A stretch of 64,000 nucleotides of DNA from a virus, in IMG/VR virus record IMGVR_UViG_3300036790_000198, positions 1 through 64,000 of that record; one strand, 5' to 3'. The notes under the pieces were generated by a model that ran no database searches, was not told the origin of the DNA, and saw only the letters and a program-made list of their open reading frames with translations. This document shows positions 1 to 64,000 of this stretch, one piece after another (the stretch's first letter is position 1; each line of letters begins with the position of its first letter). A program made the position numbers and the translations under genes.

Positions 1-1
1 G

Positions 2-331
2 CAGTGGTACGTGCGCTGCTCGGACTGCCATTCAACGGCGGGGAGAAGTCCGTATCTAGATGCCGAGACGGCGGCTCGCAATTGGAACACCAGAACAGCT
101 CACGAGAAAACGCTGGCGTTCGCTGAACTACCGCCTCGGCCTACGAAGCCAGAGAAGATGTTGGAGCGGAGCCCGACACCGGTTCAGGAGCGAGATCACT
201 ATTGGATGATGCAGGAATACTGGATCGCCGAGGCGCGGTGGCAGGAGAGGCGTGCGAATCAGCTCAATGCAGAACTGTCGGCATTCCTGAAGACGCGAAC
301 CGCTGTCGAGACGGAGAAAGAGCATGGCTGA
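2..331 (+). CDS. Lar-like restriction alleviation protein, 5' truncated by window edge
   Basis: The reading frame is open to the window edge, so the start is missing. The visible N-terminus carries a CxxC pair followed by the AARNWNTR signature seen in Lar-family zinc-binding proteins, which modulate host type I restriction in lambdoid phages. The rest (about residues 35-109) is a charged, Trp/Gln/Arg-rich tail that I do not recognise and that is not typical of Lar, so this may be a Lar-type finger fused to another segment. Its end overlaps the next gene by 8 nt. If the phage map is circular, this gene follows the YqaJ/ERF recombination genes at the other end of the window. Family assignment is inference from the short motif. 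Confidence 0.55.
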   Translation, partial: QWYVRCSDCHSTAGRSPYLDAETAARNWNTRTAHEKTLAFAELPPRPTKPEKMLERSPTPVQERDHYWMMQEYWIAEARWQERRANQLNAELSAFLKTRTAVETEKEHG

Positions 332-803
332 CACCTCAAACCAGTGCGACGTCGTGGGCGGCTGTCCGGAGCTGCGCGAGGCGCGGGCCGAGATCGAGCG
401 GCTGCGCGCGGCGCTGCATGCGATTCGCTGGGAGCTGGTCCACAACGGGGCGACCGAGCCTGCTGTTATAGCGGATGACGCGCTCGCTTCTCCCGTAGTT
501 GACGAATGCCGTTGCGGCTGCCGTTCTGGCGGTTGCGATCGCCCCGACGGGTGCCGATGCGGTAAGGATTGCCCGTGCGGCGCGACATATGGACCAACTG
601 TGAAAGCCAACGCATTGCAGCGGGAGTGGCATTTTGACCGGTACCGGAATGGGCGGCTGATGGCCCAGGGCATGAAGGTGCTGCGCGCCGCCAGCGAAGA
701 GGAGGCGCGCGAGATAGCCAGGAGCCTGCTCTACCTCGACGGCAACCTACCCTCCGATGAGCTGCGGCTTTCTGAGAACGGGGACGGTGGTCATGAAAGC
801 TAA
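324..803 (+). CDS. Hypothetical cysteine-rich early protein (159 aa)
   Basis: The first ~35 residues form a charged helix (LREARAEIERLRAALHAIRW), then residues about 60-86 hold eight or more Cys with Gly/Asp/Arg between them (DECRCGCRSGGCDRPDGCRC), suggesting metal binding. A C-terminal basic/acidic region follows. The ATG at 324 overlaps the preceding stop, typical of the coupled genes here. I do not recognise the family. A small accessory protein is the most that can be said. Confidence 0.6.
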   Translation: MADTSNQCDVVGGCPELREARAEIERLRAALHAIRWELVHNGATEPAVIADDALASPVVDECRCGCRSGGCDRPDGCRCGKDCPCGATYGPTVKANALQREWHFDRYRNGRLMAQGMKVLRAASEEEAREIARSLLYLDGNLPSDELRLSENGDGGHES

Positions 804-996
804 GCGCTACTCGATTTCACAGGGAATTTGCATCGACGCACACCCTGACAAATTCGTAATTGAGTCTGACTATCTGGCGTTGGTTCGTGCCAGCCGCAGA
901 ATACTCGATCGATTCTATGACTCAGAGAAACCGGACGCTAAGCAGTTCGATGAGCTGATAGTTCTGCGGAACATTGTGCAACAAGAGCAACTGTGA
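793..996 (+). CDS. Hypothetical protein (67 aa)
   Basis: A small soluble protein beginning MKAKRYSISQG. The ATG at 793 is chosen over an upstream start inside the previous gene because it follows a purine-rich GGACGGTGG stretch and leaves a compact product. It is predicted helical with no transmembrane segment. It overlaps the end of the previous gene slightly and belongs to the same run of small early genes. Confidence 0.5.
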   Translation: MKAKRYSISQGICIDAHPDKFVIESDYLALVRASRRILDRFYDSEKPDAKQFDELIVLRNIVQQEQL

Positions 997-1146
997 GCGG
1001 GTCACACGAGCGGGAGACTGGCCGTTATCTTGGCACTGAGCAAAGGACGATTAGTTGGGGCTCTGTGCGTGCCGCGCTTGGCAGAAGGGATCGCGAGGAC
1101 CGCGCCAAGAGTAGTGTCCCCAAACGTCGCAGGGTGGGCAAGAACG

Positions 1147-1563
1147 ATGTGTAGAACCGAAGGCGAGCGCGCCGATGCATATAGCGTCGATAGGCCGGTC
1201 GCCCGTGTGCCGCATCGCTGCGGCGAGTGTCGGCGAACCATCCTGCCAGGCGAGCCCTACGAGCGGCATGGCATGGTCTACGAGGGGACCGCCAGCTCGC
1301 ACGCGATATGTAGCCACTGCGCGATCCTCACCGAGTGGCTGCTCATCGAGTGCGGCGGAACGGTAACGGGCGAGCTGATCGAGGACATCGAGGAGCACGC
1401 CCAGGAGTACGGCCGCGCCGACCTTTGGGAGCTAGCCTCCGATGCCCGCGCACAGTGGGCATGGGCTGAAGGCGCACGCTGCAACGGCTTTCGCGGCAAA
1501 CCCGTTCCGGCGTTGCCGCCGAGACTCTCTCCACAGAGAGAAGAGGACAAGTCCGGTGGCTAA
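1147..1563 (+). CDS. Hypothetical zinc-finger-like protein (138 aa)
   Basis: The likely start is ATG 1147 (MCRTEGERADAYS); an in-frame TTG at 1030 would add 39 residues that look non-coding. Residues about 25-60 carry two CxxC pairs (CGEC and CSHC) separated by ~30 residues (HRCGECRRTILPGEPYERH), a pattern for a treble-clef or rubredoxin-like zinc site, as found in many phage proteins that recognise DNA or protein partners. An acidic helical segment follows. The function is unknown. It overlaps the next gene by 8 nt. Confidence 0.6.
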   Translation: MCRTEGERADAYSVDRPVARVPHRCGECRRTILPGEPYERHGMVYEGTASSHAICSHCAILTEWLLIECGGTVTGELIEDIEEHAQEYGRADLWELASDARAQWAWAEGARCNGFRGKPVPALPPRLSPQREEDKSGG

Positions 1564-1753
1564 GCTAACGTGCGCGGACATGCGACGGATCGCAGACTAT
1601 CTCGACGCTGCGGCCGACGAGCTCTACGGCTCGCACTACGACCCGAAGGTAGACCAGCCGACACCGCAGGCCATACGGCTTGAGATCGACAAGGTGCGCC
1701 GCTGGATCGCAAAGCTGCGCCGAGCAGCGGAACAGAGAGACGATGGACGCTGA
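1556..1753 (+). CDS. Hypothetical helical protein (65 aa), GTG start
   Basis: A GTG start at 1556 is preferred because GAGGAC lies ~9 nt upstream and translation would couple to the previous stop. The product (AKLTCADMRRIADYLDAAAD at its N-terminus) is almost wholly helical and charged, without recognisable catalytic motifs. It overlaps the GIY-YIG gene that follows by 11 nt. Confidence 0.5.
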   Translation: MAKLTCADMRRIADYLDAAADELYGSHYDPKVDQPTPQAIRLEIDKVRRWIAKLRRAAEQRDDGR

Positions 1754-2102
1754 AGAATTGGTACGGCGAGAAGCCGAGGATTGCGAGCGCGCCAAGCGAA
1801 TCAGCCTGGATGAAGCTCGCGCCCTACCGGAGCTGGTCAAGGGAGCCGCAGTCTATTTTCTATGGGACGGAGACGAACTGCTGTACATCGGCTGCAGCAA
1901 GAATGCGTGGGAGCGCGTCGCGCAGCACGGACGTGCGAGAGATTACCGCAGTCCCAGCTACACGATCTGCGTGCCGTTCAAGCGCCATACAATGCTCAAG
2001 TGCCCGCAGCACGCGATGTTCGACATCGAAATGGCACTGATCGAGAAGTTTGGGCGGCCACCCCACAATCGCACGACGTGCAAAGGCTTCCAGAGCAACT
2101 GA
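1743..2102 (+). CDS. GIY-YIG nuclease family protein (119 aa)
   Basis: Residues ~33-50 read AAVYFLWDGDELLYIGCSKN, matching the two-strand GIY-YIG core (here VYF and YIG) of single-domain nucleases. A downstream Arg (ERVAQH) and Glu (DIEMALIEKFG) sit where the catalytic Arg and metal-binding Glu occur in UvrC/Slx1-like proteins. The ATG at 1743 overlaps the preceding gene. Possible roles are DNA processing, homing without an intron, or degrading competing DNA. No target-recognition domain is seen. A second, diverged GIY-YIG (T5orf172 type) protein is encoded at 57076-57630. Confidence 0.7.
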   Translation: MDAEELVRREAEDCERAKRISLDEARALPELVKGAAVYFLWDGDELLYIGCSKNAWERVAQHGRARDYRSPSYTICVPFKRHTMLKCPQHAMFDIEMALIEKFGRPPHNRTTCKGFQSN

Positions 2103-2105
2103 TCT

Positions 2106-2312
2106 ATGAGCCTCTGGCTGACAGAAGACGAACTCTACGAGCTGACCGGCTACAAGCAGCGGCAGCCGCAGCGCCGTGCACTGGCCGAACTCGGGGTGAA
2201 GTGGCGTACCCGGCCGGCTGACGGATTCCCTCTGGTAGATCGCTCGCAGTTCTCAGAGGGCTCCAGGAGCAAGCGCCGGGAGCCCAACTGGAATGCGGCA
2301 AATAGGACTTGA
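2106..2312 (+). CDS. DUF4224 domain protein (68 aa)
   Basis: The sequence begins MSLWLTEDELYELTGYKQRQ, the diagnostic start of DUF4224: a short module, predicted to bind DNA, that sits next to integrases in many proteobacterial phages, where an excisionase would be expected. It lies 400 nt upstream of the integrase on the same strand. A role in integration directionality is inference from position. Confidence 0.8.
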   Translation: MSLWLTEDELYELTGYKQRQPQRRALAELGVKWRTRPADGFPLVDRSQFSEGSRSKRREPNWNAANRT

Positions 2313-2359
2313 CGGCCGCAGGACTCTATGGCCTAATGCGCCACATGGAGACCAAGACC

Positions 2360-2536
2360 ATGAAAACCGCAGACCTCGTCGCCAAGATCGAATCCCTCGG
2401 GACCATTCAGGACAGCAACCCGCCGTCCTCGGCCGAATGGCAGCTCGCGAGCGAGAACCTTCAGCCGCTCTTTGCCGAGATGGCGCAGCGCCAGCAGGCG
2501 AACGGCGGCGAACGCGATTGGCACAAGTGGCAGTGA
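2360..2536 (+). CDS. Hypothetical protein (58 aa)
   Basis: The ATG at 2360 has GGAG ten bases upstream. Alternative in-frame starts at 2309 (TTGA overlap with DUF4224), 2336 and 2345 cannot be excluded. The product (MKTADLVAKIESLGTIQDSN...) is small and helical with no recognised domain. Its stop overlaps the GTG of the next gene (GTGA), so it is probably translated as part of the int operon. Confidence 0.45.
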   Translation: MKTADLVAKIESLGTIQDSNPPSSAEWQLASENLQPLFAEMAQRQQANGGERDWHKWQ

Positions 2537-2706
2537 CGGCGAAACAGCTTCAGGCCATTCTCGACCGCATGGGGGAGACCCAAGTCGGCATGGCACGGCG
2601 CCTTGAGATCAGTGACCGGCAGATGCGCCGGTACTGCTCGGGGCAAGCCAAAATTCCCCGGGTGGTCGAACTGGCGATCCGGACGCTTTCTCAGCCGAGG
2701 GTCTGA
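2533..2706 (+). CDS. Small helix-turn-helix protein next to integrase (57 aa)
   Basis: A GTG start at 2533 overlaps the previous stop (GTGA). The segment GMARRLEISDRQMRRYCSGQ fits a helix-turn-helix of the Cro/repressor type, in which LEIS..QM is the turn and recognition helix. It is short enough to be almost only the HTH. It lies 3 nt before integrase, so it may act as an integrase-operon regulator or recombination-directionality factor; this is inference. Confidence 0.6.
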   Translation: MTAKQLQAILDRMGETQVGMARRLEISDRQMRRYCSGQAKIPRVVELAIRTLSQPRV

Positions 2707-2709
2707 CTT

Positions 2710-3690
2710 ATGGGCCGTCCCCGCACCACGAACGCTCACCTGCCCAAGTACGTGACCGTGATCCACGGGTCCTACTGGTATCGGCCGCCCGAGAAGGAGG
2801 CGGTCCGCATTGCCCGGGTGGGCGACGAACGCACGCTATACCAGTTCATGGCCGGCGTCGCCCTGCCGGCAGGCCCAGTCTCGACCTTAAGCGACGTCTT
2901 CGATCGGTACATCCGCGATGTGCTGCCGGGCCTCGCGCCACGCACGCAGATTGACTACCTGCGGCACCTGAAGATCCTGCGCGCCTGGTGCGGGCACATG
3001 CGGCCCGAGGAACTCCAGCCGCGGGACGTGGGGCAATTTTTGGACGTCTCCCATGGCAAGATCCAGCGCAACCGGCAGGTAGCCGTGCTCTCGGCGGTCT
3101 ACAGCAAGGCGGTGGGCCGCTGGTACCTCACCGACAAAAATCCCTGTACGAACGTCGAGCGCAATCCGAGCTCGCGCCGCAAGCGCTACGTCGCCGATGA
3201 GGAGTACGTCGCCTTCTACGAGCTGGCGAAGGAGCGTATCCGGATCGCCATGGACTTGGCGCTGATCACCGGCCAGCGCCAGGGCGACATCCTGCGCCTG
3301 CGCTGGGACGCAGTGACGCCCGAGGGGGTCAAGTTCCAGCAGGGGAAGACCGGAAAAAAGCTGATTGTCTCCTTATCGCCCACGCTCGAGGCGGTGCTCG
3401 AGCGAGCCCGGCTACTCTTGCCGCACCTGCCGCGGGAGTACGTCCTGCGCACTCGCGGCGGCCGGCCGTACACGTCAGAGGGTTTCCGGGCCTGCTGGCA
3501 ACGCACCATGCGCAAGGCCAGGAAGCTCGGCATTGTCACGGAGCGCTGGACCTACCATGACCTCAGGGCAAAAACCGTAAGCGATTCTCAGAGTCTCGAG
3601 GCGGCTTTCGAGCGGGCGGGCCATACGACCATGGCCATGACCCGAGGCGTGTACGACCGAAACTTCCGCAAGGTCACGCCGCTGAAGTAA
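2710..3690 (+). CDS. int: Phage tyrosine integrase (326 aa)
   Basis: Site-specific recombinase of the tyrosine family, expected to recombine attP with the tRNA-Lys attB. N-terminal core-binding region ~55-145 (DVFDRYIRDVLPGLAPRTQIDY). Catalytic domain: Arg in LALITGQRQGDILRLRW, a beta-hairpin Lys (QGKTGKK), HDLR box (YHDLRAKT), second His in GHTTMAMT and the nucleophile Tyr in RGVYDRNF. Length is normal. The core attachment sequence lies 64 bp beyond its stop, with repeated arm-like sites on both sides. It overlaps no neighbour and ends the + strand early cluster. Confidence 0.93.
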   Translation: MGRPRTTNAHLPKYVTVIHGSYWYRPPEKEAVRIARVGDERTLYQFMAGVALPAGPVSTLSDVFDRYIRDVLPGLAPRTQIDYLRHLKILRAWCGHMRPEELQPRDVGQFLDVSHGKIQRNRQVAVLSAVYSKAVGRWYLTDKNPCTNVERNPSSRRKRYVADEEYVAFYELAKERIRIAMDLALITGQRQGDILRLRWDAVTPEGVKFQQGKTGKKLIVSLSPTLEAVLERARLLLPHLPREYVLRTRGGRPYTSEGFRACWQRTMRKARKLGIVTERWTYHDLRAKTVSDSQSLEAAFERAGHTTMAMTRGVYDRNFRKVTPLK

Positions 3691-3705
3691 GAAACAGTCG
3701 CGATA

Positions 3706-3718
3706 GTTTCGCAACAGC
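3706..3718. repeat. Integrase arm-type repeat, copy 1
   Basis: GTTTCGCAACAGC occurs here and again, exactly, at 3916-3928. A 10/13 inverted copy lies at 3853-3865. The repeats bracket the tRNA-derived core and are absent elsewhere in what I read, fitting arm-type binding sites for the integrase N-terminal domain. Confidence 0.55.
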
Positions 3719-3754
3719 CTGACGAATATCCAGTATGAATGTTGTTGAATTAAT

Positions 3755-3796
3755 TGGGGCGTGCCAGGATCGAACTGGCGACCGGCGGATTAAAAG
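3755..3796 (-). other. attP: attP core: 3' end of a tRNA-Lys(TTT) gene
   Basis: Read on the minus strand this is a tRNA 3' half: anticodon loop CTTTTAA, 3' anticodon stem TCCGC, variable region CGGTC, T-arm GCCAG-TTCGATC-CTGGC (fully paired), acceptor ACGCCCC and discriminator A. The 5' half is missing: upstream bases do not complete the anticodon stem. Phage integrases commonly use exactly this segment, so integration would restore the host tRNA. It sits 64 bp after int and between phage genes on both sides, which indicates attP rather than attL or attR. Confidence 0.85.
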
Positions 3797-3852
3797 GCAG
3801 TTCTACGACAATGACTTAGCGCATTGTTCGGTAAGGGCGAGCGGGCCGCCAA

Positions 3853-3865
3853 GGTGTTGCGAACG
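3853..3865. repeat. Inverted arm-type repeat
   Basis: GGTGTTGCGAACG is a 10/13 match to the reverse complement of the two GTTTCGCAACAGC copies. It is the nearest arm-like site on the side of the core away from int. Confidence 0.4.
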
Positions 3866-3915
3866 CGATCACGTTTTGAGCAATTCCGGCCCCTTCCTGC
3901 CGGTTTGCAGGTTCC

Positions 3916-3928
3916 GTTTCGCAACAGC
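3916..3928. repeat. Integrase arm-type repeat, copy 2
   Basis: Exact second copy of GTTTCGCAACAGC, 120 bp beyond the attachment core on the side away from integrase. Two arms around one core are expected only in attP. Confidence 0.55.
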
Positions 3929-4255
3929 TATGGTCCGGCCGGCGAGACCGCTCCCGCCTGCTCATGCCAGAGGCCTCGAGCAGTGGTGCATGCACCTCGC
4001 ACGGGTACCCCTCGCCGCCCGGACCGCCCATACCCATAGGGACTCATGCCGGGTAGCTCCCGGTGGCCAAGGCATAAACGATGTAGCGTCTGCCGGCGTC
4101 TGCATCCCCGAAGCGGACCCGAGGCAGACGTGCCCGGACACCCGGTCTGCCGGCAGGGTCGAGTCCCGCCATAGCGAGAGCCGTCCCTCCGGGCGTGCGG
4201 TGTTCCGCCGCCCGGGGCCGGCGAGCTCCGCTGGTTCCACATCCGAGCGACGTTC
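3929..4255. other. Noncoding GC-rich stretch between attP and methyltransferase
   Basis: No convincing gene. Open frames here are GC-skewed Arg/Pro-rich shadows. Short hairpin-prone elements occur, such as CCGGGTAGCTCCCGG near 4050 and repeated TCTGCCGGC near 4090 and 4155, without a clear promoter or terminator. It could hold further integrase or IHF arm sites or the methyltransferase promoter. Confidence 0.5.
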
Positions 4256-5905
4256 ATGAGGGAAATCGTAGTCGACAACTTCGCATGCGGCGGCGGCGCC
4301 TCCGAAGGCATCGAGACCGCCCTCGGCCGCCCCGTCGACATCGCCATCAACCACAACGCGAAGGCGCTGGCGGTGCACCTAGCGAATCATCCGCGCACGC
4401 TCCACCTGCGCGAGGACATCCGCGACCTCGATCCGCGCAAGGTCGGCGCCGGCCGGCCGGTGGGTCTCGGCTGGTTCTCGCCGGACTGTACGTTCCACTC
4501 CAAGGCCCGCGGCGGCAAGCCGTTCCGCGATACCGACCGGGCGCGCCGTGTCCGCGGCCTTGCGGGAACGGTGGTCTGGTGGGCGCGAGATCGGCGCCCG
4601 CGGGTCATCATGCTCGAAAATGTGGAGGAGTTCTCGGACTGGGGACCACTCCTCGAGAACGGCAAGCCCGACCCGGCCCGGCGCGGCCAGTCCTTCCGTC
4701 GCTGGCATCGGCGGCTCGAGAACCTGGGCTATCAGATCGACATGCGCCAGCTCCGCTGCTGCGACTACGGCGCGCCAACAAGCCGTCGACGTCTATTCGT
4801 CATCGCCCGCTGCGACGGCGAGGAGATCGTCTTTCCAGAAGCGTCCCATGGCCCCTGGCAGGGCGCCGCACCTTACCGGACCGCTGCGGAATGCATCGAC
4901 TGGTCCATCCCGTGTCCGAGCATCTTCCTCAGCCGGGAGGATGGCCGAGCACTCGGCGTGCGGCGTCCTCTAGCGGATGCCACGCTTCGGCGGATCGCCC
5001 GCGGAGTCATGCGGTATGTGGTCGACAATCCGCAGCCGTTCATCGTGCCGCTCACCCATCATGGGGAACGTCGACTCCATCCGCTTGATGAGCCGGTACC
5101 GACCATTACGGCAGCGCATCGCGGTGAGCTGGCGGTCGTCACTCCATTCCTGACGGAGCATGCCAACGCCAGCACGCAGAGGAACTTCCGGGCCGATGAG
5201 CCGATGCGCACGCTTTGCGCTACGGTGAAGGGAGGCCATTTCGCCTTGGTCTCTCCGACCCTCATCAATACACGCAACGGCGAGCGAGAAGGGCAAGACC
5301 CGCGGGTGAGGGACATCCGACGCCCCTACCCTACGATCACCGCCCAGGGCTCACAGGGCGCGCTGGTAGCGGCCTTCCTGGCCCGGCACTACGGCGGGCA
5401 CGAGAATGACGGCCATCCCGTCACGCAGCCCATGTCGACGATCACGACGCAGGACCATCACCATCTGGTCTCCTCGCACATCGTGAAGCTGAAAGGGACG
5501 TGCCGGGACGGCCAGCCGATCGACGAGCCCCTACACACGATCCAGGCGAGCGGGACACATTACGGCGAGGTCCGAGCGTTCCTCCTGAAATATTACGGGA
5601 CCGACCAGGATCCGCGGCTCGAGCGACCGCTCGGGACCGTCACCACGAAGGACCGCTTCGGCCTCGTGACCGTCCGCGGCGAGCCCTACGCCATTGTCGA
5701 TATCGGTATGCGCATGCTCGCTCCGCGGGAACTCGCCCGGGCGACCAGTTTTCCAGATTCCTACATCCTGGACCCTATCTATCAGGGCAAGCCGCTCTCG
5801 AAGACCGATCAGGTCTGGATGATCGGAAACGCCGTGCCGCCGGTCGTCGCCGAGGCCCTGGTCCGTGCAAACCTCGTGGAGCAGCTCGAGGAGCGCGCCG
5901 CATGA
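4256..5905 (+). CDS. DNA (cytosine-5) methyltransferase, repeat-rich phage type (549 aa)
   Basis: Transfers methyl from SAM to C5 of cytosine in a specific sequence, probably protecting phage DNA from restriction or marking it. Motif I is FACGGGASEGIE; motif IV, normally a PPC box, reads FSPDCTFHSKARGG, with the catalytic Cys kept but SPDC replacing PPC; motif VI is MLENVEEF; motif VIII RRRLFVIA; motif X GNAVPPVVAEAL near the C-terminus. Between VIII and X, residues ~255-490 hold about six degenerate repeats built round P(x)xTIT(T/A)xxxxxxLV, the putative target-recognition region. The start ATG 4256 has no strong Shine-Dalgarno. An ATGA overlap at the stop (5902) opens a 13-codon frame that may only be a coupling device. 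Confidence 0.9.
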   Translation: MREIVVDNFACGGGASEGIETALGRPVDIAINHNAKALAVHLANHPRTLHLREDIRDLDPRKVGAGRPVGLGWFSPDCTFHSKARGGKPFRDTDRARRVRGLAGTVVWWARDRRPRVIMLENVEEFSDWGPLLENGKPDPARRGQSFRRWHRRLENLGYQIDMRQLRCCDYGAPTSRRRLFVIARCDGEEIVFPEASHGPWQGAAPYRTAAECIDWSIPCPSIFLSREDGRALGVRRPLADATLRRIARGVMRYVVDNPQPFIVPLTHHGERRLHPLDEPVPTITAAHRGELAVVTPFLTEHANASTQRNFRADEPMRTLCATVKGGHFALVSPTLINTRNGEREGQDPRVRDIRRPYPTITAQGSQGALVAAFLARHYGGHENDGHPVTQPMSTITTQDHHHLVSSHIVKLKGTCRDGQPIDEPLHTIQASGTHYGEVRAFLLKYYGTDQDPRLERPLGTVTTKDRFGLVTVRGEPYAIVDIGMRMLAPRELARATSFPDSYILDPIYQGKPLSKTDQVWMIGNAVPPVVAEALVRANLVEQLEERAA

Positions 5906-5939
5906 GAGCAGCCGTCTCGATAGCCGGTGAGCAACCGAA

Positions 5940-6257
5940 ATGACCCAAAAGACTTACGAGATCGCTTATGCCGCTATAGATGAGGTAGCCAAAATGGAAG
6001 AAGCCGCCCAAGCACTGCCGGTCTGTACACTGACGATGCCGTTCAACGTGGTCATGGCATCCTATTGCGCAATCGGGCTAGCGATACAGTGCATGGAGGA
6101 TCGCATCAACAATGATCTCAGACGCGACCGCCGTCTGCCTGGAGAACGAGAGCGAATCGAGCTTGCCAATTTGCGAGCGGCCAGCAACGAGTTGCTGAGC
6201 GCTTTGCGAGCAGAGACATCGGATACATCCACCCCACAACGTTCGGAGACACCATGA
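5940..6257 (+). CDS. Hypothetical protein (105 aa)
   Basis: A helical protein with a central hydrophobic segment (MPFNVVMASYCAIGLAIQCM, about residues 33-52) that could be one membrane helix or a buried core helix, followed by a charged coiled region. Its ATG overlaps the 13-codon frame after the methyltransferase and its stop overlaps the next start (ATGA), so it is part of a coupled chain. Function not recognised. Confidence 0.55.
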   Translation: MTQKTYEIAYAAIDEVAKMEEAAQALPVCTLTMPFNVVMASYCAIGLAIQCMEDRINNDLRRDRRLPGERERIELANLRAASNELLSALRAETSDTSTPQRSETP

Positions 6258-6451
6258 AAAGCGAAGCCGAGAAGTACGCAGAGATCACCACGGCCAAGTG
6301 CGCCGGCAAGCTGCACCTCCCGCCGAACTGCACGGAACGAGCGTTGCTTGAGGCGATAATTGCGATGGCGTGGCAAGAGGGCTACGGGGCCGGCATTGAC
6401 GGGACCAGAAAGGCTGTAGACGCCGCCTTCGCCGCGCATGCCTTCGGGTAG
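6254..6451 (+). CDS. Hypothetical protein (65 aa)
   Basis: Begins MKSEAEKYAEITTAKCAGKL. It is mostly helical and alanine-rich with no membrane segment. The start overlaps the previous stop (ATGA). No family recognised. Confidence 0.55.
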   Translation: MKSEAEKYAEITTAKCAGKLHLPPNCTERALLEAIIAMAWQEGYGAGIDGTRKAVDAAFAAHAFG

Positions 6452-6463
6452 TGCGACAGCGCC

Positions 6464-6607
6464 ATGAAAAAGATTCGTTTTTATCATTGGTGGCTCTATC
6501 GACTGTTCATCTTGGTCTGGAATCCGATCCTTCGGGACCGACCGGCAATGCTCACTGGATTGGTAGTGGCAATCAACGACTGGAGACGTTCTCACAATGG
6601 ATCATGA
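6464..6607 (+). CDS. Small aromatic-rich membrane-like peptide (47 aa)
   Basis: A 47-codon frame starting MKKIRFYHWWLYRLFILVWN, with a second hydrophobic stretch (AMLTGLVVAI). It looks like an amphipathic, membrane-associating peptide with a basic N-terminus. It fills the otherwise empty gap between two genes and overlaps the next by 11 nt. The RBS is weak. It is supported mainly by position and composition. Confidence 0.45.
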   Translation: MKKIRFYHWWLYRLFILVWNPILRDRPAMLTGLVVAINDWRRSHNGS

Positions 6608-6794
6608 CGGCGTGACCAAGTACGGCTTCATCTGGGGTCCAGTGGAGGTCATGCGGGCTTTCGCCGATGGCCGCTACCACACGCTCCTGATCAAGACGGA
6701 ACACCGGGAGGTGCAGATATCCATCTCGCCGACTGGCCGAAGCGTCAGGGTGCATCAGACAAAGCGAATCGCTCTCAGCGCAGACGCGCCATGA
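6597..6794 (+). CDS. Hypothetical beta-rich protein (65 aa)
   Basis: Begins MDHDGVTKYGFIWGPVEVMR. Alternating hydrophobic and charged residues suggest a small beta-sheet protein (HTLLIKTEHREVQISISPTG). Similar short 'WGPVEVMR' proteins occur among accessory genes of proteobacterial phages, but I cannot name a function. It overlaps the next frame by ATGA. Confidence 0.6.
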   Translation: MDHDGVTKYGFIWGPVEVMRAFADGRYHTLLIKTEHREVQISISPTGRSVRVHQTKRIALSADAP

Positions 6795-6964
6795 ATCTAA
6801 GGCGTATCCCGGCCAGCCGAAAGTCCGGGCGTTCAACACGGGGACTTTGCAGCCATGCAGATGTAGCCGCTAGAACCGGTCGCCGGCTCAGCCGGACGGC
6901 TATATTGGGGTCGGGGCCGGAATGGCTCCGACCCTCTCCAACCGCAGAAGCGAGTAAGCCATGA
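6791..6964 (+). CDS. Possible 57-aa Arg/Ser-rich protein containing a strong hairpin
   Basis: An ATG frame joined by ATGA overlaps to the genes on both sides (6791 and 6961), as for its neighbours. The product (MNLRRIPASRKSGRSTRGLC...) is low-complexity and basic, and the region includes a strong stem-loop, so it may instead be an untranslated spacer. Coding status is uncertain. Confidence 0.3.
   Translation: MNLRRIPASRKSGRSTRGLCSHADVAARTGRRLSRTAILGSGPEWLRPSPTAEASKP
6908..6934 (+). promoter_or_regulatory. 11-bp stem-loop (GGAAT loop) before the 6961 gene
   Basis: GGGTCGGGGCC pairs with GGCTCCGACCC across a GGAAT loop, with one G-U pair. No T-run follows, so it is not a classical intrinsic terminator. 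It lies 27 nt before a start codon and could be a processing or translational control element. Confidence 0.45.
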
Positions 6965-7284
6965 GCACGATTCCCGATACCCCGTGGACTCGGCTCGACA
7001 AGCTCATCGAGGAATACGTCGATGGCTACGAAATGGTCGATTGCGAGGACGCGAATGGCAATACAGGGGATTACTGCCCCACCGAGACCGAGCGAGGCAT
7101 GATCCTAGACGCCGGCCAGGGCCTCATCGGCGACAAGGAGATCATCAACAAGCTGATCGAGGCGCACGAGTTCACGCGGGCCTATCGGCGCGCCAACGGC
7201 GAATGCGTGGACTGCGGACGAGTGCTTCCGGAGCATTGGGGCGCATGCTCCGCGTCAACCGTGTCCGGAGAGCAAAATGCTTGA
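6961..7284 (+). CDS. Hypothetical zinc-binding-like protein (107 aa)
   Basis: Starts MSTIPDTPWTRLDKLIEEYV. The C-terminal end has a short zinc-knuckle-like CVDCGRVLPEHWGAC. An acidic CxxA/N-rich segment lies in the middle. No known family recognised. It is followed with 8-nt overlap by another small CxxH/CxxC protein, so these may be related metal-binding accessory proteins. Confidence 0.6.
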   Translation: MSTIPDTPWTRLDKLIEEYVDGYEMVDCEDANGNTGDYCPTETERGMILDAGQGLIGDKEIINKLIEAHEFTRAYRRANGECVDCGRVLPEHWGACSASTVSGEQNA

Positions 7285-7456
7285 ATGCCCCCACGGCCAG
7301 CACCATTTCGTAAGCGATGGCACCGGCATTTGGTGCCGATTCTGTGGAGAGGCTATCGCGCTGGTCCGCAAGCGTCCCCGCGAGGAACTGCGGGAGGCGT
7401 ACCCAATGCCTGCTGAACCACAGTCCGGTGAGCCTGAATTAAATACACCGAAATAG
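7277..7456 (+). CDS. Small zinc-finger-like protein (59 aa)
   Basis: Begins MLECPHGQHHFVSDGTGIWC; CPHG and CRFCG form a Cys/His quartet of zinc-ribbon type. A good GGAG lies 6-7 nt upstream of the ATG at 7277, and the start overlaps the previous stop by 8 nt. The last codons overlap the left arm of the promoter-flanking inverted repeat that follows. Confidence 0.6.
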   Translation: MLECPHGQHHFVSDGTGIWCRFCGEAIALVRKRPREELREAYPMPAEPQSGEPELNTPK

Positions 7457-7481
7457 TTGACACGGCTGAATATCGGTGTAT
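7443..7481. promoter_or_regulatory. 9-bp inverted repeat flanking and entering the promoter
   Basis: ATACACCGA (7443-7451) and TCGGTGTAT (7473-7481) are perfect inverted arms 21 bp apart. The right arm overlaps the -10 box. The arrangement fits an operator; the ribbon-helix-helix protein two genes downstream is the obvious candidate repressor (inference). Confidence 0.55.
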
Positions 7482-7484
7482 ATT
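7457..7484 (+). promoter_or_regulatory. Sigma-70 promoter giving a leaderless mRNA
   Basis: TTGACA (7457-7462), 16-bp spacer, TATATT (7479-7484): one mismatch to consensus. The expected start of transcription, 6-8 nt after the -10, falls at or next to the ATG at 7492, so there is no room for a ribosome-binding site. Confidence 0.75.
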
Positions 7485-7491
7485 AATACCC

Positions 7492-7683
7492 ATGGACGCA
7501 GCAAAATCGAATCGCAAATACCCCAGCTACACGCTGGCCCAGCTCGAAGCATTCGTTGCCGAGGGCCACGGGAATGACGTGATGGTGCAGGAGATTGTCG
7601 CTCGCAAGACCGGCCTCAGCACGGCGCTGGTGGTGCCTCAGCTCGACGGCGGCAAGGCGGTCGCGAAGGTGGGGCGCCTGTAA
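7492..7683 (+). CDS. Hypothetical protein expressed from a leaderless transcript (63 aa)
   Basis: Begins MDAAKSNRKYPSYTLAQLEA. It is helical with no catalytic motif seen. No Shine-Dalgarno exists upstream because the promoter -10 box ends 7 nt before the ATG. The stop overlaps the next start (TAATG), placing it in an operon with the ribbon-helix-helix gene. By analogy with toxin-antitoxin or autoregulated pairs it may be the partner of that regulator, but nothing in the sequence proves it. Confidence 0.65.
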   Translation: MDAAKSNRKYPSYTLAQLEAFVAEGHGNDVMVQEIVARKTGLSTALVVPQLDGGKAVAKVGRL

Positions 7684-7850
7684 TGGCGACGGCCAAGCGT
7701 GGAAGGGGGCGGCCCTCCCTGACCGGCGAACCGGGACGGCGATATCAGGTGACGATCCCGCCATCTGTTGCGGACAAACTGCGGCGCGATGGGGGCGGGT
7801 CGCTCTCAGCGGGGATCATCAAGGCAGCGAAGCGGAGAGCGGACAAATGA
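7683..7850 (+). CDS. Ribbon-helix-helix DNA-binding protein (55 aa)
   Basis: A basic N-terminus (KRGRGRPSLTG) precedes RYQVTIPPSVADKLRRDGGG, a beta-strand followed by the first helix of an Arc/CopG/MetJ-like fold, and a second helix SLSAGIIKAAKR. Such dimers insert the strand in the major groove at inverted repeats. The perfect inverted repeat around the operon promoter is the natural target. ATG 7683 overlaps the preceding stop (TAATG) and the TGA overlaps the next ATG. Confidence 0.7.
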   Translation: MATAKRGRGRPSLTGEPGRRYQVTIPPSVADKLRRDGGGSLSAGIIKAAKRRADK

Positions 7851-8044
7851 GCTTCAACAATGCGGTCAAAGATGGCTGGGGCCAGCCGGCAGGCTTTCGC
7901 TGTTTCGAGTGCGGCGGGGTCTTCCAGTCGATGTGGGGCGAGATTTGCAATGGGTGCCGCGAGAAAGATCGGCGACACCAAGATATTCTCGCGGCTATCA
8001 AAAGAGCAGCGGACAACCAATTCGAGCAACGCGATGACACTTGA
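7847..8044 (+). CDS. Hypothetical zinc-ribbon protein (65 aa)
   Basis: Begins MSFNNAVKDGWGQPAGFRCF. CFECG and CNGC, ~18 residues apart, form a probable zinc ribbon; a charged helix follows. The ATGA overlap with the preceding gene decides the start. Family unknown. Confidence 0.6.
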   Translation: MSFNNAVKDGWGQPAGFRCFECGGVFQSMWGEICNGCREKDRRHQDILAAIKRAADNQFEQRDDT

Positions 8045-8255
8045 CGCCAAATGGCTCCCGGCCAATACCGGGGACAAGCACGCTCGGCTGCACCTATTCC
8101 GGCCTGACGCCCGGCCGTGGGTGATCGACCCCGATGCCCATTATCTGACGATGTGCGGCCGCGTCATGGGTATCGCAATTGCGCATATTGAGCCACCGCA
8201 CCCGAAGTGCAGGCAGTGCGTGGCGTTCGAAACGCGAGCAGCGTCCCAACTATGA
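8034..8255 (+). CDS. Hypothetical protein (73 aa)
   Basis: Begins MTLDAKWLPANTGDKHARLH and ends with a CRQCVAFE-type pair, with a further Cys (TMCGR) in the middle. The pattern of small Cys-containing phage proteins suggests metal binding. Overlaps both neighbours. Confidence 0.55.
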   Translation: MTLDAKWLPANTGDKHARLHLFRPDARPWVIDPDAHYLTMCGRVMGIAIAHIEPPHPKCRQCVAFETRAASQL

Positions 8256-8464
8256 CCGACTCAGAACGAATCGCGGTATTGCGCGCCACTCTGGAAAAGG
8301 CGAAGCGTCCGCATCATTGGTGCGACGATGCTTGGTACTCATGCCCGAAAGATCCAGAGGGCTGCTCAGATGAGGACCAGGGGACGGACTGCAACTGCGG
8401 CGCAGACAAATTCAACGCCGAGATTGATGCCGTTCTGAATCGCACTGCGGATCAACCGTCATGA
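8252..8464 (+). CDS. Conserved phage protein, Cys-rich (70 aa)
   Basis: Residues ~20-50 read HHWCDDAWYSCPKDPEGCSD then CNCGADKFNAEIDAVL, a signature I recall from many short proteobacterial phage proteins of unknown function. Five Cys and two His suggest a zinc site. The start overlaps the previous stop (ATGA). Confidence 0.7.
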   Translation: MTDSERIAVLRATLEKAKRPHHWCDDAWYSCPKDPEGCSDEDQGTDCNCGADKFNAEIDAVLNRTADQPS

Positions 8465-8727
8465 AGTCTCGCAAGTCGCGCCAGAAAGCTGATGCGGAGA
8501 TCGCCAGGAACCATGCAATGTTCCGCGACTGCGTGGCCGCTAGTTTCCCGAAGACATCAATAGATGGGCTGCTCCGGTGGTTCAGGATGGATGAGAGCGG
8601 CGAGAAGTACGCGCACATCGAGATACAGGAAATGTGGACGGGCTGGAATCTCCATCGCGACTTCGCGAGCCGGCAAAAAGCAGCGGATCAACTAACGGCG
8701 ACTCAAGAGAACAAAAATGGGCTGTGA
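8461..8727 (+). CDS. Conserved phage accessory protein (88 aa)
   Basis: A charged helical protein (residues ~35-60 SIDGLLRWFRMDESGEKYAH, then a Trp-containing WTGWNLHRDFA). The WxGW segment is common in short phage proteins found in these accessory operons. Function unknown. ATGA overlaps at the start; it overlaps the next gene by 11 nt. Confidence 0.6.
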   Translation: MKSRKSRQKADAEIARNHAMFRDCVAASFPKTSIDGLLRWFRMDESGEKYAHIEIQEMWTGWNLHRDFASRQKAADQLTATQENKNGL

Positions 8728-9181
8728 CATTCATTGCTATGCCGAGAAGCGATCCGGGACCGGGTGGGCTCAAGTCCAGACGACACCAAAATCCTTGGAT
8801 GTTCGGTCCTACGGGATATTCGGCTTCCTGGCAGACGTTCGGAATTATTCGGCCGTGCCGCCTATCGCCGCGCCTCGCGGCTTCCCAGCCGATGCCAGCC
8901 CGGAAGTGATAAAGAGCTATGAGTACTGGGGTGTGGACGCGCACACGCCCTCGTGGCTCACCATAGACGAGTTAGCGGCCTTCGACTACGAAGCGGAAGT
9001 TGAGGATCGCCGCTACACGCGGCAGGACGGCCCCAACTGCTTCAATGGTGGAGCAACCTGCGAGCCTGGCAGCGGAAAGAGAATGCCGTGGAGGGAGTTT
9101 TTGGGCGACCGGTTCATGGATGAACTCAAGCGCCTGAGAGACGCCGGTGCTGAGCGGCTAGTGTTCTGGTTCGACAATTGA
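8717..9181 (+). CDS. Conserved phage protein of the 'MGCDIHCYAE' type (154 aa)
   Basis: The N-terminus MGCDIHCYAEKRSGTGW is a widely conserved start of phage proteins of unknown function, in which Cys3, Asp4, His6 and Glu10 look like a metal-binding or catalytic set. An aromatic/acidic region (SYEYWGVDAHTPSWLT) follows and the C-terminus is a helix ending LVFWFDN. Full length for the type. Confidence 0.7.
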   Translation: MGCDIHCYAEKRSGTGWAQVQTTPKSLDVRSYGIFGFLADVRNYSAVPPIAAPRGFPADASPEVIKSYEYWGVDAHTPSWLTIDELAAFDYEAEVEDRRYTRQDGPNCFNGGATCEPGSGKRMPWREFLGDRFMDELKRLRDAGAERLVFWFDN

Positions 9182-9208
9182 GCAGCGGATAACTCATCCG
9201 AGTGACGC

Positions 9209-9949
9209 ATGGGCAATCTTCCCTACATCGTAAATGTGACGACTGCCGCGCCGGCGCCGATCGTCTACCCGCCGACTGGCGATGTCATTCCGCCCTTCGT
9301 GAGGCTCGAAGACTGTTTGCTGTCGCTGCGAGTTTGCCTCCTGCATGCCATGCCGCCCTACCTGAGTTTCAAGGCCGAGATGGAATCTAGCCACGGTCGC
9401 ACCGATTACTTCATCATGCCGAGGCGACGCTGGCCGAGCCCGTCAGGGACGGTCGTCATTGATTACGACTGGCTGTTGGCCTTCTGCGATCCGGGCTTTC
9501 GGCTTCCCATTCGAGAAGCCCTTCTCGCGCGCATTCAATCGGCGACCGATCTGGTGGCTGCGCACATCGACGTCAGTGAGTTCGAGCAATTCCTTGGGCA
9601 GATGATCACTATGGCCAGCCTGCATAATGCGGCGAGTTGCCTTCGGTATCAGGACACGCGCCGGCAGTCTGAGGGGCGTCCCGGCTTCGTGGCGCTCCTG
9701 AAGCACGGCATGGGGCTAGAGTCCGTGTTGCCCTTCGAGCACATCCATTGGAGCGGCACCATGAACGAGATCACCGCCGAGAGATTTACCGCCGCCGTGG
9801 GGCGCGCTCCTGAAGATGACGACCTAGACCGTTGCAACTGCCGGGATGCCGGCAAGATTGGTCATTCAGGCTGCGGCTGGTGTCAGGAGTGCGATAGGCC
9901 GCGCTTCATCTGCGGTCATCCGCTTGCAGCTCCGGAAACGTTGCGGTGA
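9209..9949 (+). CDS. Hypothetical two-part protein with C-terminal Cys-rich domain (246 aa)
   Basis: Residues 1-185 are an unrecognised, mostly helical domain. Residues ~188-245 (MNEITAERFTAAVGRAPEDD, then CGWCQECDRPRFICG) match a short stand-alone phage zinc protein I recall as 'RFxAAxGRxP...DDLxRxNC...GHxxCGWC'. The whole is one uninterrupted frame, so it appears to be a fusion; an internal ATG at the domain start could also make the short form alone. Confidence 0.6.
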   Translation: MGNLPYIVNVTTAAPAPIVYPPTGDVIPPFVRLEDCLLSLRVCLLHAMPPYLSFKAEMESSHGRTDYFIMPRRRWPSPSGTVVIDYDWLLAFCDPGFRLPIREALLARIQSATDLVAAHIDVSEFEQFLGQMITMASLHNAASCLRYQDTRRQSEGRPGFVALLKHGMGLESVLPFEHIHWSGTMNEITAERFTAAVGRAPEDDDLDRCNCRDAGKIGHSGCGWCQECDRPRFICGHPLAAPETLR

Positions 9950-9957
9950 TATAACTC

Positions 9958-10125
9958 ATGACCGCAACGTCACAATCTGAACGCATTGAGCGGCTGAAAG
10001 AGCTGTTTGCAGAAATGTCAGAGAAAGAGCGTAGAGACGCTTTCTACGAGCTGAGTTCGCTTTGGTGCCGGTATTGCGGCAGCAAACAATCGCGCGGCGG
10101 CTGCCAATGCATGAACGACGAGTGA
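9958..10125 (+). CDS. Small zinc-knuckle-like protein (55 aa)
   Basis: A charged helix (SERIERLKELFAEMSEKERR) then WCRYCG and GCQC, a Cys quartet of zinc-binding type. It occupies the space directly after the 9209-9949 gene and reads in frame to a TGA at 10123. No Shine-Dalgarno is evident, but spacing and composition match its neighbours. Confidence 0.55.
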   Translation: MTATSQSERIERLKELFAEMSEKERRDAFYELSSLWCRYCGSKQSRGGCQCMNDE

Positions 10126-10166
10126 GATTTGCCAGAAACAACCGACAGGGCTAAAGTCGGTGGCAA

Positions 10167-10209
10167 GCGACGGTCGTCGCAGGGTGGGATTTTTAGAACA
10201 AGTCTAAAA
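10167..10209. promoter_or_regulatory. Two palindromes upstream of the acyltransferase
   Basis: GCGACG-GT-CGTCGC (10167-10180) and TTTTAGA-ACAAG-TCTAAAA (10191-10209) are perfect inverted repeats 10 bp apart. The second lies 26 bp before the acyltransferase ATG and is an operator-like site; alternatively the first with the following T-rich run could end upstream transcription. Confidence 0.5.
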
Positions 10210-10235
10210 TTGAGCCGGTGGGCTCGGAGTGGGTT

Positions 10236-11267
10236 ATGGTGGGAATAAGAAGAATTCCGTCTCTAGACGGTGCGCGCGCGCTGTCCATAGCTCTCGTCAT
10301 TACAGGACACGCCAATTGGAACAAGGTGTATCCCATTATCTGGCGCTTCGAATATTGGAATCTCGGCGTGCGTATCTTCTTCGTGATCTCTGGATTTCTG
10401 ATCACGACTTTGCTGCTTGAGGAGTACAAGCGCACTGGACGTGTCAGCCTCCCGCAATTCTACGTGCGCCGGGCATTCCGTATTCTGCCTGCAGCCTATG
10501 TCTACGTAGCAGTCATTGTTGCCCTGATTCCGCTAGGCGTGCGCATGGAATACGGCGATGTTCTGCCCGTCGTTTTCTACTATGCGAACTATGTCGGGCA
10601 TCATGGGATGTCGGACGTTGGCCAATTTTGGTCTCTTTCGGTCGAGGAGCAGTTCTATTTCCTCTGGCCCGCAGCGCTGGCGTTTCTCGGCATTCGTCGC
10701 GGTCTCTACGGCTGCTTGGCGCTACTTATCCTGGCCCCGGCATTTCGGTTGATATCTAGTGTAGGACTATTACCGCCAACTCCCGGTTCTTTCGAGACGG
10801 TTTGCGATGCACTGGCGACCGGATGCCTTCTCGCCATGCTCCGCGATGAACTCTGGAGCTTGAGCCTGTATCGCAGACTCATCGAAGGACCTGGCGCGCT
10901 GATAGTGGCGCTGAGCGGCATCATTCTGTCGTGCCGAGGCATCCCAACTCAGATTATCAGTGTCGCCGGTATTCCGATTCTCAACATGGGGGTAGCGATG
11001 CTGCTCGATCGCTACATGCGGATGCCACAGACCGTGACCGGACGTATATTGAATCTGGCCCCAATAGTGTGGATAGGAACAGTTAGCTATTCGCTTTATC
11101 TGTGGCAGCAACCTTGGATGTTCAGCAGGCTGCCCATGGTGATCAGAATCTCGGGCGCGTTCGTATGCGCAGCTCTTTCCTTATATCTAGTCGAGAAGCC
11201 AATGCTGCGGATGCGAAGAAGACTCCACGCCAGGTCTCAGTTGACCCCAATGCTGCCATCGGTATGA
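10236..11267 (+). CDS. Acyltransferase 3 family membrane protein, putative O-antigen/surface polysaccharide acetylase (343 aa)
   Basis: Multi-pass inner-membrane enzyme that transfers an acyl group to surface sugars. The N-terminus IPSLDGARALSIALVITGHA is the acyltransferase-3 signature with the catalytic-type His; the FFVISGFLIT helix and SVEEQFYFLWP motif are also family hallmarks. About ten hydrophobic segments follow. ATG 10236 is chosen because GGAG lies 7 nt upstream (a GTG at 10218 is the alternative). It lies at the end of the accessory region, is probably a lysogenic-conversion gene changing the receptor, and converges on the fibre operon with a 31-nt tail overlap. Confidence 0.85.
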   Translation: MVGIRRIPSLDGARALSIALVITGHANWNKVYPIIWRFEYWNLGVRIFFVISGFLITTLLLEEYKRTGRVSLPQFYVRRAFRILPAAYVYVAVIVALIPLGVRMEYGDVLPVVFYYANYVGHHGMSDVGQFWSLSVEEQFYFLWPAALAFLGIRRGLYGCLALLILAPAFRLISSVGLLPPTPGSFETVCDALATGCLLAMLRDELWSLSLYRRLIEGPGALIVALSGIILSCRGIPTQIISVAGIPILNMGVAMLLDRYMRMPQTVTGRILNLAPIVWIGTVSYSLYLWQQPWMFSRLPMVIRISGAFVCAALSLYLVEKPMLRMRRRLHARSQLTPMLPSV

Positions 11268-12046
11268 AGGTAGCTTTTGGTCGAGCAATCCGGAGTGCCT
11301 AGCGTGCCGTTCGTCAGGCGGTAAGTCCCGCTGCTGCCATTGGGAATGCTGATCGCGCCTGCCGAGGTGATGCCCGAATGAGTGCATCCAGAAAGCGGCA
11401 AGAATGCAGCTACTACTGAAGCTGAGCTATTGGCGCTGCTTGAGGTCACCCCGCCGCTGATAGATGAGCCGGTCACGACAGACGCCCAAGTAGCCGTAGG
11501 GCCATTTGTGTTATACGAGTCCTGCTGCACAAAACTGTTGGTGAATGCCGAATAGGTTAACCCAGTACCGGCTTGGCTCACGCCAAATATAACTAGATCA
11601 CTCGCGGCGGGACTGATTGAGGCGGTGGTAATCGATGTGTTGGCATGTGCGGCGATCGCTGAGACCGTATCGCATGCGCCGGTACCGCTCCACTCACTGA
11701 TGAACAAGGTGAGGTTAGAGGTTGCCGACATTGTGACGGTAACCGTATGGCTGCCTCCTGAAGCCGCTTGAATGTAGTAGATACCAATCCCTGGATTATT
11801 AGTTCCGCTATACGCAGCGCAGGCGACTACTGAATTTAAATTGTCGGTGATCGAACTCAGCGTCGTATTGTTGTTCGCATCAACCTGGATAATCAGGGTG
11901 TCATTGGCGGTGACGCTACTGACGGGTGAAATGGCGCAGCTCGTTGCAGAGGCGCAATAATTCTTTGTGTTCTGGATTTTTGCCGGAGTGGCGAATGCGA
12001 GTCCGCCCGCCAGCAGAATCAGGAGTGCGACTAGGATTTTCTTCAC
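11237..12046 (-). CDS. Secreted beta-rich adhesin/tail-associated protein with signal peptide (269 aa)
   Basis: The N-terminus MKKILVALLILLAGGLAFA followed by TPAK is a textbook Sec signal peptide with an AFA cleavage site. Residues ~25-210 are Ser/Thr-rich beta strands, similar in style to the N-terminal domain of the 30880-32946 protein (isolated 'DTLI' strand, 'tC' pairs). The last ~55 residues (SAGAISIPNGSSGTYRLTNG) resemble a small fibre cap. ATGA overlaps the upstream gene. A virion protein would not normally be exported, so it may act at the lysogen or infected-cell surface. Confidence 0.7.
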   Translation of the reverse strand: MKKILVALLILLAGGLAFATPAKIQNTKNYCASATSCAISPVSSVTANDTLIIQVDANNNTTLSSITDNLNSVVACAAYSGTNNPGIGIYYIQAASGGSHTVTVTMSATSNLTLFISEWSGTGACDTVSAIAAHANTSITTASISPAASDLVIFGVSQAGTGLTYSAFTNSFVQQDSYNTNGPTATWASVVTGSSISGGVTSSSANSSASVVAAFLPLSGCTHSGITSAGAISIPNGSSGTYRLTNGTLGTPDCSTKSYLHTDGSIGVN

Positions 12047-14013
12047 TGAATTTGCGCTCCTGCCTTACCTAAATAACCACTAGCGCACGCGCCGGTCAAA
12101 AGATTGCTGCCATTGAAGATCCCGCCAGCCGCTTGGCACACGCCATCAGAAGTTGGCGTGGCCGAGCTAACGTTGCTCGGGAAAGTCCCTCCTACCCAAC
12201 CGCTGCCGCTGTTGAAGCTGATTGCCTGCGTCAATCCGGAGCCGAATTGTACTGCATTGGAACTGAACCAGAATGGGCCGTTGCCGGTAGTGCTCGTTTG
12301 GCTTACGCCCTGACCAGTGCCGACCACCGAATTGCGATAGACGAAAACATTGGTTGTCGTTTCTTGGGATTCATTGTAGGCCATTCCGGGGGTTGTCGGG
12401 TTGGCTCCAGTGCTGACAATAATATTGTAACAATCCTCCATGTAGCTATTAGTGAGCCCATCGGCGACAAACCCTCCCTGCCAGAAGATGTAGTTTGACT
12501 CTCCACTGGAAAAATCATATCTGTCAGTCCAATAGGTGTCGTCCAGCTTCCGTCCGTAGGCCGATCCCCCGCCGGTCCCAGATCCCTCAAAAGTATCAAA
12601 TTCGGCTATGCCATAGTTAGTTTTGAAGGCGTCGTATAATCCAATCCCTTGGAAGTTTCCGGGGCGATTCTGTTCATTGACTCCACGCAGGACGACATAA
12701 GAGCGCGTGATCGTGCTCCCGGGGTCCTCCAGATCAATGGTCGTAGAATTACCACTTCCGGTATTTGTCCCCGGATACGCATTGGGGATTGAGACATTGT
12801 CGTAAGTGAGACGCCCGTTGGAGTAGCCGTCCTCTAGGTAGCTGAAATTCGTTGTAGTTGGCGGATATCCAGTGGGGGTGCCAACTAGAGATATACCCTG
12901 AATGAAATTGTCACTTGCATCGTTGTAGAGGAACAGCGATTCGCCCTTGTCGGATACTGTGGCGGCAAGGTTGGTAATATCGATGCTCGGGGTATTCGGA
13001 TCTCCCGGAAACCCTAAGATCGCGATGGGATTATTCTTGCCGCTGAGCGTGATCCCTGGATGGGTGCCTTGGTCGTAATCCTCGTAGTTTGTGGCCGGGT
13101 TCAAGCCGCGCAGATATGCGATAGCTCCAGGATAAGTGGAGCAGCCACTAGGGAATGCGACGCAGCCGCTGCTGCCGTAGAGTTTCGAGAGTGAATTCCA
13201 AGGTGAGGTAACGGTCCCGGACCCGGTTGAATCGCAGCCCGAGCAGGTTGAATCGATGAATACGAAGCCAGCTTTGAGACTGCCGCTGACTGATTCTGTC
13301 GTCGATCCGGTGGCGGCATAAGCGATTGTGTAGGTTCCGGCCCCTCCGGTGGTCCCGCTGACCTGAGCTGTGATCCAGTCATTGGCGGGGAGGTCGCCGC
13401 CTGATTCTGTGAGCACGGTCCCATAGGCGAGAGACCCTGCCGATACCGAATTGACTACAACGGTTGTCGTTCCGTTCAACGTTGCATTTGCAGTGGCCGT
13501 GCTCGTCGCATAGGAGGCGGCCGTGCTCAGGGTGAATGCGATGGTGGTCGATGCGAAATCTTGCCCGGTCACCAATACTGAAACAGTGCCCGTCCAGGCG
13601 CTAGTGATATTCCCTTGCGGAGTCCAGCAAAATTCGTCGTAGCCGGCCGCAAGCATCTGTGCTGGCGTGTCTCCCGGTATCCAATATGACTGAGCGATGT
13701 ATGAACCCGGAGGTCCCGAGAGGAGCGTGAAGACGTAAGGGTACGCACCACCTTGCGCCTCGATAGGGATACAACCTTGGACAGAGTGCGTGCTGTCCCA
13801 GAAAAACCAGTGTTCCCGCGCGTAGCTCCTCGTCTCAGAGTCGGGACGCGGAAAGATCACGGTCATCGGTAGCTGCGCGGCTACCCAGTGACTCGCAGGG
13901 AGGAAGCCTGTCGGTAAGCCACCGGAGAATCCCAGACGCGGCGGGATCGCGCTCGCGGTGACCCATGCTATGAGCGCGAACGCTATGCCAGCGGCGCGAA
14001 GGAACTTCATCAT
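12043..14013 (-). CDS. Exported tailspike-like beta-helix protein (656 aa)
   Basis: Residues 1-22 form a Sec signal peptide (MMKFLRAAGIAFALIAWVTA, then SA/IPP). Residues ~165-245 contain a short phage fibre module (GAGTYTIAYAATGSTTES). Residues ~255-620 have the Asn/Asp/Gly-rich turns of a right-handed parallel beta-helix (DNFIQGISLVGTP, NSYMEDCYNIIVS, NVFVYRNSVVGTG), the fold of tailspikes and pectate lyases. A polysaccharide-binding or cleaving role is likely; no catalytic residues can be assigned. Overlaps both neighbours by ATGA. Confidence 0.7.
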   Translation of the reverse strand: MMKFLRAAGIAFALIAWVTASAIPPRLGFSGGLPTGFLPASHWVAAQLPMTVIFPRPDSETRSYAREHWFFWDSTHSVQGCIPIEAQGGAYPYVFTLLSGPPGSYIAQSYWIPGDTPAQMLAAGYDEFCWTPQGNITSAWTGTVSVLVTGQDFASTTIAFTLSTAASYATSTATANATLNGTTTVVVNSVSAGSLAYGTVLTESGGDLPANDWITAQVSGTTGGAGTYTIAYAATGSTTESVSGSLKAGFVFIDSTCSGCDSTGSGTVTSPWNSLSKLYGSSGCVAFPSGCSTYPGAIAYLRGLNPATNYEDYDQGTHPGITLSGKNNPIAILGFPGDPNTPSIDITNLAATVSDKGESLFLYNDASDNFIQGISLVGTPTGYPPTTTNFSYLEDGYSNGRLTYDNVSIPNAYPGTNTGSGNSTTIDLEDPGSTITRSYVVLRGVNEQNRPGNFQGIGLYDAFKTNYGIAEFDTFEGSGTGGGSAYGRKLDDTYWTDRYDFSSGESNYIFWQGGFVADGLTNSYMEDCYNIIVSTGANPTTPGMAYNESQETTTNVFVYRNSVVGTGQGVSQTSTTGNGPFWFSSNAVQFGSGLTQAISFNSGSGWVGGTFPSNVSSATPTSDGVCQAAGGIFNGSNLLTGACASGYLGKAGAQIQ

Positions 14014-17000
14014 AGCGAGCGCGGATGGCAGGCCCAGCTAATCCCATCCGTCCCGCCTGTGACAGCGGCGCCCGGTATCGGTATCGTCGCGGTGGTCGTC
14101 GTGTCCGCACTCGCGCCCCACTTCCCGAACCACGTCCCTGCGGCCTGCAGGGTCTCATCGTCCACCGAGCAGTCGAAGCCAAGCGGATCGGTGAAGCCCG
14201 TGGCTCCATTCATGGTGATCACGATCGAGGTGCAGGGACCCGAGGCGAGATTGAACTTGCCGGCGAAGGGGCCGTTATTGACGCTCGTTGGCGTGCAGCC
14301 GGTGGCGACCATCGTCGCTGCCGTATGGGCCGCGAGGTATGCCTGCATCTCAGACGGAATCGCGAGCGCCCGCAGTTGCTGGCCGACGGGGGTGTCCCAA
14401 GCGACGACATTCCAGGTATTAGTCGCGGTCTGCTGGATCTGGATGAAGCCGTACACCCCGCCCAGGGAATAGGTCTGAGTGGTCGATGAGCCGTAGGCCG
14501 CTGAGGTGAGCGTGACGCCGCTCCCTGAGCATCCCCCAGTACCGGCCGGGTCAAGGCTCGTGACGCCCGTGCTGACTTCCTGGACCGTCAGGAGCGTCCC
14601 GACGGGATAGGCCACGCTCGAATTCGGCGGTACGCAGACGATGTTCGATGAGGCGTTACCCATCGTCACGGAGATATTGGCGTCCCCGAGGACGAAGGTA
14701 TAGGTCGTACCGGTCTGCGGATTCGATGAGGCGGAGTTCAGGACGCCGATTTCCTGAGCCGGAGTGAGCCCGTTCGGCGCGCCGGTCGAGCCGGAATTAT
14801 TGGCAAGCGTTGTATTGTTAGCGATCGAGGGAGTACCACCGCTACACCCGCTTGTCGTCAACGCCCCTCCCGTACCATTGGGGCACACCGGAGAGGTGCC
14901 GGCAGTGAGGGCGGAATCGATGAGGCCAGCGAAAGTATTGGTGCCCGAGAAAGTCTGCGTGGCCGAGAGAGTGGGCAGGCTGACCGCGAGGGCGGTATTG
15001 AGATTGGCAAGAGTGGGGGTGGCGAGCCAAGTCCCTACGCCGCTTCCCAGGCCCGCGAGGCCGGAGATCGGGAGATTGGTGAGGTTTGCCGCGCTACCAC
15101 TGGCAGGCGTCCCCAGGGCGCCTCCGTTGACCACAAAGGCCCCTGCACTGCCTACGTTCACCCCAAGGGCGGTCTCAACGCCGGTCCCGAATCCGGAGAG
15201 TCCGGTGAGCGGGATGGCAGAGAGGAAGTTCGCCGGGATCGTGAATGAGCTGCTGTAGCTCGTACCGTAGCTCGAGGAGCCGGTGTAATTTACGATGCCG
15301 GCGCCACCGGAGGGGTAGGTGGCAAGCGAAACCCCCAGGGCGGTATTGAGATTCGCAAGGGTCGGGGTGGTAAGCCAGGTCGGGATGCCGGTCCCGGGGG
15401 TAAGCGTCGCCAATGCGCCAAACGCAGTCCCGCCAGTCTTCGTGCAGGTAATGGCTCCCGCGCTTGTGAGTGCGCAGTCCCCTGACAACGTGACGGGCGC
15501 GTAGGCCGTGCCGCCGGAATTGCCGACGGGGAGTTGTCCGGTGGTGGGTACGGTTGCAGAGCCTGTGCCCCCGCTCGTTGCGGCAAGCGTATTTGAGAGT
15601 GAGCCTGCGGAGCCGGTTGTATTTTGATTGAGTGTCGGGATATCCGCACTGACCAACGACCGCGGCGCGAGCGCCCCCGCCGAGCCATTGGGGCTCGCCA
15701 GCACCTCATTCGCCGGCTCCGAAGTGCCCGTCACGGTGAACGTGCCGGCGCCGGTGATCGGTGAGCCGCCGACGCTGAGCCATGGCGGCATCGTGAGCGC
15801 CACATTCGTAACCGTGCCCGATCCGGCTGGCGCCTGGCAGCTCCCGTCGCCACGGAGGTACGTCGAGCTATTGCAGGGGCCCGACCAAAGTCCAAGCACA
15901 TCGCCAGAGGACGCGGCGCTATACGCACTGCCGGCATTGCCCTTCAAGATGCCGGTGACCGTGCCGGCCTCGCCAGACCCACCATAGGCCGGCGCCAGCA
16001 CCGAGCCGTTCCAGACGCCGGAGGTGATGGTACCGACGGTCGCAAGTGCGGAAGCTGATGTGAGCGCATTCAGGATCGTCGGGATGTCAGCCGAGACGAG
16101 CGCGCGATATCCCGGGGTGCCGGAGGAGCCATTGGGGGAGACAAATACTTGGTTCGCGCTCTGAGATGCGAGCGAGACGGTGAAGCTACCGGCATCCGTG
16201 ACCGGGGAGCCGGTGACGGTGAACATCGACGGCATCGAGATCCCGACGCTCGTCACCGACCCGCCTCCACTGCCGCCGCCGGTCTGGCAGGTGCCATCAG
16301 CGCGCAGGAAAGTGGTTGAGTTACAGGGCCCCGACCAGAGGCTGATGATGGCCGATGAAGTCGCGGGCACGAAGCCGGCGCCAGTGCTCAAGGCAAGACC
16401 GGTAAAGGTCGGCACCAGAGTGATCACCGGTGTCGTGGTGGGGCTTGAGACGGTGCCCGAGAGGCCATTCGCTGCGGCAACTGAGACTGTGGTGACAGTG
16501 CCGCCTCCGCCGCCCCCTCCACCCGCGCAATTCACCGTCTGATTGGGCCATGCGCCCGTAATCGTGCAATTGGCGCCGGCGATGAGGCCCGGGGTCTGCG
16601 TACCCGTACCGCCCGCGGCGATCGGCAACACGCCAAAGATCCCGCCATTGCCCGCGCCCGCGAGATTCACGGGCGGGATATCGGTCGCCACCAGAGCTCG
16701 CAACCCCACTGGCCCACTCGCCAGCGCCGGACTCGCCAGCACTTGGCCCGCTGGCTGTCCGCCCGCCGCGGTCACCCCGAGGATGCCAGCAGAGGTGATG
16801 GGGGAGCCCGAGACGGCGAGCCATGGGGGAAGCGTCAGCCCGACGCTCGTGACGGTGCCAAAGCCGCAGGGCTGCCAGAGGGCAGCCGTACCATTGTTTG
16901 AAAGGCAGGTACCATTCACCAGTGGCGGCAGAAGCTGAAGAAGGAAGCCGTTTGCGGCCAGGTACTGCGCAAGCTGAATGGGCTCAATATTGACAGCGAC

Positions 17001-17159
17001 GCCAGCAGTGCTTTGCGCGGGGATGCGTTCACCACCGAGTACGGTAGCGATGGTCGGGAACACTCCGGGACCCGATCCGGGCCAGGTCTGGGCGGTGGCT
17101 GCGCAGGAAGTGAGCGCAAAGGAGGCCGCCGCCGCCAGTGTCAGGGCGAACTTTCGCAT
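14010..17159 (-). CDS. Giant fibre protein with signal peptide or lipobox (1049 aa)
   Basis: The N-terminus MRKFALTLAAAASFALTSCA has a Sec signal and an LTSC lipobox; an alternative signal peptidase I site follows at ATAQ/TW. At least three repeats of a phage fibre module carry GTVTSVGLTLPPWLAVSGSP or close variants, then an ALVSADIP end, at about residues 101-170, 300-360 and 445-510. The middle (~560-780) has NLNTALGVSL/TYPSG repeats. The C-terminal ~90 residues (CTSIVITMNGATGFTDPLGF) form a compact Cys-containing head. Such repeats occur in phage tail fibres; combining them with an export signal is unusual. Confidence 0.75.
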   Translation of the reverse strand: MRKFALTLAAAASFALTSCAATAQTWPGSGPGVFPTIATVLGGERIPAQSTAGVAVNIEPIQLAQYLAANGFLLQLLPPLVNGTCLSNNGTAALWQPCGFGTVTSVGLTLPPWLAVSGSPITSAGILGVTAAGGQPAGQVLASPALASGPVGLRALVATDIPPVNLAGAGNGGIFGVLPIAAGGTGTQTPGLIAGANCTITGAWPNQTVNCAGGGGGGGGTVTTVSVAAANGLSGTVSSPTTTPVITLVPTFTGLALSTGAGFVPATSSAIISLWSGPCNSTTFLRADGTCQTGGGSGGGSVTSVGISMPSMFTVTGSPVTDAGSFTVSLASQSANQVFVSPNGSSGTPGYRALVSADIPTILNALTSASALATVGTITSGVWNGSVLAPAYGGSGEAGTVTGILKGNAGSAYSAASSGDVLGLWSGPCNSSTYLRGDGSCQAPAGSGTVTNVALTMPPWLSVGGSPITGAGTFTVTGTSEPANEVLASPNGSAGALAPRSLVSADIPTLNQNTTGSAGSLSNTLAATSGGTGSATVPTTGQLPVGNSGGTAYAPVTLSGDCALTSAGAITCTKTGGTAFGALATLTPGTGIPTWLTTPTLANLNTALGVSLATYPSGGAGIVNYTGSSSYGTSYSSSFTIPANFLSAIPLTGLSGFGTGVETALGVNVGSAGAFVVNGGALGTPASGSAANLTNLPISGLAGLGSGVGTWLATPTLANLNTALAVSLPTLSATQTFSGTNTFAGLIDSALTAGTSPVCPNGTGGALTTSGCSGGTPSIANNTTLANNSGSTGAPNGLTPAQEIGVLNSASSNPQTGTTYTFVLGDANISVTMGNASSNIVCVPPNSSVAYPVGTLLTVQEVSTGVTSLDPAGTGGCSGSGVTLTSAAYGSSTTQTYSLGGVYGFIQIQQTATNTWNVVAWDTPVGQQLRALAIPSEMQAYLAAHTAATMVATGCTPTSVNNGPFAGKFNLASGPCTSIVITMNGATGFTDPLGFDCSVDDETLQAAGTWFGKWGASADTTTTATIPIPGAAVTGGTDGISWACHPRSL

Positions 17160-17178
17160 GGGAAATTCCTAAGAGGAG

Positions 17179-17784
17179 TTATTCGGTGAGAAGGCCGGCT
17201 GGTGTCGGGGCCTTGCGAGCGCCGAGTCCCCAATACATGCCGAGCACATCACCAGGATCGATGTTAGTGAACGGCACCAGCACGTCGTGGCCGAGGACGG
17301 CGCCCTTCCACATGATCCAACTACCGAGCGCCGAACAGAAAAAGTTCTGTGCGCGCTTCCAGGAGTTGTCGATCTGGTCGGTTACAAAATCCTCGATGCC
17401 GCGAAAATCGTATGGACGATTAAGAACGGAGCGCGCCATCGCCTCAACTGCGCGAGCCTGTTCAGGCGTGCAGGGAATCTCGAGCCACAAACATTTTTCG
17501 CCCTTCAAGTACGAGATCGGGCGAATTTGGACCCCGGCCGGTACGCCGCCGACAACATTCAGCCGCGCATCTATGACGTGCGTTCCACCAGGCAAGACGA
17601 TGGCCACGCAATGCGCCCAGTCTGACTTCGCGAGCCATCTGATCCACCAGGCGCCGAATCCCCCGCCCTTCGTCAGGCCGACGGTGATCACCGCTGTACG
17701 GGCTTCCTGGTGCGGTACAGACCCAGTCAGATCCGCGATCGTCTTCGCGACACTGCGGGGCTTGCGTTTGGTCGTGCGGATCAT
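17179..17784 (-). CDS. Permuted NlpC/P60-like (YiiX/papain-fold) hydrolase (201 aa)
   Basis: DWAHCVAIVLPGG (residues ~55-67) supplies a His next to a strand, and QNFFCSALGSWI (~145-157) supplies a Cys at a helix start. This His-before-Cys order is that of circularly permuted papain-like amidases or peptidases. A YDFRGIEDFV segment between them is also typical. It may cleave peptidoglycan peptides or amide bonds in lysis or entry. It follows the unpermuted papain-like gene with an ATGA overlap. No signal peptide. Confidence 0.65.
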   Translation of the reverse strand: MIRTTKRKPRSVAKTIADLTGSVPHQEARTAVITVGLTKGGGFGAWWIRWLAKSDWAHCVAIVLPGGTHVIDARLNVVGGVPAGVQIRPISYLKGEKCLWLEIPCTPEQARAVEAMARSVLNRPYDFRGIEDFVTDQIDNSWKRAQNFFCSALGSWIMWKGAVLGHDVLVPFTNIDPGDVLGMYWGLGARKAPTPAGLLTE

Positions 17785-18566
17785 GCGGCTTCCTGTGCCT
17801 CGACCTGCTGAACTGCAGCAAGCATGGCATCGAGGCTAAAGCCGGCCGGCGAGGTCCCGCCAGCGCGAACGAATCCCGGATACACAGCCAAGTGAGCCTC
17901 GTCCAAAAACTGCGAGTTCATCACGAGCGGCCAGGCCACCGGCTGCAGCTTGCCCCACGTGACGATCCACGCGTAATCCCCGTCGTACTTGACGATCGGA
18001 ACGTCATGCCCGCCGGCATTTGGATCATTCGGATCTGCGGCCGTTTCCCACGGTTGCCCCGAGTCGAACTGCTGCTCCATCTGCTGGTCGACAATAATCC
18101 CCAAACGACACGCCCCGAATACCTGCACCGCCCAGCGAAGGTGCGCGGCATTCGTCGGGTCAACCGGTCCGGTCGCTGCGGACTTCTGTCCGCAGAGCCC
18201 GGTCGACATCATGTATTGCTCCATCGATGTCTCATCACATCCCTGGTCCGTCGCCGAATTTCCCGGCACGTATCCCCCGACCGCACTGTAGAGCGCCTGG
18301 ATCTCATCCTTGGTTGGAATGACGATGGCGCCAGCGTTGGCGCTGTGCACCATGACTTGATGCCCAGAGTCCTCGCAAACGCAGTCGCCCTCCGTATCGT
18401 TCCACCAGCAAATCCAGCCGTCCGGACTCTGCGATGTGACCGCCGAAACATAGTCGTCACTTACGGTCGGCGGACTTCCAAGGGAAGCAAGCGCCTGATG
18501 CATGGCTAGCGCCAGGCGCATCGTCCTTCGCGTGTGGACTGCGGGGAGACGGCCGCGTTTGTACAT
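17781..18566 (-). CDS. Papain-like cysteine peptidase family protein (261 aa)
   Basis: The mature start MYKRGRLPA is chosen (18566); in-frame sequence before it is shadow. Residues ~55-70 hold GDCVCEDSGHQVM, a Cys at a helix start, and residues ~190-205 hold GGHDVPIVKYDGDYAWIVTW, a His followed by the Trp-Gly-Lys strand seen in papain-fold enzymes. An Asp/Glu-rich loop with Gln (YVPGNSATDQGC) separates them. Families like this occur near fibre and lysis genes of large phages; the substrate is unknown. Confidence 0.6.
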   Translation of the reverse strand: MYKRGRLPAVHTRRTMRLALAMHQALASLGSPPTVSDDYVSAVTSQSPDGWICWWNDTEGDCVCEDSGHQVMVHSANAGAIVIPTKDEIQALYSAVGGYVPGNSATDQGCDETSMEQYMMSTGLCGQKSAATGPVDPTNAAHLRWAVQVFGACRLGIIVDQQMEQQFDSGQPWETAADPNDPNAGGHDVPIVKYDGDYAWIVTWGKLQPVAWPLVMNSQFLDEAHLAVYPGFVRAGGTSPAGFSLDAMLAAVQQVEAQEAA

Positions 18567-18568
18567 GC

Positions 18569-18826
18569 TCACGACAGAGCGCTCGCGACGTAGGTGTACT
18601 CGCCGCCACTCGTATCCAGCCCGCACGTTGTGGTGAACGTGTGCGGAGGCTGGTAGTACGGAATGGATGGCTGTACGTACGGCACCAAAACCGGCTGCGG
18701 CTGCACGTAGATCGGCGGGTATACGATCTGCGGCGGTCGCGCCTCCAGTTCGCGAACCCGCCGCTCCAGCTCTCCGATGCGATCAATGAGATCCTCGGTT
18801 CCCTTGCGCAGACGTTTTGCGGCCAT
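18569..18826 (-). CDS. Coiled-coil plus Pro/Tyr-rich small protein (85 aa)
   Basis: Residues ~1-25 form a charged coiled coil (DLIDRIGELERRVRELEA), followed by a Pro/Tyr/Val-rich stretch (PPQIVYPPIYVQPQPVL) and a short Cys-containing end. The pattern suggests an oligomerising stalk or a periplasm-spanning segment. No clear membrane anchor is seen. Start by ATG 18826; an upstream frame is not convincing. Confidence 0.5.
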   Translation of the reverse strand: MAAKRLRKGTEDLIDRIGELERRVRELEARPPQIVYPPIYVQPQPVLVPYVQPSIPYYQPPHTFTTTCGLDTSGGEYTYVASALS

Positions 18827-18828
18827 GG

Positions 18829-19212
18829 CTACTTCGTCGCCACGCTGTACTGCGTGATTGCAGCGCCGGCCGACGCCGAGATGCCAGCACCAGTATCGGT
18901 AGCGACCTGTTCCAATGTCGGAAGCCACGCGGCGGCGCCGGCCTGAATCTGGAGCCACGGCTGCGCGAGCGACCAGAGATTGGTGGCGAACTGCGCCATG
19001 GCGGCATCACTCAGCTTGGAGATTGCCGTCTGCACCTGAGCGCTGATCTCGGTGAAGTTGCCGGTGCCCACGGCTGAAAAGTACGCCCCGATGGAGGCGG
19101 CAGTCTGTGCGCGCGCCAGCTTGTCAGCGTTCGTCGTGCCTTTGCTGATCTCAACGGCAGTAGCTGCTTCGGCGATGAGATAGACGGGAGAGTTGGTAGC
19201 CATAACTGTCAT
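18829..19212 (-). CDS. Hypothetical helical protein (127 aa)
   Basis: Begins MTVMATNSPVYLIAEAATAV (ATG 19212 overlaps the previous stop as ATGA; 19203 is an alternative). Ala/Thr/Ser-rich helices with Trp-containing NLWSLAQPWLQIQAG. Possibly a structural or lysis accessory; not recognised. Confidence 0.5.
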   Translation of the reverse strand: MTVMATNSPVYLIAEAATAVEISKGTTNADKLARAQTAASIGAYFSAVGTGNFTEISAQVQTAISKLSDAAMAQFATNLWSLAQPWLQIQAGAAAWLPTLEQVATDTGAGISASAGAAITQYSVATK

Positions 19213-19472
19213 GCCTTCGGTTGCGCCGGCTGAGCCGGCTGTGGAGGGTTTGAGGCCAGGACCGCCTTCGCCTGGACGTAGGTCTGCGCTGTCACGTGGC
19301 CCCGCCAATAGGTCAGTACGGCGATGGCACCCAAGCAGCCCTTGGTGTATTTGTCGGGAATGAAGCCGCCCTCAGCGAGCACCGCTAAAGTGCCGCCGGT
19401 GACCGCGATGATGCGCGTCCAGCTATTGTTGAGCGCGTCCCAAATATTGGTCGCGAAATCCCAGAAAGTCAT
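19209..19472 (-). CDS. Small putative holin-like membrane protein (87 aa)
   Basis: A hydrophobic stretch at residues ~20-37 (RIIAVTGGTLAVLAEGGF) and a second at ~45-57 (GCLGAIAVLTYW) flank a short loop, with a charged/Pro-rich tail (PPQPAQPAQPK). This size and topology fit a class II holin, in a region that also encodes cell-wall-type enzymes. The function is inferred from topology and position only. Confidence 0.45.
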   Translation of the reverse strand: MTFWDFATNIWDALNNSWTRIIAVTGGTLAVLAEGGFIPDKYTKGCLGAIAVLTYWRGHVTAQTYVQAKAVLASNPPQPAQPAQPKA

Positions 19473-19930
19473 TGCGCCCCCGCCGTGACACCCGTCACGA
19501 TAAGTGGAGTCTGTTGAGTGACGATCGGTGGCGCCGATGCGACCACGTAGCTGATCTCGGCCGATACCGGCCCCGATACCCCGCCAGCGACAGCCGTCAC
19601 TTCGATGACGACCGTAGCGCCGATGGTGTACCCCGGAAGCGTCACCCTCGTGCCCGTCACATTCTGTTCAAGCGCGGGTGAGCCCTCGGACCCCGGGCCG
19701 TTCGTGCCGATCGCAACGTTGTAGGTGACCGGATTTGAGCAGGTAACTGTGACCGTGCCGGCCGTACACTGCGTGACAGGATTCCAGCGCACGACGACAT
19801 TGGCAGTGGTCGGCGTCTGCGCATGCGCCACCGACACGAGTAGCGCCGCGAGCGCCAGCAACGGCGCGTAGCGCTTCTTGACCACGATGTGCCCGCGAAG
19901 GATGAGCCAGCAGAATTTCAGGTATTTCAT
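19469..19930 (-). CDS. Exported Ig/fibronectin-like protein (153 aa)
   Basis: The N-terminus has a basic stretch then ALLVSVAHA before QTPT, a Sec signal with an AHA cleavage site; a GTG at 19885 (VKKRYAPLLALAALLVSVAH) is a plausible shorter start. The mature part (NVVVRWNPVTQ, YNVAIGTNG, TVVIEVTAVAGGVSGPVSAE) is the strand pattern of a fibronectin type III-like domain with two Cys. It is one of four signal-peptide-bearing beta proteins in this 9-kb region. Confidence 0.6.
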   Translation of the reverse strand: MKYLKFCWLILRGHIVVKKRYAPLLALAALLVSVAHAQTPTTANVVVRWNPVTQCTAGTVTVTCSNPVTYNVAIGTNGPGSEGSPALEQNVTGTRVTLPGYTIGATVVIEVTAVAGGVSGPVSAEISYVVASAPPIVTQQTPLIVTGVTAGAQ

Positions 19931-20097
19931 GAATACATCCTCACCTGCATGAGTTTCCATCGCCCGCGGCGCTTACGTACCGCCTCATCGCTCAGCACCG
20001 GAGCCGCAGCCGGCGAGAGGATCTGCGGCAGTAGAGCGTGATGCGTTGCGCGCCACGCGAAGGCGATCGGGTCAATGAGGGGGGCTTTCTTTCGCAC
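19927..20097 (-). CDS. Possible small basic protein (56 aa)
   Basis: A GTG at 20097 immediately follows the DUF5675 stop and the TGA overlaps the next ATG (ATGA), arguing for a real coupled frame. A TTG at 20145 is the alternative. The product (ending RKRRGRWKLMQVRMYS) is basic with no recognisable domain. No Shine-Dalgarno. Confidence 0.3.
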   Translation of the reverse strand: MRKKAPLIDPIAFAWRATHHALLPQILSPAAAPVLSDEAVRKRRGRWKLMQVRMYS

Positions 20098-20098
20098 T

Positions 20099-20551
20099 TT
20101 AGATAGTCTGTTGAATGATGAGCGAGTGCGCCATGATGTTTCCAAGCAGCGCTCGCAGCTTCGTCATGGCGTCCTGCGACTCCAGGACCGCCGGCTCAAG
20201 ACGCCCTGTTTTGGGATTGAGCAACTCACCGAGCGATAAACCAACCAAAATGCAGCCCAGTGAGTCCGTCGTCCAGTTTCCAGGATGCATCTCTATCGCC
20301 GACCGGGCGCCTTCTGGCACAAGGCCGTGGCCGTAGACGCCAAGTGCCGGATTGTGTAAACGATAGACCAAGCCCTTCTCGGGCGACTCGTAGGCACTCA
20401 ACTCGTATTCGCCCGCCGGCACGCACGACTCATCAGCCGCGCCATCTAGCCACGGTAATTCCATCGTATGCATCGTCTCGCCGGCGACAAGAAGGGTGCC
20501 TTCCGTGTGGGCGCCATCCTGTAGGATGCGCTGCAGCGTCAATAACATCAC
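20099..20551 (-). CDS. DUF5675 family protein, putative cell-wall enzyme (150 aa)
   Basis: The N-terminus (LTLQRILQDGAHTEGTLLVA) and the ...IEMHPGNWTTDSLGCILVG motif (His then Ser-Gly-Cys) match DUF5675, a phage family related in pattern to L,D-transpeptidase or YkuD-like folds, in which the His and Cys are likely catalytic. It lies beside two small membrane proteins, so an endolysin-like role is plausible. No lysozyme or amidase gene was found elsewhere in the window. Confidence 0.7.
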   Translation of the reverse strand: MMLLTLQRILQDGAHTEGTLLVAGETMHTMELPWLDGAADESCVPAGEYELSAYESPEKGLVYRLHNPALGVYGHGLVPEGARSAIEMHPGNWTTDSLGCILVGLSLGELLNPKTGRLEPAVLESQDAMTKLRALLGNIMAHSLIIQQTI

Positions 20552-20862
20552 TTGTCCTCTAACTTATCGACGCGCTCTTTCAACACCTCGACCGCGCGTA
20601 TGTAAGGTTCGACCTGCTCGTGCTTCCATCCGCGTAGATCCAGAATGTCCTTCTCATTACGCACTACGCGTATCAATAGGCCAGTCTTCGTCACCGCATC
20701 TTCCATCTGATCAAGCCTCACGCCCAACCCCTTGCGCCATTCCTCGCTCGAGCGCTTCCACTCCCCGAATGCACCAAGGAAAAACTTCGATGATCCCCAC
20801 CACGCGAGGATCGGGCTCGCAATGGCGACCGCAACCGCAACGATGGTAATCCACAGTTCCAT
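20548..20862 (-). CDS. Membrane-anchored coiled-coil protein (104 aa)
   Basis: One N-terminal transmembrane helix (ITIVAVAVAIASPILAWWG) followed by a charged helical tail (EEWRKGLGVRLDQMEDAV...EVLKERVDKLEDK). The topology resembles i-spanin or XhlA/hemolysin-type lysis proteins. It overlaps DUF5675 by GTGA. Confidence 0.5.
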   Translation of the reverse strand: MELWITIVAVAVAIASPILAWWGSSKFFLGAFGEWKRSSEEWRKGLGVRLDQMEDAVTKTGLLIRVVRNEKDILDLRGWKHEQVEPYIRAVEVLKERVDKLEDK

Positions 20863-21204
20863 TCACTGACGTCCTCGGCGAGTGTTGATAATCTCGCGGC
20901 TCTTCAGCACCGCGATGTCAGAGCCGATGGAGCCTAATGCCGCCGCCATGGCGCCGCGATGCGATTCCGAGCGATCATCCTGGCGCTCAAGGTGTGCTTT
21001 CAGCTCATCGAGCGTGCCTTGGATTGATTTCTGGCGCACCTCGCACGATTCCTCGTGGGCATGGATTTGCGTGGCGTTGCGGGCCACGCGGCCCTCCAAA
21101 TGCCGAAACCACGCAATTGCACCGGCCGCCTGTGTCACAAGAAAACCCGCGATGCCGGTGACGAGCCAGCGGATATAGGCATAGATGACAGTCGAGTCGT
21201 TCAC
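20863..21204 (-). CDS. Membrane-anchored coiled-coil protein (113 aa)
   Basis: GTG 21204 overlaps the fibre stop (GTGA) with a strong GGAGG ~9 nt upstream. A transmembrane helix (YIRWLVTGIAGFLVTQAAGA) is followed by a long charged helix (ATQIHAHEESCEVRQKSIQG...). Same topology as the next gene, so the two may form a lysis or spanin-like pair. Confidence 0.5.
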   Translation of the reverse strand: MNDSTVIYAYIRWLVTGIAGFLVTQAAGAIAWFRHLEGRVARNATQIHAHEESCEVRQKSIQGTLDELKAHLERQDDRSESHRGAMAAALGSIGSDIAVLKSREIINTRRGRQ

Positions 21205-22289
21205 GCCGTTCGCCTCCACATCCTCACCACCCGGTAAGGCTGCAGATTGTTGTGGGGCGAGGCAGGCCCTGTTCCATTCAACGCAGCGCCGCTCAGTGTG
21301 GTCGAGTTGACATACGGCGCGAGCGTGTTGTCGTAATCGGTACTCTCGGAGCCTATGTTGCCGTTGAGACTACCGAGGTTCTTATATTGCGTCGCCACCG
21401 GCGCCACGACGCTCGACTTTTCTATGTAGTAGCAGTCCTGAAAGGCTAAGGGCGGGATCTGCTGCGCCACCAATGTGCAGGTGTCAGCGCCGCCAGTTTG
21501 TCCAGTCGTCGCGAAATTTGTATCGGAAGGATTACGCCCTACCAACACGACGCCTTGAACTTCAGTCCAAGTCTGCCAGGTGAACACGGCGCCCGGGCTC
21601 GTCGTGTCGCTCTCCCACATCACATAGGCGCCGATCGGGTAGATGAGGTTGGTAATCGCCTGCTCGAGCCCTGTGATATTGGTCGGCAGTTCCGTGATCT
21701 GAAACCCAGTGCCGTCGTAGACGAATGTCGCAATGCCGGTGGCAAGGAGCGCCCCGACCGCTGGTGCCGCCCCGCCAGGAAGGTAGGCCGAGAGTGCCCC
21801 GACACCATCATTGAATGTCACCGTTCCGGAGGTGTTCGTGTTGGCGATCTTGACCCGCAGCGGCGTGCCGACGCTGTGGGCGGTGAGCGCGGGCGTGAAG
21901 ACGGCCGAGTAGGCATTGGCGCTACCTGTGTCGGCCGCATAATTCCCCGCCTGCTGCTGCACATCCTCGGCCTGGGCGGCATCTGTCATTCCAAGTGCCG
22001 TCGGGAAGAGGTTTACGAAATCACCCGCACTCCAGGCAAGTGCGGTCGTACCTTCCTGGCCCCGGACTATCGTCGTGAAGGTATCGGTGCTGCGAGCCTT
22101 GCACGTGCAGGTCTCGTAGATGGAAGAGTTTCCATTCTTGACGAGCGTGAACTGGAACGAGTCTCCAGCACTGACTGGATTGGGGAATAGCGCGCCGCCG
22201 CCAGACACTACCGAGAGGCTCGTCGCGCTCGATGAGATCGAGGCGGCGAGCGTTGTCGAGGCATTGTTGGAATAGAGTTTGCGACCCAT
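21201..22289 (-). CDS. Collar-type tail fibre protein (362 aa)
   Basis: Residues ~225-240 read IYPIGAYVMWESDTTSPGAV and the end reads HNNLQPYRVVRMWRRTA, the hallmark start and finish of phage tail-collar/fibre-tip domains. The N-terminal ~100 residues (LFPNPVSAGDSFQFTLVKNG, DTFTTIVRGQEGTTALAW) are a baseplate-attachment module seen in many myophage fibres. It lies directly downstream of the baseplate genes. Receptor contact is the expected role. Confidence 0.8.
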   Translation of the reverse strand: MGRKLYSNNASTTLAASISSSATSLSVVSGGGALFPNPVSAGDSFQFTLVKNGNSSIYETCTCKARSTDTFTTIVRGQEGTTALAWSAGDFVNLFPTALGMTDAAQAEDVQQQAGNYAADTGSANAYSAVFTPALTAHSVGTPLRVKIANTNTSGTVTFNDGVGALSAYLPGGAAPAVGALLATGIATFVYDGTGFQITELPTNITGLEQAITNLIYPIGAYVMWESDTTSPGAVFTWQTWTEVQGVVLVGRNPSDTNFATTGQTGGADTCTLVAQQIPPLAFQDCYYIEKSSVVAPVATQYKNLGSLNGNIGSESTDYDNTLAPYVNSTTLSGAALNGTGPASPHNNLQPYRVVRMWRRTA

Positions 22290-22302
22290 TCTATGTGACC
22301 TT

Positions 22303-24447
22303 TTATGGGACGTAAGAGAAGTAGAAACTGATTATTCCGATGCCGCCCGCTACGCCGGCGCCGACTCCAAGGCCGCCATTGCCGCCAGCGCCCTCACTTG
22401 AGATGTGCACTCCGGTCTGCCCCGTCCCGCCGGATCCGCGTGAGTTAAGTCCGCCCGCGGTGCCGGAGTTGAATGCCGTGTTGGCCTGATTGCCGCCCGA
22501 CGGCGCATTCCCTGTATTGCCTCCCGGTGCGGTCATCGTCGTAATGCTGAGGGTGCCAGAGGAGATCGAAGCCGTGCCCCCGGCTCCGGGGGCGCCGAAG
22601 TTATCGCCCGGGCCACCAGCGCCTGGAGAGCCAATGGACCAATTTAAGGTCTGGCCGGCGTGACACGAATAGAGCGAGCGGCAATAGGTCCCACTGTCCC
22701 CGCCCTCACCGCCAAAGCTCTGGCGAGTCGAGCTATCGAAAAATCCGCCCTCGCCACCCCCGCCTGGGCTTGCCACTTCCAGGAGGACGGTGTTATAGCC
22801 AGACGGGACCGTCTGCGTGCCACTGCCAGAAGTGTGCGTCGCTTGAGTTGGCGATGGCGGACTGTACGCAAACGATACCGGCACATTTACTGTCGTCTGT
22901 TGCCCCAACGAATCAGTGACGGTGCATTTGCCCGTTCCAGTATCCGTATTCCCTGCGCTCATACCGGAAGCGGTAAATGTCGTCGTCGCGGAGGACGGCG
23001 AATTGATCGACTCCGTGGCGCCGTCGGTATGTGAGATCCAGGTGAACGTCCAGGCATAGCGGTATGGCGATACACCGCCGCTGGCGGTCACAGTGACCGC
23101 GCCTGTCGTTAGGGGCGTCGAGCTGCTCGTCACCGAGAGCGATGTCGGACTCGCCGAGGCTGATGGCAGGCTCGCGCGCGCCACGCTCACCGCGCAGGTT
23201 TCCGTAGCATGCTGCCCATACGCATCGGTCACGGTGCAAAGAAGTGTGCCGGAATCAGTCGCGCCGGCGGAAATGCTCGCGATCGATAGTTTCGTTTCAC
23301 TCGCCGCGGGGCTTGCGATGGTGATGCCGGCCCCGCCAGATTGCCATGTCCAGGCAGTCGTAAATGGCGCGCCGCCTCCTGAGATTGTCGGCACGATCTC
23401 GACACTTGCCCACGTCGAGGTTGCAATCGTCGTCGAGATGGAACTCGGGGCGAGGCTCACCGATGGCACTGAGACATTCCTGATCGTGACACTGACAGTC
23501 GCCATGGCGGTCTGCGAGGTCGAGGTGTCGGTCACCGTGCAGAGCGCGATTCCAGTCAACGTCGCGCCGCGGCTCATGCCGGTAGCGGTCCAGGTTGTCG
23601 ACTGCGCTGAAGGTGAATTAGTCGTGATACCAGTGCCACCAGATGCCCAAGTCCATGCGAAGGTGTACGCACCTGAGCCGCCGTAGACCGAGACATCAGC
23701 CGCGCCAGTGGAAAGCGTCGTCGCGATGCCGGTCACCGATTCGGAGCTCGGATTAACCGTCGCTGTCAGGTGCGTGACGACATTGCCTGCATAGGTGTAC
23801 TGCAACGGCAATTCGAGCACGCCGCCTGTGAATGCCGCGTTGAATATCTCAATGATGCCCGGCGCCAACTGTACGAGGCTCGAGATGTACGGCTGATTGA
23901 TCGAGACTGTGAGCACGCCGCTTGCGACCTGAACGCCGATCGCCTGAGTGTTCTCGGTTCCGATGACGAAAGAAGGATCGTTCGGGTTGACATCAAGTCC
24001 GTTGGCCCCAAGCAAAAACCGCATGATCCGGCGTTTAAGCCACATCATATTGAAGCGCTTGCCATCGCCCTTGTAGAAATTCCACGTCAGGATGCGCTTG
24101 AAGACGTCATCTGTCAGCGTGTAGTACGTGATCGAGGGCGGCGTAAACGAGTTCAGTGTCGCGGTGTTCAGCTCCTCAGTGTTGAGCGGACCCAGTGCGC
24201 CACTGGTTGTTTGCGCGAGGCTCATACGCGGCAGGCCGTAAAGTCCCTCTGCCACCCAGTCGAGAAGGTCGCCCGTCAGAGCCGGATAAAACGGCAGATT
24301 GACCGAGCTGAACCAATCGACATAGGTCTGCGTCGCCGCGTTGTAGGCGGCGAAGAACGCCTGAATGTCATCATCATCAGCATACTGCTTGTAGACATAG
24401 GCCGGGATCGTCGCCGACAGGAGCGGCTGCGGAGGATTGTCGGCCAT
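22303..24447 (-). CDS. DUF2612 baseplate protein fused to Ig-like repeats and Gly-rich tip (714 aa)
   Basis: Residues 1-220 (IPAYVYKQYADDDDIQAFFA, then a WNFYKGDGKRFNMMWLKRRI helix) match DUF2612, the tail-protein-I-like attachment domain after baseplate J. Three ~95-residue Ig/PKD-like repeats follow (~230-520), each with a Cys-Thr-Val-Thr-Asp strand (LCTVTDTSTSQTA, LCTVTDAYGQHA, KCTVTDSLGQQT). The last ~180 residues are Gly/Ser-rich (SPGAGGPGDNFGAPGAGG), like the polyglycine tips of receptor-binding adhesins. It thus joins baseplate anchor, stalk and tip in one chain. Confidence 0.75.
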   Translation of the reverse strand: MADNPPQPLLSATIPAYVYKQYADDDDIQAFFAAYNAATQTYVDWFSSVNLPFYPALTGDLLDWVAEGLYGLPRMSLAQTTSGALGPLNTEELNTATLNSFTPPSITYYTLTDDVFKRILTWNFYKGDGKRFNMMWLKRRIMRFLLGANGLDVNPNDPSFVIGTENTQAIGVQVASGVLTVSINQPYISSLVQLAPGIIEIFNAAFTGGVLELPLQYTYAGNVVTHLTATVNPSSESVTGIATTLSTGAADVSVYGGSGAYTFAWTWASGGTGITTNSPSAQSTTWTATGMSRGATLTGIALCTVTDTSTSQTAMATVSVTIRNVSVPSVSLAPSSISTTIATSTWASVEIVPTISGGGAPFTTAWTWQSGGAGITIASPAASETKLSIASISAGATDSGTLLCTVTDAYGQHATETCAVSVARASLPSASASPTSLSVTSSSTPLTTGAVTVTASGGVSPYRYAWTFTWISHTDGATESINSPSSATTTFTASGMSAGNTDTGTGKCTVTDSLGQQTTVNVPVSFAYSPPSPTQATHTSGSGTQTVPSGYNTVLLEVASPGGGGEGGFFDSSTRQSFGGEGGDSGTYCRSLYSCHAGQTLNWSIGSPGAGGPGDNFGAPGAGGTASISSGTLSITTMTAPGGNTGNAPSGGNQANTAFNSGTAGGLNSRGSGGTGQTGVHISSEGAGGNGGLGVGAGVAGGIGIISFYFSYVP

Positions 24448-25664
24448 CAGCCCTGCACCACTGTGATTGCGGTCGCCGCACAGGTGAAGTAGCTCTCAGG
24501 ATCCCCGGCAATGCTGGAATACCCAGTAGCGGGCGGTGTCAACGTGCTGTTGATGAAGACCGAGAACACAAGCCTCGTGAGCAGGTTCGGATCGAGTACG
24601 GCGGCAATCGACTGCTGAAATATCGCGGTGAGCTCAAGTAAGTTGATCGGCTGGCTGACCGAGAGCGCATTGATGTAGGCCGCCATGGGCGCGATTGTGA
24701 GACTGGGGAATGCCGCCCCGCCTGAGAAACTCGACGCCGAGGTATTCCATGTCACAGTCATCGTGACGACCTGCGCGGGAGGCGAGACCCATTCGACGGT
24801 GTAGATATCCGGGTAATCGATGACGTTCGCTGTGACATTGCGCCCTGAACTCACCGCCGAGCCCACGAGTTCACTCGGATCAGCCACCGATTGCAGGATC
24901 GCGAGCGCCATCACATAGGGGTCGAACGTGCCCCCGATGATGACCCGGATGCCCGGGCTTGCCTGCTGCACATTGATGAGCCGCGGCACGATGCCCGGTA
25001 CCTGCCCGGACAATGTCTTGATAAACCGCGCGGTCCCGACGCAGGCGGCGAGCCCCCCTTGCAGCACCCGCGCGCGGTAGGACTGCCACGACTCTACCGC
25101 GGTCGCGGGATTGCCGGCGGACGGGTTGGTCACGGTGAGCGTGTAGGAGCCCGGCACCGAGGTTCGGATCGCAGTCACCGTACTCGCGCCCGGAACCACG
25201 GTCTGGCTCGAATTGACCGCAATGGCCGTGACAACTGCCGAGGGGCCCGATGAGGGCACGATCACCGGCGCGTTGGTCGAGTAGGTGTAGGTGCCATCCG
25301 AGACCAGCGTCCCCTGCGTCACGAGGTAGCCCGGCGTCCCCGTGAACGTCACCCCGACATTGACGAATGTCGGCGTTCCCATCGGGATTCCAGCGACCGT
25401 ACCCAATTGCAGCAGTAGCGGCTGATTCGATCCGTTTGGCGACAGTGAGTTACCGAGGTCGATCTGCGCTTGATTGCAAAGCGCGATGGCCGCGACGTCG
25501 GTGCTGGAAACGTCCTCGATGAGCGAACCCGGGAGGTTATTCGTGTAGCCGGGATTGGTGAGCGCGACGTTCGCTGTCAACTGCGTGAGAATGTTGGCGG
25601 GAGCCACGGGCTGCAGCCCCTGCGCCGTGATGAGCACAGGGAAGTTGTACGAGTACGTCGCCAT
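24447..25664 (-). CDS. Baseplate J-like protein (405 aa)
   Basis: The N-terminal GSLIEDVSSTDVAAIALCNQ is the start of the baseplate J family; a WQSYRARVLQGG segment and the C-terminal VSQPINLLELTAIFQQSIAA are also typical. It forms the wedge ring of contractile tails. It sits between the gp25-like gene and DUF2612, the standard myophage order. Overlaps the next gene by 1 nt. Confidence 0.85.
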   Translation of the reverse strand: MATYSYNFPVLITAQGLQPVAPANILTQLTANVALTNPGYTNNLPGSLIEDVSSTDVAAIALCNQAQIDLGNSLSPNGSNQPLLLQLGTVAGIPMGTPTFVNVGVTFTGTPGYLVTQGTLVSDGTYTYSTNAPVIVPSSGPSAVVTAIAVNSSQTVVPGASTVTAIRTSVPGSYTLTVTNPSAGNPATAVESWQSYRARVLQGGLAACVGTARFIKTLSGQVPGIVPRLINVQQASPGIRVIIGGTFDPYVMALAILQSVADPSELVGSAVSSGRNVTANVIDYPDIYTVEWVSPPAQVVTMTVTWNTSASSFSGGAAFPSLTIAPMAAYINALSVSQPINLLELTAIFQQSIAAVLDPNLLTRLVFSVFINSTLTPPATGYSSIAGDPESYFTCAATAITVVQG

Positions 25665-26026
25665 CAGTATGCGACCTCATTGCCCAGCACGACGCCCTGA
25701 AAAGTGATGCAACTCACGGTGTAGGCCGGCGTCGGGTTTGTCGGCGTACCACTTCCAGCTACCCGACTCGTGGTGAGAGATGCGAAGAACGGCGCGAACT
25801 GCTGCTGCGTGACGGTCATATAGTAATCAGGGGCGACTTGCTGCATGACGGACTTGCGTGCGGGGATTCCATAATTGCCGAATGTGGGGGATTCGCCGAG
25901 GCCGAGTAAAAGCACTTGGCAGAACGTCGCCAACATAATGAGCGAGTTGTCGCCGTTGGCTGCCGTGACGAGGACGACCCACGTCTTGGAGTCGTCCGGG
26001 TTGGTAATGCGGCCATACGATCTCAT
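25664..26026 (-). CDS. Baseplate wedge protein, gp25/W-like (120 aa)
   Basis: KTWVVLVTAANGDNSLIMLA followed by LLLGLGESPTFGNYGIPARK fits small baseplate proteins upstream of J, where a conserved 'GIPA' loop occurs. The length and position (between spike and J) support it. Distant similarity only. Confidence 0.65.
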   Translation of the reverse strand: MRSYGRITNPDDSKTWVVLVTAANGDNSLIMLATFCQVLLLGLGESPTFGNYGIPARKSVMQQVAPDYYMTVTQQQFAPFFASLTTSRVAGSGTPTNPTPAYTVSCITFQGVVLGNEVAY

Positions 26027-26640
26027 CAGACCACCGCTCCCGAATCACCGGCGATAAGGCCGCCGCCGCTTGGGGCGGTGTACGTTCCGGCACCAGAGCC
26101 GCCCGGCGTATTGTTGTGTAGATGATCCAGAAACACGCGGCTATTGATGATGACCTGGCCTGACGTATTGATCTGAAGCAACGTGGTACCGCTGTGGCTC
26201 ATCGTAATTCCGGCATTGCCGACGCTGACGACGAACTGCCCATTGACCGAGGTCATGACGCTGGCCGTGTCGTCAGGGGTCTCCCATCCCTTGTTGCCCA
26301 ATGGCACCCAGACCAGCATCGAAAGATTGCCGCGCGGCGTGCTATCGGCGGTGCCGCCGCCCAAGCCGGTGACGCCACCAAGGTAAGCATCGGCAGTGGT
26401 GGCATATCCCAAGTCGCCGATCTGGATCGGCGCGCGCATGTACTTCGACATCTGCGCGGCCATCGTGACGTTTGGAAGCGTGATTCCTTCGACGTCGAAA
26501 GAGACCTCGACGATGGCGCCTTCGACTGAGACGACACGGCCCGGCAATCGCAGGCCGAGCTTCTGAATCTCATTCAACGCCTGCTGCGTTGCGAGATTGG
26601 AGAGCGTCCGCGAAAGCGGAGTTTTCTGGACGTCAGACAT
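26026..26640 (-). CDS. Baseplate spike/gpV-like protein (204 aa)
   Basis: Residues ~30-100 (LPGRVVSVEGAIVEVSFDVE) form an OB-fold as in P2 gpV and Mu gp45; a beta-helical stretch (QFVVSVGNAGITMSHSGTTL) and an HLHNN motif near the C-terminus follow, as in membrane-puncturing tips that bind a metal with His. Preceded by the hub genes. A tip that pierces the outer membrane is expected. Confidence 0.75.
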   Translation of the reverse strand: MSDVQKTPLSRTLSNLATQQALNEIQKLGLRLPGRVVSVEGAIVEVSFDVEGITLPNVTMAAQMSKYMRAPIQIGDLGYATTADAYLGGVTGLGGGTADSTPRGNLSMLVWVPLGNKGWETPDDTASVMTSVNGQFVVSVGNAGITMSHSGTTLLQINTSGQVIINSRVFLDHLHNNTPGGSGAGTYTAPSGGGLIAGDSGAVV

Positions 26641-26641
26641 C

Positions 26642-27700
26642 TCAATTTGCCTGCGGTTGCGACGCGGCGGTAAAGGCAGTCACCCAAGCGCCGGCATCCG
26701 GGCTGCGGAACTCGCCAAAATGGTGGACTTCGTTCACCAAGAATGTTCCTTGAAATGCGATCCGGTTGTTCACCGGGGTCACATTGCCCGGCGCCGCCGC
26801 AGCCGGACTCGTGAGCGCGTAGGGTGCCAGAATGCCGGTCGGGAAAGTCACCCGATTGCCGACGCCTATGTTGGCCCGCAGCACCGTGTTGAACTGCACC
26901 TGCGTCGGTGATATCCACGTCGGCTGGCCCACCAGGTCCTGAAACGCAAGCGCCACTGGAGTCTGCGCGGGACCCGCCAAGGTATTGGTCCCGTCGTAGA
27001 CGATAATGGCGCTTCCGCTGTAGGTGATCTGCACGCCTGAGTAGTTCTGATGAGTCTGGCTACCGAGCTTCAACGTCAGGGCCGCCAAGTAGCTCGCGAA
27101 CTGCGACAGGTTCTCGTAAAAGCCCGCTTCATCGTTCGTCAGTGTCAGGCTGGCGTCGATGAAGACCTGGACCTTAAAGCCCGGGAATGCGGCGGCGAGT
27201 GTCGCGGCAATCGCATCATCGAGCGATGAGCCGGCGAGCCACTGGAACGAAACTGGCGTGCCAAATAGGTTCTGCGGCGCACCGGGATTGACGAGCAGGT
27301 CCAATGTCTGATTCGTGCCTTCCCAGTTGCCGTAGCTGGCAAGGATAGTACCTACGGCAATTATTCCGGCCTGCACCGGATTCGCGAGCGGGAGCCCGGC
27401 CGACATGCCGGCGCTCATCGTCAAATGCGTGCCGGCGAGCTGAGCGGCCTGCCCGAGCATCTGAAGCGACGGGCCGGATATCTTCACCCTGAATCCGCCC
27501 TGTGGGGTCGCGAGCTGCGTGACGGGGATGTCGAAGTTGATGTCGAGTGCGCCCGGGTCGACCACGATCTGCCCGGTCATCGGCAATCTTGCGAGGCTTG
27601 AGAACGTGGGTCCGGTGCCGGTCGTGAAGCCGCCCGTGGGGCTCTGCACGAGGGAGTGCCCGCCGATGCCGCGGCTGAGCGTCAGTGAGTAGTACCGCAT
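26642..27700 (-). CDS. Baseplate hub protein (352 aa)
   Basis: Beta-rich with central repeats of strand pattern, QLAGTHLTMSAGMSAGLPLA then TILASYGNWEG, and AGSSLDDAIAATLAAAFPGF, the arrangement of gp27/gpD-like hub proteins. It lies between the small tail protein and the spike. I infer the hub role from position and fold pattern rather than a firm domain match. Confidence 0.65.
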   Translation of the reverse strand: MRYYSLTLSRGIGGHSLVQSPTGGFTTGTGPTFSSLARLPMTGQIVVDPGALDINFDIPVTQLATPQGGFRVKISGPSLQMLGQAAQLAGTHLTMSAGMSAGLPLANPVQAGIIAVGTILASYGNWEGTNQTLDLLVNPGAPQNLFGTPVSFQWLAGSSLDDAIAATLAAAFPGFKVQVFIDASLTLTNDEAGFYENLSQFASYLAALTLKLGSQTHQNYSGVQITYSGSAIIVYDGTNTLAGPAQTPVALAFQDLVGQPTWISPTQVQFNTVLRANIGVGNRVTFPTGILAPYALTSPAAAAPGNVTPVNNRIAFQGTFLVNEVHHFGEFRSPDAGAWVTAFTAASQPQAN

Positions 27701-28228
27701 TTACGGCGATACCTCGAATTGCTGCTGCCCAAATCTGAACACCAGCGACGACGAAAAGAACGTCAGCGGATTGCCATTGCTGTCGTAGCTACTTGGCGTA
27801 TTCGCAATCAAGTTCACGTCCTGACTCACATTCCCGGTGATGCCGTACTGCCCCGGATCGGTCTGCAGCGTAAAGGCCAATGTCATCGCATCTACAGCCC
27901 ACGCACTCCACGTCCCGTCATACGTGAGCCCGGTGTCTGACACCTCGATATTGGCGACCGCGCCGATGGGGATATTGTGCGCGGCATCAAGGCTCGCGAC
28001 CGCCAGCCAGTCCGCCCAGGTAATGGACGCCTGAATCTTAGTCGGCGAGCCCACCATCGGCCGCGCTAGGATCAAATTCCCCGAGAGGTCTGAGACGTTG
28101 ATGTACCAGCGGTTGCCGAAGATGTTGAACGTCGTCGTTACAACGTACTGCGCGCCATCCAACGTCGGCTGAAACTGAAATGGCGGATTCGCCGTCGCCG
28201 ACGGCGAGAATACGGTGATCGTGGTCAT
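27701..28228 (-). CDS. Baseplate-associated structural protein (175 aa)
   Basis: Beta-rich, with WYINVSDLSGNLILARPMVG similar to small proteins after tape measure genes in related tails. Overlaps the upstream gene by ATGA. Function unknown beyond tail assembly. Confidence 0.55.
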   Translation of the reverse strand: MTTITVFSPSATANPPFQFQPTLDGAQYVVTTTFNIFGNRWYINVSDLSGNLILARPMVGSPTKIQASITWADWLAVASLDAAHNIPIGAVANIEVSDTGLTYDGTWSAWAVDAMTLAFTLQTDPGQYGITGNVSQDVNLIANTPSSYDSNGNPLTFFSSSLVFRFGQQQFEVSP

Positions 28229-28956
28229 GAGAGGCTCGGTGTCAGGCCAGTCGCAACGCCGGCCGGATTGCCTACCGGAAGCCCTGCAGCCGGCGTCGAG
28301 ACGCCTGAGATCGGCGAGCCGTTCGTCAACTGCTGCATGAGACTGTTCTGGGCCTGCTGCGCGGAAGCCAATGACACCAGCGGTTGGATGAAGTCAAACC
28401 GCCACGACACCTGCTGCTGCGTATCCTGCCCGTCGCTCGCATCGGCCAACGCACTCAAAAGACAGTTCGTATAGATGTAGCTCGGCGTGATGACGCTGTA
28501 GGTGCCGCCGGTGAAGTTGTGCTGCTTCAACGAACTCTGCAGCGCCGTCATCGTCGCGAGCTTAACCGCAAAGCCGTAAGCCGGCGTTGCGGGTACTTGC
28601 ATCAGGACCGAAACCGAAAGCGGCTGCGAGATCACGGCATTGGCCGCCACTGCCTGATTGGCGAACGGGTACATGCCAAACTGGTTGTCGGCAATCGTAG
28701 CTCCAGGGAGCACGATGAAATTCGCGAACGGCGGCTGATTCAAGGCGCCGGATGCAATGGAGTCGAGCGCCGCGGCGCCGCCGACGAGAAGCGACAAAGT
28801 GCTGCCGCCGGATAGTGCGGTGCCGAGTAAGCCGCCGGCCTCGGTCAACGCCATGATGGGCAGGGCGCCGCCGACCTGGACGGCGATGCCGCCGGTCAAA
28901 ATTATTGGCGAAAATTGTAGGGCACTTTGCTCGACAGTTTGCGCAGCGCCGCTCAT
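28225..28956 (-). CDS. Tail/baseplate protein next to tape measure (243 aa)
   Basis: The ATG at 28956 overlaps the tape measure stop (ATGA). Contains an N-terminal hydrophobic/Gly-rich region (IAVQVGGALPIMALTEAGGL) and a C-terminal WRFDFIQPLVSLASAQQAQN. The position directly after the tape measure suggests a tail-tip hub component. Confidence 0.55.
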   Translation of the reverse strand: MSGAAQTVEQSALQFSPIILTGGIAVQVGGALPIMALTEAGGLLGTALSGGSTLSLLVGGAAALDSIASGALNQPPFANFIVLPGATIADNQFGMYPFANQAVAANAVISQPLSVSVLMQVPATPAYGFAVKLATMTALQSSLKQHNFTGGTYSVITPSYIYTNCLLSALADASDGQDTQQQVSWRFDFIQPLVSLASAQQAQNSLMQQLTNGSPISGVSTPAAGLPVGNPAGVATGLTPSLS

Positions 28957-30578
28957 GTGCCCGGGACCGCAGCTAGGCCGGCACCGGCGAGCACGGCAGA
29001 GGCGCCGGTCTTCGGTCGCACGATGATCGACATGTGCGGATCGGGCGAGGTCGCCGTCACGTAGGAAGCCACCCCGTGCGGCAGATGCGACCGCCACGCC
29101 GCGGGGTACCGGCGCATCAGAGCATCGAGCTTGCCCGGCCCCCAGTTGTAGGCCGATAGCGCGGCCGTCATGTTGCCTTGGTAGCGCTTCAGGAGCTGCG
29201 CGAGATAAAGTCCCGCCCCGTAACCGGCGGACTCGGGATCGGAGGGATCAACGCCGAGCCCCTGCGCGGTTTTGGGCATCAGTCCCATCGGCCCCACCGC
29301 ACCGGCGCTCGAGACCGGCGGATTGAAGCGATTGCTCGATTCGCGCTTCCAGAGCCGCTCCAGCGTCCCGGACGGCAATCCGAAGTATTGATCCGTCGCG
29401 GCGAGATAACTGGTGTACGAGCCTTTGTTGAGGCCCAACATCGGCGCCATGCCGCCCGGATGCGTCAGTCGATAGGAAAGCGGCAACTCGGCGCCGCCCC
29501 TGAAGCCACCATGAGCGCCATTTCGAGGAAAGAGGTAGCCCAAATCGGTCGCGAGCATATGGAGCGCCGAGGCGATCTTGCCGGTATCCGAAACGAGTCC
29601 TGACACGGCATTCTCGAACTTTTTCGAGGTCATCTCGACTGAGAACTTATTCAGCCAATCCGCTAACTTGTTGATGCCGTCTTTCAGCAGTGGGCCGTTC
29701 ATGAGACGAGTCAGGAAGCCGGCAAAGGCTGCCGAGAGCTTGGTCAGGGGTCCTGCGAGTGGCGCCAGACCTTTGACAAACACGGTGAATATCTCACCTC
29801 CGGCGAGCTGCAACTGCGTGGTGAAGTTCTGCCACGCGAGCGCAGTTTTCGGCGAGATGCCGAGCGGTCCTTTGTCGGCCGCGTTTCCGGCGAGGAGCTG
29901 GGAAAATTCCTTGTTGCCCATGCCCTGGAGCAGCATCAACTTTTCAAGGCCGCCGAAAGGCCCCAGGCCGTAAGCATCGCTCATCAGACCGAGCTCGCCA
30001 CGGGGTGTGCTCTTCGCCAACTGCCACATGGCCTTCAGCATCGCGACGGAGGTCTGCGCGGTAGAGCCTGTTGGATTCACGCCGAGCGCGTAGAGCGGAC
30101 CCTGCAACGCAGGATTCGAGATGGCCTGATTGATCGCCGATAGGAAGCCGCCCGGATCACCGAGTCGGCCGAAGTTAACACCGAAGCTGCGGTAACCGCC
30201 GATCGACATGCCGAGGCCCATGGCGCGCTGGCGATAACTTGCAACATCGCCAGCCATGCGTGAGATGCCGAAGAGCGAGCCGCCGACCAGGCCACCGCCG
30301 ATGATCGTGCCCCACTTCAACAGCTCGCCGGTAATCCGCATGGTGGTGGAAAGTGCGCCGCCGGCAAAACCGGCAATGCTGCGCCACATGTTCACCGCGC
30401 CTTTGTTCTCCCCGAGCTGCCGCAGAGCATTGTTCTGGGCGAAAATGGCCTCGTTAGTCCGATGCCAAAGTGTCGGGGTTTTCTCCAGCGTTTCGTGGTA
30501 CGCGCCAAAAGTCTCTGCGAACTTTTTGAAGGCGCCGTCTGAGATGGGTATCTCAATTATGGGAAGCTTGAGCGGCAT
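28953..30578 (-). CDS. Tape measure protein with C-terminal lytic transglycosylase (541 aa)
   Basis: The start MPLKLPIIEIPISDG (30578) is chosen; the in-frame upstream extension is Arg-rich noise, and there is no clear Shine-Dalgarno. Residues ~60-330 are helical with hydrophobic Gly/Ala segments (AGFAGGALSTTMRITGELL), as in tape measures. Residues ~425-520 form an SLT domain: catalytic Glu in WKRESSNRFN, then SSAGAVGPMGLMPKTAQGLG, where the usual GLMQ reads GLMP, and LSAYNWGPGKLD. It sets tail length and cuts peptidoglycan during entry. 541 aa is short for a tape measure. Confidence 0.8.
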   Translation of the reverse strand: MPLKLPIIEIPISDGAFKKFAETFGAYHETLEKTPTLWHRTNEAIFAQNNALRQLGENKGAVNMWRSIAGFAGGALSTTMRITGELLKWGTIIGGGLVGGSLFGISRMAGDVASYRQRAMGLGMSIGGYRSFGVNFGRLGDPGGFLSAINQAISNPALQGPLYALGVNPTGSTAQTSVAMLKAMWQLAKSTPRGELGLMSDAYGLGPFGGLEKLMLLQGMGNKEFSQLLAGNAADKGPLGISPKTALAWQNFTTQLQLAGGEIFTVFVKGLAPLAGPLTKLSAAFAGFLTRLMNGPLLKDGINKLADWLNKFSVEMTSKKFENAVSGLVSDTGKIASALHMLATDLGYLFPRNGAHGGFRGGAELPLSYRLTHPGGMAPMLGLNKGSYTSYLAATDQYFGLPSGTLERLWKRESSNRFNPPVSSAGAVGPMGLMPKTAQGLGVDPSDPESAGYGAGLYLAQLLKRYQGNMTAALSAYNWGPGKLDALMRRYPAAWRSHLPHGVASYVTATSPDPHMSIIVRPKTGASAVLAGAGLAAVPGT

Positions 30579-30631
30579 TTCACATGACCGTGTTGACGTT
30601 ATGGCTTGTTCTGTGGTAAGGAATTCGACCC

Positions 30632-30883
30632 ATGCTGATCTACGCCATATTCCTCTGTATGCAGGGCGCGCAGTCATGCGAGCCGCAACCGGCATTCACC
30701 GACATTGACGGCTCTCAAACGCCGGCTATTTATGAGTCACTCGCGGACTGTCAAACTGCGGTGGCGCAGCGTGTCCCTGGCGGCGCCGTCAAGCCTGACA
30801 ATGGGCGCTTCTACTGGGATACTTCAAAGAGCATCTGGTATGTCTGCCTTGCGCGCCACGCCGACACCTGGCAGCAGCCCTAG
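30632..30883 (+). CDS. Moron-like small protein on the opposite strand (83 aa)
   Basis: The only plausible + strand gene within 40 kb of minus-strand late genes. The N-terminus MLIYAIFLCMQGAQSCEPQP is hydrophobic with Cys, and the body (YESLADCQTAVAQRVPGG, then WYVCLARHADTW) keeps four Cys and resembles small secreted or periplasmic phage proteins of unknown role. AAGGA lies 8-10 nt before ATG. A weak promoter (TTGACG, 18-bp spacing, TAAGGA) could lie before it. It diverges from the tape measure and its stop abuts the stop of the 30880-32946 gene. Confidence 0.55.
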   Translation: MLIYAIFLCMQGAQSCEPQPAFTDIDGSQTPAIYESLADCQTAVAQRVPGGAVKPDNGRFYWDTSKSIWYVCLARHADTWQQP

Positions 30884-32946
30884 TTGAGCCCTGCCACCCT
30901 GATAAGATCAAACAGCACGCGCGCGTACCTCACGCCGCCGCTTAGATCCACGATCTGAAACAGCGCCTCATGCGTCTCACGGTGTCGCGTGACGTTCACC
31001 ATCGCGTTCTCACCCGAGGTGATAGCGAGGGTGAGTGAGACGGCGGGCGTCAGGCCCCTCCACGGCAGAAGCACAATGCGGCTCTCGACATCGATCAGGC
31101 TGTAATTCAACTTCGCCGGCAGCCACGGCAGGCGCGTATCGTCATAGAACGCGGCCTCGATGATGCAGGTCGTGCGCTCCAGGTACTCAGAACGGCCAAA
31201 GCGGACCCTACCCTGCGGCTCGGCGATGATGATCGCGTAGCCATAGGGCGACTCGACGGGCGGCGGCAGCGTTCCGGTGAGCGCGGCAATGCCGGTCGAC
31301 GCCGAGACCGCGGCCATCGTGATCGTTCCTGGCACTAGGAGCGCGCCGCCCGCCATCCCGGCAGTGAGGCCGGCGCCCGAGAGTGAGATTTGGGCGGCGC
31401 CATTCGGCTGTACGCGGCCCGCCGAGTTCGTCTCGCCCAGGGCGCCCGTCGTCCCGGCGCCGGCGGTCTGCGCCCTCGCGACCGATACAGATGCGCCCTC
31501 GCCATGCATCACCCCGGCCGCCGCCATCAAGACGCTGGCTACGGATGGGACGGAGCCAAAGACTGAGATCGATGCCGGGATGCCCTCTTGAGCCGCGCCG
31601 ACTGAGGTGCTGGCTGCGGATACCTGCAACCCCCCGGCGCCGATCGTTGGGGCCGCTGCAGCGCTGCCAGAGGCTCCACGGACCGCGCTCGAGCCCGCCC
31701 CTTTGACCAAGACGCACGCCCAGGTCGCAGCCGTAGCGAGGATCCTCAGCGCGCCCATGGCGGTAAGCTGGATCATGGCGGCGGTCGACATGCCACCCAA
31801 GGCGCCAATCTGGTCCGTGACGGGCTGGATCGGCTGCTCGGTGCCTGCGGTCATGGAGACAGCGAGGAAGCCGGAAGCGACCGCAGCGATGGGAGCGACT
31901 TTCGCGGTGCTCACTGCGGCCCCGGGCGCGCTCACTTGATCTGTGACTGGCGGTGTCGGCTGCTCAGCGTTTGCGGTGAGAGAGACGCCGATAAAGCCCG
32001 TGGCATTGGGATTTACCGGAGCGGCGATACCGGTGGCGAGCGCGCCGCCAGTGACGGCAGGGGAGAATGCGCCCCCTAGAGGGATGGCCCCAGAACTGTC
32101 GGCGACGCCCAGTCCCCGCACGGCCGCAGGGGCGCCTGTTTGTACTTGACCGACGGCGAGACTCGCGCCTGATGCCACGGGCGAGGCGGTCCCCGGCATC
32201 GGCGCGCTACCACTGGTGGCTGCGGCACCCGCCATCGCCAGTGCGCCAGCGCCGGTGAGTGCGGCATCAGCGGCAGAGGCGGCGGCTCCAAATGAGGTCA
32301 TCGCGCCGGGGCTGGCGGCTGGCGTCAGCAGCCACTGAATAACGACGAAACCGTCCGTTCCATCCGCTGAAGTGGTGTAGGCCGGAGTGATCGATCCGCC
32401 GCTACCGGCATAGCCACTCCAGCAGTAGGCCATGTCGAAGTCATCAGATCCGGTGCCGCTCCCCAGGTTGGTTCCGGAGGTTGTGATCGTGTCGGTGCCT
32501 GAACTGGCGTTGTAGCAAAACGACAGGAGCGTCGAGCCGGAAGGCACCGTGACTGCGGTGCCGATGATGGCATTGGCACCGGTCCCGGGAGCGCTTCGGT
32601 TCACTACGGTCGGAGCGCCTACGGAAGAGACGCCCGAGTAGTCGATGCCCTGAGCGACGAGCCCGTCTCCGGATGTGGCTGTGCACGTCGTCGTCTGCGA
32701 GCTGCCACTCGCGCTTAACAGGTACCCGGTGGCGGTCTCGTCAGAAACTGGATCAGTCCACGGGAAGCTGCCGCCGGAGGTCGTATAAGTGCCCCCGGTG
32801 CCGCTGAATGTACAGACGACGTTGCTTGAGAAGTCGACCGAAACAAATATCAGCGTGTCACTGGCGGCACTTGGGGTAAAGGCCGGTGACGTGAGCGGCG
32901 AGTTGCCCGAGAACGCCGTGATCAGCTTTTGGAAGGTGATCGCCAT
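30880..32946 (-). CDS. Modular Ala/Gly-rich tail protein with C-terminal domain shared with 48518-48898 (688 aa)
   Basis: Residues ~1-210 are an isolated beta domain (LITAFSGNSPLTSPAFTPSA). Residues ~215-560 are Ala/Gly/Ser/Thr-rich repeats, including an obvious ~42-residue duplication (GFIGVSLTANAEQPTPPVTD and GFLAVSMTAGTEQPIQPVTD). Residues ~570-688 (FGRSEYLERTTCIIEAAFYD ... HRETHEALFQIVDLSGGVRY) are clearly paralogous to the 126-aa protein between portal and terminase. No enzyme motif. A long flexible fibre or spacer with a docking end is the simplest reading. Confidence 0.65.
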   Translation of the reverse strand: MAITFQKLITAFSGNSPLTSPAFTPSAASDTLIFVSVDFSSNVVCTFSGTGGTYTTSGGSFPWTDPVSDETATGYLLSASGSSQTTTCTATSGDGLVAQGIDYSGVSSVGAPTVVNRSAPGTGANAIIGTAVTVPSGSTLLSFCYNASSGTDTITTSGTNLGSGTGSDDFDMAYCWSGYAGSGGSITPAYTTSADGTDGFVVIQWLLTPAASPGAMTSFGAAASAADAALTGAGALAMAGAAATSGSAPMPGTASPVASGASLAVGQVQTGAPAAVRGLGVADSSGAIPLGGAFSPAVTGGALATGIAAPVNPNATGFIGVSLTANAEQPTPPVTDQVSAPGAAVSTAKVAPIAAVASGFLAVSMTAGTEQPIQPVTDQIGALGGMSTAAMIQLTAMGALRILATAATWACVLVKGAGSSAVRGASGSAAAAPTIGAGGLQVSAASTSVGAAQEGIPASISVFGSVPSVASVLMAAAGVMHGEGASVSVARAQTAGAGTTGALGETNSAGRVQPNGAAQISLSGAGLTAGMAGGALLVPGTITMAAVSASTGIAALTGTLPPPVESPYGYAIIIAEPQGRVRFGRSEYLERTTCIIEAAFYDDTRLPWLPAKLNYSLIDVESRIVLLPWRGLTPAVSLTLAITSGENAMVNVTRHRETHEALFQIVDLSGGVRYARVLFDLIRVAGLN

Positions 32947-32947
32947 G

Positions 32948-34921
32948 CTACTGCACGGTCCAGTTCGTCACGCTCTGGACCGTGGAGTGGTTGTAGTCCG
33001 AGGCGCCAAAGCCTACGTAAGCGGCGCTCCCGTTGACCACCGTCGGAATGTTCACCGTCCAGCTAAAATTCTGAGTGGTCGAAGTGACGGTATCTTTCAG
33101 AGTCAGCGACAGCGTGGTCGTTGAATTGTTGTAGGAGAGCGTCCCCTGCATCAAATGCCCGCTCGTGAGTGAAATGCCCGAGAGGCTCGTATCAGAGCCG
33201 TGCGGGACGGCGCCCCCCGTATACATCCCTACGGTGCCGTTCCAGGCGTCGAACTTGACGCACAGGCTGGAGGGGATACCGGAATACCCAGCACAGGGAG
33301 CACTCTGCGAATAGTTCGGGAACCCGACGGCGTAAGGTCCTCCACCCCCGCTCATGCAGACGCCGGTCGAGGTATCGTCAGAGGCAGGGAGCGGATTGTT
33401 GATAATGAAGGTGAGCGCGTTTTGGCTCGGCGAGCCGGTCATCGAGAACTCGAACACAGTCGAGAGCGCGGTGATATCGACTGGCGCCAGATAGAAGGCG
33501 GTGCCGGTCTGCGACCCGCCGTCACTTGAGCTCGGGGTGAGTTCGATATAACCCGAACCGTTCACGGTGGCGACGGCATTCGTTGCAATGCGCCCGGCGG
33601 AGCTGGCGAAGCCGCTCGGGTAATTGATCGTGGGGGTGCCGGATGACTGGATCTGGTAATCCGCCTGGGCTTGGAAACTATCAGTGAAGTTCGCCTGCAC
33701 CGCTATCGCATTGACAATGGTGCTCGCGCTGACCGTAAACGAGCCGGTATAGAGCGTTGAGGCTTCGGTTGCCGGGCTGCCGTTGATCGTGTAATAGATC
33801 GATGCACCCGATGGGCCTGAGATCGTGATCATCTGGCCGCTCGAATATTGGCCTGCGGCGGGACTGATCGTCGGGGTAGCGAGGCGCGAGTTATACCCTG
33901 AATACTGCGCCCAGGACTTGCAGTAGACGTTGGCGGGGTTGATGACGCCGCCCGTCACCCCGAGGCGAGCAGTGCTCGCGCCAACAATCGTCGGAATGTC
34001 TACCGGCCATTCAAAGTACGCCTTATTGCCCGTCCCCACGTCCGTGAAGACGACCGAGAGGATAGCGCCGTCGTAGACGATGTGGGCCGAGAATGTGTTG
34101 CCACTCTGCCCATAAAGCCCTTGCGGGGCCATATCCAAGGTCGCGGAAACGCCGTTATCGATGTAAGGAAGACAGTTGGCGTAAAGGCCTGCCATGGTGG
34201 GCGACACGCCGAAATTGCCCGCTCCTGTGCCCACGGGAGGCGTGGTATTGAACGCCACGCACACACTCGTCAGCGGCCCATAGCCCGCAGGATTCGTAGG
34301 GGGGGCATACTGGAAGTACCCCAAGCCATTGGAGTCGCCCTGCGCGACCGAACCCTTGACATCGTTCTGCATCACGAAGCAGAAGCCATAGCCGACGTTG
34401 GTCAGTGCATCGATCGTCGAGCCGGAGGCTATCGACAGGGAAGAACTGAGCGTGTAGGTGCCTGGTCCTCCGGTGCCGGTGCCAAAGGCCTTGACGTAGA
34501 CTTCCTGTCCGCCAAAGTTCTGTAGCGTCGTGCCCACATAGATCGTCCCCGAGATCATGCTCGCGACCGTCATCGTCGTCCCTGAACTGCCTCCTACGAA
34601 AGAACACGTCCCATAGGGGCTGTCTCCAACTGAGAACGAGATGTCGGTTGTGAAGGAGGTGACGTCGTAGGTAGCGTGCGTGTACGCCTGGCCGGCATCG
34701 TGGATGCCGTCATTCGTCGTGACGACGTAGAGATTATTGCCGCTATACCCGGTGCCAGCGTTGGTGGTGTCGATCGTTGCGGGCCGGGATGAGAAGTTGG
34801 CGTAATTGAAGATCGGTGTCGCGCCACCCCCGCCACCGCTTCCTACGGCCGTGACAACTGCGCGACTAGCCGATACTCCTGAGAATGAGATCGCGCCAGC
34901 GCCGGTCAGTGGTGTGCCCAC
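32948..34921 (-). CDS. Tail protein with two L-type lectin-like domains (657 aa)
   Basis: Residues ~75-345 (GYGFCFVMQNDVKG, GLGYFQYA, SVCVAFNT, TFSAHIVYDGAILSVVF, AYFEWPVDIPTIVG) and ~430-657 (ALTFIINN, CVKFDAWNG, NNSTTTLSLTLKD, NFSWTVNIPTVVN, AYVGFGAS) both show the strand order of bacterial legume-type (ConA-like) lectins. Between them residues ~350-425 (TPTISPAAGQYSSGQMITIS) match the chitobiase C-terminal-type spacer (CHB_HEX). A short phage fibre module (GTGGPGTYTLSS) lies near residue 155. GTG start. Carbohydrate recognition on the host is likely. Confidence 0.75.
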   Translation of the reverse strand: MGTPLTGAGAISFSGVSASRAVVTAVGSGGGGGATPIFNYANFSSRPATIDTTNAGTGYSGNNLYVVTTNDGIHDAGQAYTHATYDVTSFTTDISFSVGDSPYGTCSFVGGSSGTTMTVASMISGTIYVGTTLQNFGGQEVYVKAFGTGTGGPGTYTLSSSLSIASGSTIDALTNVGYGFCFVMQNDVKGSVAQGDSNGLGYFQYAPPTNPAGYGPLTSVCVAFNTTPPVGTGAGNFGVSPTMAGLYANCLPYIDNGVSATLDMAPQGLYGQSGNTFSAHIVYDGAILSVVFTDVGTGNKAYFEWPVDIPTIVGASTARLGVTGGVINPANVYCKSWAQYSGYNSRLATPTISPAAGQYSSGQMITISGPSGASIYYTINGSPATEASTLYTGSFTVSASTIVNAIAVQANFTDSFQAQADYQIQSSGTPTINYPSGFASSAGRIATNAVATVNGSGYIELTPSSSDGGSQTGTAFYLAPVDITALSTVFEFSMTGSPSQNALTFIINNPLPASDDTSTGVCMSGGGGPYAVGFPNYSQSAPCAGYSGIPSSLCVKFDAWNGTVGMYTGGAVPHGSDTSLSGISLTSGHLMQGTLSYNNSTTTLSLTLKDTVTSTTQNFSWTVNIPTVVNGSAAYVGFGASDYNHSTVQSVTNWTVQ

Positions 34922-34928
34922 TCACGTA

Positions 34929-35219
34929 TCAGCCCAGCGCATCCACTCGCGCAACGAGGGCATCGGCGATCGCATTCGACTGCTCTCCGGTCAGCTCCGC
35001 AATCGCAACGCCGTCGAGCTCGCCCTGCCAGGACTGCACAAGCTGGCTATGAGCTTCGTCCGGCCAGCGCTTGCCGACTACGCGAAGGATGCGCAGTTTA
35101 TGGCCCTTATGCTCGGCGACGTGATGCTCGCCGGCGTGTGGCGTTTCCTGCAGAGTTGAATCGTGCGGGCCGATCAGGTTGATGGGCGTGGCGTCGTAGG
35201 ACCAGTTGATTGTGGTCAT
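34929..35219 (-). CDS. Hypothetical protein (96 aa)
   Basis: His-rich middle (ETPHAGEHHVAEHKGHKLRI) and Trp-containing C-terminal helix (SQLVQSWQGELDG). No domain recognised. Placed among fibre genes. Confidence 0.5.
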   Translation of the reverse strand: MTTINWSYDATPINLIGPHDSTLQETPHAGEHHVAEHKGHKLRILRVVGKRWPDEAHSQLVQSWQGELDGVAIAELTGEQSNAIADALVARVDALG

Positions 35220-35229
35220 GTGTTGGTAC

Positions 35230-35952
35230 TCAACCTTTCTGGATCACGGCGGCCGAGGCGGCGATACTCGGCGTAATGCCCGAGGAAATGACTAGCGGTG
35301 TTGCCTTGTAGAGTATACCGGAACCGACTGCCGACGTGTTGACGGGACTGCCGTTTGAGGTCGTCGTCGAGAGCGTAATCGTGGATCCTGAGACGGTGCC
35401 GACATAGTAAAGCGTGCCACCGGTGATGCCTGTGGGCAAGCTCTCAGTCCCTGGAACCGGATAGACCACAACCTGATCATTCACGGTCGCCGAGTAACCA
35501 TAGACCGTCAACACGCCGGGGCTTGCCAGCGTGCAGGCGAACGGCACAACGGGGCCTGCGGTCGGGCCAAGAGCGCCGTGCGCAAGCAAAGTACCCGTTC
35601 CGGTCGATGAGAGGCCCAGGCCCCAGAACGCGGCAGTGCCGCCGGTCGCCCCGCAGGCGGCAAAGGAGATCTGCGCGGCATTGACGACGTTTGAGAACGT
35701 CGTGCCAGATCCTAGCGTCGCGGTAAAGCCGGACGTCGAGCGCGCTGAAGCCACACGCGCATAGTTGGTGTACGCGATCTCGCTTGTCGTCTGCGAGCCG
35801 GCATCGCCGGGGTCCGCTGTATGAAGCGACCAATAAAGACTCGTCACCGGACTACCGGCGTTTTGCGCGACCGCGCTCCAGGCGCCGGAGAAAGTCGCGG
35901 TGTAAAGCGCCTGAAGCTCCGCGAACGATTGTGCGAAAGTTTGGATAGCCAT
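35230..35952 (-). CDS. Phage tail fibre-like protein with inserted module (240 aa)
   Basis: LYWSLHTADPGDAGSQTTSE and ARVASARS...TFSNVVNAAQISFAACG are the signature of a short phage tail protein in which a 'GLGLSSTGTGTLLAHGAL' strand set follows. Within its last third an extra ~50-residue module (GTESLPTGITGGTLYYVGTV...STTTSNGSPVNTSAVGSG) is inserted, of a kind commonly copied between phage structural genes. Confidence 0.7.
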   Translation of the reverse strand: MAIQTFAQSFAELQALYTATFSGAWSAVAQNAGSPVTSLYWSLHTADPGDAGSQTTSEIAYTNYARVASARSTSGFTATLGSGTTFSNVVNAAQISFAACGATGGTAAFWGLGLSSTGTGTLLAHGALGPTAGPVVPFACTLASPGVLTVYGYSATVNDQVVVYPVPGTESLPTGITGGTLYYVGTVSGSTITLSTTTSNGSPVNTSAVGSGILYKATPLVISSGITPSIAASAAVIQKG

Positions 35953-35971
35953 GAATGATGTCTCTCTAAAG

Positions 35972-36250
35972 TTACTTGACTTGCAGAATCGTGCGCAGAC
36001 CTCGCGCCCGGTACTCCGCGATATCCAACGCCCAGTCGGGGTAGAACAATTTCAGGACTTGGGTGAATCTGTCGCCGGTGGCGATGGACTCGAGAACTTG
36101 TCCCACCAAGCCGCCGCCGTCGCGCCAGAATTCTCGCCCGCGGTCAATGTCGGTAAGGAAAGATTGAATTCCGACGCATTCAAGTATGTAACTTGCGCAC
36201 CGATCCGACCCGAGCAAATCTGTAGGAACTCCTTCAGGTTCTGGCGCGGA
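35972..36250 (-). CDS. Candidate -1 frameshift extension of the tail chaperone
   Basis: This frame is open through the end of the previous gene and ends at 35972, giving a C-terminal part ending YPDWALDIAEYRARGLRTIL. The in-frame slippery heptamer A AAT TTT at 36256-36250 would shift ribosomes -1 from codon 144, giving a 236-aa fusion. Slippage further downstream, near 36110, is another possibility because the first frame stays protein-like to there. Confidence 0.45.
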   Translation of the reverse strand, partial: SAPEPEGVPTDLLGSDRCASYILECVGIQSFLTDIDRGREFWRDGGGLVGQVLESIATGDRFTQVLKLFYPDWALDIAEYRARGLRTILQVK

Positions 36251-36681
36251 AAATTTCGCGACGCACACGTAAAATACACGGCGCCGGCCTGCACCTCCCT
36301 GGCCTCACGCGCCGACAATACGTCCCGGTTGACGCACTCATCGAGCGGCACCGCTTCCCACTTCGTTCCCGTGGGTGCGAATACGTTGGTCAGTCGGCGG
36401 ATTTCACCGAGCAGACCGCGCTCGACTCCGACGCTCTTCGTCTGCGGATCATCCTTCCAGACGCCGATACGCTCGGAGACCTCTTTCAGGATCAGGTCGG
36501 CATTGCGGATACCGCCGCTACGGATGAGCCCATCGGCATCCATCTGCGCGTAGGTCATGTTGAGCGGACGGTGGTAAGCGAGGAAGGTCGCCTCCTCTAT
36601 CGGCGTCGAATGCGCGAACAGCACTACGCCATCGTCGCGCTCGATCGGGAGCACCAGATTTAAGGCCTTATCGATGCGCAT
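36052..36681 (-). CDS. Putative tail assembly chaperone (209 aa)
   Basis: Follows the tail tube gene, where tail assembly chaperones (the lambda G/GT and P2 E/E' equivalents) sit. It begins MRIDKALNLVLPIERDDGVV and contains YFTCASRNFPRQNLKEFLQI and LTAGENSGATAAAWWDKF near the C-terminus. It overlaps by 200 nt a second frame offset by -1, the usual sign of a programmed frameshift. Here several fibre-like genes separate it from the tape measure, which is unusual. Confidence 0.6.
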   Translation of the reverse strand: MRIDKALNLVLPIERDDGVVLFAHSTPIEEATFLAYHRPLNMTYAQMDADGLIRSGGIRNADLILKEVSERIGVWKDDPQTKSVGVERGLLGEIRRLTNVFAPTGTKWEAVPLDECVNRDVLSAREAREVQAGAVYFTCASRNFPRQNLKEFLQICSGRIGAQVTYLNASEFNLSLPTLTAGENSGATAAAWWDKFSSPSPPATDSPKS

Positions 36682-36684
36682 TTG

Positions 36685-37122
36685 CTATGGGAACAGGGCG
36701 CTGTTGGTCGGGTACGCGCCCCTCAACGTCACCGTAATGTCAGGCTTGTCCCCGTTGAAGTCCATGCCGTCGGGATTGACGATCGCGACCTGGTAGAGGT
36801 CGAACGCCGGGAAGTTGCTCGAATCCGAGCGAACGGTGACGGCGCCGAGCAGCGTGTTGGTTTCCCACTGACTTTTATAAAGCGCCGCGATGTTCATGGC
36901 TTTATTGATGTCAACGGCCAGCGTCGCCATCACGTAGAACTGGGGCGAGGTCACAACTCCCAAGGCGACAGGCAGATGGCGCGTCATCTCGCCATCGAAG
37001 GTCAAGCGGGCCATCGCCTTGCCCATGACGGAGGGCGTCAGGTTGAGCGAGAGGAATGAGGGAATGGAGACGCTCGTCAGGGCGAGGTTGATCGTGCCCA
37101 ATTGCGGGCTAGGATTGGCCAC
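36685..37122 (-). CDS. Tail tube protein (145 aa)
   Basis: Follows the sheath gene by 10 nt, the usual position of the tube. Beta-rich (RLTFDGEMTRHLPVALGVVT, SPQFYVMATLAVDINKAMN) with a conserved tube-like length. Assignment by order and size. Confidence 0.7.
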   Translation of the reverse strand: MANPSPQLGTINLALTSVSIPSFLSLNLTPSVMGKAMARLTFDGEMTRHLPVALGVVTSPQFYVMATLAVDINKAMNIAALYKSQWETNTLLGAVTVRSDSSNFPAFDLYQVAIVNPDGMDFNGDKPDITVTLRGAYPTNSALFP

Positions 37123-37132
37123 CGTTTACTCC

Positions 37133-38518
37133 TCAGCCTGCCACTGTGTTGTTACTGACCAAGACCGCGATCAGGATGTGCCTGAAGAACTGCGGCGCCC
37201 AGAACGCGATCGTTATGCCGCCGTAGGTGTTCGCAGCGTAGAGACTCGGGTTCTGCGTGATGTACGTGATGTACGGCACGGCGTTGATGACGTTTTGCCC
37301 GACATAGTCGCCATCGTTGAGATTGTTTACGAAAGTCTGCTGGTCCAAGCTCGTGCGGGTGACCGAGCCTTGCGAAAGCGCATATGCAACTGAGTTCACG
37401 AGCAACTGGTATTCGGAGTCCTGAAGGGTGTTGATGCCGGCTTGGCTGTACCAGAGGGGCGCCAAAGAATTGTTCGAGCCCTGGATGACGACGTTCGCCG
37501 CAGTCTGCTGCGCGTTGATGGCAAGATTATCGATCGCATACCACCAGGATGCGTCGTTGCCGTCCATCAGGGTGCCGGCGGATACCATCGACTGCGTCGG
37601 GAAGCCGCCCTCGGCGGCAGTCGCGACGTAGTTGACGTTGGCGCTCGTCAGTGTCGCAAGGAGCGCTGAGTTGCCGAGCACCGGATACGGCGTCGCATCA
37701 TTCAGATATTTGTACGCGAATGGGGTCAACTGATTGGTCGAGGACGGTGCGTAGGAGAGGAACGCCTGGAAAGCCTCTGCCGCATCGAACTCGGTGAGAT
37801 AGACGCCCGGCGCCTCGACCCATGTCTGAATCGACTTGATGCCGGCGTAGGCGGAATACGTGCCGGTCGTTGTCGTGGTCCAGAAATAGGTCTTGGAGGT
37901 ATCGGTATTGAACTGATTGGCGAGCGCGATGAAATTCGCCGAGCCGTCCCAGGTCTTCGGGATAAGGTAGACGTAGAACACCTGGCTCGTCGCGTTGACC
38001 GCGATGAATGTGCCAAGAGCAGTGGGACCGGTGGAAGCATCCGACGGCCCGAGCTCGAGCACGTACACGCCCTTGCTCGTCCCTTGCGCAAAGAAGTCCG
38101 TCACCGCCAACTGCAGCAGTACCTGACTCGGAGGCGTATACGTGCCGGCCGCGGTCTCGCTCCCGGGATTGCCTGCGAGCGCGTAAGTGAACGTCGCCGG
38201 ACCGGTAACAGCCGCGATGACCGTGCCATTGAAGCCTACGGGTGAGGCATTGGCGATCGTGGTCTCGAAGGTGTCGCCGGTTGTGAGCCCGGGGATATTG
38301 GCCGCAGCGGTCGCCGTGACCGTCCCGGCGCTCCAGGTTAGGCTCGAGAGTGTGAGGGGCGGGGCAATGAGTGGGGTGAGGTCGGACTCTTGCGTGAGGA
38401 GCGAATACGCCCCCGAGGCAAGGGAGGTCCCGCCTTGGGAGATTATGGCACCAGTACCCTGAAGGGTATTGGGCGTCGCTCCGAGTAAGGTCGAGACGGT
38501 GAGACTGACAATTGACAC
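37133..38518 (-). CDS. Contractile tail sheath protein, DUF3383 type (461 aa)
   Basis: The domain around FNTDTSKTYFWTTTTTGTYS and LTEFDAAEAFQAFLSYAPSS, and the C-terminal VNAVPYITYITQNPSLYAAN with a 'GQNVINAVPY' core, are typical of DUF3383 sheath proteins. Residues ~60-130 (SAGTVTATAAANIPGLTTGD ... FNGTVIAAVTGPATFTYALA) are an inserted Ig-like module frequent in phage sheaths. Together with the tube and baseplate genes this makes the phage a myovirus. Confidence 0.85.
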   Translation of the reverse strand: MSIVSLTVSTLLGATPNTLQGTGAIISQGGTSLASGAYSLLTQESDLTPLIAPPLTLSSLTWSAGTVTATAAANIPGLTTGDTFETTIANASPVGFNGTVIAAVTGPATFTYALAGNPGSETAAGTYTPPSQVLLQLAVTDFFAQGTSKGVYVLELGPSDASTGPTALGTFIAVNATSQVFYVYLIPKTWDGSANFIALANQFNTDTSKTYFWTTTTTGTYSAYAGIKSIQTWVEAPGVYLTEFDAAEAFQAFLSYAPSSTNQLTPFAYKYLNDATPYPVLGNSALLATLTSANVNYVATAAEGGFPTQSMVSAGTLMDGNDASWWYAIDNLAINAQQTAANVVIQGSNNSLAPLWYSQAGINTLQDSEYQLLVNSVAYALSQGSVTRTSLDQQTFVNNLNDGDYVGQNVINAVPYITYITQNPSLYAANTYGGITIAFWAPQFFRHILIAVLVSNNTVAG

Positions 38519-38536
38519 TGGTTAGGCTCCGGTCAA

Positions 38537-39478
38537 TTACGCGGGCAATTTGTTGAGGAGAATGGTAGGCACGGCTTTGAGAATCAGTTTCTGCGCCACC
38601 GTGTTGACGCGTGATTGGGTGTAGGAGACTCTCACATCGATCATTTTCTGCATGGCGATGGCTTGCAGTTCCTGCTGCGGGCGCTTGCCGTCCACGACTG
38701 TCGTGGCTTTCATGATGCCAAAGTTGTTAGTATCCAGGGTGTACTGAAACATGGCGTTCAAAAAGTCGATGGCCTCGTTGCTCTGCAGGCCATAGAGCAC
38801 AATCCGCACGTTGTCTGCTACCAACTGCGTGCTGGAGGAGTTCGCATCTAGGCCCGGCATCACGGTCAGTGGCTCTGGCCCGCTGATGATGACTGCCCCA
38901 TAAGGAGGGGTCAGATTAGGTTCCACCAGATCCGCCGGATAAAGAGTCAAGTTCGGCTTGAAGCCGTAGAGAGGCTTGTACCGAGCGAAATCGAGCCAAA
39001 GCGGCATGCTGTTGGAGACCACCGCTCGGGTGGGATCGATGAGCCCTGGCGTATCGAGTAAGAGCGAAGCCAGCGCCGGGTAAATCGACTTGCACTCGTA
39101 GTGCCAGATACCGGCCTGCTCATAGCGACCCATCTGACGCGAGAAGGCGAAACGGAACTCCTCGACCGTGGCCACGAAGATCGTGTTGGGCGGCGCGCTC
39201 TCGAAATCGGTGATCCGACTGTCGGCCGTAAACCAGATATGCGCGAGGCCCACCGTCTCGTCCTCATTCTGTTCCCAGTCCTGGGAGAAGTGCAGCGACC
39301 CGCCGATCGGCTGCGTCTTCACCGTCGGCTGCCAATAGACGTACTTGTCATACGGCAACACGACGCGCGAGTAGCATTGAAAGACGAGTTCGCGGTGGCC
39401 GCTCAATTGATCTTTGGCGGCGCGCAGCAGCCCTGCCTCTTGGCCCGAGGCATCGGCGCCTTCGTCGAGAAGGCCCAT
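38537..39478 (-). CDS. Neck/tail-terminator-type protein (313 aa)
   Basis: The ATG at 39478 overlaps the preceding stop by one base (TGATG). A helical then beta protein (LAHIWFTADSRITDFESAPP, YPALASLLLDTPGL, VRIVLYGLQSNEAIDFLNAM), located between the gp10-like protein and the sheath, where tail terminator or completion proteins sit. Function inferred from position. Confidence 0.55.
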   Translation of the reverse strand: MGLLDEGADASGQEAGLLRAAKDQLSGHRELVFQCYSRVVLPYDKYVYWQPTVKTQPIGGSLHFSQDWEQNEDETVGLAHIWFTADSRITDFESAPPNTIFVATVEEFRFAFSRQMGRYEQAGIWHYECKSIYPALASLLLDTPGLIDPTRAVVSNSMPLWLDFARYKPLYGFKPNLTLYPADLVEPNLTPPYGAVIISGPEPLTVMPGLDANSSSTQLVADNVRIVLYGLQSNEAIDFLNAMFQYTLDTNNFGIMKATTVVDGKRPQQELQAIAMQKMIDVRVSYTQSRVNTVAQKLILKAVPTILLNKLPA

Positions 39479-39981
39479 CAGGACACCCACGCCGCGAACG
39501 AAGACATATACGTGCCGGTGTCACGGAACGACACCCGCCGCGGATTGCTTCGCCGGTACGGGTGAGCAAGGCGGTGACTGACGCCCCGCATCGCCGCCCC
39601 GGTCGGCGTCCCCGGTATCCCGGCCCGCTCCGCCGCGCCCGATGAGATCCAACGCTTGAAGTCCGACTGAATCGCCGACATGCCGCGGGCGAATGGGCTG
39701 ACTCGCCGGCCCGTGATCAACGCCTCGAGCGCGCCCTCGACCGAGTCCGCCAGCGCGTTCTCGATGACCTTGCCGCGCACGCGCGCGTAGGTCTCCATGA
39801 TCCCGTAGCGGTGCTCGAGCCACTGCGCCACATCCCCGGTGGTCACAGCGCCCACCTTGGCGGTCGCGGTGCGGTAGGGAACGACCATGACGCCCAAATT
39901 CAATGTCGGGCCCTTGCCCGAACTGACCGCAGGGGCTGCCCCACCGCCGCCGTAGGCACCGGTGGTGTCGCGAAAGAGCAT
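39478..39981 (-). CDS. Head-tail connector / gp10-like protein (167 aa)
   Basis: N-terminal GAYGGGGAAPAVSSGKGPTL then a helix with RVRGKVIENALADSVEGALE and a C-terminal MSSFAAWVS. The position between small capsid-proximal proteins and the tail terminator, and size, fit an HK97 gp10-like completion protein. Confidence 0.5.
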   Translation of the reverse strand: MLFRDTTGAYGGGGAAPAVSSGKGPTLNLGVMVVPYRTATAKVGAVTTGDVAQWLEHRYGIMETYARVRGKVIENALADSVEGALEALITGRRVSPFARGMSAIQSDFKRWISSGAAERAGIPGTPTGAAMRGVSHRLAHPYRRSNPRRVSFRDTGTYMSSFAAWVS

Positions 39982-40016
39982 GGGGCGGCTTGGCTAGGCT
40001 TACGCCGTGGAGTGGC

Positions 40017-40265
40017 TCAGACGAGCTTCAGGGCCGCGGCGGCCCCGGAGCCTGCGACCTGGATGCCGCCGAACTGCGCCGCGACGAACGCCTGGAACTG
40101 GTTCGCCACCTCGCGCAGCGCCTCCGGGCTCATGGCCTCGTACTCAACGGTGCCGAGGTAATCGCCAGCGGTGGTGGTGAAAAGCACCTTGCCGCCCGCG
40201 GGCGGGCGCGGAATAAAGGACATCTTCACTTGCGCGGCTGTGCCGTTGATGCCGTTTTGGGTCAC
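40017..40265 (-). CDS. Small head-tail region protein (82 aa)
   Basis: Beta then helical (VKMSFIPRPPAGGKVLFTTT, then SPEALREVANQFQAFVAAQF). No known domain. Overlaps the previous stop as ATGA. Confidence 0.5.
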   Translation of the reverse strand: MTQNGINGTAAQVKMSFIPRPPAGGKVLFTTTAGDYLGTVEYEAMSPEALREVANQFQAFVAAQFGGIQVAGSGAAAALKLV

Positions 40266-40573
40266 GCGAACGACACCGCTAGTGTCTGGCCGGTACCCGG
40301 CGCCACGACGATGCCGGTGCCGCAGGGCCAGTTAAAAATGTACGTGCCGACGGTATTCGGGATGGTGCCGAACTGATTGGCGGCAGCGGCGGCACCGGTG
40401 GTAGCGATATCGTTCACCGTGCCCACCGCGCTGCCGGCGACGACGACGGAGACGGCGACGCAGATGCCTGGGGTGGCCTTGAGCGCCGTAGCGGCCGTCA
40501 CATTGAGAGCGGCCCGGTTACCGCCAGGCAAGCCGGCAGAGACGGTGACCGGGCCGACGAGGGTGGCGGCCAT
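40262..40573 (-). CDS. Small structural-like protein (103 aa)
   Basis: Ala/Val/Thr-rich beta protein (LNVTAATALKATPGICVAVS, VGTYIFNWPCGTGIVVAPGT) of the type that decorates capsids or necks. It resembles the upstream 143-aa protein in composition, perhaps a diverged duplicate. Function unknown. Confidence 0.5.
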   Translation of the reverse strand: MAATLVGPVTVSAGLPGGNRAALNVTAATALKATPGICVAVSVVVAGSAVGTVNDIATTGAAAAANQFGTIPNTVGTYIFNWPCGTGIVVAPGTGQTLAVSFA

Positions 40574-40576
40574 GGC

Positions 40577-41008
40577 TTACGAGTAGGTCCCGGTACCGAC
40601 GTTCTGCAGCGTCACGGTTGTCACCGTGGCGATAGTCACCACGAACTCGCGCCAGGTGTTTTGCGCAATCGTCGCGGTGCCCGTGACCGTGACGCCCGTT
40701 CCGCCCGCGACCGTCCAGGCGAAGGCGCCCGAAGATTCGTTGATGATGCATGCCTTATAGGTGAACCCGACATAGCGCTGCGCCTGGGGAATGGCGGCGA
40801 TGATGTTCACGGCCGTGTCGGTAGTGGCGATACGGGCCGCGGTCAGAACGCCGGTCAATGCCAGGTCGACCTCGACCGCGCCGCCAGTCAGATTCGCAGC
40901 GGTAACGACGTGGGCAACGGCAGAGGAATCGGCATTGAATGCGATATTGGGCTGCGCGGCCTCTCGCAAACCGTTCGGATTGTTCCAAGGCAAAACATTC
41001 TGTGGCAT
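40577..41008 (-). CDS. Capsid-decoration or neck-type beta protein (143 aa)
   Basis: Start at ATG 41008 (MPQNVLPWNNPNGLREAAQP); longer in-frame sequence upstream is an Arg-rich shadow. Beta-rich middle (VEVDLALTGVLTAARIATTD, AFAWTVAGGTGVTVTGTATI). Position after the neck gene suggests an accessory structural protein. Confidence 0.55.
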   Translation of the reverse strand: MPQNVLPWNNPNGLREAAQPNIAFNADSSAVAHVVTAANLTGGAVEVDLALTGVLTAARIATTDTAVNIIAAIPQAQRYVGFTYKACIINESSGAFAWTVAGGTGVTVTGTATIAQNTWREFVVTIATVTTVTLQNVGTGTYS

Positions 41009-41028
41009 GAGTGAGAATCTCCGAAAGC

Positions 41029-41697
41029 TTAAGAGACGCCGTAGAGGTTGGGGCCGTAGCTCATCGCAATATCGAGATAGGCCCTGCCAAATGGAGTTTT
41101 GAGGCTCTGCAGATCGCCGAGCGTGAAATTCTTCATCGCTTCCAAGTTCAAATATGCGCCCGAGGTCCCCTGATCCGATGCCGCCTGAATGACGCCAACC
41201 GTGGGATCGAGTAGCTTGTACTTCGTCCGTATGTCCCTGAAGAACGTCTGGCCTGGCAGGTCCGTTGCATAGTTGAGCAGGCGGTCGGCCGCGAGGTTGT
41301 ATACCGCGAACGTGTAGAGCTGCGGCGCCACCAGGAGTGTCGCGTTCACGGTTTCGAGCGCGATATCCAAACTCGCGGGCACGATCGCCGGCACGACGAG
41401 ATAGGAATCCCCCGGCGCCGCAGTGAGTCCTGCCGGATTGCCCGCAGGCGTTATGACAAAATCGATCTCGGTTGCGGTATTCGAGATGACGCTGCCGCTC
41501 CAGCACTGCGTCACATCAAAGATGACGCAGTTGGCCCACTGATTTGGCGTCCAATCTGCCGAGATGTCCGTCAGGCTCCACGCCGTGCCGGCACTGACTG
41601 TGCCGGCGGCGCTAGGGAAGACTCCGGGCGCATCCGACGGCGGGATGCCTACCGAGAGCAGGAAGGCTCGGTAGGCATTGACGTTTGGACAGGACAC
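41029..41697 (-). CDS. Head completion/connector-type protein (222 aa)
   Basis: Begins MSCPNVNAYRAFLLSVGIPP and ends with LGDLQSLKTPFGRAYLDIAM, a helical end found in connector-adjacent proteins of other phages. Location between capsid region and tail genes supports a neck role. Not a firm family match. Confidence 0.55.
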   Translation of the reverse strand: MSCPNVNAYRAFLLSVGIPPSDAPGVFPSAAGTVSAGTAWSLTDISADWTPNQWANCVIFDVTQCWSGSVISNTATEIDFVITPAGNPAGLTAAPGDSYLVVPAIVPASLDIALETVNATLLVAPQLYTFAVYNLAADRLLNYATDLPGQTFFRDIRTKYKLLDPTVGVIQAASDQGTSGAYLNLEAMKNFTLGDLQSLKTPFGRAYLDIAMSYGPNLYGVS

Positions 41698-41699
41698 TG

Positions 41700-42248
41700 T
41701 CAGAGACGTGCGCTACGACGCTCGCCCCTATTGCGCGGTTGGATTCCGGCCTGCGTGGCTTCCGAGCCCTTACCGCCCACATCCGCATCCTTTGACCTGT
41801 AGGCCGCCATTTCGAGCTCTACGCGCTCAGGGGCCGGGGAGCCGGATTCCTGCGCCCGCTCGCTCTGCTTGACGAGAGAGGCCGCCGCAGTGGCGTTCAG
41901 CATCGTGTCGCTACGCTCTTCGGCTGCATGGCGATTTTGCTCGACCGCATTTTCGATCCTATCCACCTTGATCGGCTTGTCGTCCCAGATCGTACCGACG
42001 AAACCGCGGGCGAGATCGCCATTGCGGCGAACGCCGTAATTAGCCCCTTGATGATCAAAAATGTGCTTGACATCTAACTCCGAGAAGTCCCGGCCCCCGC
42101 CCAGAGTGATCTGGCCGCCCGCCGGAATCCTCTCGACGTAAAGACGCTCGCTCCACATCATCCGGCCGGTCTTCGGATTGACCTCGGTCGGCATGCGGTA
42201 GTTGAACTCCATGTTCTGCACGGTCGTGTTGGCAAGGTAAATTTTCAT
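41700..42248 (-). CDS. Hypothetical head-region protein (182 aa)
   Basis: An N-terminal beta part (YLANTTVQNMEFNYRMPTEV, VERIPAGGQITLGGGRDFSE) and a charged C-terminal tail (SERAQESGSPAPERVELEMA). It directly follows the capsid gene. Function not known. Confidence 0.5.
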   Translation of the reverse strand: MKIYLANTTVQNMEFNYRMPTEVNPKTGRMMWSERLYVERIPAGGQITLGGGRDFSELDVKHIFDHQGANYGVRRNGDLARGFVGTIWDDKPIKVDRIENAVEQNRHAAEERSDTMLNATAAASLVKQSERAQESGSPAPERVELEMAAYRSKDADVGGKGSEATQAGIQPRNRGERRSARL

Positions 42249-42288
42249 CTAGTCCCCTATGGTTATCTGGCAGGTTTGCCAGCGCTAC

Positions 42289-43308
42289 CTAGTAGATAAT
42301 GCTCAGCAGCGAAGTGGTCTCCGGGCGGACCGGCCATCCGCACGTCGCGCGAATCTCATACAGCGTGTCGACGGCTCCGAGCGCCAAGGGCACGGTGATC
42401 TCAAGCGGCGCCGCCATATCGGCGTACTGGAACGAACAGCCAGCCAGATTCGGCTGCAGCTTCGCGAACTCGTTGGTATCCCACTCAGGACCATTGGGCT
42501 CTTCGACCTCGGGCATCTGCAGGATCACCATGTCGGACCCGCCAGCTCCCTGACCGATCAGGGTGTCGTCATAGCAGAACTCGATGACATCGCCCTGTGT
42601 CTCCTTGGCGACCTGTTTCACCATTTCGGCGGTCGTCGCGCTGCCAGAGCCCAGACGCTGATAGCTCGTCAACTGCACGACGTTGACCAGTTCAAACTGG
42701 CCAATGATGCGCTGGGGCCCAAGGAACACGAAGCGATGGGGCTTGCCAAGCTGGTACGTGCGAGCCTTGAGATTCAGAAGCTGCTGCAGGAGCCATAGCG
42801 CCATCTGGCCCGAATCGTAGGTCAGGACCGTCGTATTTCCGAATGTGTCTGGGGGGAGCGAAACGGCAGTGCCTCCGCCGTTGAGAAATCCCTCGCCATT
42901 GGCGGCATTGACGCCGTAGAGCTGCATGTTTCGCAGGACCTGGAAGATCGTCTGGCGATTGGCGAGCCGATATCCCTGAGCGATGTTGACGCCCCAGCGG
43001 CTCATGTTCGCCGCATCGTGATGATCCCACTCGGCGTGAGCCCTGATGCGGTACGTCGGGGTGCTGATGTACTTCGGAATGAGCGTGGCGCCCGGCAAGA
43101 GATTGCCTGCCGTCTGGCCCACCTGGGCCTGACCGTTCATCCCAAGCGTACGCATGTACACGTAGAGATCCTCGGGATCGAGCATGATGCGTGGTTTGCC
43201 ATCCGCAAGTAGGCGCTGCGCCTGCGATGCCTGCGAGATCTGCATGAGCACGCCCGGCTCGATGCGAGACGGGTGAACCTGTGCCCAGGAAGTGCCTAAA
43301 GTAGCCAT
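42289..43308 (-). CDS. Major capsid protein, DUF2184 type (339 aa)
   Basis: Forms the head shell. YISTPTYRIRAHAEWDHHDA, NAANGEGFLNGGG and TYQLGKPHRFVFLGPQRIIG fit DUF2184 major capsid proteins of the HK97 fold, as does a C-terminal end CGWPVRPETTSLLSIIY. Placed downstream of scaffold, decoration and protease genes as expected. Confidence 0.8.
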   Translation of the reverse strand: MATLGTSWAQVHPSRIEPGVLMQISQASQAQRLLADGKPRIMLDPEDLYVYMRTLGMNGQAQVGQTAGNLLPGATLIPKYISTPTYRIRAHAEWDHHDAANMSRWGVNIAQGYRLANRQTIFQVLRNMQLYGVNAANGEGFLNGGGTAVSLPPDTFGNTTVLTYDSGQMALWLLQQLLNLKARTYQLGKPHRFVFLGPQRIIGQFELVNVVQLTSYQRLGSGSATTAEMVKQVAKETQGDVIEFCYDDTLIGQGAGGSDMVILQMPEVEEPNGPEWDTNEFAKLQPNLAGCSFQYADMAAPLEITVPLALGAVDTLYEIRATCGWPVRPETTSLLSIIY

Positions 43309-43330
43309 GTTTCGTTAGCTCCGAAAGAAA

Positions 43331-43948
43331 TTAGATCTGCAGCACCACGACGGCGCCGCCTTCGTTCCACGTCGCCTGGCCTGCAGAGGGCGAGTTCGGC
43401 GTGACAACCCAGGAGTTGCCGATCTGCACGTCGATGATCTTCGCCGGCAGGCTGGAGGGGCCAGGAATCTGGCCGCTCGTGAAGGGCAGCAGCACTTGGT
43501 TGGTGTAGTCCCAGGTGAGCTGTGTCGTATCAGCCACGTTCAGCAGGTTCGCCGCGTTGGCCGCCGACATCGGCAGCGCAATGCAGTGTCCTAAGCCAAA
43601 CTCCACGAAGCTGAAACCCATGCCGGGTGAGGCCAGGGCGACATTGGACTGTGGCGTCTGAACTGGAGCTGCGGACTGGTCCCACACGAGAAAGCCGCTC
43701 AGGTTCCCGATCGCGGTGGCGATCGAAAGTTGCGGCCCGAGCATCGGGGATGCGGCCGCCTGAGTGCTCACCGTCACGCCAACTCCGCCATACATCAGTC
43801 CGGTGACGGATGAGGCGACGAAGCCGGTACGGATGAGGTTGCGCGTTGAGGCGTTCGGATAGAGCGACCCGGCCGTGTAAGCGACCGTGTTGACGTTGAA
43901 AGTACCGCTTGCGAATGTGGTCTGCAGCGGGTTCAGAGCGATAGACAT
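43331..43948 (-). CDS. Capsid-associated structural protein (205 aa)
   Basis: Beta-rich (TTFASGTFNVNTVAYTAGSL, GFSFVEFGLGHCIALPMSA), ending WNEGGAVVVLQI. Its position immediately upstream of the major capsid gene suggests a decoration protein. Confidence 0.55.
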   Translation of the reverse strand: MSIALNPLQTTFASGTFNVNTVAYTAGSLYPNASTRNLIRTGFVASSVTGLMYGGVGVTVSTQAAASPMLGPQLSIATAIGNLSGFLVWDQSAAPVQTPQSNVALASPGMGFSFVEFGLGHCIALPMSAANAANLLNVADTTQLTWDYTNQVLLPFTSGQIPGPSSLPAKIIDVQIGNSWVVTPNSPSAGQATWNEGGAVVVLQI

Positions 43949-43975
43949 GAATATCTCCTGGTGAAAACGCTGCGA

Positions 43976-44788
43976 TTAGCGACCAACGTCTCGGTTGATC
44001 CTGCCGAACTTCGTGGCGCCTCCCATGAAAGCCCCCCACGTAACGGCCGGATCACCGATAAACTTGCGCACAGTGTGGCCCGAGTCGTTGCGCGTGACCA
44101 GCTCGCGAAGCGGCGCGCCGATGGTGACCTGACTCGATGATGCCTCTACGGCATCAGTTACGATCGCGTTCTCAACTACCGAGAATGCAGCCGAGTCGTT
44201 GACCAGAATCCCGAGGTTGGAATCCTTGTAGACCTTGCTGTGGGACTTCAGCTTTGCGAGCAGGCGCACGCGGTAGTCGTTGAAAGTCTCGCCCTGAAGC
44301 GCGTGCGGGGCCTGGCCGTAGTTCCATGCCTGATACGCCGCATCGCAGCGCATCTGGACTTCGGCGAACCTCGCCTTGTCATCGTCCGAGAGAATCGCCG
44401 GCATGCGGCGCTCCATCTCGGCGAGTTTCTTGGCGAGCTCGGAGTTGTTACCGGCGCGCAGAGCGGCGTCGGCCTTTTCTTTCTCATCGCCCTCCTTCTC
44501 TTCGGCGTCTTTTCTGGCCTTGTCGGCCTTCTCCTTTTCCTCCTTCTCTTTCGCCTCGGCATCGGCGCACATCTTGTCGGCCTTCTCCTTCTCCTCCTTC
44601 TCTTTGGCCTCGGCGTCAGTGCGGGCCTTGTCGGACCGATCCTTCTCCGCCGCAGCCGCATCCGCACGCGCCTTCCACTCGGCGGCATCGGCGCGGTCCT
44701 TCTTGTGCTCCGCATCGATCGAATCGATCTTCGTGTGCAGCGCGTCGAGATGGTTCAGGACTTTGTCCAGCTTGTCTTCATCAGCCAT
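43976..44788 (-). CDS. Scaffold-like KE-repeat coiled-coil protein (270 aa)
   Basis: The true start is ATG 44788 (MADEDKLDKVLNHLDALHTK); GGAG lies ~11 nt upstream, and the in-frame upstream sequence is shadow. Residues ~55-115 contain three near-perfect ~18-residue units (DAEAKEKEEKEKADKMCA and variants), a continuous charged coiled coil. Residues ~125-270 form a mixed domain (KFIGDPAVTWGAFMGGATKF). The position upstream of the capsid gene and the high Lys/Glu content suggest internal scaffolding. Confidence 0.6.
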   Translation of the reverse strand: MADEDKLDKVLNHLDALHTKIDSIDAEHKKDRADAAEWKARADAAAAEKDRSDKARTDAEAKEKEEKEKADKMCADAEAKEKEEKEKADKARKDAEEKEGDEKEKADAALRAGNNSELAKKLAEMERRMPAILSDDDKARFAEVQMRCDAAYQAWNYGQAPHALQGETFNDYRVRLLAKLKSHSKVYKDSNLGILVNDSAAFSVVENAIVTDAVEASSSQVTIGAPLRELVTRNDSGHTVRKFIGDPAVTWGAFMGGATKFGRINRDVGR

Positions 44789-44876
44789 GGTCAGTTGACT
44801 CCGAAAAATGCGGCAACGCCGCTGTAAGGGCGCACGCCGCATTGGTGTGCACGCCGGGGAAAGGAGAGAAACTTGA

Positions 44877-45908
44877 TTAGCAGCGCGAAGATATTTCGCG
44901 CGCGTAGACTTTTTCGATGATCTGATCGAGAGAGTTGGTCCGTGAATCCAGCACGACATCGACTCCGCTCGCAGGGCCTGATTTGTCCCAGACCCCGAGG
45001 GTGCAAACTGCGATGTGATCCAACAGGCGGATGTCACCCTCTAGCAGTAACTTCGAGCCGTCCTCAAGCTTTTGAGAAATGCTCGTCTTGAGCTTCACGC
45101 CGGGAGAAGTCGACCATTGTTCGGTGGAGAGCGCATCGACCGCTTCTCCGTCATACACTTTGGCAATGCCCCACACCTCGCGCTCTTCTGGCTTGATGTA
45201 TGGAATCATGACCGAGCCGATAACGCGCCTATTAAACTCCTTGGAGTTCATCATGCGTTTCGTCGGGTGCTCCCAGATGACCGTGAGACCCTGGCATCGC
45301 TCAAGAAACTCATCGTTCAGATATAGCGACGGATCGCGCCAGACATACTCGTCAATTCCTGCGCGATATGCAGCGCCTGTACCGGTAATGCGCAGCGCCA
45401 CGAGCAGCAAGTTTTCATACCGCTGCGGGCTTACTAGGTCGCCAGCGACCATCGCCTTGGCGATTCCGAGCTCGTCCATGTCGAATCTCTGCAGCGCCAC
45501 CGCGGCTCCCGCATGCAGCGGCAGCGTCGCGAGCGCGGTCTCAGGTCGCGCCCAGGTGAAGATGTCGTGCTCTTCGTTGAGTCGCGGGACGAACTGCTCG
45601 GACTCGCCGATGAACGTCGTGAAGTCGACGCCGTCTTTGATGCGGCGCGTCCAGGGCGAGAGCTTGCCGGCGTAGCGCTGCGCCGTTTCCTCGAACGTCT
45701 CGCGGCGCGCGCAGCCCTCTGGAGATTCGCTTTCTTCAACGCCGCCACCCGGGAACGCCCATTCTCCCGCGTGATCGCGACCAGTACGGCGCATGAGCAG
45801 GACTCGGCCGTCATCCGCCATGAGCATGACGCCGGCGGCGCGCAAGGGCTCGCCATCGGCCGGAGGAGGCGAGGGAGACAGGTCTCCGGGTTGTCCGATG
45901 TCGGCCAT
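44877..45908 (-). CDS. NUDIX hydrolase fused to DUF2213 prohead protease (343 aa)
   Basis: Residues ~25-150 hold a Nudix box, G-GGVEESESPEGCARRETFEETA, fitting Gx5Ex7REUxEEx(G/A)U, with Ala for the final Gly. Residues ~160-343 match DUF2213 (IDEYVWRDPSLYLNDEFLER, VIWEHPTKRMMNSKEFNRRV, KLKTSISQKLEDGSKLLLEG, IRLLDHIAVCTLG), a serine-protease-like head maturation family. A nucleotide-pyrophosphatase domain attached to a capsid protease is unexpected. Located before the scaffold and capsid genes. Confidence 0.75.
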   Translation of the reverse strand: MADIGQPGDLSPSPPPADGEPLRAAGVMLMADDGRVLLMRRTGRDHAGEWAFPGGGVEESESPEGCARRETFEETAQRYAGKLSPWTRRIKDGVDFTTFIGESEQFVPRLNEEHDIFTWARPETALATLPLHAGAAVALQRFDMDELGIAKAMVAGDLVSPQRYENLLLVALRITGTGAAYRAGIDEYVWRDPSLYLNDEFLERCQGLTVIWEHPTKRMMNSKEFNRRVIGSVMIPYIKPEEREVWGIAKVYDGEAVDALSTEQWSTSPGVKLKTSISQKLEDGSKLLLEGDIRLLDHIAVCTLGVWDKSGPASGVDVVLDSRTNSLDQIIEKVYAREISSRC

Positions 45909-45911
45909 GGC

Positions 45912-46103
45912 TTATTTCTTCTCGCGTCTCTCGAAGCTATCGCACGCTTCCAGTATGGCGTCGAGCTTGGAACAATCCCGCTTACTCTCTCCGGCTTCAC
46001 GGAAGGCGGCGGCTATCGCTTGCTTTTCGGGGTGACCGGACTTGCGCATCTCGGAAATGTTGTGCGAGATCGCGGCTTTGCTCGATCCCTTCTCAAGCGG
46101 CAT
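45912..46103 (-). CDS. Small conserved phage protein beside prohead protease (63 aa)
   Basis: [20 protein letters not shown] and [16 protein letters not shown] are the two conserved blocks of a small phage family usually found in head modules. Function unknown. It overlaps the head morphogenesis gene by 11 nt. Confidence 0.7.
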
Positions 46104-46950
46104 GGATCATTGCTCCAGAAAATGCGGCCGTTTGCTTGCGCGCTTCAATGAGTTTCTCGCGCCCCTTCTCCGTCAGCATGTCTGACTCCAGGTCGCGCAG
46201 CGTATACAGCGCCTCCACCCAACACCGGCAGTTCGGTTCCTCGGCGGCGGCCGTGATTTGATCGTAGTACTGGCGCCCGGCGAGCTTCATGAGCCCGGCC
46301 TTCAACGCCCAGTTGTCGCGCAGGACGAATATCTTGCCGGCTCGCGCGACGTGATTGGGCCTTGAATCGTAAGCCGGCGGACCTTCATCGACGTGATGCC
46401 AGATGAAGGCAATGGCCCCGCCGTCCTCGGCAACGATCTGATTGACCGCAGCGGTGAGTTTATGGCCCTGATCCGTGATGACAAACCGCTCACGGTACGG
46501 AAGTCCGGCGATACCGCGGCGAACTTCCTCCCGCACCTGCTGGTGCTTGGCGACTTCGGTTCCACCAGCGGGGACCGATGTCGCCCATCCGGCGAACCGC
46601 CGCATCGTGTTGGATATCGCCTCTTCACGATTCAACTTGATTAGGTTCGCGCTCGCCCGTATGCGGCGGTCGAGCTCGGCGCGCAACCTCGGCTGAACCT
46701 GTTGCAGTGTGAACTCGCTAACGCCATTGTGAACTCGTACGAGCTTCTCACGCTTGACGGAGCGAGCGAATACCGCGGTTAGCAACTGCTGTAGATGCCG
46801 GTCCAATATCTCGGTCGGTACCAGAGACTCACGCGCCGCCCTGGAAAGCCGCGCCACCCAATCGGTGATGCGCTGCTCGGAATCAAATCCGTGCTCGAGA
46901 ATGTCGTTGATCGCCTCAGTGACGATCCGATAGAAGCCGCCGCGCGGCAC
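46093..46950 (-). CDS. Head morphogenesis (gp7/F-like) minor head protein (285 aa)
   Basis: An N-terminal helical region leads to [20 protein letters not shown] and a C-terminal [20 protein letters not shown], the His/Cys-containing pattern of Mu F/SPP1 gp7-like minor head proteins. Located directly after the portal, as in such phages. It joins portal to capsid and may have a metal site. Confidence 0.7.
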
Positions 46951-46952
46951 TG

Positions 46953-48518
46953 CTAGGCCCGCACTGACGCCACGCGCGGGCGCAGTGCATCCACCGCCGT
47001 ACGCAGCTTCGTGAAGTCCGTGGCAGAATCGAAGCGACCGAACTTCTTGGCTTCCGGACCGACGTCCTCGGTTCCGCCTTCGGAATTCTGGCTGGCTTCC
47101 TGCGATTTATCCTGCTGCTTCTGCTGTTTCTCGTAGAAGCCGATCAACTCCTCGATATCGAGATCGAGCGCATAAGCGAATAGGCGTTTGTTCTCGCCCG
47201 CATTGTCGATCGCCCACTGGATGAGTCGGGCCTTGTTCTGCGGATCAATCTCCGGCAGCAGCGTTTGCAGCAATGCGACGGTTGCCTCGAGCCGAACCGA
47301 ATCGAATTTAACGTTCTCCGACTCCGGTTCAATCAGGAACGACGGCCAGGTCGAGGCGAACGAACGGCACCACTCCATGAACGCAGCCTCGTGCGGCATC
47401 GACTTGTATTTCGCGGGATACAATCCTTGAATGCGTTTATAAAACGCCGGCGCCATCCACGCTCGGTAACGGACGATGTTATCGAACCAATCGTAATCTG
47501 GCTTTAAGTCCACGCGCACGCCATCGATGTACTTGGCGATCTGCTTGGCGTCCTCGGTGCCCTCGGCCATGCCGCCGATCATCGTCTCGTTTTCGAGTAG
47601 CTTGGCGGGCATATCGGCAGCCGTCGACGCGTTCTTCAGGATATTGGTGCGCGCAAAGGTGCCGGCGCCATCGACGTTCTGCATGTTGAGCGTCGCGACG
47701 TCCTCATCGACGCCAATGGTCATTACCTGGCCCACATGAGCGGCCTTCAACAGGAACCGCTTCATGGCCGCGGCAGCCTGCATGATCTTATTGACGACGC
47801 TGCCAGGGGACTGCAGCTTCTGAACGAGCAGCCCGTTCTTCGTCGCGATCATGTCATCCGCGATCATCGTCTTGATGAACGACTTCAGCGGGAAGAGCGC
47901 GCGCTGGTAGACGCTGCGGCCAGTGAAGCCAAAGCCAGAGTCCACATATGCGATGTAAATCGGCTCCTCGTTCATCGCGATACGATAGCGGGAGCGATGG
48001 TAGGTCTCACCTGCGGCGACGACGCGCGTCACCCGGTTGAAATCCGGTGTATTCGGCGCCTGATTCATGATGACAGAGCCCGAAATGTTCAACGGATCAA
48101 ACACGTTGAAGTAGATCGGCAGATCCCAGAGCTTCGTCATGTCGAGCGGTTTCTCGCTCGGTACGCCCTCGCAACCGATAACGAGAGCCGAGACTCCGTA
48201 GACCCGAGCCAGGCGGCGAAGGTTAAGAATATTCGCGTCGGCGCGCAGTTCCGTCCAGACCTGCTGAAACTCGTCGACAATCTCTTTCTCGGCGCCCTGC
48301 ACCGTGACGGCCCGAGGTTGCGACTGCGCCATCTTGATCGGCGCCTCGGCCATTTTTGCTCCCAATGGATGAAAAAGCAAAATCTCCTTACATGTTTCAT
48401 AAGATGGCTGTGCTCCAGGCACAATATCGTCAGCCATCAAAATCCGCATCAACGCGGATTTCTTCCACTCATCATCAGGCACCGGGCCGTTGAGTTGAGT
48501 GATCGCCGCGAACGCCAT
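46953..48518 (-). CDS. Portal protein, DUF1073 type (521 aa)
   Basis: Forms the head vertex. DEWKKSALMRILMADDIVPG at the N-terminus, YGVSALVIGCEGVPSEKPLD, and a C-terminal DPQNKARLIQWAIDNAGENK match DUF1073 portals. The last ~60 residues are charged and low complexity. Located between terminase-side genes and the minor head protein. An annotation of related proteins as anti-CBASS arises from domain renaming; no such enzyme is evident here. Confidence 0.8.
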   Translation of the reverse strand: MAFAAITQLNGPVPDDEWKKSALMRILMADDIVPGAQPSYETCKEILLFHPLGAKMAEAPIKMAQSQPRAVTVQGAEKEIVDEFQQVWTELRADANILNLRRLARVYGVSALVIGCEGVPSEKPLDMTKLWDLPIYFNVFDPLNISGSVIMNQAPNTPDFNRVTRVVAAGETYHRSRYRIAMNEEPIYIAYVDSGFGFTGRSVYQRALFPLKSFIKTMIADDMIATKNGLLVQKLQSPGSVVNKIMQAAAAMKRFLLKAAHVGQVMTIGVDEDVATLNMQNVDGAGTFARTNILKNASTAADMPAKLLENETMIGGMAEGTEDAKQIAKYIDGVRVDLKPDYDWFDNIVRYRAWMAPAFYKRIQGLYPAKYKSMPHEAAFMEWCRSFASTWPSFLIEPESENVKFDSVRLEATVALLQTLLPEIDPQNKARLIQWAIDNAGENKRLFAYALDLDIEELIGFYEKQQKQQDKSQEASQNSEGGTEDVGPEAKKFGRFDSATDFTKLRTAVDALRPRVASVRA

Positions 48519-48898
48519 TATGGCACCGCGCGTATGATCTTGAACGTCGTGCGCGCGTAGCTCACGTTGTTATCCTGACCCGTCACCTGAAAGAGCGCCT
48601 GGTGCGTTTCGGACTCGCGTGTCAGATTGATCATGGCATTTTGTGCTGAGGTGACAGTGATCAGGTTGACGATTACGGGCGCGATCGAAGTCCAGCCGAG
48701 AATCTGCTCAAGCTCCCTACTGGCACACACCAAATCCAGGCGATAGCTGATCGCAAGCGGCTGGTACTCGTTGCCGTACACGTCGAACCAGGACGCTTGA
48801 AGCTGGCAGGCGGAACCGGCGAGATATGCCGAGTCGGCGGCCTGAATGCTGGTCTGCGACAAAGCCAGGATCTGCGCTGATCCGAACGCGAGCGCCAT
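48518..48898 (-). CDS. 126-aa protein paralogous to the C-terminus of the 688-aa tail protein
   Basis: Residues ~30-126 (WFDVYGNEYQPLAISYRLD, then MINLTRESETHQALFQVTGQ, RTTFKIIRAV) align strongly with the end of the 30880-32946 protein (MVNVTRHRETHEALFQIVDL). The stop overlaps the portal start. The role is unknown, but a shared protein-protein interaction domain used in head and tail is possible. Confidence 0.65.
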   Translation of the reverse strand: MALAFGSAQILALSQTSIQAADSAYLAGSACQLQASWFDVYGNEYQPLAISYRLDLVCASRELEQILGWTSIAPVIVNLITVTSAQNAMINLTRESETHQALFQVTGQDNNVSYARTTFKIIRAVP

Positions 48899-49495
48899 TT
48901 ACTTCGCGCCCTTGGCCTTAGCACGCGGCGAAGTATCCAACGCGAGAATAACCCCCACACTCCACGCGCTGAAAAGCTCGCAGCATTCAGGATCCTCTCC
49001 GGTAATGCTGACGGAGGTGATCTGGCTCATGAGGTGATTCCGTGTCACGTCCTGGAACGTGGATTCTTTCTCGTAAGCCGGGCGACTCATAATCACAAGG
49101 CTGCGGGCAACATATGCAGTGCTCGCAATGGCGCGTTCCTGAAGCGTGAGAGCCGCGAATGGCTCAGGCACTTCCTCGACCGAGGTGTGGCCTGACTCGT
49201 ATAGCGCCGCGGCCAGCGATGAGCCTATGCCATCGGGCTCGACGAAAATGGTGTCCGTTGGATTGAGTGCGCCACATTCGACGGTGAGGCGCCTAACCTG
49301 CTGACTGAGGTCTCGTGCCCAAGCGGTCACCCCATCAAAACAGGCGAGCGACCAATCGAGCACGACGAGCGGCCAAGCGTTGATCTGCAGTTCATCGTAG
49401 CCGAAGATCACCGCCCCAATCGCATTACGCAATGGCGTCGAGCCGATGACGGCGAACACCGTTGAGAGATGCTTCGGAAGCTCCGGTCGGTTCAA
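48899..49495 (-). CDS. Hypothetical protein between terminase and portal (198 aa)
   Basis: Mixed alpha/beta (GAVIFGYDELQINAWPLVVL, VEPDGIGSSLAAALYESGHT, LQERAIASTAYVARSLVIMS) with an acidic/Cys segment (DPECCELFSAW) and a basic end. Overlaps the terminase end by ATGA-type overlap. Perhaps a head-assembly factor; unrecognised. Confidence 0.5.
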   Translation of the reverse strand: MNRPELPKHLSTVFAVIGSTPLRNAIGAVIFGYDELQINAWPLVVLDWSLACFDGVTAWARDLSQQVRRLTVECGALNPTDTIFVEPDGIGSSLAAALYESGHTSVEEVPEPFAALTLQERAIASTAYVARSLVIMSRPAYEKESTFQDVTRNHLMSQITSVSITGEDPECCELFSAWSVGVILALDTSPRAKAKGAK

Positions 49496-50838
49496 AGGAG
49501 TTCCTTGCGAAAGAATCCGCCGACGGGCTCGGTCAGCATGAGTTCTGTTATGGCCCAGACTGCGGCGTCTAGGCGGTCGGGCGAGTACCCCATGACGGCC
49601 GTGTCAAAATCCACCGTCATCTCGCAGAGCTGGTCCTCGAGCTGAGGGTGATTACCGACATGATGGACGCGGCCCTGCTCATAAAGCGCCGCGACCGGTT
49701 CCGCACGCCGCGCCTTACCCCGGCTCGCATGCACGGCCTTGTACGGGACTGATGGGTCAACGGTGCGCAGGGTTGCCTCGACCATATCCCCGCCGTTATT
49801 CACCTCGGCGACGATTCGGTCGGCCTTGTACTTGCGGTAGAGACCGATGGCCTTTCTCGCCCACTCAAGCGGTTGGTAGCGACCGGAGAGATCCTCCAGC
49901 ACGAACGCTTCCTGAGTCCCTGACATGCCAGCGACTACGATGCCGGTCTCATCGGATTTTTCCTCGCTCGAAACGGCGGGATCAATCGCAATCACGATGC
50001 GCTGTAATGCCGGGACACCAAAGACGCGCAGTTCTTCAATTCTCGAACGTCGCCAGAGCGCGCCGGGAACATCCTCGAGCAGCTCGGCCAGCAACTCTTG
50101 GCGCCCGAGTCTCGTGCCTTCGTACTTGCGCACAATGGACGAGAGAAACGACGGCGCCAAGTTGGAGCGATTCTCGTACGTACTGCCGCGCGTGACGACA
50201 ACGCCGTCGCCTTCGCGTGCAAGCAAATCCTTCAGAAGCTTTACCGGCTTCGGGGTTGTGGCTACAACGCAGCGCGGGTTATTCCCCTGGCGCAGCCCGA
50301 ACTGAAGCATGTCGTACGACTCAGGATAGGACCACGCGGCGAGCTCATCGCAGACTGCGGCATCATGCTGCGGGCCTCTTAATCGCTCGGGCTCATCCGC
50401 TGAGTACGTCGTGGCCATGGCGCCATTGGGCCATGTGAGCCTGCGCTTTGACGGTTCATAGAGCGGTCGATTCCAAGGCGGGCTCACGGCTAAAATGCCG
50501 GCAGGTCCCTCCACGAGCACCTCGCGGGCATCCGCAGCAGTAGGCGCAACGAGTGCGATGCGGCCGGCGCGGGCCGCTTGGACCTCTCCGCGGACCCACT
50601 CCGACAAAGTCATGGTCTTGCCGAACCCGCGGCCCGCCAAAATGAGCCAGACATTCCAATCGCCAAGTGGCGCTAACTGATTCGGACGCGCCCACCAGCC
50701 CGTCCAGTCCCACTGAAAATTACGTGCTTCCTGTGCTGTCAGCCGGCTCAGAACTTGCTCTTGCTGCTCCTGCGGCAGCGCCGCCAGCAATTCGACTGGA
50801 GACCGATTGGAGGAGGGCAAGATTTCGTTCACGGGCAT
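49492..50838 (-). CDS. terL: Terminase large subunit (448 aa)
   Basis: Packages DNA into the prohead. Walker A: LILAGRGFGKTMTLSEWVRG (~residues 65-85); Walker B-type DAAVCDELAAW; ATPase coupling segment VVATTPKP. Nuclease domain: IAIDPAVSSEEKSDETGIVV with its first Asp, a second at IVAEVNNGGD, and a third at YSPDRLDAAVWAI. Complete. Preceded by the small subunit with 119-nt overlap, and followed by the portal region. Confidence 0.92.
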   Translation of the reverse strand: MPVNEILPSSNRSPVELLAALPQEQQEQVLSRLTAQEARNFQWDWTGWWARPNQLAPLGDWNVWLILAGRGFGKTMTLSEWVRGEVQAARAGRIALVAPTAADAREVLVEGPAGILAVSPPWNRPLYEPSKRRLTWPNGAMATTYSADEPERLRGPQHDAAVCDELAAWSYPESYDMLQFGLRQGNNPRCVVATTPKPVKLLKDLLAREGDGVVVTRGSTYENRSNLAPSFLSSIVRKYEGTRLGRQELLAELLEDVPGALWRRSRIEELRVFGVPALQRIVIAIDPAVSSEEKSDETGIVVAGMSGTQEAFVLEDLSGRYQPLEWARKAIGLYRKYKADRIVAEVNNGGDMVEATLRTVDPSVPYKAVHASRGKARRAEPVAALYEQGRVHHVGNHPQLEDQLCEMTVDFDTAVMGYSPDRLDAAVWAITELMLTEPVGGFFRKELL

Positions 50839-51289
50839 TGTCGATCTCGATCGGGCCGCCGTCCGGCCCGCTGATCTCTTGCGAGACCTTCTCGCCGTAC
50901 CTCTTGGCGTTCATCCGCGCGAGACGCCACTTCATGGTGTCTACCCGAAGCCTGGAACGCTGAATGTGCTCTCCGTTGACGCGATAGCCGGCATTCTCTG
51001 GGTCGTTGACCGACATCCAGTCGTTGATGCCGTTGTCGGCCACTTCCTGGATGTCATCAAAGCCAAGCTCGGCTCTCGTTTCCTGTGCTATCGCGTACTG
51101 TGCGGAAAATTCGGGATGCTGCGCGCGCCACAATGAAATAGTAGACGCGCAAGGCATTGATTCGTCGCGGCATATTGACCGTAGCGACTCTCCCTCAACC
51201 ATCCGCTCGCAGAATCGAGTCGCAAGCTCGGTGGTATAAAGGCTCGGCCTGCCGACTGAACGGCTTGCCGGCCGCTCAGTGTCGGTCAT
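50720..51289 (-). CDS. terS: Terminase small subunit (189 aa)
   Basis: Recognises phage DNA for packaging. ATG 51289 follows GGAG ~7 nt upstream; a longer in-frame extension is shadow. RPSLYTTELATRFCERMVEG and SLRSICRDESMPCASTISLW give an N-terminal HTH like Sf6-type small terminases, then a helical body (EIDNARERNLALLQSVSSRI). The C-terminal ~120 nt overlap the large subunit. Confidence 0.85.
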   Translation of the reverse strand: MTDTERPASRSVGRPSLYTTELATRFCERMVEGESLRSICRDESMPCASTISLWRAQHPEFSAQYAIAQETRAELGFDDIQEVADNGINDWMSVNDPENAGYRVNGEHIQRSRLRVDTMKWRLARMNAKRYGEKVSQEISGPDGGPIEIDNARERNLALLQSVSSRIAGGAAAGAARASSEPADSTGST

Positions 51290-51556
51290 GGGAATCTCCG
51301 GATTATGTGCTCGGTCTGTTGAAACGAAAATCAATGCCCCTCGCCGGCAGGCCCACTGGCTTTTCTAGGATGGAGCCGCAAGCCCGCGTATGCCTCGGCC
51401 GCACAACCGTAGGCGCCGTGTCAGGGGCGCTCGCTCGTCACGGGAAGCGCAGGCAATGCATCGTATGGGGCGGACCCTGATCCAGGACCACTGGTAGGCG
51501 TAAGCCTTTACGGCCCAACCGCCTCGGCAAGCGATATTTATACGTCCACGAAGCGC
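51290..51556. other. Noncoding gap before the terminase genes
   Basis: I see no convincing gene, tRNA or terminator. The sequence next to the small terminase start may be the packaging-site (pac/cos) region or its promoter, since this is the usual location, but no motif confirms it. Confidence 0.4.
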
Positions 51557-51769
51557 TCACCCATGCTCCCACCACCGCACCGCCCGGCAGACTTGGTGAA
51601 TCGCGAACGTCACGAGGAGTCCGACGAACCAGTGCACCGTACTCATGTCCGGCTCGCCGAACGAATACACCATGCCGAGGAGGCTGACGAGAAAGGCGCT
51701 ACCGGTGAGCGCAAGCGCCAGTTTCAGCGGCTTGCTGGTGAGTTCGATCTGGGTGATTTCGCGGCTCAT
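51557..51769 (-). CDS. Two-helix membrane protein (70 aa)
   Basis: Hydrophobic stretches KLALALTGSAFLVSLLGMVY and STVHWFVGLLVTFAIHQV flank an acidic hinge (GEPDM). Size and two-TM topology would suit a holin, yet it lies upstream of terminase, away from the putative lysis genes. Function unknown. Confidence 0.55.
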   Translation of the reverse strand: MSREITQIELTSKPLKLALALTGSAFLVSLLGMVYSFGEPDMSTVHWFVGLLVTFAIHQVCRAVRWWEHG

Positions 51770-51873
51770 CGGCTTATTTTGGGCGCGCGCAGAGGACGGA
51801 GCAGTCGGGGTGCATGCTGGCAGCCTTCAAGGGGCTGGCGTTCAAGATTGTCGGGCCTCACAGACAAGCCCAT
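51766..51873 (-). CDS. Possible leaderless 35-aa ORF after the late promoter
   Basis: ATG at 51873 lies just after the predicted transcription start of the TTGACA promoter, and its stop overlaps the 51769 start (TGA/ATG). The product (MGLSVRPDNLERQPLEGCQH...) is short and unrecognised. Included as possible because of the coupling, not because of composition. Confidence 0.25.
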   Translation of the reverse strand: MGLSVRPDNLERQPLEGCQHAPRLLRPLRAPKISR

Positions 51874-51882
51874 AAGCGCGAA

Positions 51883-51911
51883 ACGCTAAGCCACAGCCGC
51901 GGGTTTGTCAA
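51883..51911 (-). promoter_or_regulatory. Putative promoter for terminase/late region
   Basis: On the minus strand: TTGACA (51911-51906), 17-bp spacing, TAGCGT (51888-51883). The -35 overlaps the stop codon of the upstream gene. The -10 is weak, suggesting activator or antitermination dependence. Confidence 0.5.
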
Positions 51912-52639
51912 GCACCCTCCTTCGCGTGTGATGTCGCAACGTCCTCGCCTTCGTGCAGGTAGTCGTAAATCCGGTGATCGATGTAGCCGCGCGCGCGGGC
52001 CAACCATCGCTCATACCGCCCCTGGGTCGCCGTGTACGGACTCATGAGCTTGGCCCGCCAGACCTCCTCGGTAACGCCGAGGTAGATCGCGTAGAGCCCG
52101 GGAATGCGCGTAAAGATGGGCTGACACCAGTCATGCACCAGGACCAACTGGCAAAGCTCATCGCCGTAGTGTGTCGGTTCGCCAGAGAGGCCGACAATCT
52201 GCACTGGCCAGCGGTCGGTTTCAGCGAGCTCGGCCATGGCACGGCGCAACGTGCGGTGGAGATCCTCGTACACCGAGCCATCAAGGCCGAAGCTGTACAT
52301 GGCGGCAAGGTAGGCGGGCCCCTCAAGTCCTCCCTGTGGTGGCCGGCCTGGCTCGCGGATCTGCCCCGCCAGTGCTTGGCCTAATTCCGCGTGCGAATGG
52401 AGCCTGGGACGCGCCACCCGACTCTGCTTGCCCTTGACGCTCTCGGGGAGACGTTCGCGGTTCTCATGGCGCTCGCGTTTCTCGCGCTCTTCCGGGGTGT
52501 CGAGACCGGCTAGCGCGCGCATGAGTTGGCGGCGCCGGGGAGCGCCGGGACCGTAGAGGGCAGCAGATTCTCCGGCGGCTTGTTTGAGATCGATGCCGTG
52601 AGCGCTTGCGGCGGAGAAGAGGCGCTCGATTGCTTTCAT
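51908..52639 (-). CDS. Hypothetical protein (243 aa) just before the late region
   Basis: A charged N-terminus (RRRQLMRALAGLDTPEEREK) and a domain with RWPVQIVGLSGEPTHYGDEL, IPGLYAIYLGVTEEVWRAKL then RYERWLARARGYIDHRIYDY. Its position, last gene before terminase, is where lambdoid late regulators (Q-like) sit, but no zinc finger or other Q hallmark is visible. The function is unassigned. Confidence 0.55.
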   Translation of the reverse strand: MKAIERLFSAASAHGIDLKQAAGESAALYGPGAPRRRQLMRALAGLDTPEEREKRERHENRERLPESVKGKQSRVARPRLHSHAELGQALAGQIREPGRPPQGGLEGPAYLAAMYSFGLDGSVYEDLHRTLRRAMAELAETDRWPVQIVGLSGEPTHYGDELCQLVLVHDWCQPIFTRIPGLYAIYLGVTEEVWRAKLMSPYTATQGRYERWLARARGYIDHRIYDYLHEGEDVATSHAKEGA

Positions 52640-52935
52640 GGTGTGCGATTGCTCCGGAAGTTTTTGATAAGAGCCTGCGGCAAGTGAGCTGTGTAATATT
52701 CAGCCGCGCGCTCATCACGCTTGCGTCTGGCAGAATCGTGCGCTCTGTGCTCCGGACAACAGTAATTACGCTGCGCCGGGCCACCATTTGGGTTTTTCTT
52801 TGGGACGAACGATTCACCACACCATTTGCAGCGAAGGAGATTGCCGCCCCCAAGCGGTTGCTCGCTGATACGGCCCGCTACGCGCTGGCGCCCCATCAAC
52901 TCTACGATTCCCCATGCCTCAAACTTCTCAGCCAT
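52636..52935 (-). CDS. Phage 'GIVELMGRQRVAGRISE' protein fused to a zinc finger (99 aa)
   Basis: Residues 1-35 (FEAWGIVELMGRQRVAGRIS) match a short phage family that normally continues with a beta domain. Here residues ~37-75 instead hold RCKWCGESFVPKKNPNGG and CCPEHRAH, a Cys/His set of zinc-ribbon type. The start is ATG 52935. Unusual combination; function unknown. Overlaps both neighbours. Confidence 0.6.
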   Translation of the reverse strand: MAEKFEAWGIVELMGRQRVAGRISEQPLGGGNLLRCKWCGESFVPKKNPNGGPAQRNYCCPEHRAHDSARRKRDERAAEYYTAHLPQALIKNFRSNRTP

Positions 52936-53272
52936 GTTCATTTCTCCGATGATTCGCAATCTCAAGCAGGACGGCCGCATGGCATATGTCAGGCTCGCCA
53001 GGTTTCGGGAGCGGACACCAGCACGCGAGATTCTTGCCGCCCAGATCCGCTCGTAGCCGGTCGTCGGTAAAGACGAAATATCGGTTGTTCAGTCCATTGA
53101 ACTGCCGCCGTAGTAGCGCGCGAAACAGTCGCACGGCAGTCTCGGCATCGGGCACGCCCTCATCGTCGATCCTGTACGGATTGCCCCAGCGGCTCTGGCG
53201 ACTCACGATGATGGTGTTCGGCGGCTTACGCCAGCCCTTAGCCCGACGTAACTGAATGCGCTCGGGTTTCAT
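52928..53272 (-). CDS. DUF4326 family protein (114 aa)
   Basis: MKPERIQLRRAKGWRKPPNT, then VSRQSRWGNPYRIDDEG and the C-terminal NLACWCPLPKPGEPDICHAA are diagnostic of DUF4326, often found in phages and nucleotide-related loci; the CWCP..CH motif suggests a metal or catalytic site. Start at 53272. Confidence 0.75.
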   Translation of the reverse strand: MKPERIQLRRAKGWRKPPNTIIVSRQSRWGNPYRIDDEGVPDAETAVRLFRALLRRQFNGLNNRYFVFTDDRLRADLGGKNLACWCPLPKPGEPDICHAAVLLEIANHRRNEHG

Positions 53273-53742
53273 CGCGGCGGCCAAATCGTCACAGTAATTC
53301 CGTATCTGGCATTGAGCTGTTTCAGTTTGTTGATTTTCGTCTGCGTCAATTTCCCCGTCGCATCGATGAGTTCGATGTAGGGCGGACCGGCCAGTGCGGC
53401 GAGAAAATCGACTCTGTACACGATTCCACCTTCGAGACGAAACGGCACTTGTCGCGTTACCCAAAGAATCTCTCCAGCCGCGCGTCGCAGCTCGAGCCAT
53501 TGCCAGCAGCGAGCCTCCAGGCGACTGTCAAAGCGAACGCCGTCGGCCACGATGGGATCGTTGTGGTACTTCCTGGCCTCACCTCGTGGCTTGAGAGCGG
53601 CGCTCTGCGTTGACCCGCCATCGGTGTATGGTGTTGCGGCCCCCATCGGCGCCACCATGCCGGCGGGGAGTTTTGCGAGGTCTAATGAAGTCCAGCGTTT
53701 CATAACAGCGGTTGAGATTCTAACATCATCACTGCGTATCAT
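53269..53742 (-). CDS. DUF1064 family, Holliday-junction-resolvase-like (157 aa)
   Basis: KYHNDPIVADGVRFDSRLEA, GEILWVTRQVPFRLEGG and IELIDATGKLTQTKINKLKQ match DUF1064, a PD-(D/E)XK-like family found in replication modules. The usual FDS.xEA residues, ID and K are retained. Start is uncertain (53742, 53772 or 53703); 53742 has AGAGAG upstream. Possible role in resolving recombination intermediates. Confidence 0.65.
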   Translation of the reverse strand: MIRSDDVRISTAVMKRWTSLDLAKLPAGMVAPMGAATPYTDGGSTQSAALKPRGEARKYHNDPIVADGVRFDSRLEARCWQWLELRRAAGEILWVTRQVPFRLEGGIVYRVDFLAALAGPPYIELIDATGKLTQTKINKLKQLNARYGITVTIWPPR

Positions 53743-53961
53743 TTCAGAGTCTCTCTTCTCAGTACCATGCACCCGGAGGGTTCCGAATAAGACCCCCTAA
53801 CCCCCAGCGAGATTTTCGCTGAAAGCCGGGGGCCTTCGGTTCTGCACCCATCAGGCCCTTACGGGATACCCAGACGTTATTTCAGTTCGCGTCCGGGTCA
53901 CCCGACAGACCCCACGAACCGACAGATTTGATAACGCGCCGTGTCGAGGGCGCGCAGAACA
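53743..53961. other. Intergenic region with nested stem-loop
   Basis: No gene recognised. A nested hairpin at 53801-53832 (CCCCC...GGGGG outer; AGCGA...TCGCT inner) lies upstream of the DUF1064 gene and downstream of the primase gene on the same transcript. It may be an RNA-processing or attenuation element. Confidence 0.45.
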
Positions 53962-54798
53962 TCAACTCGCTTGGCGAAGACATTCCACGACATGAATCAG
54001 TCCGAGACGCTGATGCATGTCGTTGAAGTCCTCTGAAATTTCAGGCGGCATTACCCACCGAAGTCCTGTTGCTTTTGCTGCTTGCTCGCCGGCCTTCGAG
54101 ACATCGTTATCTGCGCACACGATCGCCTCGGAGAACTGCGGCGCGACGGCGGTGAGGTTTGCGGCGCTGAAACAGACCACAATCATCCATGGACCTGGCA
54201 GGAGATCGAATGCAGCCTTGAGCGTCAATCCCGTCGCGTAGCCCTCACAGAGCGCCGTACGGCGGGCTCGGGGAGGTCCCAGTCGATGGATGCCCCCTTT
54301 CGTGCGCCCGCCCGTCAGAAACCGTTTGGTGCCGTCCTGGGCGATAGTCTGCATGCTGATGAGGCGCGAGTAATCCTCCGCAGCGCGGATCGGAATGAGG
54401 AGGAGTCCGTCATGGACGAGGCCCAATGTGTGCTTGAAGCCTTTGCTCGTGAGATAGGGGTGCGTATTCGCTTTGGCCGCGCAGAGCATGCGCATCGCTT
54501 CCCGTTCAACGGTCTTTGCCCGTCGCGCTTGTTCACGGGCAAACTGTTTCTCGCGTTCTCTTGCCTCTCGCAGGAGCTGCCGCGATTCGGCATCGTCCCG
54601 GTGAGTCTCGTCGTGCCAGAGAGCAGAAAGATTGCTCGACCAGTCGCCATAGAGTGCAAGCGTCGGGCTGATGACTCGGCACCAACCGGAACGGTTGGAT
54701 CTGCCTTTCCCGATGCCGGGGAAGCGCAGCCAGCGGCCGGGCGTGAATTCTTTTGGCGGCGTCATACCGGCGGCGAGCAGGGTTTCCTGCAGCGTCAA
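53962..54798 (-). CDS. Toprim-domain primase-like protein (278 aa)
   Basis: Residues ~165-260: ALCEGYATGLTLKAAFD contains the Toprim Glu, and EAIVCADNDVSKAGEQAA contains the DxD-like DND, followed by a lysine-rich linker (AAKATGLRWVMPPE). The N-terminal part (GIGKGRSNRSGWCRVISPTL) is like P4-type/plasmid primase accessory regions; no full polymerase core is seen. Probably a primase or primase-helicase partner. Overlaps the helicase by ATGA. Confidence 0.75.
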   Translation of the reverse strand: MTLQETLLAAGMTPPKEFTPGRWLRFPGIGKGRSNRSGWCRVISPTLALYGDWSSNLSALWHDETHRDDAESRQLLREAREREKQFAREQARRAKTVEREAMRMLCAAKANTHPYLTSKGFKHTLGLVHDGLLLIPIRAAEDYSRLISMQTIAQDGTKRFLTGGRTKGGIHRLGPPRARRTALCEGYATGLTLKAAFDLLPGPWMIVVCFSAANLTAVAPQFSEAIVCADNDVSKAGEQAAKATGLRWVMPPEISEDFNDMHQRLGLIHVVECLRQAS

Positions 54799-56336
54799 GC
54801 GGACGCTCTTTTGCGAAATGCGATATTGAGCGAGCGCACCTTATTTTCGGTCGCGCGAGTCGGGACCTCGGCCTGTGTGAAATCGAAGATCCAATCACGC
54901 TGCGGCCAATCTCCGGTTATATCCTTGAAAAGGTGCGATGCCCGTCCCTGCGGTTTCTTGGATGTCTTGGCAATCCAACACAGTTGTCGCCAAAGATGGT
55001 GGGAGTCGTGGGCAGCGACTTGCTTGCCGATCTTGATTTCGAGCATCTCGCCGGCTGATTCGGCGGCATTCGCCCGCGTCTGTTTCTCAAACCCGCAGGA
55101 CATGCACCGACGAGTGAAGGGTTGAAATCCGCACTGCGGACAGCCGTGAGACTCGCTGCCCTCCTCGTCCTTCCTGATGACCTTATCGAGCTTCTCGGCC
55201 ATATCGAGCGTAGCGAATCCTTCATGATAGACGCGTTCGAAATCTTCGCGGAATCGCCTAAAATTTCCACTGTGATCGAGAAAAATGCAGTTGACCTTTC
55301 CGGTTTCCGGCGAGCACCTAAGTCCTCGTCCCCACATCTGGATAGCAGTCGAAAGCGACTTTCGTAATGGCCGAGCGTCAATCACGCATCCGATATCCTG
55401 GACATCAAAGCCCTTAGCTAACGCCTCCACTGACACCAGAACGCGAATCTGAGAATCTGGCTTACGGAATTCCCGGAGCAATTCCTGTCGTTCCGCATCC
55501 TTGGTCTCACTTGTATAGCTTGATGCGAAGATGCCGGCTTGGTTGAAACGGCCGACCAACTCTGTGCAGTAGGCAATGTCGGGACCAAATGAGATGGTCT
55601 TTCGACCCTCCCCATGTTTGACCCATTCCGCTACTACATCGCCAATGATCTGCAGCTCTCGCTCGGAAGCTGCGCCAGCAGCCCATTCGCCATTGCTATT
55701 CGTCTTGGCGTCCGCCATGTCCGGCGTAACGCAGGTGAGAATGTGCATCGGAACGAGAATGCCCTGATCGGTCAATTCCTTCATGGTGGCCGCATTCACC
55801 ATGTGATCGAAATAGAGCCCCAGTCCCTTGGTGCAGGGTGTCGCAGTAAGGCCGACAACGGCAACTCCAGGATGCAGACCAGACAATTTCTCTTTTGTAG
55901 CTGTGAATTGTGTATGCGCCTCATCGATCACGATCACATCGGCCGGCGGCCAATACCCGCGCGCCTGGATTGTCTGAATCGAGCAGATTTGAAACGGCAG
56001 CGCATTGTTTCGGCGAGGATGATTCGCCTGGATCACGCCATGCTCCGTGAGGCCATACTCATCCGCCCGGGCGGACGTCTGGTCAATCAATGCCGTACGA
56101 TCACAGACAAAGATGGCGGTTTTGTTCTTCTTCAGCGCCTCATTAATGACGCGTAAACCGAGGAACGTTTTGCCAGCGCCAGTGGGCGCCACGAGCAACT
56201 GTCGAAAATGGCGTGCGCGCAGCCCTTCTCGGAGCTTCTCATGGGCGGTTTCCTGAAACGGACGTGGCGCCGGAAAGCATGCGCTGACGGCGCGAAGTCC
56301 TTCATACCCAAACATCGAAGACGGCTGCGCGTTCAC
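54795..56336 (-). CDS. SF2 DNA helicase with C-terminal zinc ribbon (513 aa)
   Basis: Walker A RQLLVAPTGAGKTFLGLRVI; DEAH box VIVIDEAHTQF; motif III VGLTATPCTKG; motif VI IQMWGRGLRCSPETG. C-terminus: CPQCGFQPFTRRCMSCGFEK, a zinc ribbon, then a Trp-rich end (FKDITGDWPQRDWIFDF). This resembles phage and restriction-type SF2 helicases. Placed with primase-like and replication genes, it is likely the replicative or recombination helicase of this phage. Confidence 0.85.
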   Translation of the reverse strand: MNAQPSSMFGYEGLRAVSACFPAPRPFQETAHEKLREGLRARHFRQLLVAPTGAGKTFLGLRVINEALKKNKTAIFVCDRTALIDQTSARADEYGLTEHGVIQANHPRRNNALPFQICSIQTIQARGYWPPADVIVIDEAHTQFTATKEKLSGLHPGVAVVGLTATPCTKGLGLYFDHMVNAATMKELTDQGILVPMHILTCVTPDMADAKTNSNGEWAAGAASERELQIIGDVVAEWVKHGEGRKTISFGPDIAYCTELVGRFNQAGIFASSYTSETKDAERQELLREFRKPDSQIRVLVSVEALAKGFDVQDIGCVIDARPLRKSLSTAIQMWGRGLRCSPETGKVNCIFLDHSGNFRRFREDFERVYHEGFATLDMAEKLDKVIRKDEEGSESHGCPQCGFQPFTRRCMSCGFEKQTRANAAESAGEMLEIKIGKQVAAHDSHHLWRQLCWIAKTSKKPQGRASHLFKDITGDWPQRDWIFDFTQAEVPTRATENKVRSLNIAFRKRASA

Positions 56337-57079
56337 GCGGCTTTCTTTCCCAACTGTTTCTCGAGTTCCGCGACGCGCTTTTCAAGTCTTGCAGTCTTCC
56401 GCTGCTCGCTCGCCAACAGCTTCTCCACGGAAGCTTTGCCATTCATGAAACCATTTCGGCTCACTTTAAGAGCCGCAATCTCGGCCGCCTGGCGCTTGAT
56501 TTCAGCAGCGGCGGCGGCTAACTTGTCATCGGCTCCCAACACTTTGGCGAGTGAGGCTTCGCGCTCCTTCGCGGCGAGTTCGAGGACGGCTTCCTCGTTA
56601 TCGTCGGGCTCTGAGCCGTCCGATTCTGGTTCCGGCTTCGCGGTGGCGGCCTTGAGCTGTTCGGCCTTTGGAAGATCAACGACGGCGGCAGCTTTTTCTG
56701 GGGTGCGCTGCCCGATGGTCTGCGCGTCCGACTTTTGGGTATCTTTTTCTTTCTTATCAGTGGCTTGCGGACCCGCCCGGCCAGGCGGATTGTTAGGTTG
56801 TCGGGGTGTGGCAAGCTTCAAAAGCGCTTCGCCGATGCTCTTTGCCTCGATCTGTGGCTGCCGCGCAATCTGCATATATTTCTGCGCAGTACGTTCGGCG
56901 ATTGCCGAGCAATTCTCCGACATCCATGTGAGCCATTTCCCCTCGCATCGCTCCCGAGCTTCTAGTAGCAACTTCCCCGCTGCTCGGGCGTGTCCAATGG
57001 CGGACTCTGCATTGGTCAATGCAGCCTCGTGTTCGCGAAGAATCCGGCCGGCCAATGATTCGAGAGAAGGGAGGCTCAC
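56333..57079 (-). CDS. DUF3102-like/coiled-coil protein (248 aa)
   Basis: The N-terminus LAGRILREHEAALTNAESAI, CEGKWLTWMSENCSAIAERT and AQKYMQIARQ match DUF3102-like proteins; residues ~170-245 form a coiled coil (AAAAAEIKRQAAEIAALKVS ... LEKRVAELEKQLG). A Pro/Lys/Glu-rich linker lies between. Such proteins are found near phage and plasmid replication genes. Function unproven. Confidence 0.6.
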   Translation of the reverse strand: MSLPSLESLAGRILREHEAALTNAESAIGHARAAGKLLLEARERCEGKWLTWMSENCSAIAERTAQKYMQIARQPQIEAKSIGEALLKLATPRQPNNPPGRAGPQATDKKEKDTQKSDAQTIGQRTPEKAAAVVDLPKAEQLKAATAKPEPESDGSEPDDNEEAVLELAAKEREASLAKVLGADDKLAAAAAEIKRQAAEIAALKVSRNGFMNGKASVEKLLASEQRKTARLEKRVAELEKQLGKKAA

Positions 57080-57630
57080 GTTGATTTCCTTTCTCGGACA
57101 TATTGGAGAATGTCGCTATGGGCATGGAACCATTCTCGGCTCGCACGATGGACAGCGAAGCGCCGATGTAGCTCGCTTTCCAGCTTTTGCGGACCCGGGA
57201 CGGTTCCGATCAACTCAATCTCGTAGGGACAGCCAGTTTTGAGATCAGCGATACGTGCCTGCGGCGGTCCGGCGGTGAAACCGATTTTCACGAATGGACC
57301 TGCCTTCAGGAAATACACCAATGGGAGCTTGGAACGGTGTTGCGGCAACTGCTTCAGCGCATCCTCCTCTGCGAGATCTGCCATCCATTGGGCTGGTGTT
57401 GGTGGAACATGCCAATGCTCGCTCAGGACGTAAGCCACAAACGCCTTGCGGGCCGGGCGCTTGAATGATTCGAGTCCTTTGGCGCTCGTTCTATCGCAAT
57501 GCCAATAACCGGGATGCTGACTAGAGGGCCAGACCCTAATTAGTTGAAAAGCCATTCCTCGCGCCCGATATGTCATCTCGGAGTTGCAGAAGATATGGTC
57601 ATACTCAGGGCGCGCGGCTAACGGGTTCAT
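57076..57630 (-). CDS. T5orf172/GIY-YIG domain protein (184 aa)
   Basis: Residues ~105-180: LVYFLKAGPFVKIGFTAG, KTGCPYEIELIGTVPGPQKL, ELHRRFAVHRASREWF match the T5orf172/Mug113 branch of GIY-YIG nucleases (Y-F, KIG). The catalytic Arg and Glu positions are approximate. The N-terminal ~100 residues have a WHC/H-rich stretch. Second GIY-YIG protein in the window. Confidence 0.75.
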   Translation of the reverse strand: MNPLAARPEYDHIFCNSEMTYRARGMAFQLIRVWPSSQHPGYWHCDRTSAKGLESFKRPARKAFVAYVLSEHWHVPPTPAQWMADLAEEDALKQLPQHRSKLPLVYFLKAGPFVKIGFTAGPPQARIADLKTGCPYEIELIGTVPGPQKLESELHRRFAVHRASREWFHAHSDILQYVRERKST

Positions 57631-57815
57631 GATGTTTTCTTTCTCCGCTGAAACTCACCGCACCGAAAAGGCACAAACGGCCACGCCTCGATTTGATGGT
57701 GGGCACAATGCCCCAGCCCTGAAGGCTCAGGCCCGAATGCAAATTGGTTACACTGAAAGCACACGACGAGCGCGCCAGTCTGCAGGGCCTGTTGGAAGTC
57801 GCGAAGGAATGGCAT
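57627..57815 (-). CDS. Small Cys/His phage protein (62 aa)
   Basis: VCFQCNQFAFGPEPSGLGHC then HHQIEAWPFVPFRCGEF matches a common small phage protein type (C-x2-C...H...WPFVPF.C). ATG 57815 with AAGGA ~8 nt upstream is preferred; TTG 57869, coupled to the previous stop, is an alternative. Probably zinc binding. Confidence 0.65.
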   Translation of the reverse strand: MPFLRDFQQALQTGALVVCFQCNQFAFGPEPSGLGHCAHHQIEAWPFVPFRCGEFQRRKKTS

Positions 57816-57865
57816 GGCCGAATCCTTCGCGCTTTGAATGCGAGCGGCTTTAGCGGTGGGCGCAA

Positions 57866-58072
57866 TCAACGTGCGAGCCTCATCACTCGCTCCATCCGCC
57901 TCACAGTATCCGGCGTCCTCTCCCCCACCAACGTCGCCATCAGCTTAAAGGCCTGCTGCCGCGCCTCCCGGGAATGACGCGGATCGATGCCGATTCGCCG
58001 GCAGACCTCGATCCGCTCCTCGAGCTCGAAAACTTGGGGAGCGGGAATAAGTCCAAGCGCTTGAGTGTTCAT
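57866..58072 (-). CDS. Hypothetical protein (68 aa)
   Basis: Helical (QVFELEERIEVCRRIGIDPR, FKLMATLVGERTPDTVRRME). No catalytic motifs. It overlaps the upstream 40-aa frame by ATGA. Confidence 0.5.
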   Translation of the reverse strand: MNTQALGLIPAPQVFELEERIEVCRRIGIDPRHSREARQQAFKLMATLVGERTPDTVRRMERVMRLAR

Positions 58073-58191
58073 CTATGTCCCTTCCGCCAACACGTATGGC
58101 AAAATCTAGGGCAAATTCCGTGGCCTTCGGGCCAGTAGTAGGCATGCCAGCGAGCAAACGCGAAGTCGGCGCCGTTCACTTCAGCACCCAT
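58069..58191 (-). CDS. Possible 40-aa Cys-rich protein
   Basis: MGAEVNGADFAFARWHAYYW then CPRFCHTCWRKGH; its start overlaps the previous gene and its stop overlaps the next start (ATGA). The Cys pattern resembles a zinc knuckle. Short, so uncertain. Confidence 0.4.
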   Translation of the reverse strand: MGAEVNGADFAFARWHAYYWPEGHGICPRFCHTCWRKGHR

Positions 58192-58307
58192 CCGCAGACG
58201 ATCCACGCGATGAGCGCGGCGATGGTGATCACCATCCAAACGCGCTGGCTTTTGGACAGCGCCGGCTCTTTGTGAAGAGCGGCATTGGGGTCGTGAAAAT
58301 GCTTCAT
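58176..58307 (-). CDS. Single-TM peptide (43 aa)
   Basis: MKHFHDPNAALHKEPALSKS then a C-terminal membrane helix VWMVITIAALIAWIVCGWVL. ATGA overlaps the previous gene. The role is unknown. Confidence 0.5.
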   Translation of the reverse strand: MKHFHDPNAALHKEPALSKSQRVWMVITIAALIAWIVCGWVLK

Positions 58308-58498
58308 GCCATCCTCCGAATCGAGGTGATTCCGTGAGCGTGCGAGAGTGAGAATTTCCAGCCGCGCCGGTCGGCGTATTTGTGCGCCGCCTGCCGTACT
58401 CGCTCGTAGCCTTCGGCATCCCAGGAGCGCCACTCGATCGTCTCCCCGATGGTTTCGGGGAAGGTGTACTTTCTGGTACCGCTGTCGGAGTTGCCCAT
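58304..58498 (-). CDS. Hypothetical protein (64 aa)
   Basis: Charged with tyrosines (TIEWRSWDAEGYERVRQAAH). No domain recognised. The start overlaps the previous stop by one base and the stop overlaps the next start (ATGA). Confidence 0.5.
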   Translation of the reverse strand: MGNSDSGTRKYTFPETIGETIEWRSWDAEGYERVRQAAHKYADRRGWKFSLSHAHGITSIRRMA

Positions 58499-58815
58499 CA
58501 GAACAATCTCGCGATCAGGTAAACGAGGCCGCTCAGACAGAGCAGCCCGAGGATGGTCCCGGCCAACGCCTCATCGGCGGTGAGGGGATGGCGTCTGTGA
58601 TGCGGGAGCCCTGGAGCTCGGGGCCGCAACGTCAGCTCCTGCGCGGTGAGTTCGGAGCAGAAACGACGCTGCGGACTTTCGCTACGGGCTTGCGGGTGGA
58701 ATAGAAACCCTGACCAGAATTTGCCGATCAGGTTGCGCCAGGACGCGAGGGGAATCGCGGAGCGGGGTAGCGCTCGAAAGCGGCGCGAAAGAGAAAGGCC
58801 GTCGGACACTGGCAT
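58498..58815 (-). CDS. C-terminally anchored protein (105 aa)
   Basis: ATG 58815 (MPVSDGLSLSRRF); C-terminal membrane helix (ALAGTILGLLCLSGLVYLIA). The body is basic. First gene after the 10-bp inverted repeat, so the top of the long minus-strand operon after the cro-like gene. Confidence 0.5.
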   Translation of the reverse strand: MPVSDGLSLSRRFRALPRSAIPLASWRNLIGKFWSGFLFHPQARSESPQRRFCSELTAQELTLRPRAPGLPHHRRHPLTADEALAGTILGLLCLSGLVYLIARLF

Positions 58816-58829
58816 GTCGCGACGGCCTG

Positions 58830-58863
58830 GTGTCTCCCTAGGATGGGATGACGAGGGAGACAC
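58830..58863. promoter_or_regulatory. Perfect 10-bp inverted repeat
   Basis: GTGTCTCCCT (58830-58839) and AGGGAGACAC (58854-58863) with a 14-nt loop, upstream of the 58815 gene. It could be an operator or a structured leader. No T-run, so it is not an ordinary terminator. Confidence 0.5.
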
Positions 58864-59022
58864 AGGGAGGCTCGCAAGATTCGGACCTGCGTAGGATTTG
58901 CTATTTCGATACACCTTCGACCCATCCTTTCCCGGTCGCAATGGACCGGGACCCGTCAAACGCGCCGTCCTGCCAGGGATCGGTGCGCCATCAAACTCAC
59001 GCCCGTGCGGGGGCGCGGAAAA

Positions 59023-59274
59023 TCAACTCAACCGCTGAGCGCGCTTCACGCGAAGTTTTCCACCCTTCGGGCGCGGCTTCGTTGCCGCCAACAGCTCGTC
59101 AGCAGTCAACTTCCGACCTCGCTTTTCTGCCGCAGCTATCACCGCCGGCCAAACATCAACAGGGATGCGTCCACAGTGAAGCCACTTTCGGGCGCGATCA
59201 AATGGCGCGCCAACTTCTCTGGCCATCACCGTCACGCTCGGCCAAATCTGGAATATGTCCTGAATCGCTTGCAT
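59023..59274 (-). CDS. Cro-like regulator (83 aa)
   Basis: WPSVTVMAREVGAPFDRARK and WLHCGRIPVDVWPAVIAAAE match the short phage Cro/YdaS-type helix-turn-helix family. It is leaderless: the ATG at 59274 lies 6 nt after a -10 box that it shares with operator O1. It diverges from the cI-like gene and heads the minus-strand replication and late operon, so lysis-side control is expected. Confidence 0.8.
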   Translation of the reverse strand: MQAIQDIFQIWPSVTVMAREVGAPFDRARKWLHCGRIPVDVWPAVIAAAEKRGRKLTADELLAATKPRPKGGKLRVKRAQRLS

Positions 59275-59280
59275 AGAACC

Positions 59281-59309
59281 CTTTTACAGCGGAATACTAT
59301 TCCGGTCAA
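59281..59309 (-). promoter_or_regulatory. pR-like promoter overlapping operator O1
   Basis: On the minus strand: TTGACC (59309-59304), 17-bp spacer, TAAAAG (59286-59281). The 13-bp operator O1 occupies the spacer (59291-59303). Transcription would start at or next to the ATG of the cro-like gene. Confidence 0.65.
59291..59303. promoter_or_regulatory. Operator O1 (GGAATACTATTCC)
   Basis: A perfect 13-bp palindrome (GGAATA-C-TATTCC) inside the pR-like spacer. Matches O2-O4 in size and outer bases. Confidence 0.7.
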
Positions 59310-59334
59310 GTACCGGATTACCTCGCCAGTGACG

Positions 59335-59347
59335 GGAAACGTATTCC
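59335..59347. promoter_or_regulatory. Operator O2 (GGAAACGTATTCC)
   Basis: The same outer GGAA...TTCC with a central variation. It lies 18 bp before the cI-like GTG and could affect repressor expression. Confidence 0.6.
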
Positions 59348-59364
59348 ATCTGACGCTTGGGGCC

Positions 59365-59721
59365 GTGAAGAAGCCGCCCTTGAAGCACCGCCCTCCGGGT
59401 ACCCCGGGCCGAAAGCCTGGCGGCATACCCGCGCCTCGCAGTGCGTTCAATCTCGAATTGGCCGCGCGCATCGCTCGCGCTCGTGAGCAGTACGGTGAGC
59501 GGCTTGGCCATCAAGTGACACAAGAAGAAATGGCGCGGCGCTTATCGCAGGCGGTCGGCTATAAAATCACGGCCGATAAGTACCGAAAGTACGAAGGCGG
59601 CCCGAAGCCATCGCCGATGCCTCACGATCTGCTATTCCACTTCGCCGAGATCACCGGGGTAAGCACCGGAGTGCTCCTGGCCCCCCTCCCTTTTTCCGGG
59701 CAGCGATCCCGAGCCGCCTGA
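59365..59721 (+). CDS. cI-like repressor of HTH-only type (118 aa)
   Basis: Residues ~45-85: HQVTQEEMARRLSQAVGYKI and TADKYRKYEGGPKPSPMPHD form a phage repressor helix-turn-helix of the HTH_3/XRE kind. The GTG start at 59365 is selected as the first good in-frame start after O2. There is no C-terminal Ser/Lys peptidase domain, unlike lambda CI, so induction must use another route than RecA-stimulated self-cleavage, or the protein relies on a partner. Divergent from the cro-like gene, in the direction of the early operon: lambda order. Confidence 0.75.
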   Translation: MKKPPLKHRPPGTPGRKPGGIPAPRSAFNLELAARIARAREQYGERLGHQVTQEEMARRLSQAVGYKITADKYRKYEGGPKPSPMPHDLLFHFAEITGVSTGVLLAPLPFSGQRSRAA

Positions 59722-59781
59722 ACTTTCCTCCGCCGAGGTCTTGAGACTGCTCGGTGCGTAAATTTCCGCTCGAATGCTAAC

Positions 59782-59816
59782 GGAAAACTTTTCCTTGACA
59801 GCAGGAAAAGTATTCC
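59782..59816. promoter_or_regulatory. Operators O3 (GGAAAACTTTTCC) and O4 (GGAAAAGTATTCC)
   Basis: Two 13-bp palindromic sites (59782-59794 and 59804-59816) flank the -35 box of the early promoter; the second lies in its spacer. Their match to O1/O2 defines a GGAA-WAxTW-TTCC-like consensus. Confidence 0.7.
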
Positions 59817-59823
59817 ATAGACT
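59795..59823 (+). promoter_or_regulatory. pL-like early promoter
   Basis: TTGACA (59795-59800), 17-bp spacer containing O4, TAGACT (59818-59823). It heads the + strand early operon; transcription should begin near 59830, 24 nt before the first small ORF. Confidence 0.75.
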
Positions 59824-59853
59824 TGCGCCCATTGATTCGGGAGGTCCAGTCAA

Positions 59854-59961
59854 ATGCACCAGCAGAAACGCGCACTCCGCGCCCGCCGCAAAGCGAAGGC
59901 GAATCGTCTCGCACGCCAAGGCGTGCCGAAGGCCGACAGCAAGTCAAAGGTGCTTCGATGA
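59854..59961 (+). CDS. 35-aa arginine-rich protein, first gene of the early operon
   Basis: MHQQKRALRARRKAKANRLA followed by RQGVPKADSKSKVLR: about 40% Lys/Arg in the first 23 residues. GGGAGG at ~9 nt upstream is among the best Shine-Dalgarnos in the window. The position just after the repressor-controlled early promoter, and the helical Arg pattern, recall lambda N-type antiterminators (arginine-rich RNA-binding motif), but the protein is much shorter and no boxA/boxB was confirmed. It could also be a DNA-binding or nucleoid peptide. Confidence 0.6.
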   Translation: MHQQKRALRARRKAKANRLARQGVPKADSKSKVLR

Positions 59962-60068
59962 CCCGCCCCCGCAGCGCCGTCCTCTACTACCTCCTAGTCG
60001 GCCTCGGCATCTTCGTGCTCTGCGCCCTTGCGGATTTGGCCGTTGAGTTCCTGCGAAGGGTGCTGTGA
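59958..60068 (+). CDS. Early membrane peptide (36 aa)
   Basis: MTRPRSAVLYYLLVGLGIFV with a continuing helix and a basic end (LRRVL). ATGA overlap with the previous gene. Single-pass peptide; unknown role. Confidence 0.55.
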   Translation: MTRPRSAVLYYLLVGLGIFVLCALADLAVEFLRRVL

Positions 60069-60247
60069 CCACCTTCGACGTTGAGGTGCGTGCTGGCGGC
60101 CGTGAAGATCGCAGCCGAGGGGAAATTGTGAACGACAGCACTTACCGGCCCGAAGCCGCTGCCGCCTACACCGTCGCCGCTCTCCTTATCGTCATGGTTG
60201 TGTGCGCGGTGATGGCCGTGCTTACCGCCATCGGAGTGATTCGATGA
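60065..60247 (+). CDS. Early single-TM protein (60 aa or 39 aa)
   Basis: A C-terminal membrane helix (AYTVAALLIVMVVCAVMAVL). The GTG at 60065 overlaps the previous stop; GTG 60128 with GAGGGGAA 4-6 nt upstream is a credible alternative. Function unknown. Confidence 0.5.
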   Translation: MTTFDVEVRAGGREDRSRGEIVNDSTYRPEAAAAYTVAALLIVMVVCAVMAVLTAIGVIR

Positions 60248-60630
60248 ACACTCAGTCCGCCGCATATCAGGTTCTCGTATCGAGCATCTGTGACCAGCAG
60301 CCACCGTACGGCTGGATGTCGGCACTTGAACTGCCGCGCCTTTCCGCCAGTGATGTTGCGCTCATCTGCGAGGAGTGTCCGCAAGAAGTCACCGAGGGGG
60401 TGTGCGAGGAGTTCTCAGTCACGCCCTTAGTCGCGTCCATCAAGACCGGGGATGTCTGTCACGTGGGCCTCAAGGTCGCCGTCGCCATCTCCGAGTCTGC
60501 CCGCGATGTTATTTGGCAGGACGTACAGAAAGAGTGCGACCGGCGCGAGCAGTACGCGGCGGATGACTGGGCCGAGTGCCATCCGGAAAGTCCCGAGAGT
60601 CTTCACGGGGTTGGGGGGTTATTCAAGTGA
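60244..60630 (+). CDS. Hypothetical early protein (128 aa)
   Basis: Start by ATGA overlap at 60244. Acidic and Cys-rich (ALICEECPQEVTEGVCEEFS), with a helical middle (VAISESARDVIWQDVQKECD). No domain recognised. Confidence 0.55.
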   Translation: MNTQSAAYQVLVSSICDQQPPYGWMSALELPRLSASDVALICEECPQEVTEGVCEEFSVTPLVASIKTGDVCHVGLKVAVAISESARDVIWQDVQKECDRREQYAADDWAECHPESPESLHGVGGLFK

Positions 60631-60815
60631 TCGACTTAAAGCGTCTGGAGCGCGCCACGAAAAGCGCCGTGTATCAAGCCTACGCGGGCATGGCTGGAGC
60701 GGCCCTCGCTGGCGCACTCTTAGCCCCTCGGGAAAAGCAGGCGGAGGCGATGCTGCGGGCGATAGAGCTACACAACAAGATGGCTGACGTGTTGCTTGAG
60801 GAGGCGCAGAAGTGA
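60627..60815 (+). CDS. Hypothetical early protein (62 aa), GTG start
   Basis: Begins VIDLKRLERATKS at GTG 60627, overlapping the previous stop (GTGA). Helical with an Ala-rich middle (AYAGMAGAALAGALLAPREK). Unknown function. Confidence 0.5.
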   Translation: MIDLKRLERATKSAVYQAYAGMAGAALAGALLAPREKQAEAMLRAIELHNKMADVLLEEAQK

Positions 60816-61000
60816 CGCACCTTGCCGCCATCCGCATGCGCGATGCTGTCGCTCCCGAGTCTCGCTTCGATAGCGAGACGGTTGGCAACATGGCGTTCAT
60901 CGACCGCCGCTGGCTTTTGGCCGAACTTGACCGCGTGTCAGCCGAACTCGCCGCTGCGAACGTGGCGCCGAAAGCTGAATATTTCGGAGGTGAGCCGTAA
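60812..61000 (+). CDS. Hypothetical early protein (62 aa)
   Basis: GTG start at 60812 overlaps the previous stop. Helical (WLLAELDRVSAELAAANVAP). Ends TAATG, so translation would couple to the next ATG, but the TnpB insertion begins just there. Confidence 0.5.
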   Translation: MTHLAAIRMRDAVAPESRFDSETVGNMAFIDRRWLLAELDRVSAELAAANVAPKAEYFGGEP

Positions 61001-61005
61001 TGCTT

Positions 61006-61025
61006 CTCCGCCCTAAAGGACGGAG
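61006..61025 (-). ncRNA. Right-end hairpin, likely 3' part of an omega-RNA
   Basis: Hairpin overlapping the tnpB stop codon. In TnpB systems the RNA extends from the 3' end of tnpB through this hairpin into ~16-20 nt of flanking DNA used as the guide. Read on the minus strand the flank begins TACGGCTCACCTCC, i.e. phage early-operon sequence. Confidence 0.5.
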
Positions 61026-62059
61026 CTTTCCGTCAACCGGAGGCCGGCATTCCGGCCCGAGACGAGGATGTTGATAGCTGAGTTGATGTCACGATCATGC
61101 TGAACACCGCACTCAATACAACTCCACTCTCTTACTCCAAGGTGTGCGATACCTTTAGGGCCGCTGACTGCGCCGCAGCCAGAACACACCTGGGTCGTGA
61201 ATCGCTCGTCAGCCTCAATGTATTCGGCCCCGTGCCTCATGGCTTTATAGCGGAGCTGGGATCGAAACTGCGACCAGGAAGCATCGAGAACGGACTTCGC
61301 CATCCTGGTCCTGGCGAGTCCCGCTGCGTTGACATTCCCGACGATGATGCGCCGGTTTTCGCGCGCGAGCCGCGCGGACTGCTCGTGCAGGAAATGTTTT
61401 CTGGCGTTGGCGATCTTGGCGTGAATGGCGCGGGCGCGAGCCCTTCGGCCAGCACGCTGAGCCGTGGCGAGCTTCGCGGCATGCTTTGCCAAGTGTCGAG
61501 GATTCTCAATCTTCTCGCCCGTCGAGAGCGCGGCGAGCGTCTTGAGGCCCAGGTCAATCCCAACCTCGCCAGTGCCGCAGACTTGATCCTCGGCGACCTC
61601 GACGGCGAGATTCAAATACCAGCGGCCACGGGCATCCTGGGCAAAAGCACCGCTCTTGATCTGCCCGTCAATCGGGCGATGCAGCCAAAGTCTGTATCGT
61701 CGTTTGAGAAAGACAACGGCGTCGCCTTCCATTCGGATTGCGCGCGCAGCCTGGAATGGAATCCAACCGAGAGACTTCCGTCCGCGCCAGCGCGGCCGAC
61801 GTTTGTGCGCATCGCGGGAAATGGCGAACTGCTTGCAAATCGCCGTTATCGTATCGGAATGCAGCCCCAGGTCCTTGGATGTTCCCTTGGTCAAGGCATC
61901 AAAGTCATAGCCGCCCGGCCATCGCTTCCCCCATTTGCGGGCAGCCTCTTGCGTCTCGCCGCAGAAGTTCCAGACGAAGTTGCAGGCTCGCGCCATCGCT
62001 TCGAGCGCGTTGAGAACGCCTCCGGTTTCTTTGATCCGATAACGATAGGTCAAAATCAC
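61013..62059 (-). CDS. tnpB: TnpB (IS200/IS605 OrfB) RNA-guided nuclease, altered RuvC-II (348 aa)
   Basis: GTG start at 62059 (VILTYRYRI) is typical of TnpB; a longer N-terminal frame is poorly supported. RuvC-I: EVGIDLGLKTLAAL; zinc finger: VCSGCGAVSGPKGI ... CIECG; RuvC-III: HDRDINSAINIL. Where most family members have a Glu (VVEDLN-type) this protein has RRIIVGNVNAAGLARTRMAK, so the usual RuvC-II Glu is missing. A TnpB subgroup with VGDV at this place exists to my memory and may use a relocated Glu; a nuclease-dead form is the alternative. Ends GLRLTESSVL. Confidence 0.85.
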   Translation of the reverse strand: MILTYRYRIKETGGVLNALEAMARACNFVWNFCGETQEAARKWGKRWPGGYDFDALTKGTSKDLGLHSDTITAICKQFAISRDAHKRRPRWRGRKSLGWIPFQAARAIRMEGDAVVFLKRRYRLWLHRPIDGQIKSGAFAQDARGRWYLNLAVEVAEDQVCGTGEVGIDLGLKTLAALSTGEKIENPRHLAKHAAKLATAQRAGRRARARAIHAKIANARKHFLHEQSARLARENRRIIVGNVNAAGLARTRMAKSVLDASWSQFRSQLRYKAMRHGAEYIEADERFTTQVCSGCGAVSGPKGIAHLGVREWSCIECGVQHDRDINSAINILVSGRNAGLRLTESSVL

Positions 62060-62130
62060 ATGCAAATCATAACACAGGAGCGGCGCTTCCTTCCCGGCAT
62101 TCATGCCGGGACTTCCGCGCCGAATATCAG

Positions 62131-62379
62131 GTGATTCCGGGTACCTGGTCGCACGCCGCTCTCGTCACTTTACTCCTCGCCATCGCCGCAGGCTTGCTCA
62201 CTTTGCGGCCGAAGAAGCGCGGGGCGAGCCGAGTGAAGCGCGTGCATCACATCGTCGATTACAGCGCCGCGCGGTCCAAGGCGATAGCGTGGCTTGGGGA
62301 TGATTACCTGTTAGCTCGGCCGATCAACCGGCTATATCAGTCTGAACTGCCGGCGATGCTCAAACGACAAGCGGATTAG
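62131..62379 (+). CDS. Early operon protein whose start was displaced by the TnpB element (82 aa)
   Basis: Begins (GTG) IPGTWSHAALVTLLLAIAAG, an N-terminal membrane helix, then a basic body (RPKKRGASRVKRVHHIVDYS). If the element is removed, the ATG of the upstream TAATG would join in frame to ATTCCGGGT (M-I-P-G), suggesting the element entered at the original start codon and the present GTG replaces it. Confidence 0.6.
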   Translation: MIPGTWSHAALVTLLLAIAAGLLTLRPKKRGASRVKRVHHIVDYSAARSKAIAWLGDDYLLARPINRLYQSELPAMLKRQAD

Positions 62380-62389
62380 GGGAAACAGA

Positions 62390-63166
62390 ATGAACGCAAT
62401 AGTCCATGCCGAGCCTGTCGCGAATGCGCCGGCCGATTCCCGCGCTTTGATGACACTCATCGAACGCGCCGCGACCAGTCCAGACTTCGACATGGACAAG
62501 TTGCAGAAGCTTCTCGATCTGAAAGAGAGATGGGACGCGAACGAGGCGCGCAAGGCTTACACCTCCGCCATGGCCGCTTTCAAAGCGAACGCGCCGGAGA
62601 TCGTGAAGGACAAGCACGTCAAATTCCAGACCTCCAAGGGAGTCACGGAATACGATCACGAGACCCTTGGAAATGTCTGCAAGGAAGTTATCAAGGGCCT
62701 GGCTCAACACGGCATCAGTCACCGATGGGAACTCGCGCAAAACGATGCGCGCGTCAAGGTGACGTGTATCCTCACTCATGCTCAAGGCCATAGTGAGAGC
62801 ACGAGTCTTCATTCTGCACCGGATGACTCTGGCGGCAAGAATTCCATTCAGGCCATTGGGTCGGTCGTAAAGTACCTCGAAAGATATACGCTCCTCGCCG
62901 CGACCGGACTCGCGCCGATGGATGCGGAGGATGATGACGGACGAGACTCCGGTCCGAAGGCCGAAACCATCACGGAGAAGCAAACAGCGGACCTCAAGGC
63001 GCTCATCACCGAAGGCGGCGGCGACATGGCGAAGGCGCTTCGATTCCTCCGCATCAATTCCCTCGCGGAGATTCCGGCCAAGAACTTCGAGCCGGTGGTC
63101 GCGCAGATCAAATCCGTGAACGCTGCGAGAGATCGCGAGGATCGCGCGCGAAGGGGAGCGAAATGA
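62390..63166 (+). CDS. erf: ERF family single-strand annealing protein (258 aa)
   Basis: ERF recombinases anneal single strands for phage recombination and genome circularisation. DFDMDKLQKLLDLKERWDAN and ARKAYTSAMAAFKANAPEIV are the family N-terminus; GGKNSIQAIGSVVKYLERYT is the core signature. A good RBS (GGGGAAACAGA) precedes ATG 62390. The C-terminus (KSVNAARDREDRARRGAK) is basic. Partners: the YqaJ exonuclease two genes on. Confidence 0.88.
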   Translation: MNAIVHAEPVANAPADSRALMTLIERAATSPDFDMDKLQKLLDLKERWDANEARKAYTSAMAAFKANAPEIVKDKHVKFQTSKGVTEYDHETLGNVCKEVIKGLAQHGISHRWELAQNDARVKVTCILTHAQGHSESTSLHSAPDDSGGKNSIQAIGSVVKYLERYTLLAATGLAPMDAEDDDGRDSGPKAETITEKQTADLKALITEGGGDMAKALRFLRINSLAEIPAKNFEPVVAQIKSVNAARDREDRARRGAK

Positions 63167-63840
63167 CAATGACGGCGGCGGCCGTGACGGCCAGATACGC
63201 CTCGCGTATCGGCGAGCGCCATGGTGATCTTGTCCTACTGTCTATCTCCGATAAGCGTGGGGACGGCAATAGATTCTACGGCGTCTTCCGATGCTCCTGC
63301 GGAAACGAAGTTAATTTTGATCTCGGGCGCACTCTTCGCGGCTCAAAAAGAACTCATTGCGGATGTCAGACGGATCACGGCAAAGGTAGCCGAACGCATG
63401 GGATGCGAAGATCTACCGAGTATTCATCTTGGCAGGCAATGAAGAGGCGCTGCCTAGATCAGAATGATAAGGACTATCCACGATACGGCGGCTCCGGAGT
63501 GACGGTTGACGCTGCGTGGGCCGAGTCTTTTGAGTTGTTCTATGCCCATATTGGCGCTCGTCCGCGCGGGACCACTCTGGATCGCAAAGACAATTCAAAA
63601 GGATACGAGGCGGGTAACGTTCGCTGGGCAACCGCAAGAGAGCAGCAATCAAATCGTCGTGATAGTTGGTTTGTCCAGATTGGAGATAAGATATTCCAAT
63701 CCCAAGAAGAAGCCGCCGCAGCTTATGGAATATCGGCAACGACAATTATTCGCTGGTGTGAGGGATATACCGATAGCCGCCGCATCAATTCCGGTTTTCG
63801 TCCTCCGCGAGATAACTGCCGCAGATGGAGGAAATATTAA
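63163..63840 (+). CDS. HNH-like homing endonuclease with C-terminal NUMOD-like helix (225 aa)
   Basis: HGMRRSTEYSSWQAMKRRCL, YGGSGVTVDAAW, RPRGTTLDRKDNSKGYEAGN and NVRWATAREQQSNRRD are the strings of free-standing phage HNH-type homing endonucleases. The N-terminal ~65 residues have a CGNEVNFDLGRTLRGS-like zinc module (FRCSCG, THCGC). The C-terminus (FQSQEEAAAAYGISATTIIR) is a NUMOD1-like DNA-binding helix. It has been inserted between erf and the exonuclease without disturbing either. Start 63163 (ATGA) or 63169. Confidence 0.75.
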   Translation: MTMTAAAVTARYASRIGERHGDLVLLSISDKRGDGNRFYGVFRCSCGNEVNFDLGRTLRGSKRTHCGCQTDHGKGSRTHGMRRSTEYSSWQAMKRRCLDQNDKDYPRYGGSGVTVDAAWAESFELFYAHIGARPRGTTLDRKDNSKGYEAGNVRWATAREQQSNRRDSWFVQIGDKIFQSQEEAAAAYGISATTIIRWCEGYTDSRRINSGFRPPRDNCRRWRKY

Positions 63841-64000
63841 TGACCGTGACAATTACAGACTGCGATCAAGGATCAGATGCGTGGTTTTCGGCCAGACTAG
63901 GCGTGCCCACGGCGTCGGAGTTTCAGACTCTCATCGCCAAGGGGCGTAGTGGCGGCGAGTCAGTCGGACGACGCAAGTACCTTCTCTCCAAGGCCGGGGA
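63840..64000 (+). CDS. YqaJ-like exonuclease, 3' truncated by window edge
   Basis: TITDCDQGSDAWFSARLGVP and TASEFQTLIAKGRSGGES are the N-terminal part of the YqaJ/lambda-exonuclease family, which digest one strand for the ERF annealing protein. Only 53 codons are visible; catalytic Asp/Glu lie outside the window. Start ATG 63840 overlaps the previous stop (TAATG). Confidence 0.8.
   Translation, partial: MTVTITDCDQGSDAWFSARLGVPTASEFQTLIAKGRSGGESVGRRKYLLSKAG

Follow-up and report, generated by a model that had tools for sequence, protein, structure and literature searches.

A putative lambda-type immunity region with short 13-bp operators in a metagenomic phage and ten relatives

In phage lambda, three OR sites are located between the divergent genes cI and cro, and the OL sites are found at the early promoter beyond cI. 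These operators are 17 bp long and overlap PR, PL, and PRM, the CI mRNA is leaderless, and replication genes are controlled by PR and recombination genes by PL. The immB switches of N15, phiKO2, and PY54 are further systems with a comparable layout, and in PY54 the cro mRNA is leaderless and the OR3 operator comprises 16 bp (PMC4488713).

The window analyzed here covers positions 1-64,000 of the 67,425-bp IMG/VR virus record IMGVR_UViG_3300036790_000198 and contains a region that, judged from its sequence, very probably constitutes a lysis/lysogeny switch of lambda type in a temperate phage (Table 1). As in lambda, operators lie between divergent cI- and cro-like genes, a second cluster lies at a promoter beyond cI that reads in the direction of cI, the operators overlap the predicted PR, PL, and PRM promoters, and recombination genes follow PL, whereas replication genes follow PR. 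In contrast to lambda, the operators are 13-bp GGA-N7-TCC sites, and the 118-aa repressor appears to have no autocleavage/oligomerization domain. The N15/phiKO2/PY54 switches are similar in layout, but the PY54 OR3 operator is longer (16 bp), the recombination and replication gene content of the region resembles lambda, and no N15-type repressor was among the matches. DNA and protein searches identified 10 metagenomic phages with the same arrangement (designated by L numbers below), giving a family of 11 members including the window. On these comparisons, we regard the region as a new immunity family on the known lambda design, with operators of a new short class. It is considered a variant of the lambda switch because the repressor is devoid of the central lambda domain and the operators belong to this new short class.

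Table 1. Positions of the predicted features in the window.
Feature	Position	Strand	Remarks
Tyrosine integrase	2710-3690	+	PHROG 1, 2.8e-47
Toprim primase-like gene	53962-54798	-	PR operon; PHROG 2249, 3.2e-39; Pfam Toprim_3
DNA helicase	54795-56336	-	PR operon; PHROG 16, 1.3e-72
cro-like gene, 83 aa	59023-59274	-	ATG at 59274; homologues at the same place in 10 other phages
PR, promoter of cro	59281-59309	-	-35 TTGACC (59309-59304), 17-nt spacer, -10 TAAAAG (59286-59281)
Operator OR1	59291-59303	n/a	GGAATACTATTCC; inside PR spacer; slot filled in relatives
Operator OR2, degenerate	59315-59327	n/a	GGATTACCTCGCC; slot intact in five relatives
PRM, weak promoter of cI	59329-59357	+	-35-like GTGACG (59329-59334), 17-nt spacer holding OR3
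Operator OR3	59335-59347	n/a	GGAAACGTATTCC; in PRM spacer
PRM -10 position	59352-59357	+	GACGCT
cI-like repressor gene, 118 aa	59365-59721	+	GTG start at 59365; lambda-repressor-type HTH
Heptamer C CCT TTT in cI	59688-59694	+	Same place in L004; C CCT TTC in L022
Out-of-frame (+1) cI C-tail	59699-59761	+	GSDPEPPELSSAEVLRLLGA, then stop; similar to tails of L004, L022, L011
Operator OL2	59782-59794	n/a	GGAAAACTTTTCC; adjoins PL -35
PL promoter	59795-59823	+	TTGACA-17-TAGACT; after repressor gene
Operator OL1	59804-59816	n/a	GGAAAAGTATTCC; inside PL spacer
Erf-family single-strand annealing protein	62390-63166	+	PL operon; Pfam ERF 1.5e-14, PHROG 155 4e-31
YqaJ-type exonuclease gene start	63825-64000 (record 63825-64472)	+	Runs past window end

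An earlier note on this DNA had described four near-identical palindromes, two on either side of the cI-like gene. All four 13-mers are present, although GGAAACGTATTCC is symmetric at 4 of 6 pairs only. The two-plus-two layout is probably to be extended to three OR and two OL sites, as the degenerate GGATTACCTCGCC had been overlooked, which fills a slot that holds intact GGA-N7-TCC operators in L009, L011, L022, L023, and L026. What the note had termed O2 is a real site between the genes but equals OR3, the middle OR2 being at 59315. In a further difference to lambda, there are two OL sites; a third was looked for in the window and not found, and L009 is the only family member with three.

GGAAN5TTCC occurs four times in the 64-kb window, compared to 0.78 expected from shuffles, and none of 100 shuffled windows gave four such sites. 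By our own arithmetic (Poisson at 0.78 per 64 kb), the chance of finding four within 526 bp is about 1e-10. The expected confinement to these positions was borne out by a scan of the whole 67,425-bp record, in which the motif occurs at these four positions only. For the family as a whole, the GGAAWAxTWTTCC-type consensus proposed earlier has to be widened to GGA-N7-TCC. When the 13-mers of the record were scored with a matrix trained on the operators of the relatives only, the four palindromes together took ranks 1, 2, 4, and 5, and GGATTACCTCGCC ranked 36-57. The 13-mer GGATAACTCATCC at 9187-9199, in the 27-bp gap between the open reading frames 8717-9181 and 9209-9949, reaches the score of the true operators with this matrix and could be a sixth operator or a chance match.

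Single-protein searches of IMG/VR with CI or Cro of the window returned no relatives, and two scans of genome contigs found none either. Because single-sequence protein searches failed, the DNA itself was scanned for two close GGAAWANTWTTCC sites. This identified L004, which has the same PL element and was the sole relative among five matches, the other four (L001, L002, L003, and L005) being unrelated. With a profile built from the two Cro-like proteins, L007, L008, L009, and L011 were recovered, in which the layout is the same and the operators are of the GGAT and GGAC types. It was therefore predicted that the generic PL element GGAN7TCC-TTGAC-N4-GGAN7TCC would be sufficient to pick out such regions. 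When IMG/VR was scanned for this element, with no protein information included, 8 contigs matched, namely L004, L009, the new L022, L023, L025, L026, and L027, as well as L024. The divergent pair of a Cro-like and a short CI-like gene was present in 7 of these 8; L024 was dismissed as a chance match inside a gene. This result is the strongest evidence for functional operators of a coherent family.

The spacing of the elements is rigid even though the phages have diverged deeply. Wherever the region is intact, 16-18 nt separate the start of cro from the beginning of OR1; OR2 is 23-24 nt beyond OR1, and OR3 20 nt beyond OR2, followed after 17 nt by the cI start codon (exactly 17 in the window, L004, L011, and L022). 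The start codons of cro and cI are 88-90 nt apart in 8 of 10 cases; L008 and L027 deviate from the conserved geometry, and L025 has kept the start-codon distance and not the OR3 slot. The two OL operators are 22-23 nt apart. An additional upstream site in L026, GGATTGCCTTTCC, was rejected as a further operator, as it seems to belong to a terminator hairpin. In view of these data, it is exceedingly improbable that the sites are chance palindromes or belong to a host transcription factor rather than to a phage operator set. Sites of 13 bp are short, and there is the similar 13-mer at 9187, but the shuffles, the conservation of the slots in 10 other phages, and the gene pair found through the PL element contradict this explanation.

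The 83-aa and 118-aa open reading frames assigned previously are both present, and their homologues are arranged alike. The small 83-aa protein, whose gene diverges from cI, is predicted to be of the helix-turn-helix type and to adopt a Cro fold. Its predicted model (pLDDT 79) had Cro of the Xylella prophage Xfaso 1 (PDB 3bd1) as best PDB match with a probability of 1.00, followed by N15 Cro. In the structure searches with the Cro-like and CI-like models, no match was obtained at E<0.001, and the leading matches had probabilities of 0.9-1.0. The likeness to Xfaso 1 Cro is one of fold, whereas sequence identity is about 20% and the basic C-terminal tail of the 83-aa protein is longer. With the NCBIfam model carph-isopro (NF046037), the protein scored 30.6 bits and thus stayed below the 38-bit cut-off that was passed by its relatives from L007 (49.2), L008 (39.4), and L009 (43.6 bits). 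A weak plasmid match came from Thioclava. Named viruses with a match to the Cro-like protein, namely Tetraselmis virus S20/SI1, Microcystis phage Mwe-JY08 (L019), and Pseudanabaena phage Pan4 (L020), were rejected as they are without these operators. The partner of the Cro-like family member is a LexA-like repressor in Mwe-JY08 and a short 111-aa repressor in Pan4, and the palindromic sequences between the two genes differ in these phages.

The CI-like protein is 63% identical to its L004 homologue, and members of the family have repressors of 85-124 aa. Foldseek matches of its AlphaFold2 model (pLDDT 79.7) were the 434 repressor and the N-terminal domains of lambda CI and TP901-1 CI. The protein shares the lambda-repressor-type HTH fold with the N-terminal domains of TP901-1 CI and 434 repressor, but it has no C-terminal domain, and in the window and L004 it begins with a G/P/R-rich arm some 24 residues long. 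No S24/LexA-like match was found in Pfam, PHROGs, or NCBIfam, and the 118-aa repressor, as far as its sequence can tell, is devoid of a C-terminal self-cleaving and dimerizing domain. Without a peptidase domain, RecA-stimulated self-cleavage would therefore be unavailable to it. Searches with the CI of the window gave no relatives in named phages or plasmids, and an experimentally handled, named relative of the repressor was not found, all relatives being metagenomic contigs; L026 CI had a weak plasmid match from Nocardia farcinica. In L007 (IMGVR_UViG_3300048784_000109), only a C-terminal remnant of cI is left, with the operators and PL retained, and this phage is possibly a natural clear-type derivative.

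The placement of the first and fourth sites in the 17-bp spacers of TTGAC(A/C) promoters was correct, with TTGACC-17-TAAAAG at PR and TTGACA-17-TAGACT at PL. Sequence comparison shows the same PR arrangement in the relatives, and PL is kept in L004, L007, L009, L022, and others. A GTGAC(T/G) element directly precedes OR3 in the window, L004, L011, and L022 and occupies the same slot in L023; we infer that it serves PRM, for which the window has no good -10 element. Transcription from PRM is predicted to start right at the cI start codon. The -10 element of PR ends 6 nt before the ATG of cro in the window (5-8 nt in members with a readable PR), and the cro mRNA is therefore predicted to be leaderless. 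From these start positions, both mRNAs would be leaderless, which for cI is as in lambda and for cro differs from lambda and resembles PY54.

The fourth operator base separates the members into groups: the window and L004 have A; L009, L011, L022, L023, and L026 have T; and L007, L008, L025, and L027 have C, by itself or together with T. Exceptions are single copies in the OR2 or OR3 slot or outlying copies, such as OR3 in both L011 and L022. Members of the A group have DxARKW as recognition helix of Cro and D(K/E)YRKYEGG as that of CI; the corresponding sequences of the T group are DTV and D(T/S)Y. In place of the Cro alanine, valine is also found in L007, L008, and L027, whereas Cro of L025 is too diverged for a confident helix alignment. 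The co-variation of base 4 with both recognition helices, in a sample of 11 members with few changes, suggests that CI and Cro both read the GGA-N7-TCC sites. L004 groups with L022 and not with the window in the Cro tree (89/88) but with the window in the CI tree (95/96), although these branches are not fully supported and come from a small sample. As the two trees disagree, the Cro A28 that is shared along with GGAA is not simply due to descent. That cro and cI of L004 have differing nearest relatives suggests an exchange of cro or cI between immunity regions or a convergence of Cro specificity.

Rather unlikely is the alternative that only one protein reads GGA-N7-TCC, for example the repressor at all five sites, with the Cro-like protein acting elsewhere or at one site. 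A precedent exists, as PY54 Cro binds a single operator, OR3, in spite of a lambda-like immunity region (PMC4488713). However, base 4 changes together with the recognition helices of Cro and CI alike, and A28 is common to the two GGAA members even though their Cro proteins group apart.

Beyond the promoters, the gene content continues the similarity to lambda. PL is followed by small early open reading frames, Erf, and YqaJ (Pfam YqaJ, 5.1e-15 on L017 5826-6470), and PR by cro and then the helicase and the Toprim primase. The PL operon also contains a lone TnpB gene (OrfB_IS605, 61013-62104), which is encoded on the other strand and separates the small early genes from erf. The integrase indicates a temperate lifestyle. 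Terminase and portal genes are also present in the record, and among the best terminase matches, at 48-56% identity, are phages of Brevundimonas, Roseobacter, Dinoroseobacter, and cyanobacteria. The arrangement speaks against a repressor-antirepressor or autoregulatory pair of a P2-like or toxin-antitoxin-like kind that has a lambda layout but forms no bistable CI/Cro switch, which we consider very unlikely. The P2 C repressor is short and has no C-terminal domain, as is the case here, and the HTH fold is common to many XRE regulators, but the operators form two clusters, each at an early promoter of its own, and recombination genes follow PL as replication genes follow PR; furthermore, no toxin-like gene was seen in the pair, and the smaller protein has a Cro-type fold match. 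The earlier reading of lambda OR/OL organization with unrelated sequences is thus supported by the contigs found with the PL element, the rigid spacing, the fold predictions, and the lambda-matching early genes.

In this lambda-type switch, the 118-aa repressor of a lysogen would bind OR1 and, cooperatively, OR2, as well as OL1 and OL2. This binding would shut off PR, and with it cro and then the replication genes, and PL with the recombination genes, because each strong site is in or beside a promoter spacer. At high CI levels, or by Cro in lytic growth, CI production would be turned off at OR3, since OR3 is inside the weak PRM. The binding by both proteins, the order of affinities, the cooperativity, and the assignment of proteins to sites are inferred, and cooperative CI binding is unsupported because the repressor is without the domain behind the dimer contacts and cooperativity of lambda CI.

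The 3' region of cI may hold an additional aspect. In L011, LTALVGNDVLALLERIPL forms the in-frame end of CI. Comparable tails are found after cI out of frame in L004 and L022 (-1 frame) and in the window (+1 frame), and the tail similarity score was reached by 1 of 2000 shuffles for the window and by 0 of 2000 each for L004 and L022. The frames part at C CCT TTY in all three. This heptamer is absent in frame from the 7,890 codons of 16 other genes, and CCT makes up 9% of the proline codons in genes of the window. In L022, a -1-frame stop just upstream limits a shift to the heptamer or later positions. A hairpin directly after the heptamer is strong in L004 (z -2.9) and was found in neither the window nor L022. 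With an X XXY YYZ heptamer and a conserved -1 frame, the L004 and L022 tails look like programmed frameshifting and are treated as a lead; the window has the heptamer, but its tail is in +1. The available portion of a frameshifting review contains no CCCUUU site and no phage repressor case. Assembly indels or tail loss may also be the source of the out-of-frame tails. It is a speculative and rather doubtful idea that cI is recoded, with slippage at C CCU UUY yielding a minority CI with a conserved helical tail LT-x-A-x-VL-x-LL, so that short and long forms would differ in dimerization or cooperativity and the frameshift frequency would set the lysogeny decision. L004 and L022 would then shift by -1, and in the window a +1 shift at the same TTT T run would be required.

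The 11 natural variants define a lambda-type immunity family in which operators and both recognition helices change together. The predicted specificity links alanine at Cro position 28 to GGAA operators and valine to GGAT or most GGAC operators, and the co-varying operators and helices permit predictions of which phages of the family should be hetero-immune. The family also raises the question of how a switch of lambda layout works, and how it is induced, with a repressor that lacks the cleavage/oligomerization domain.
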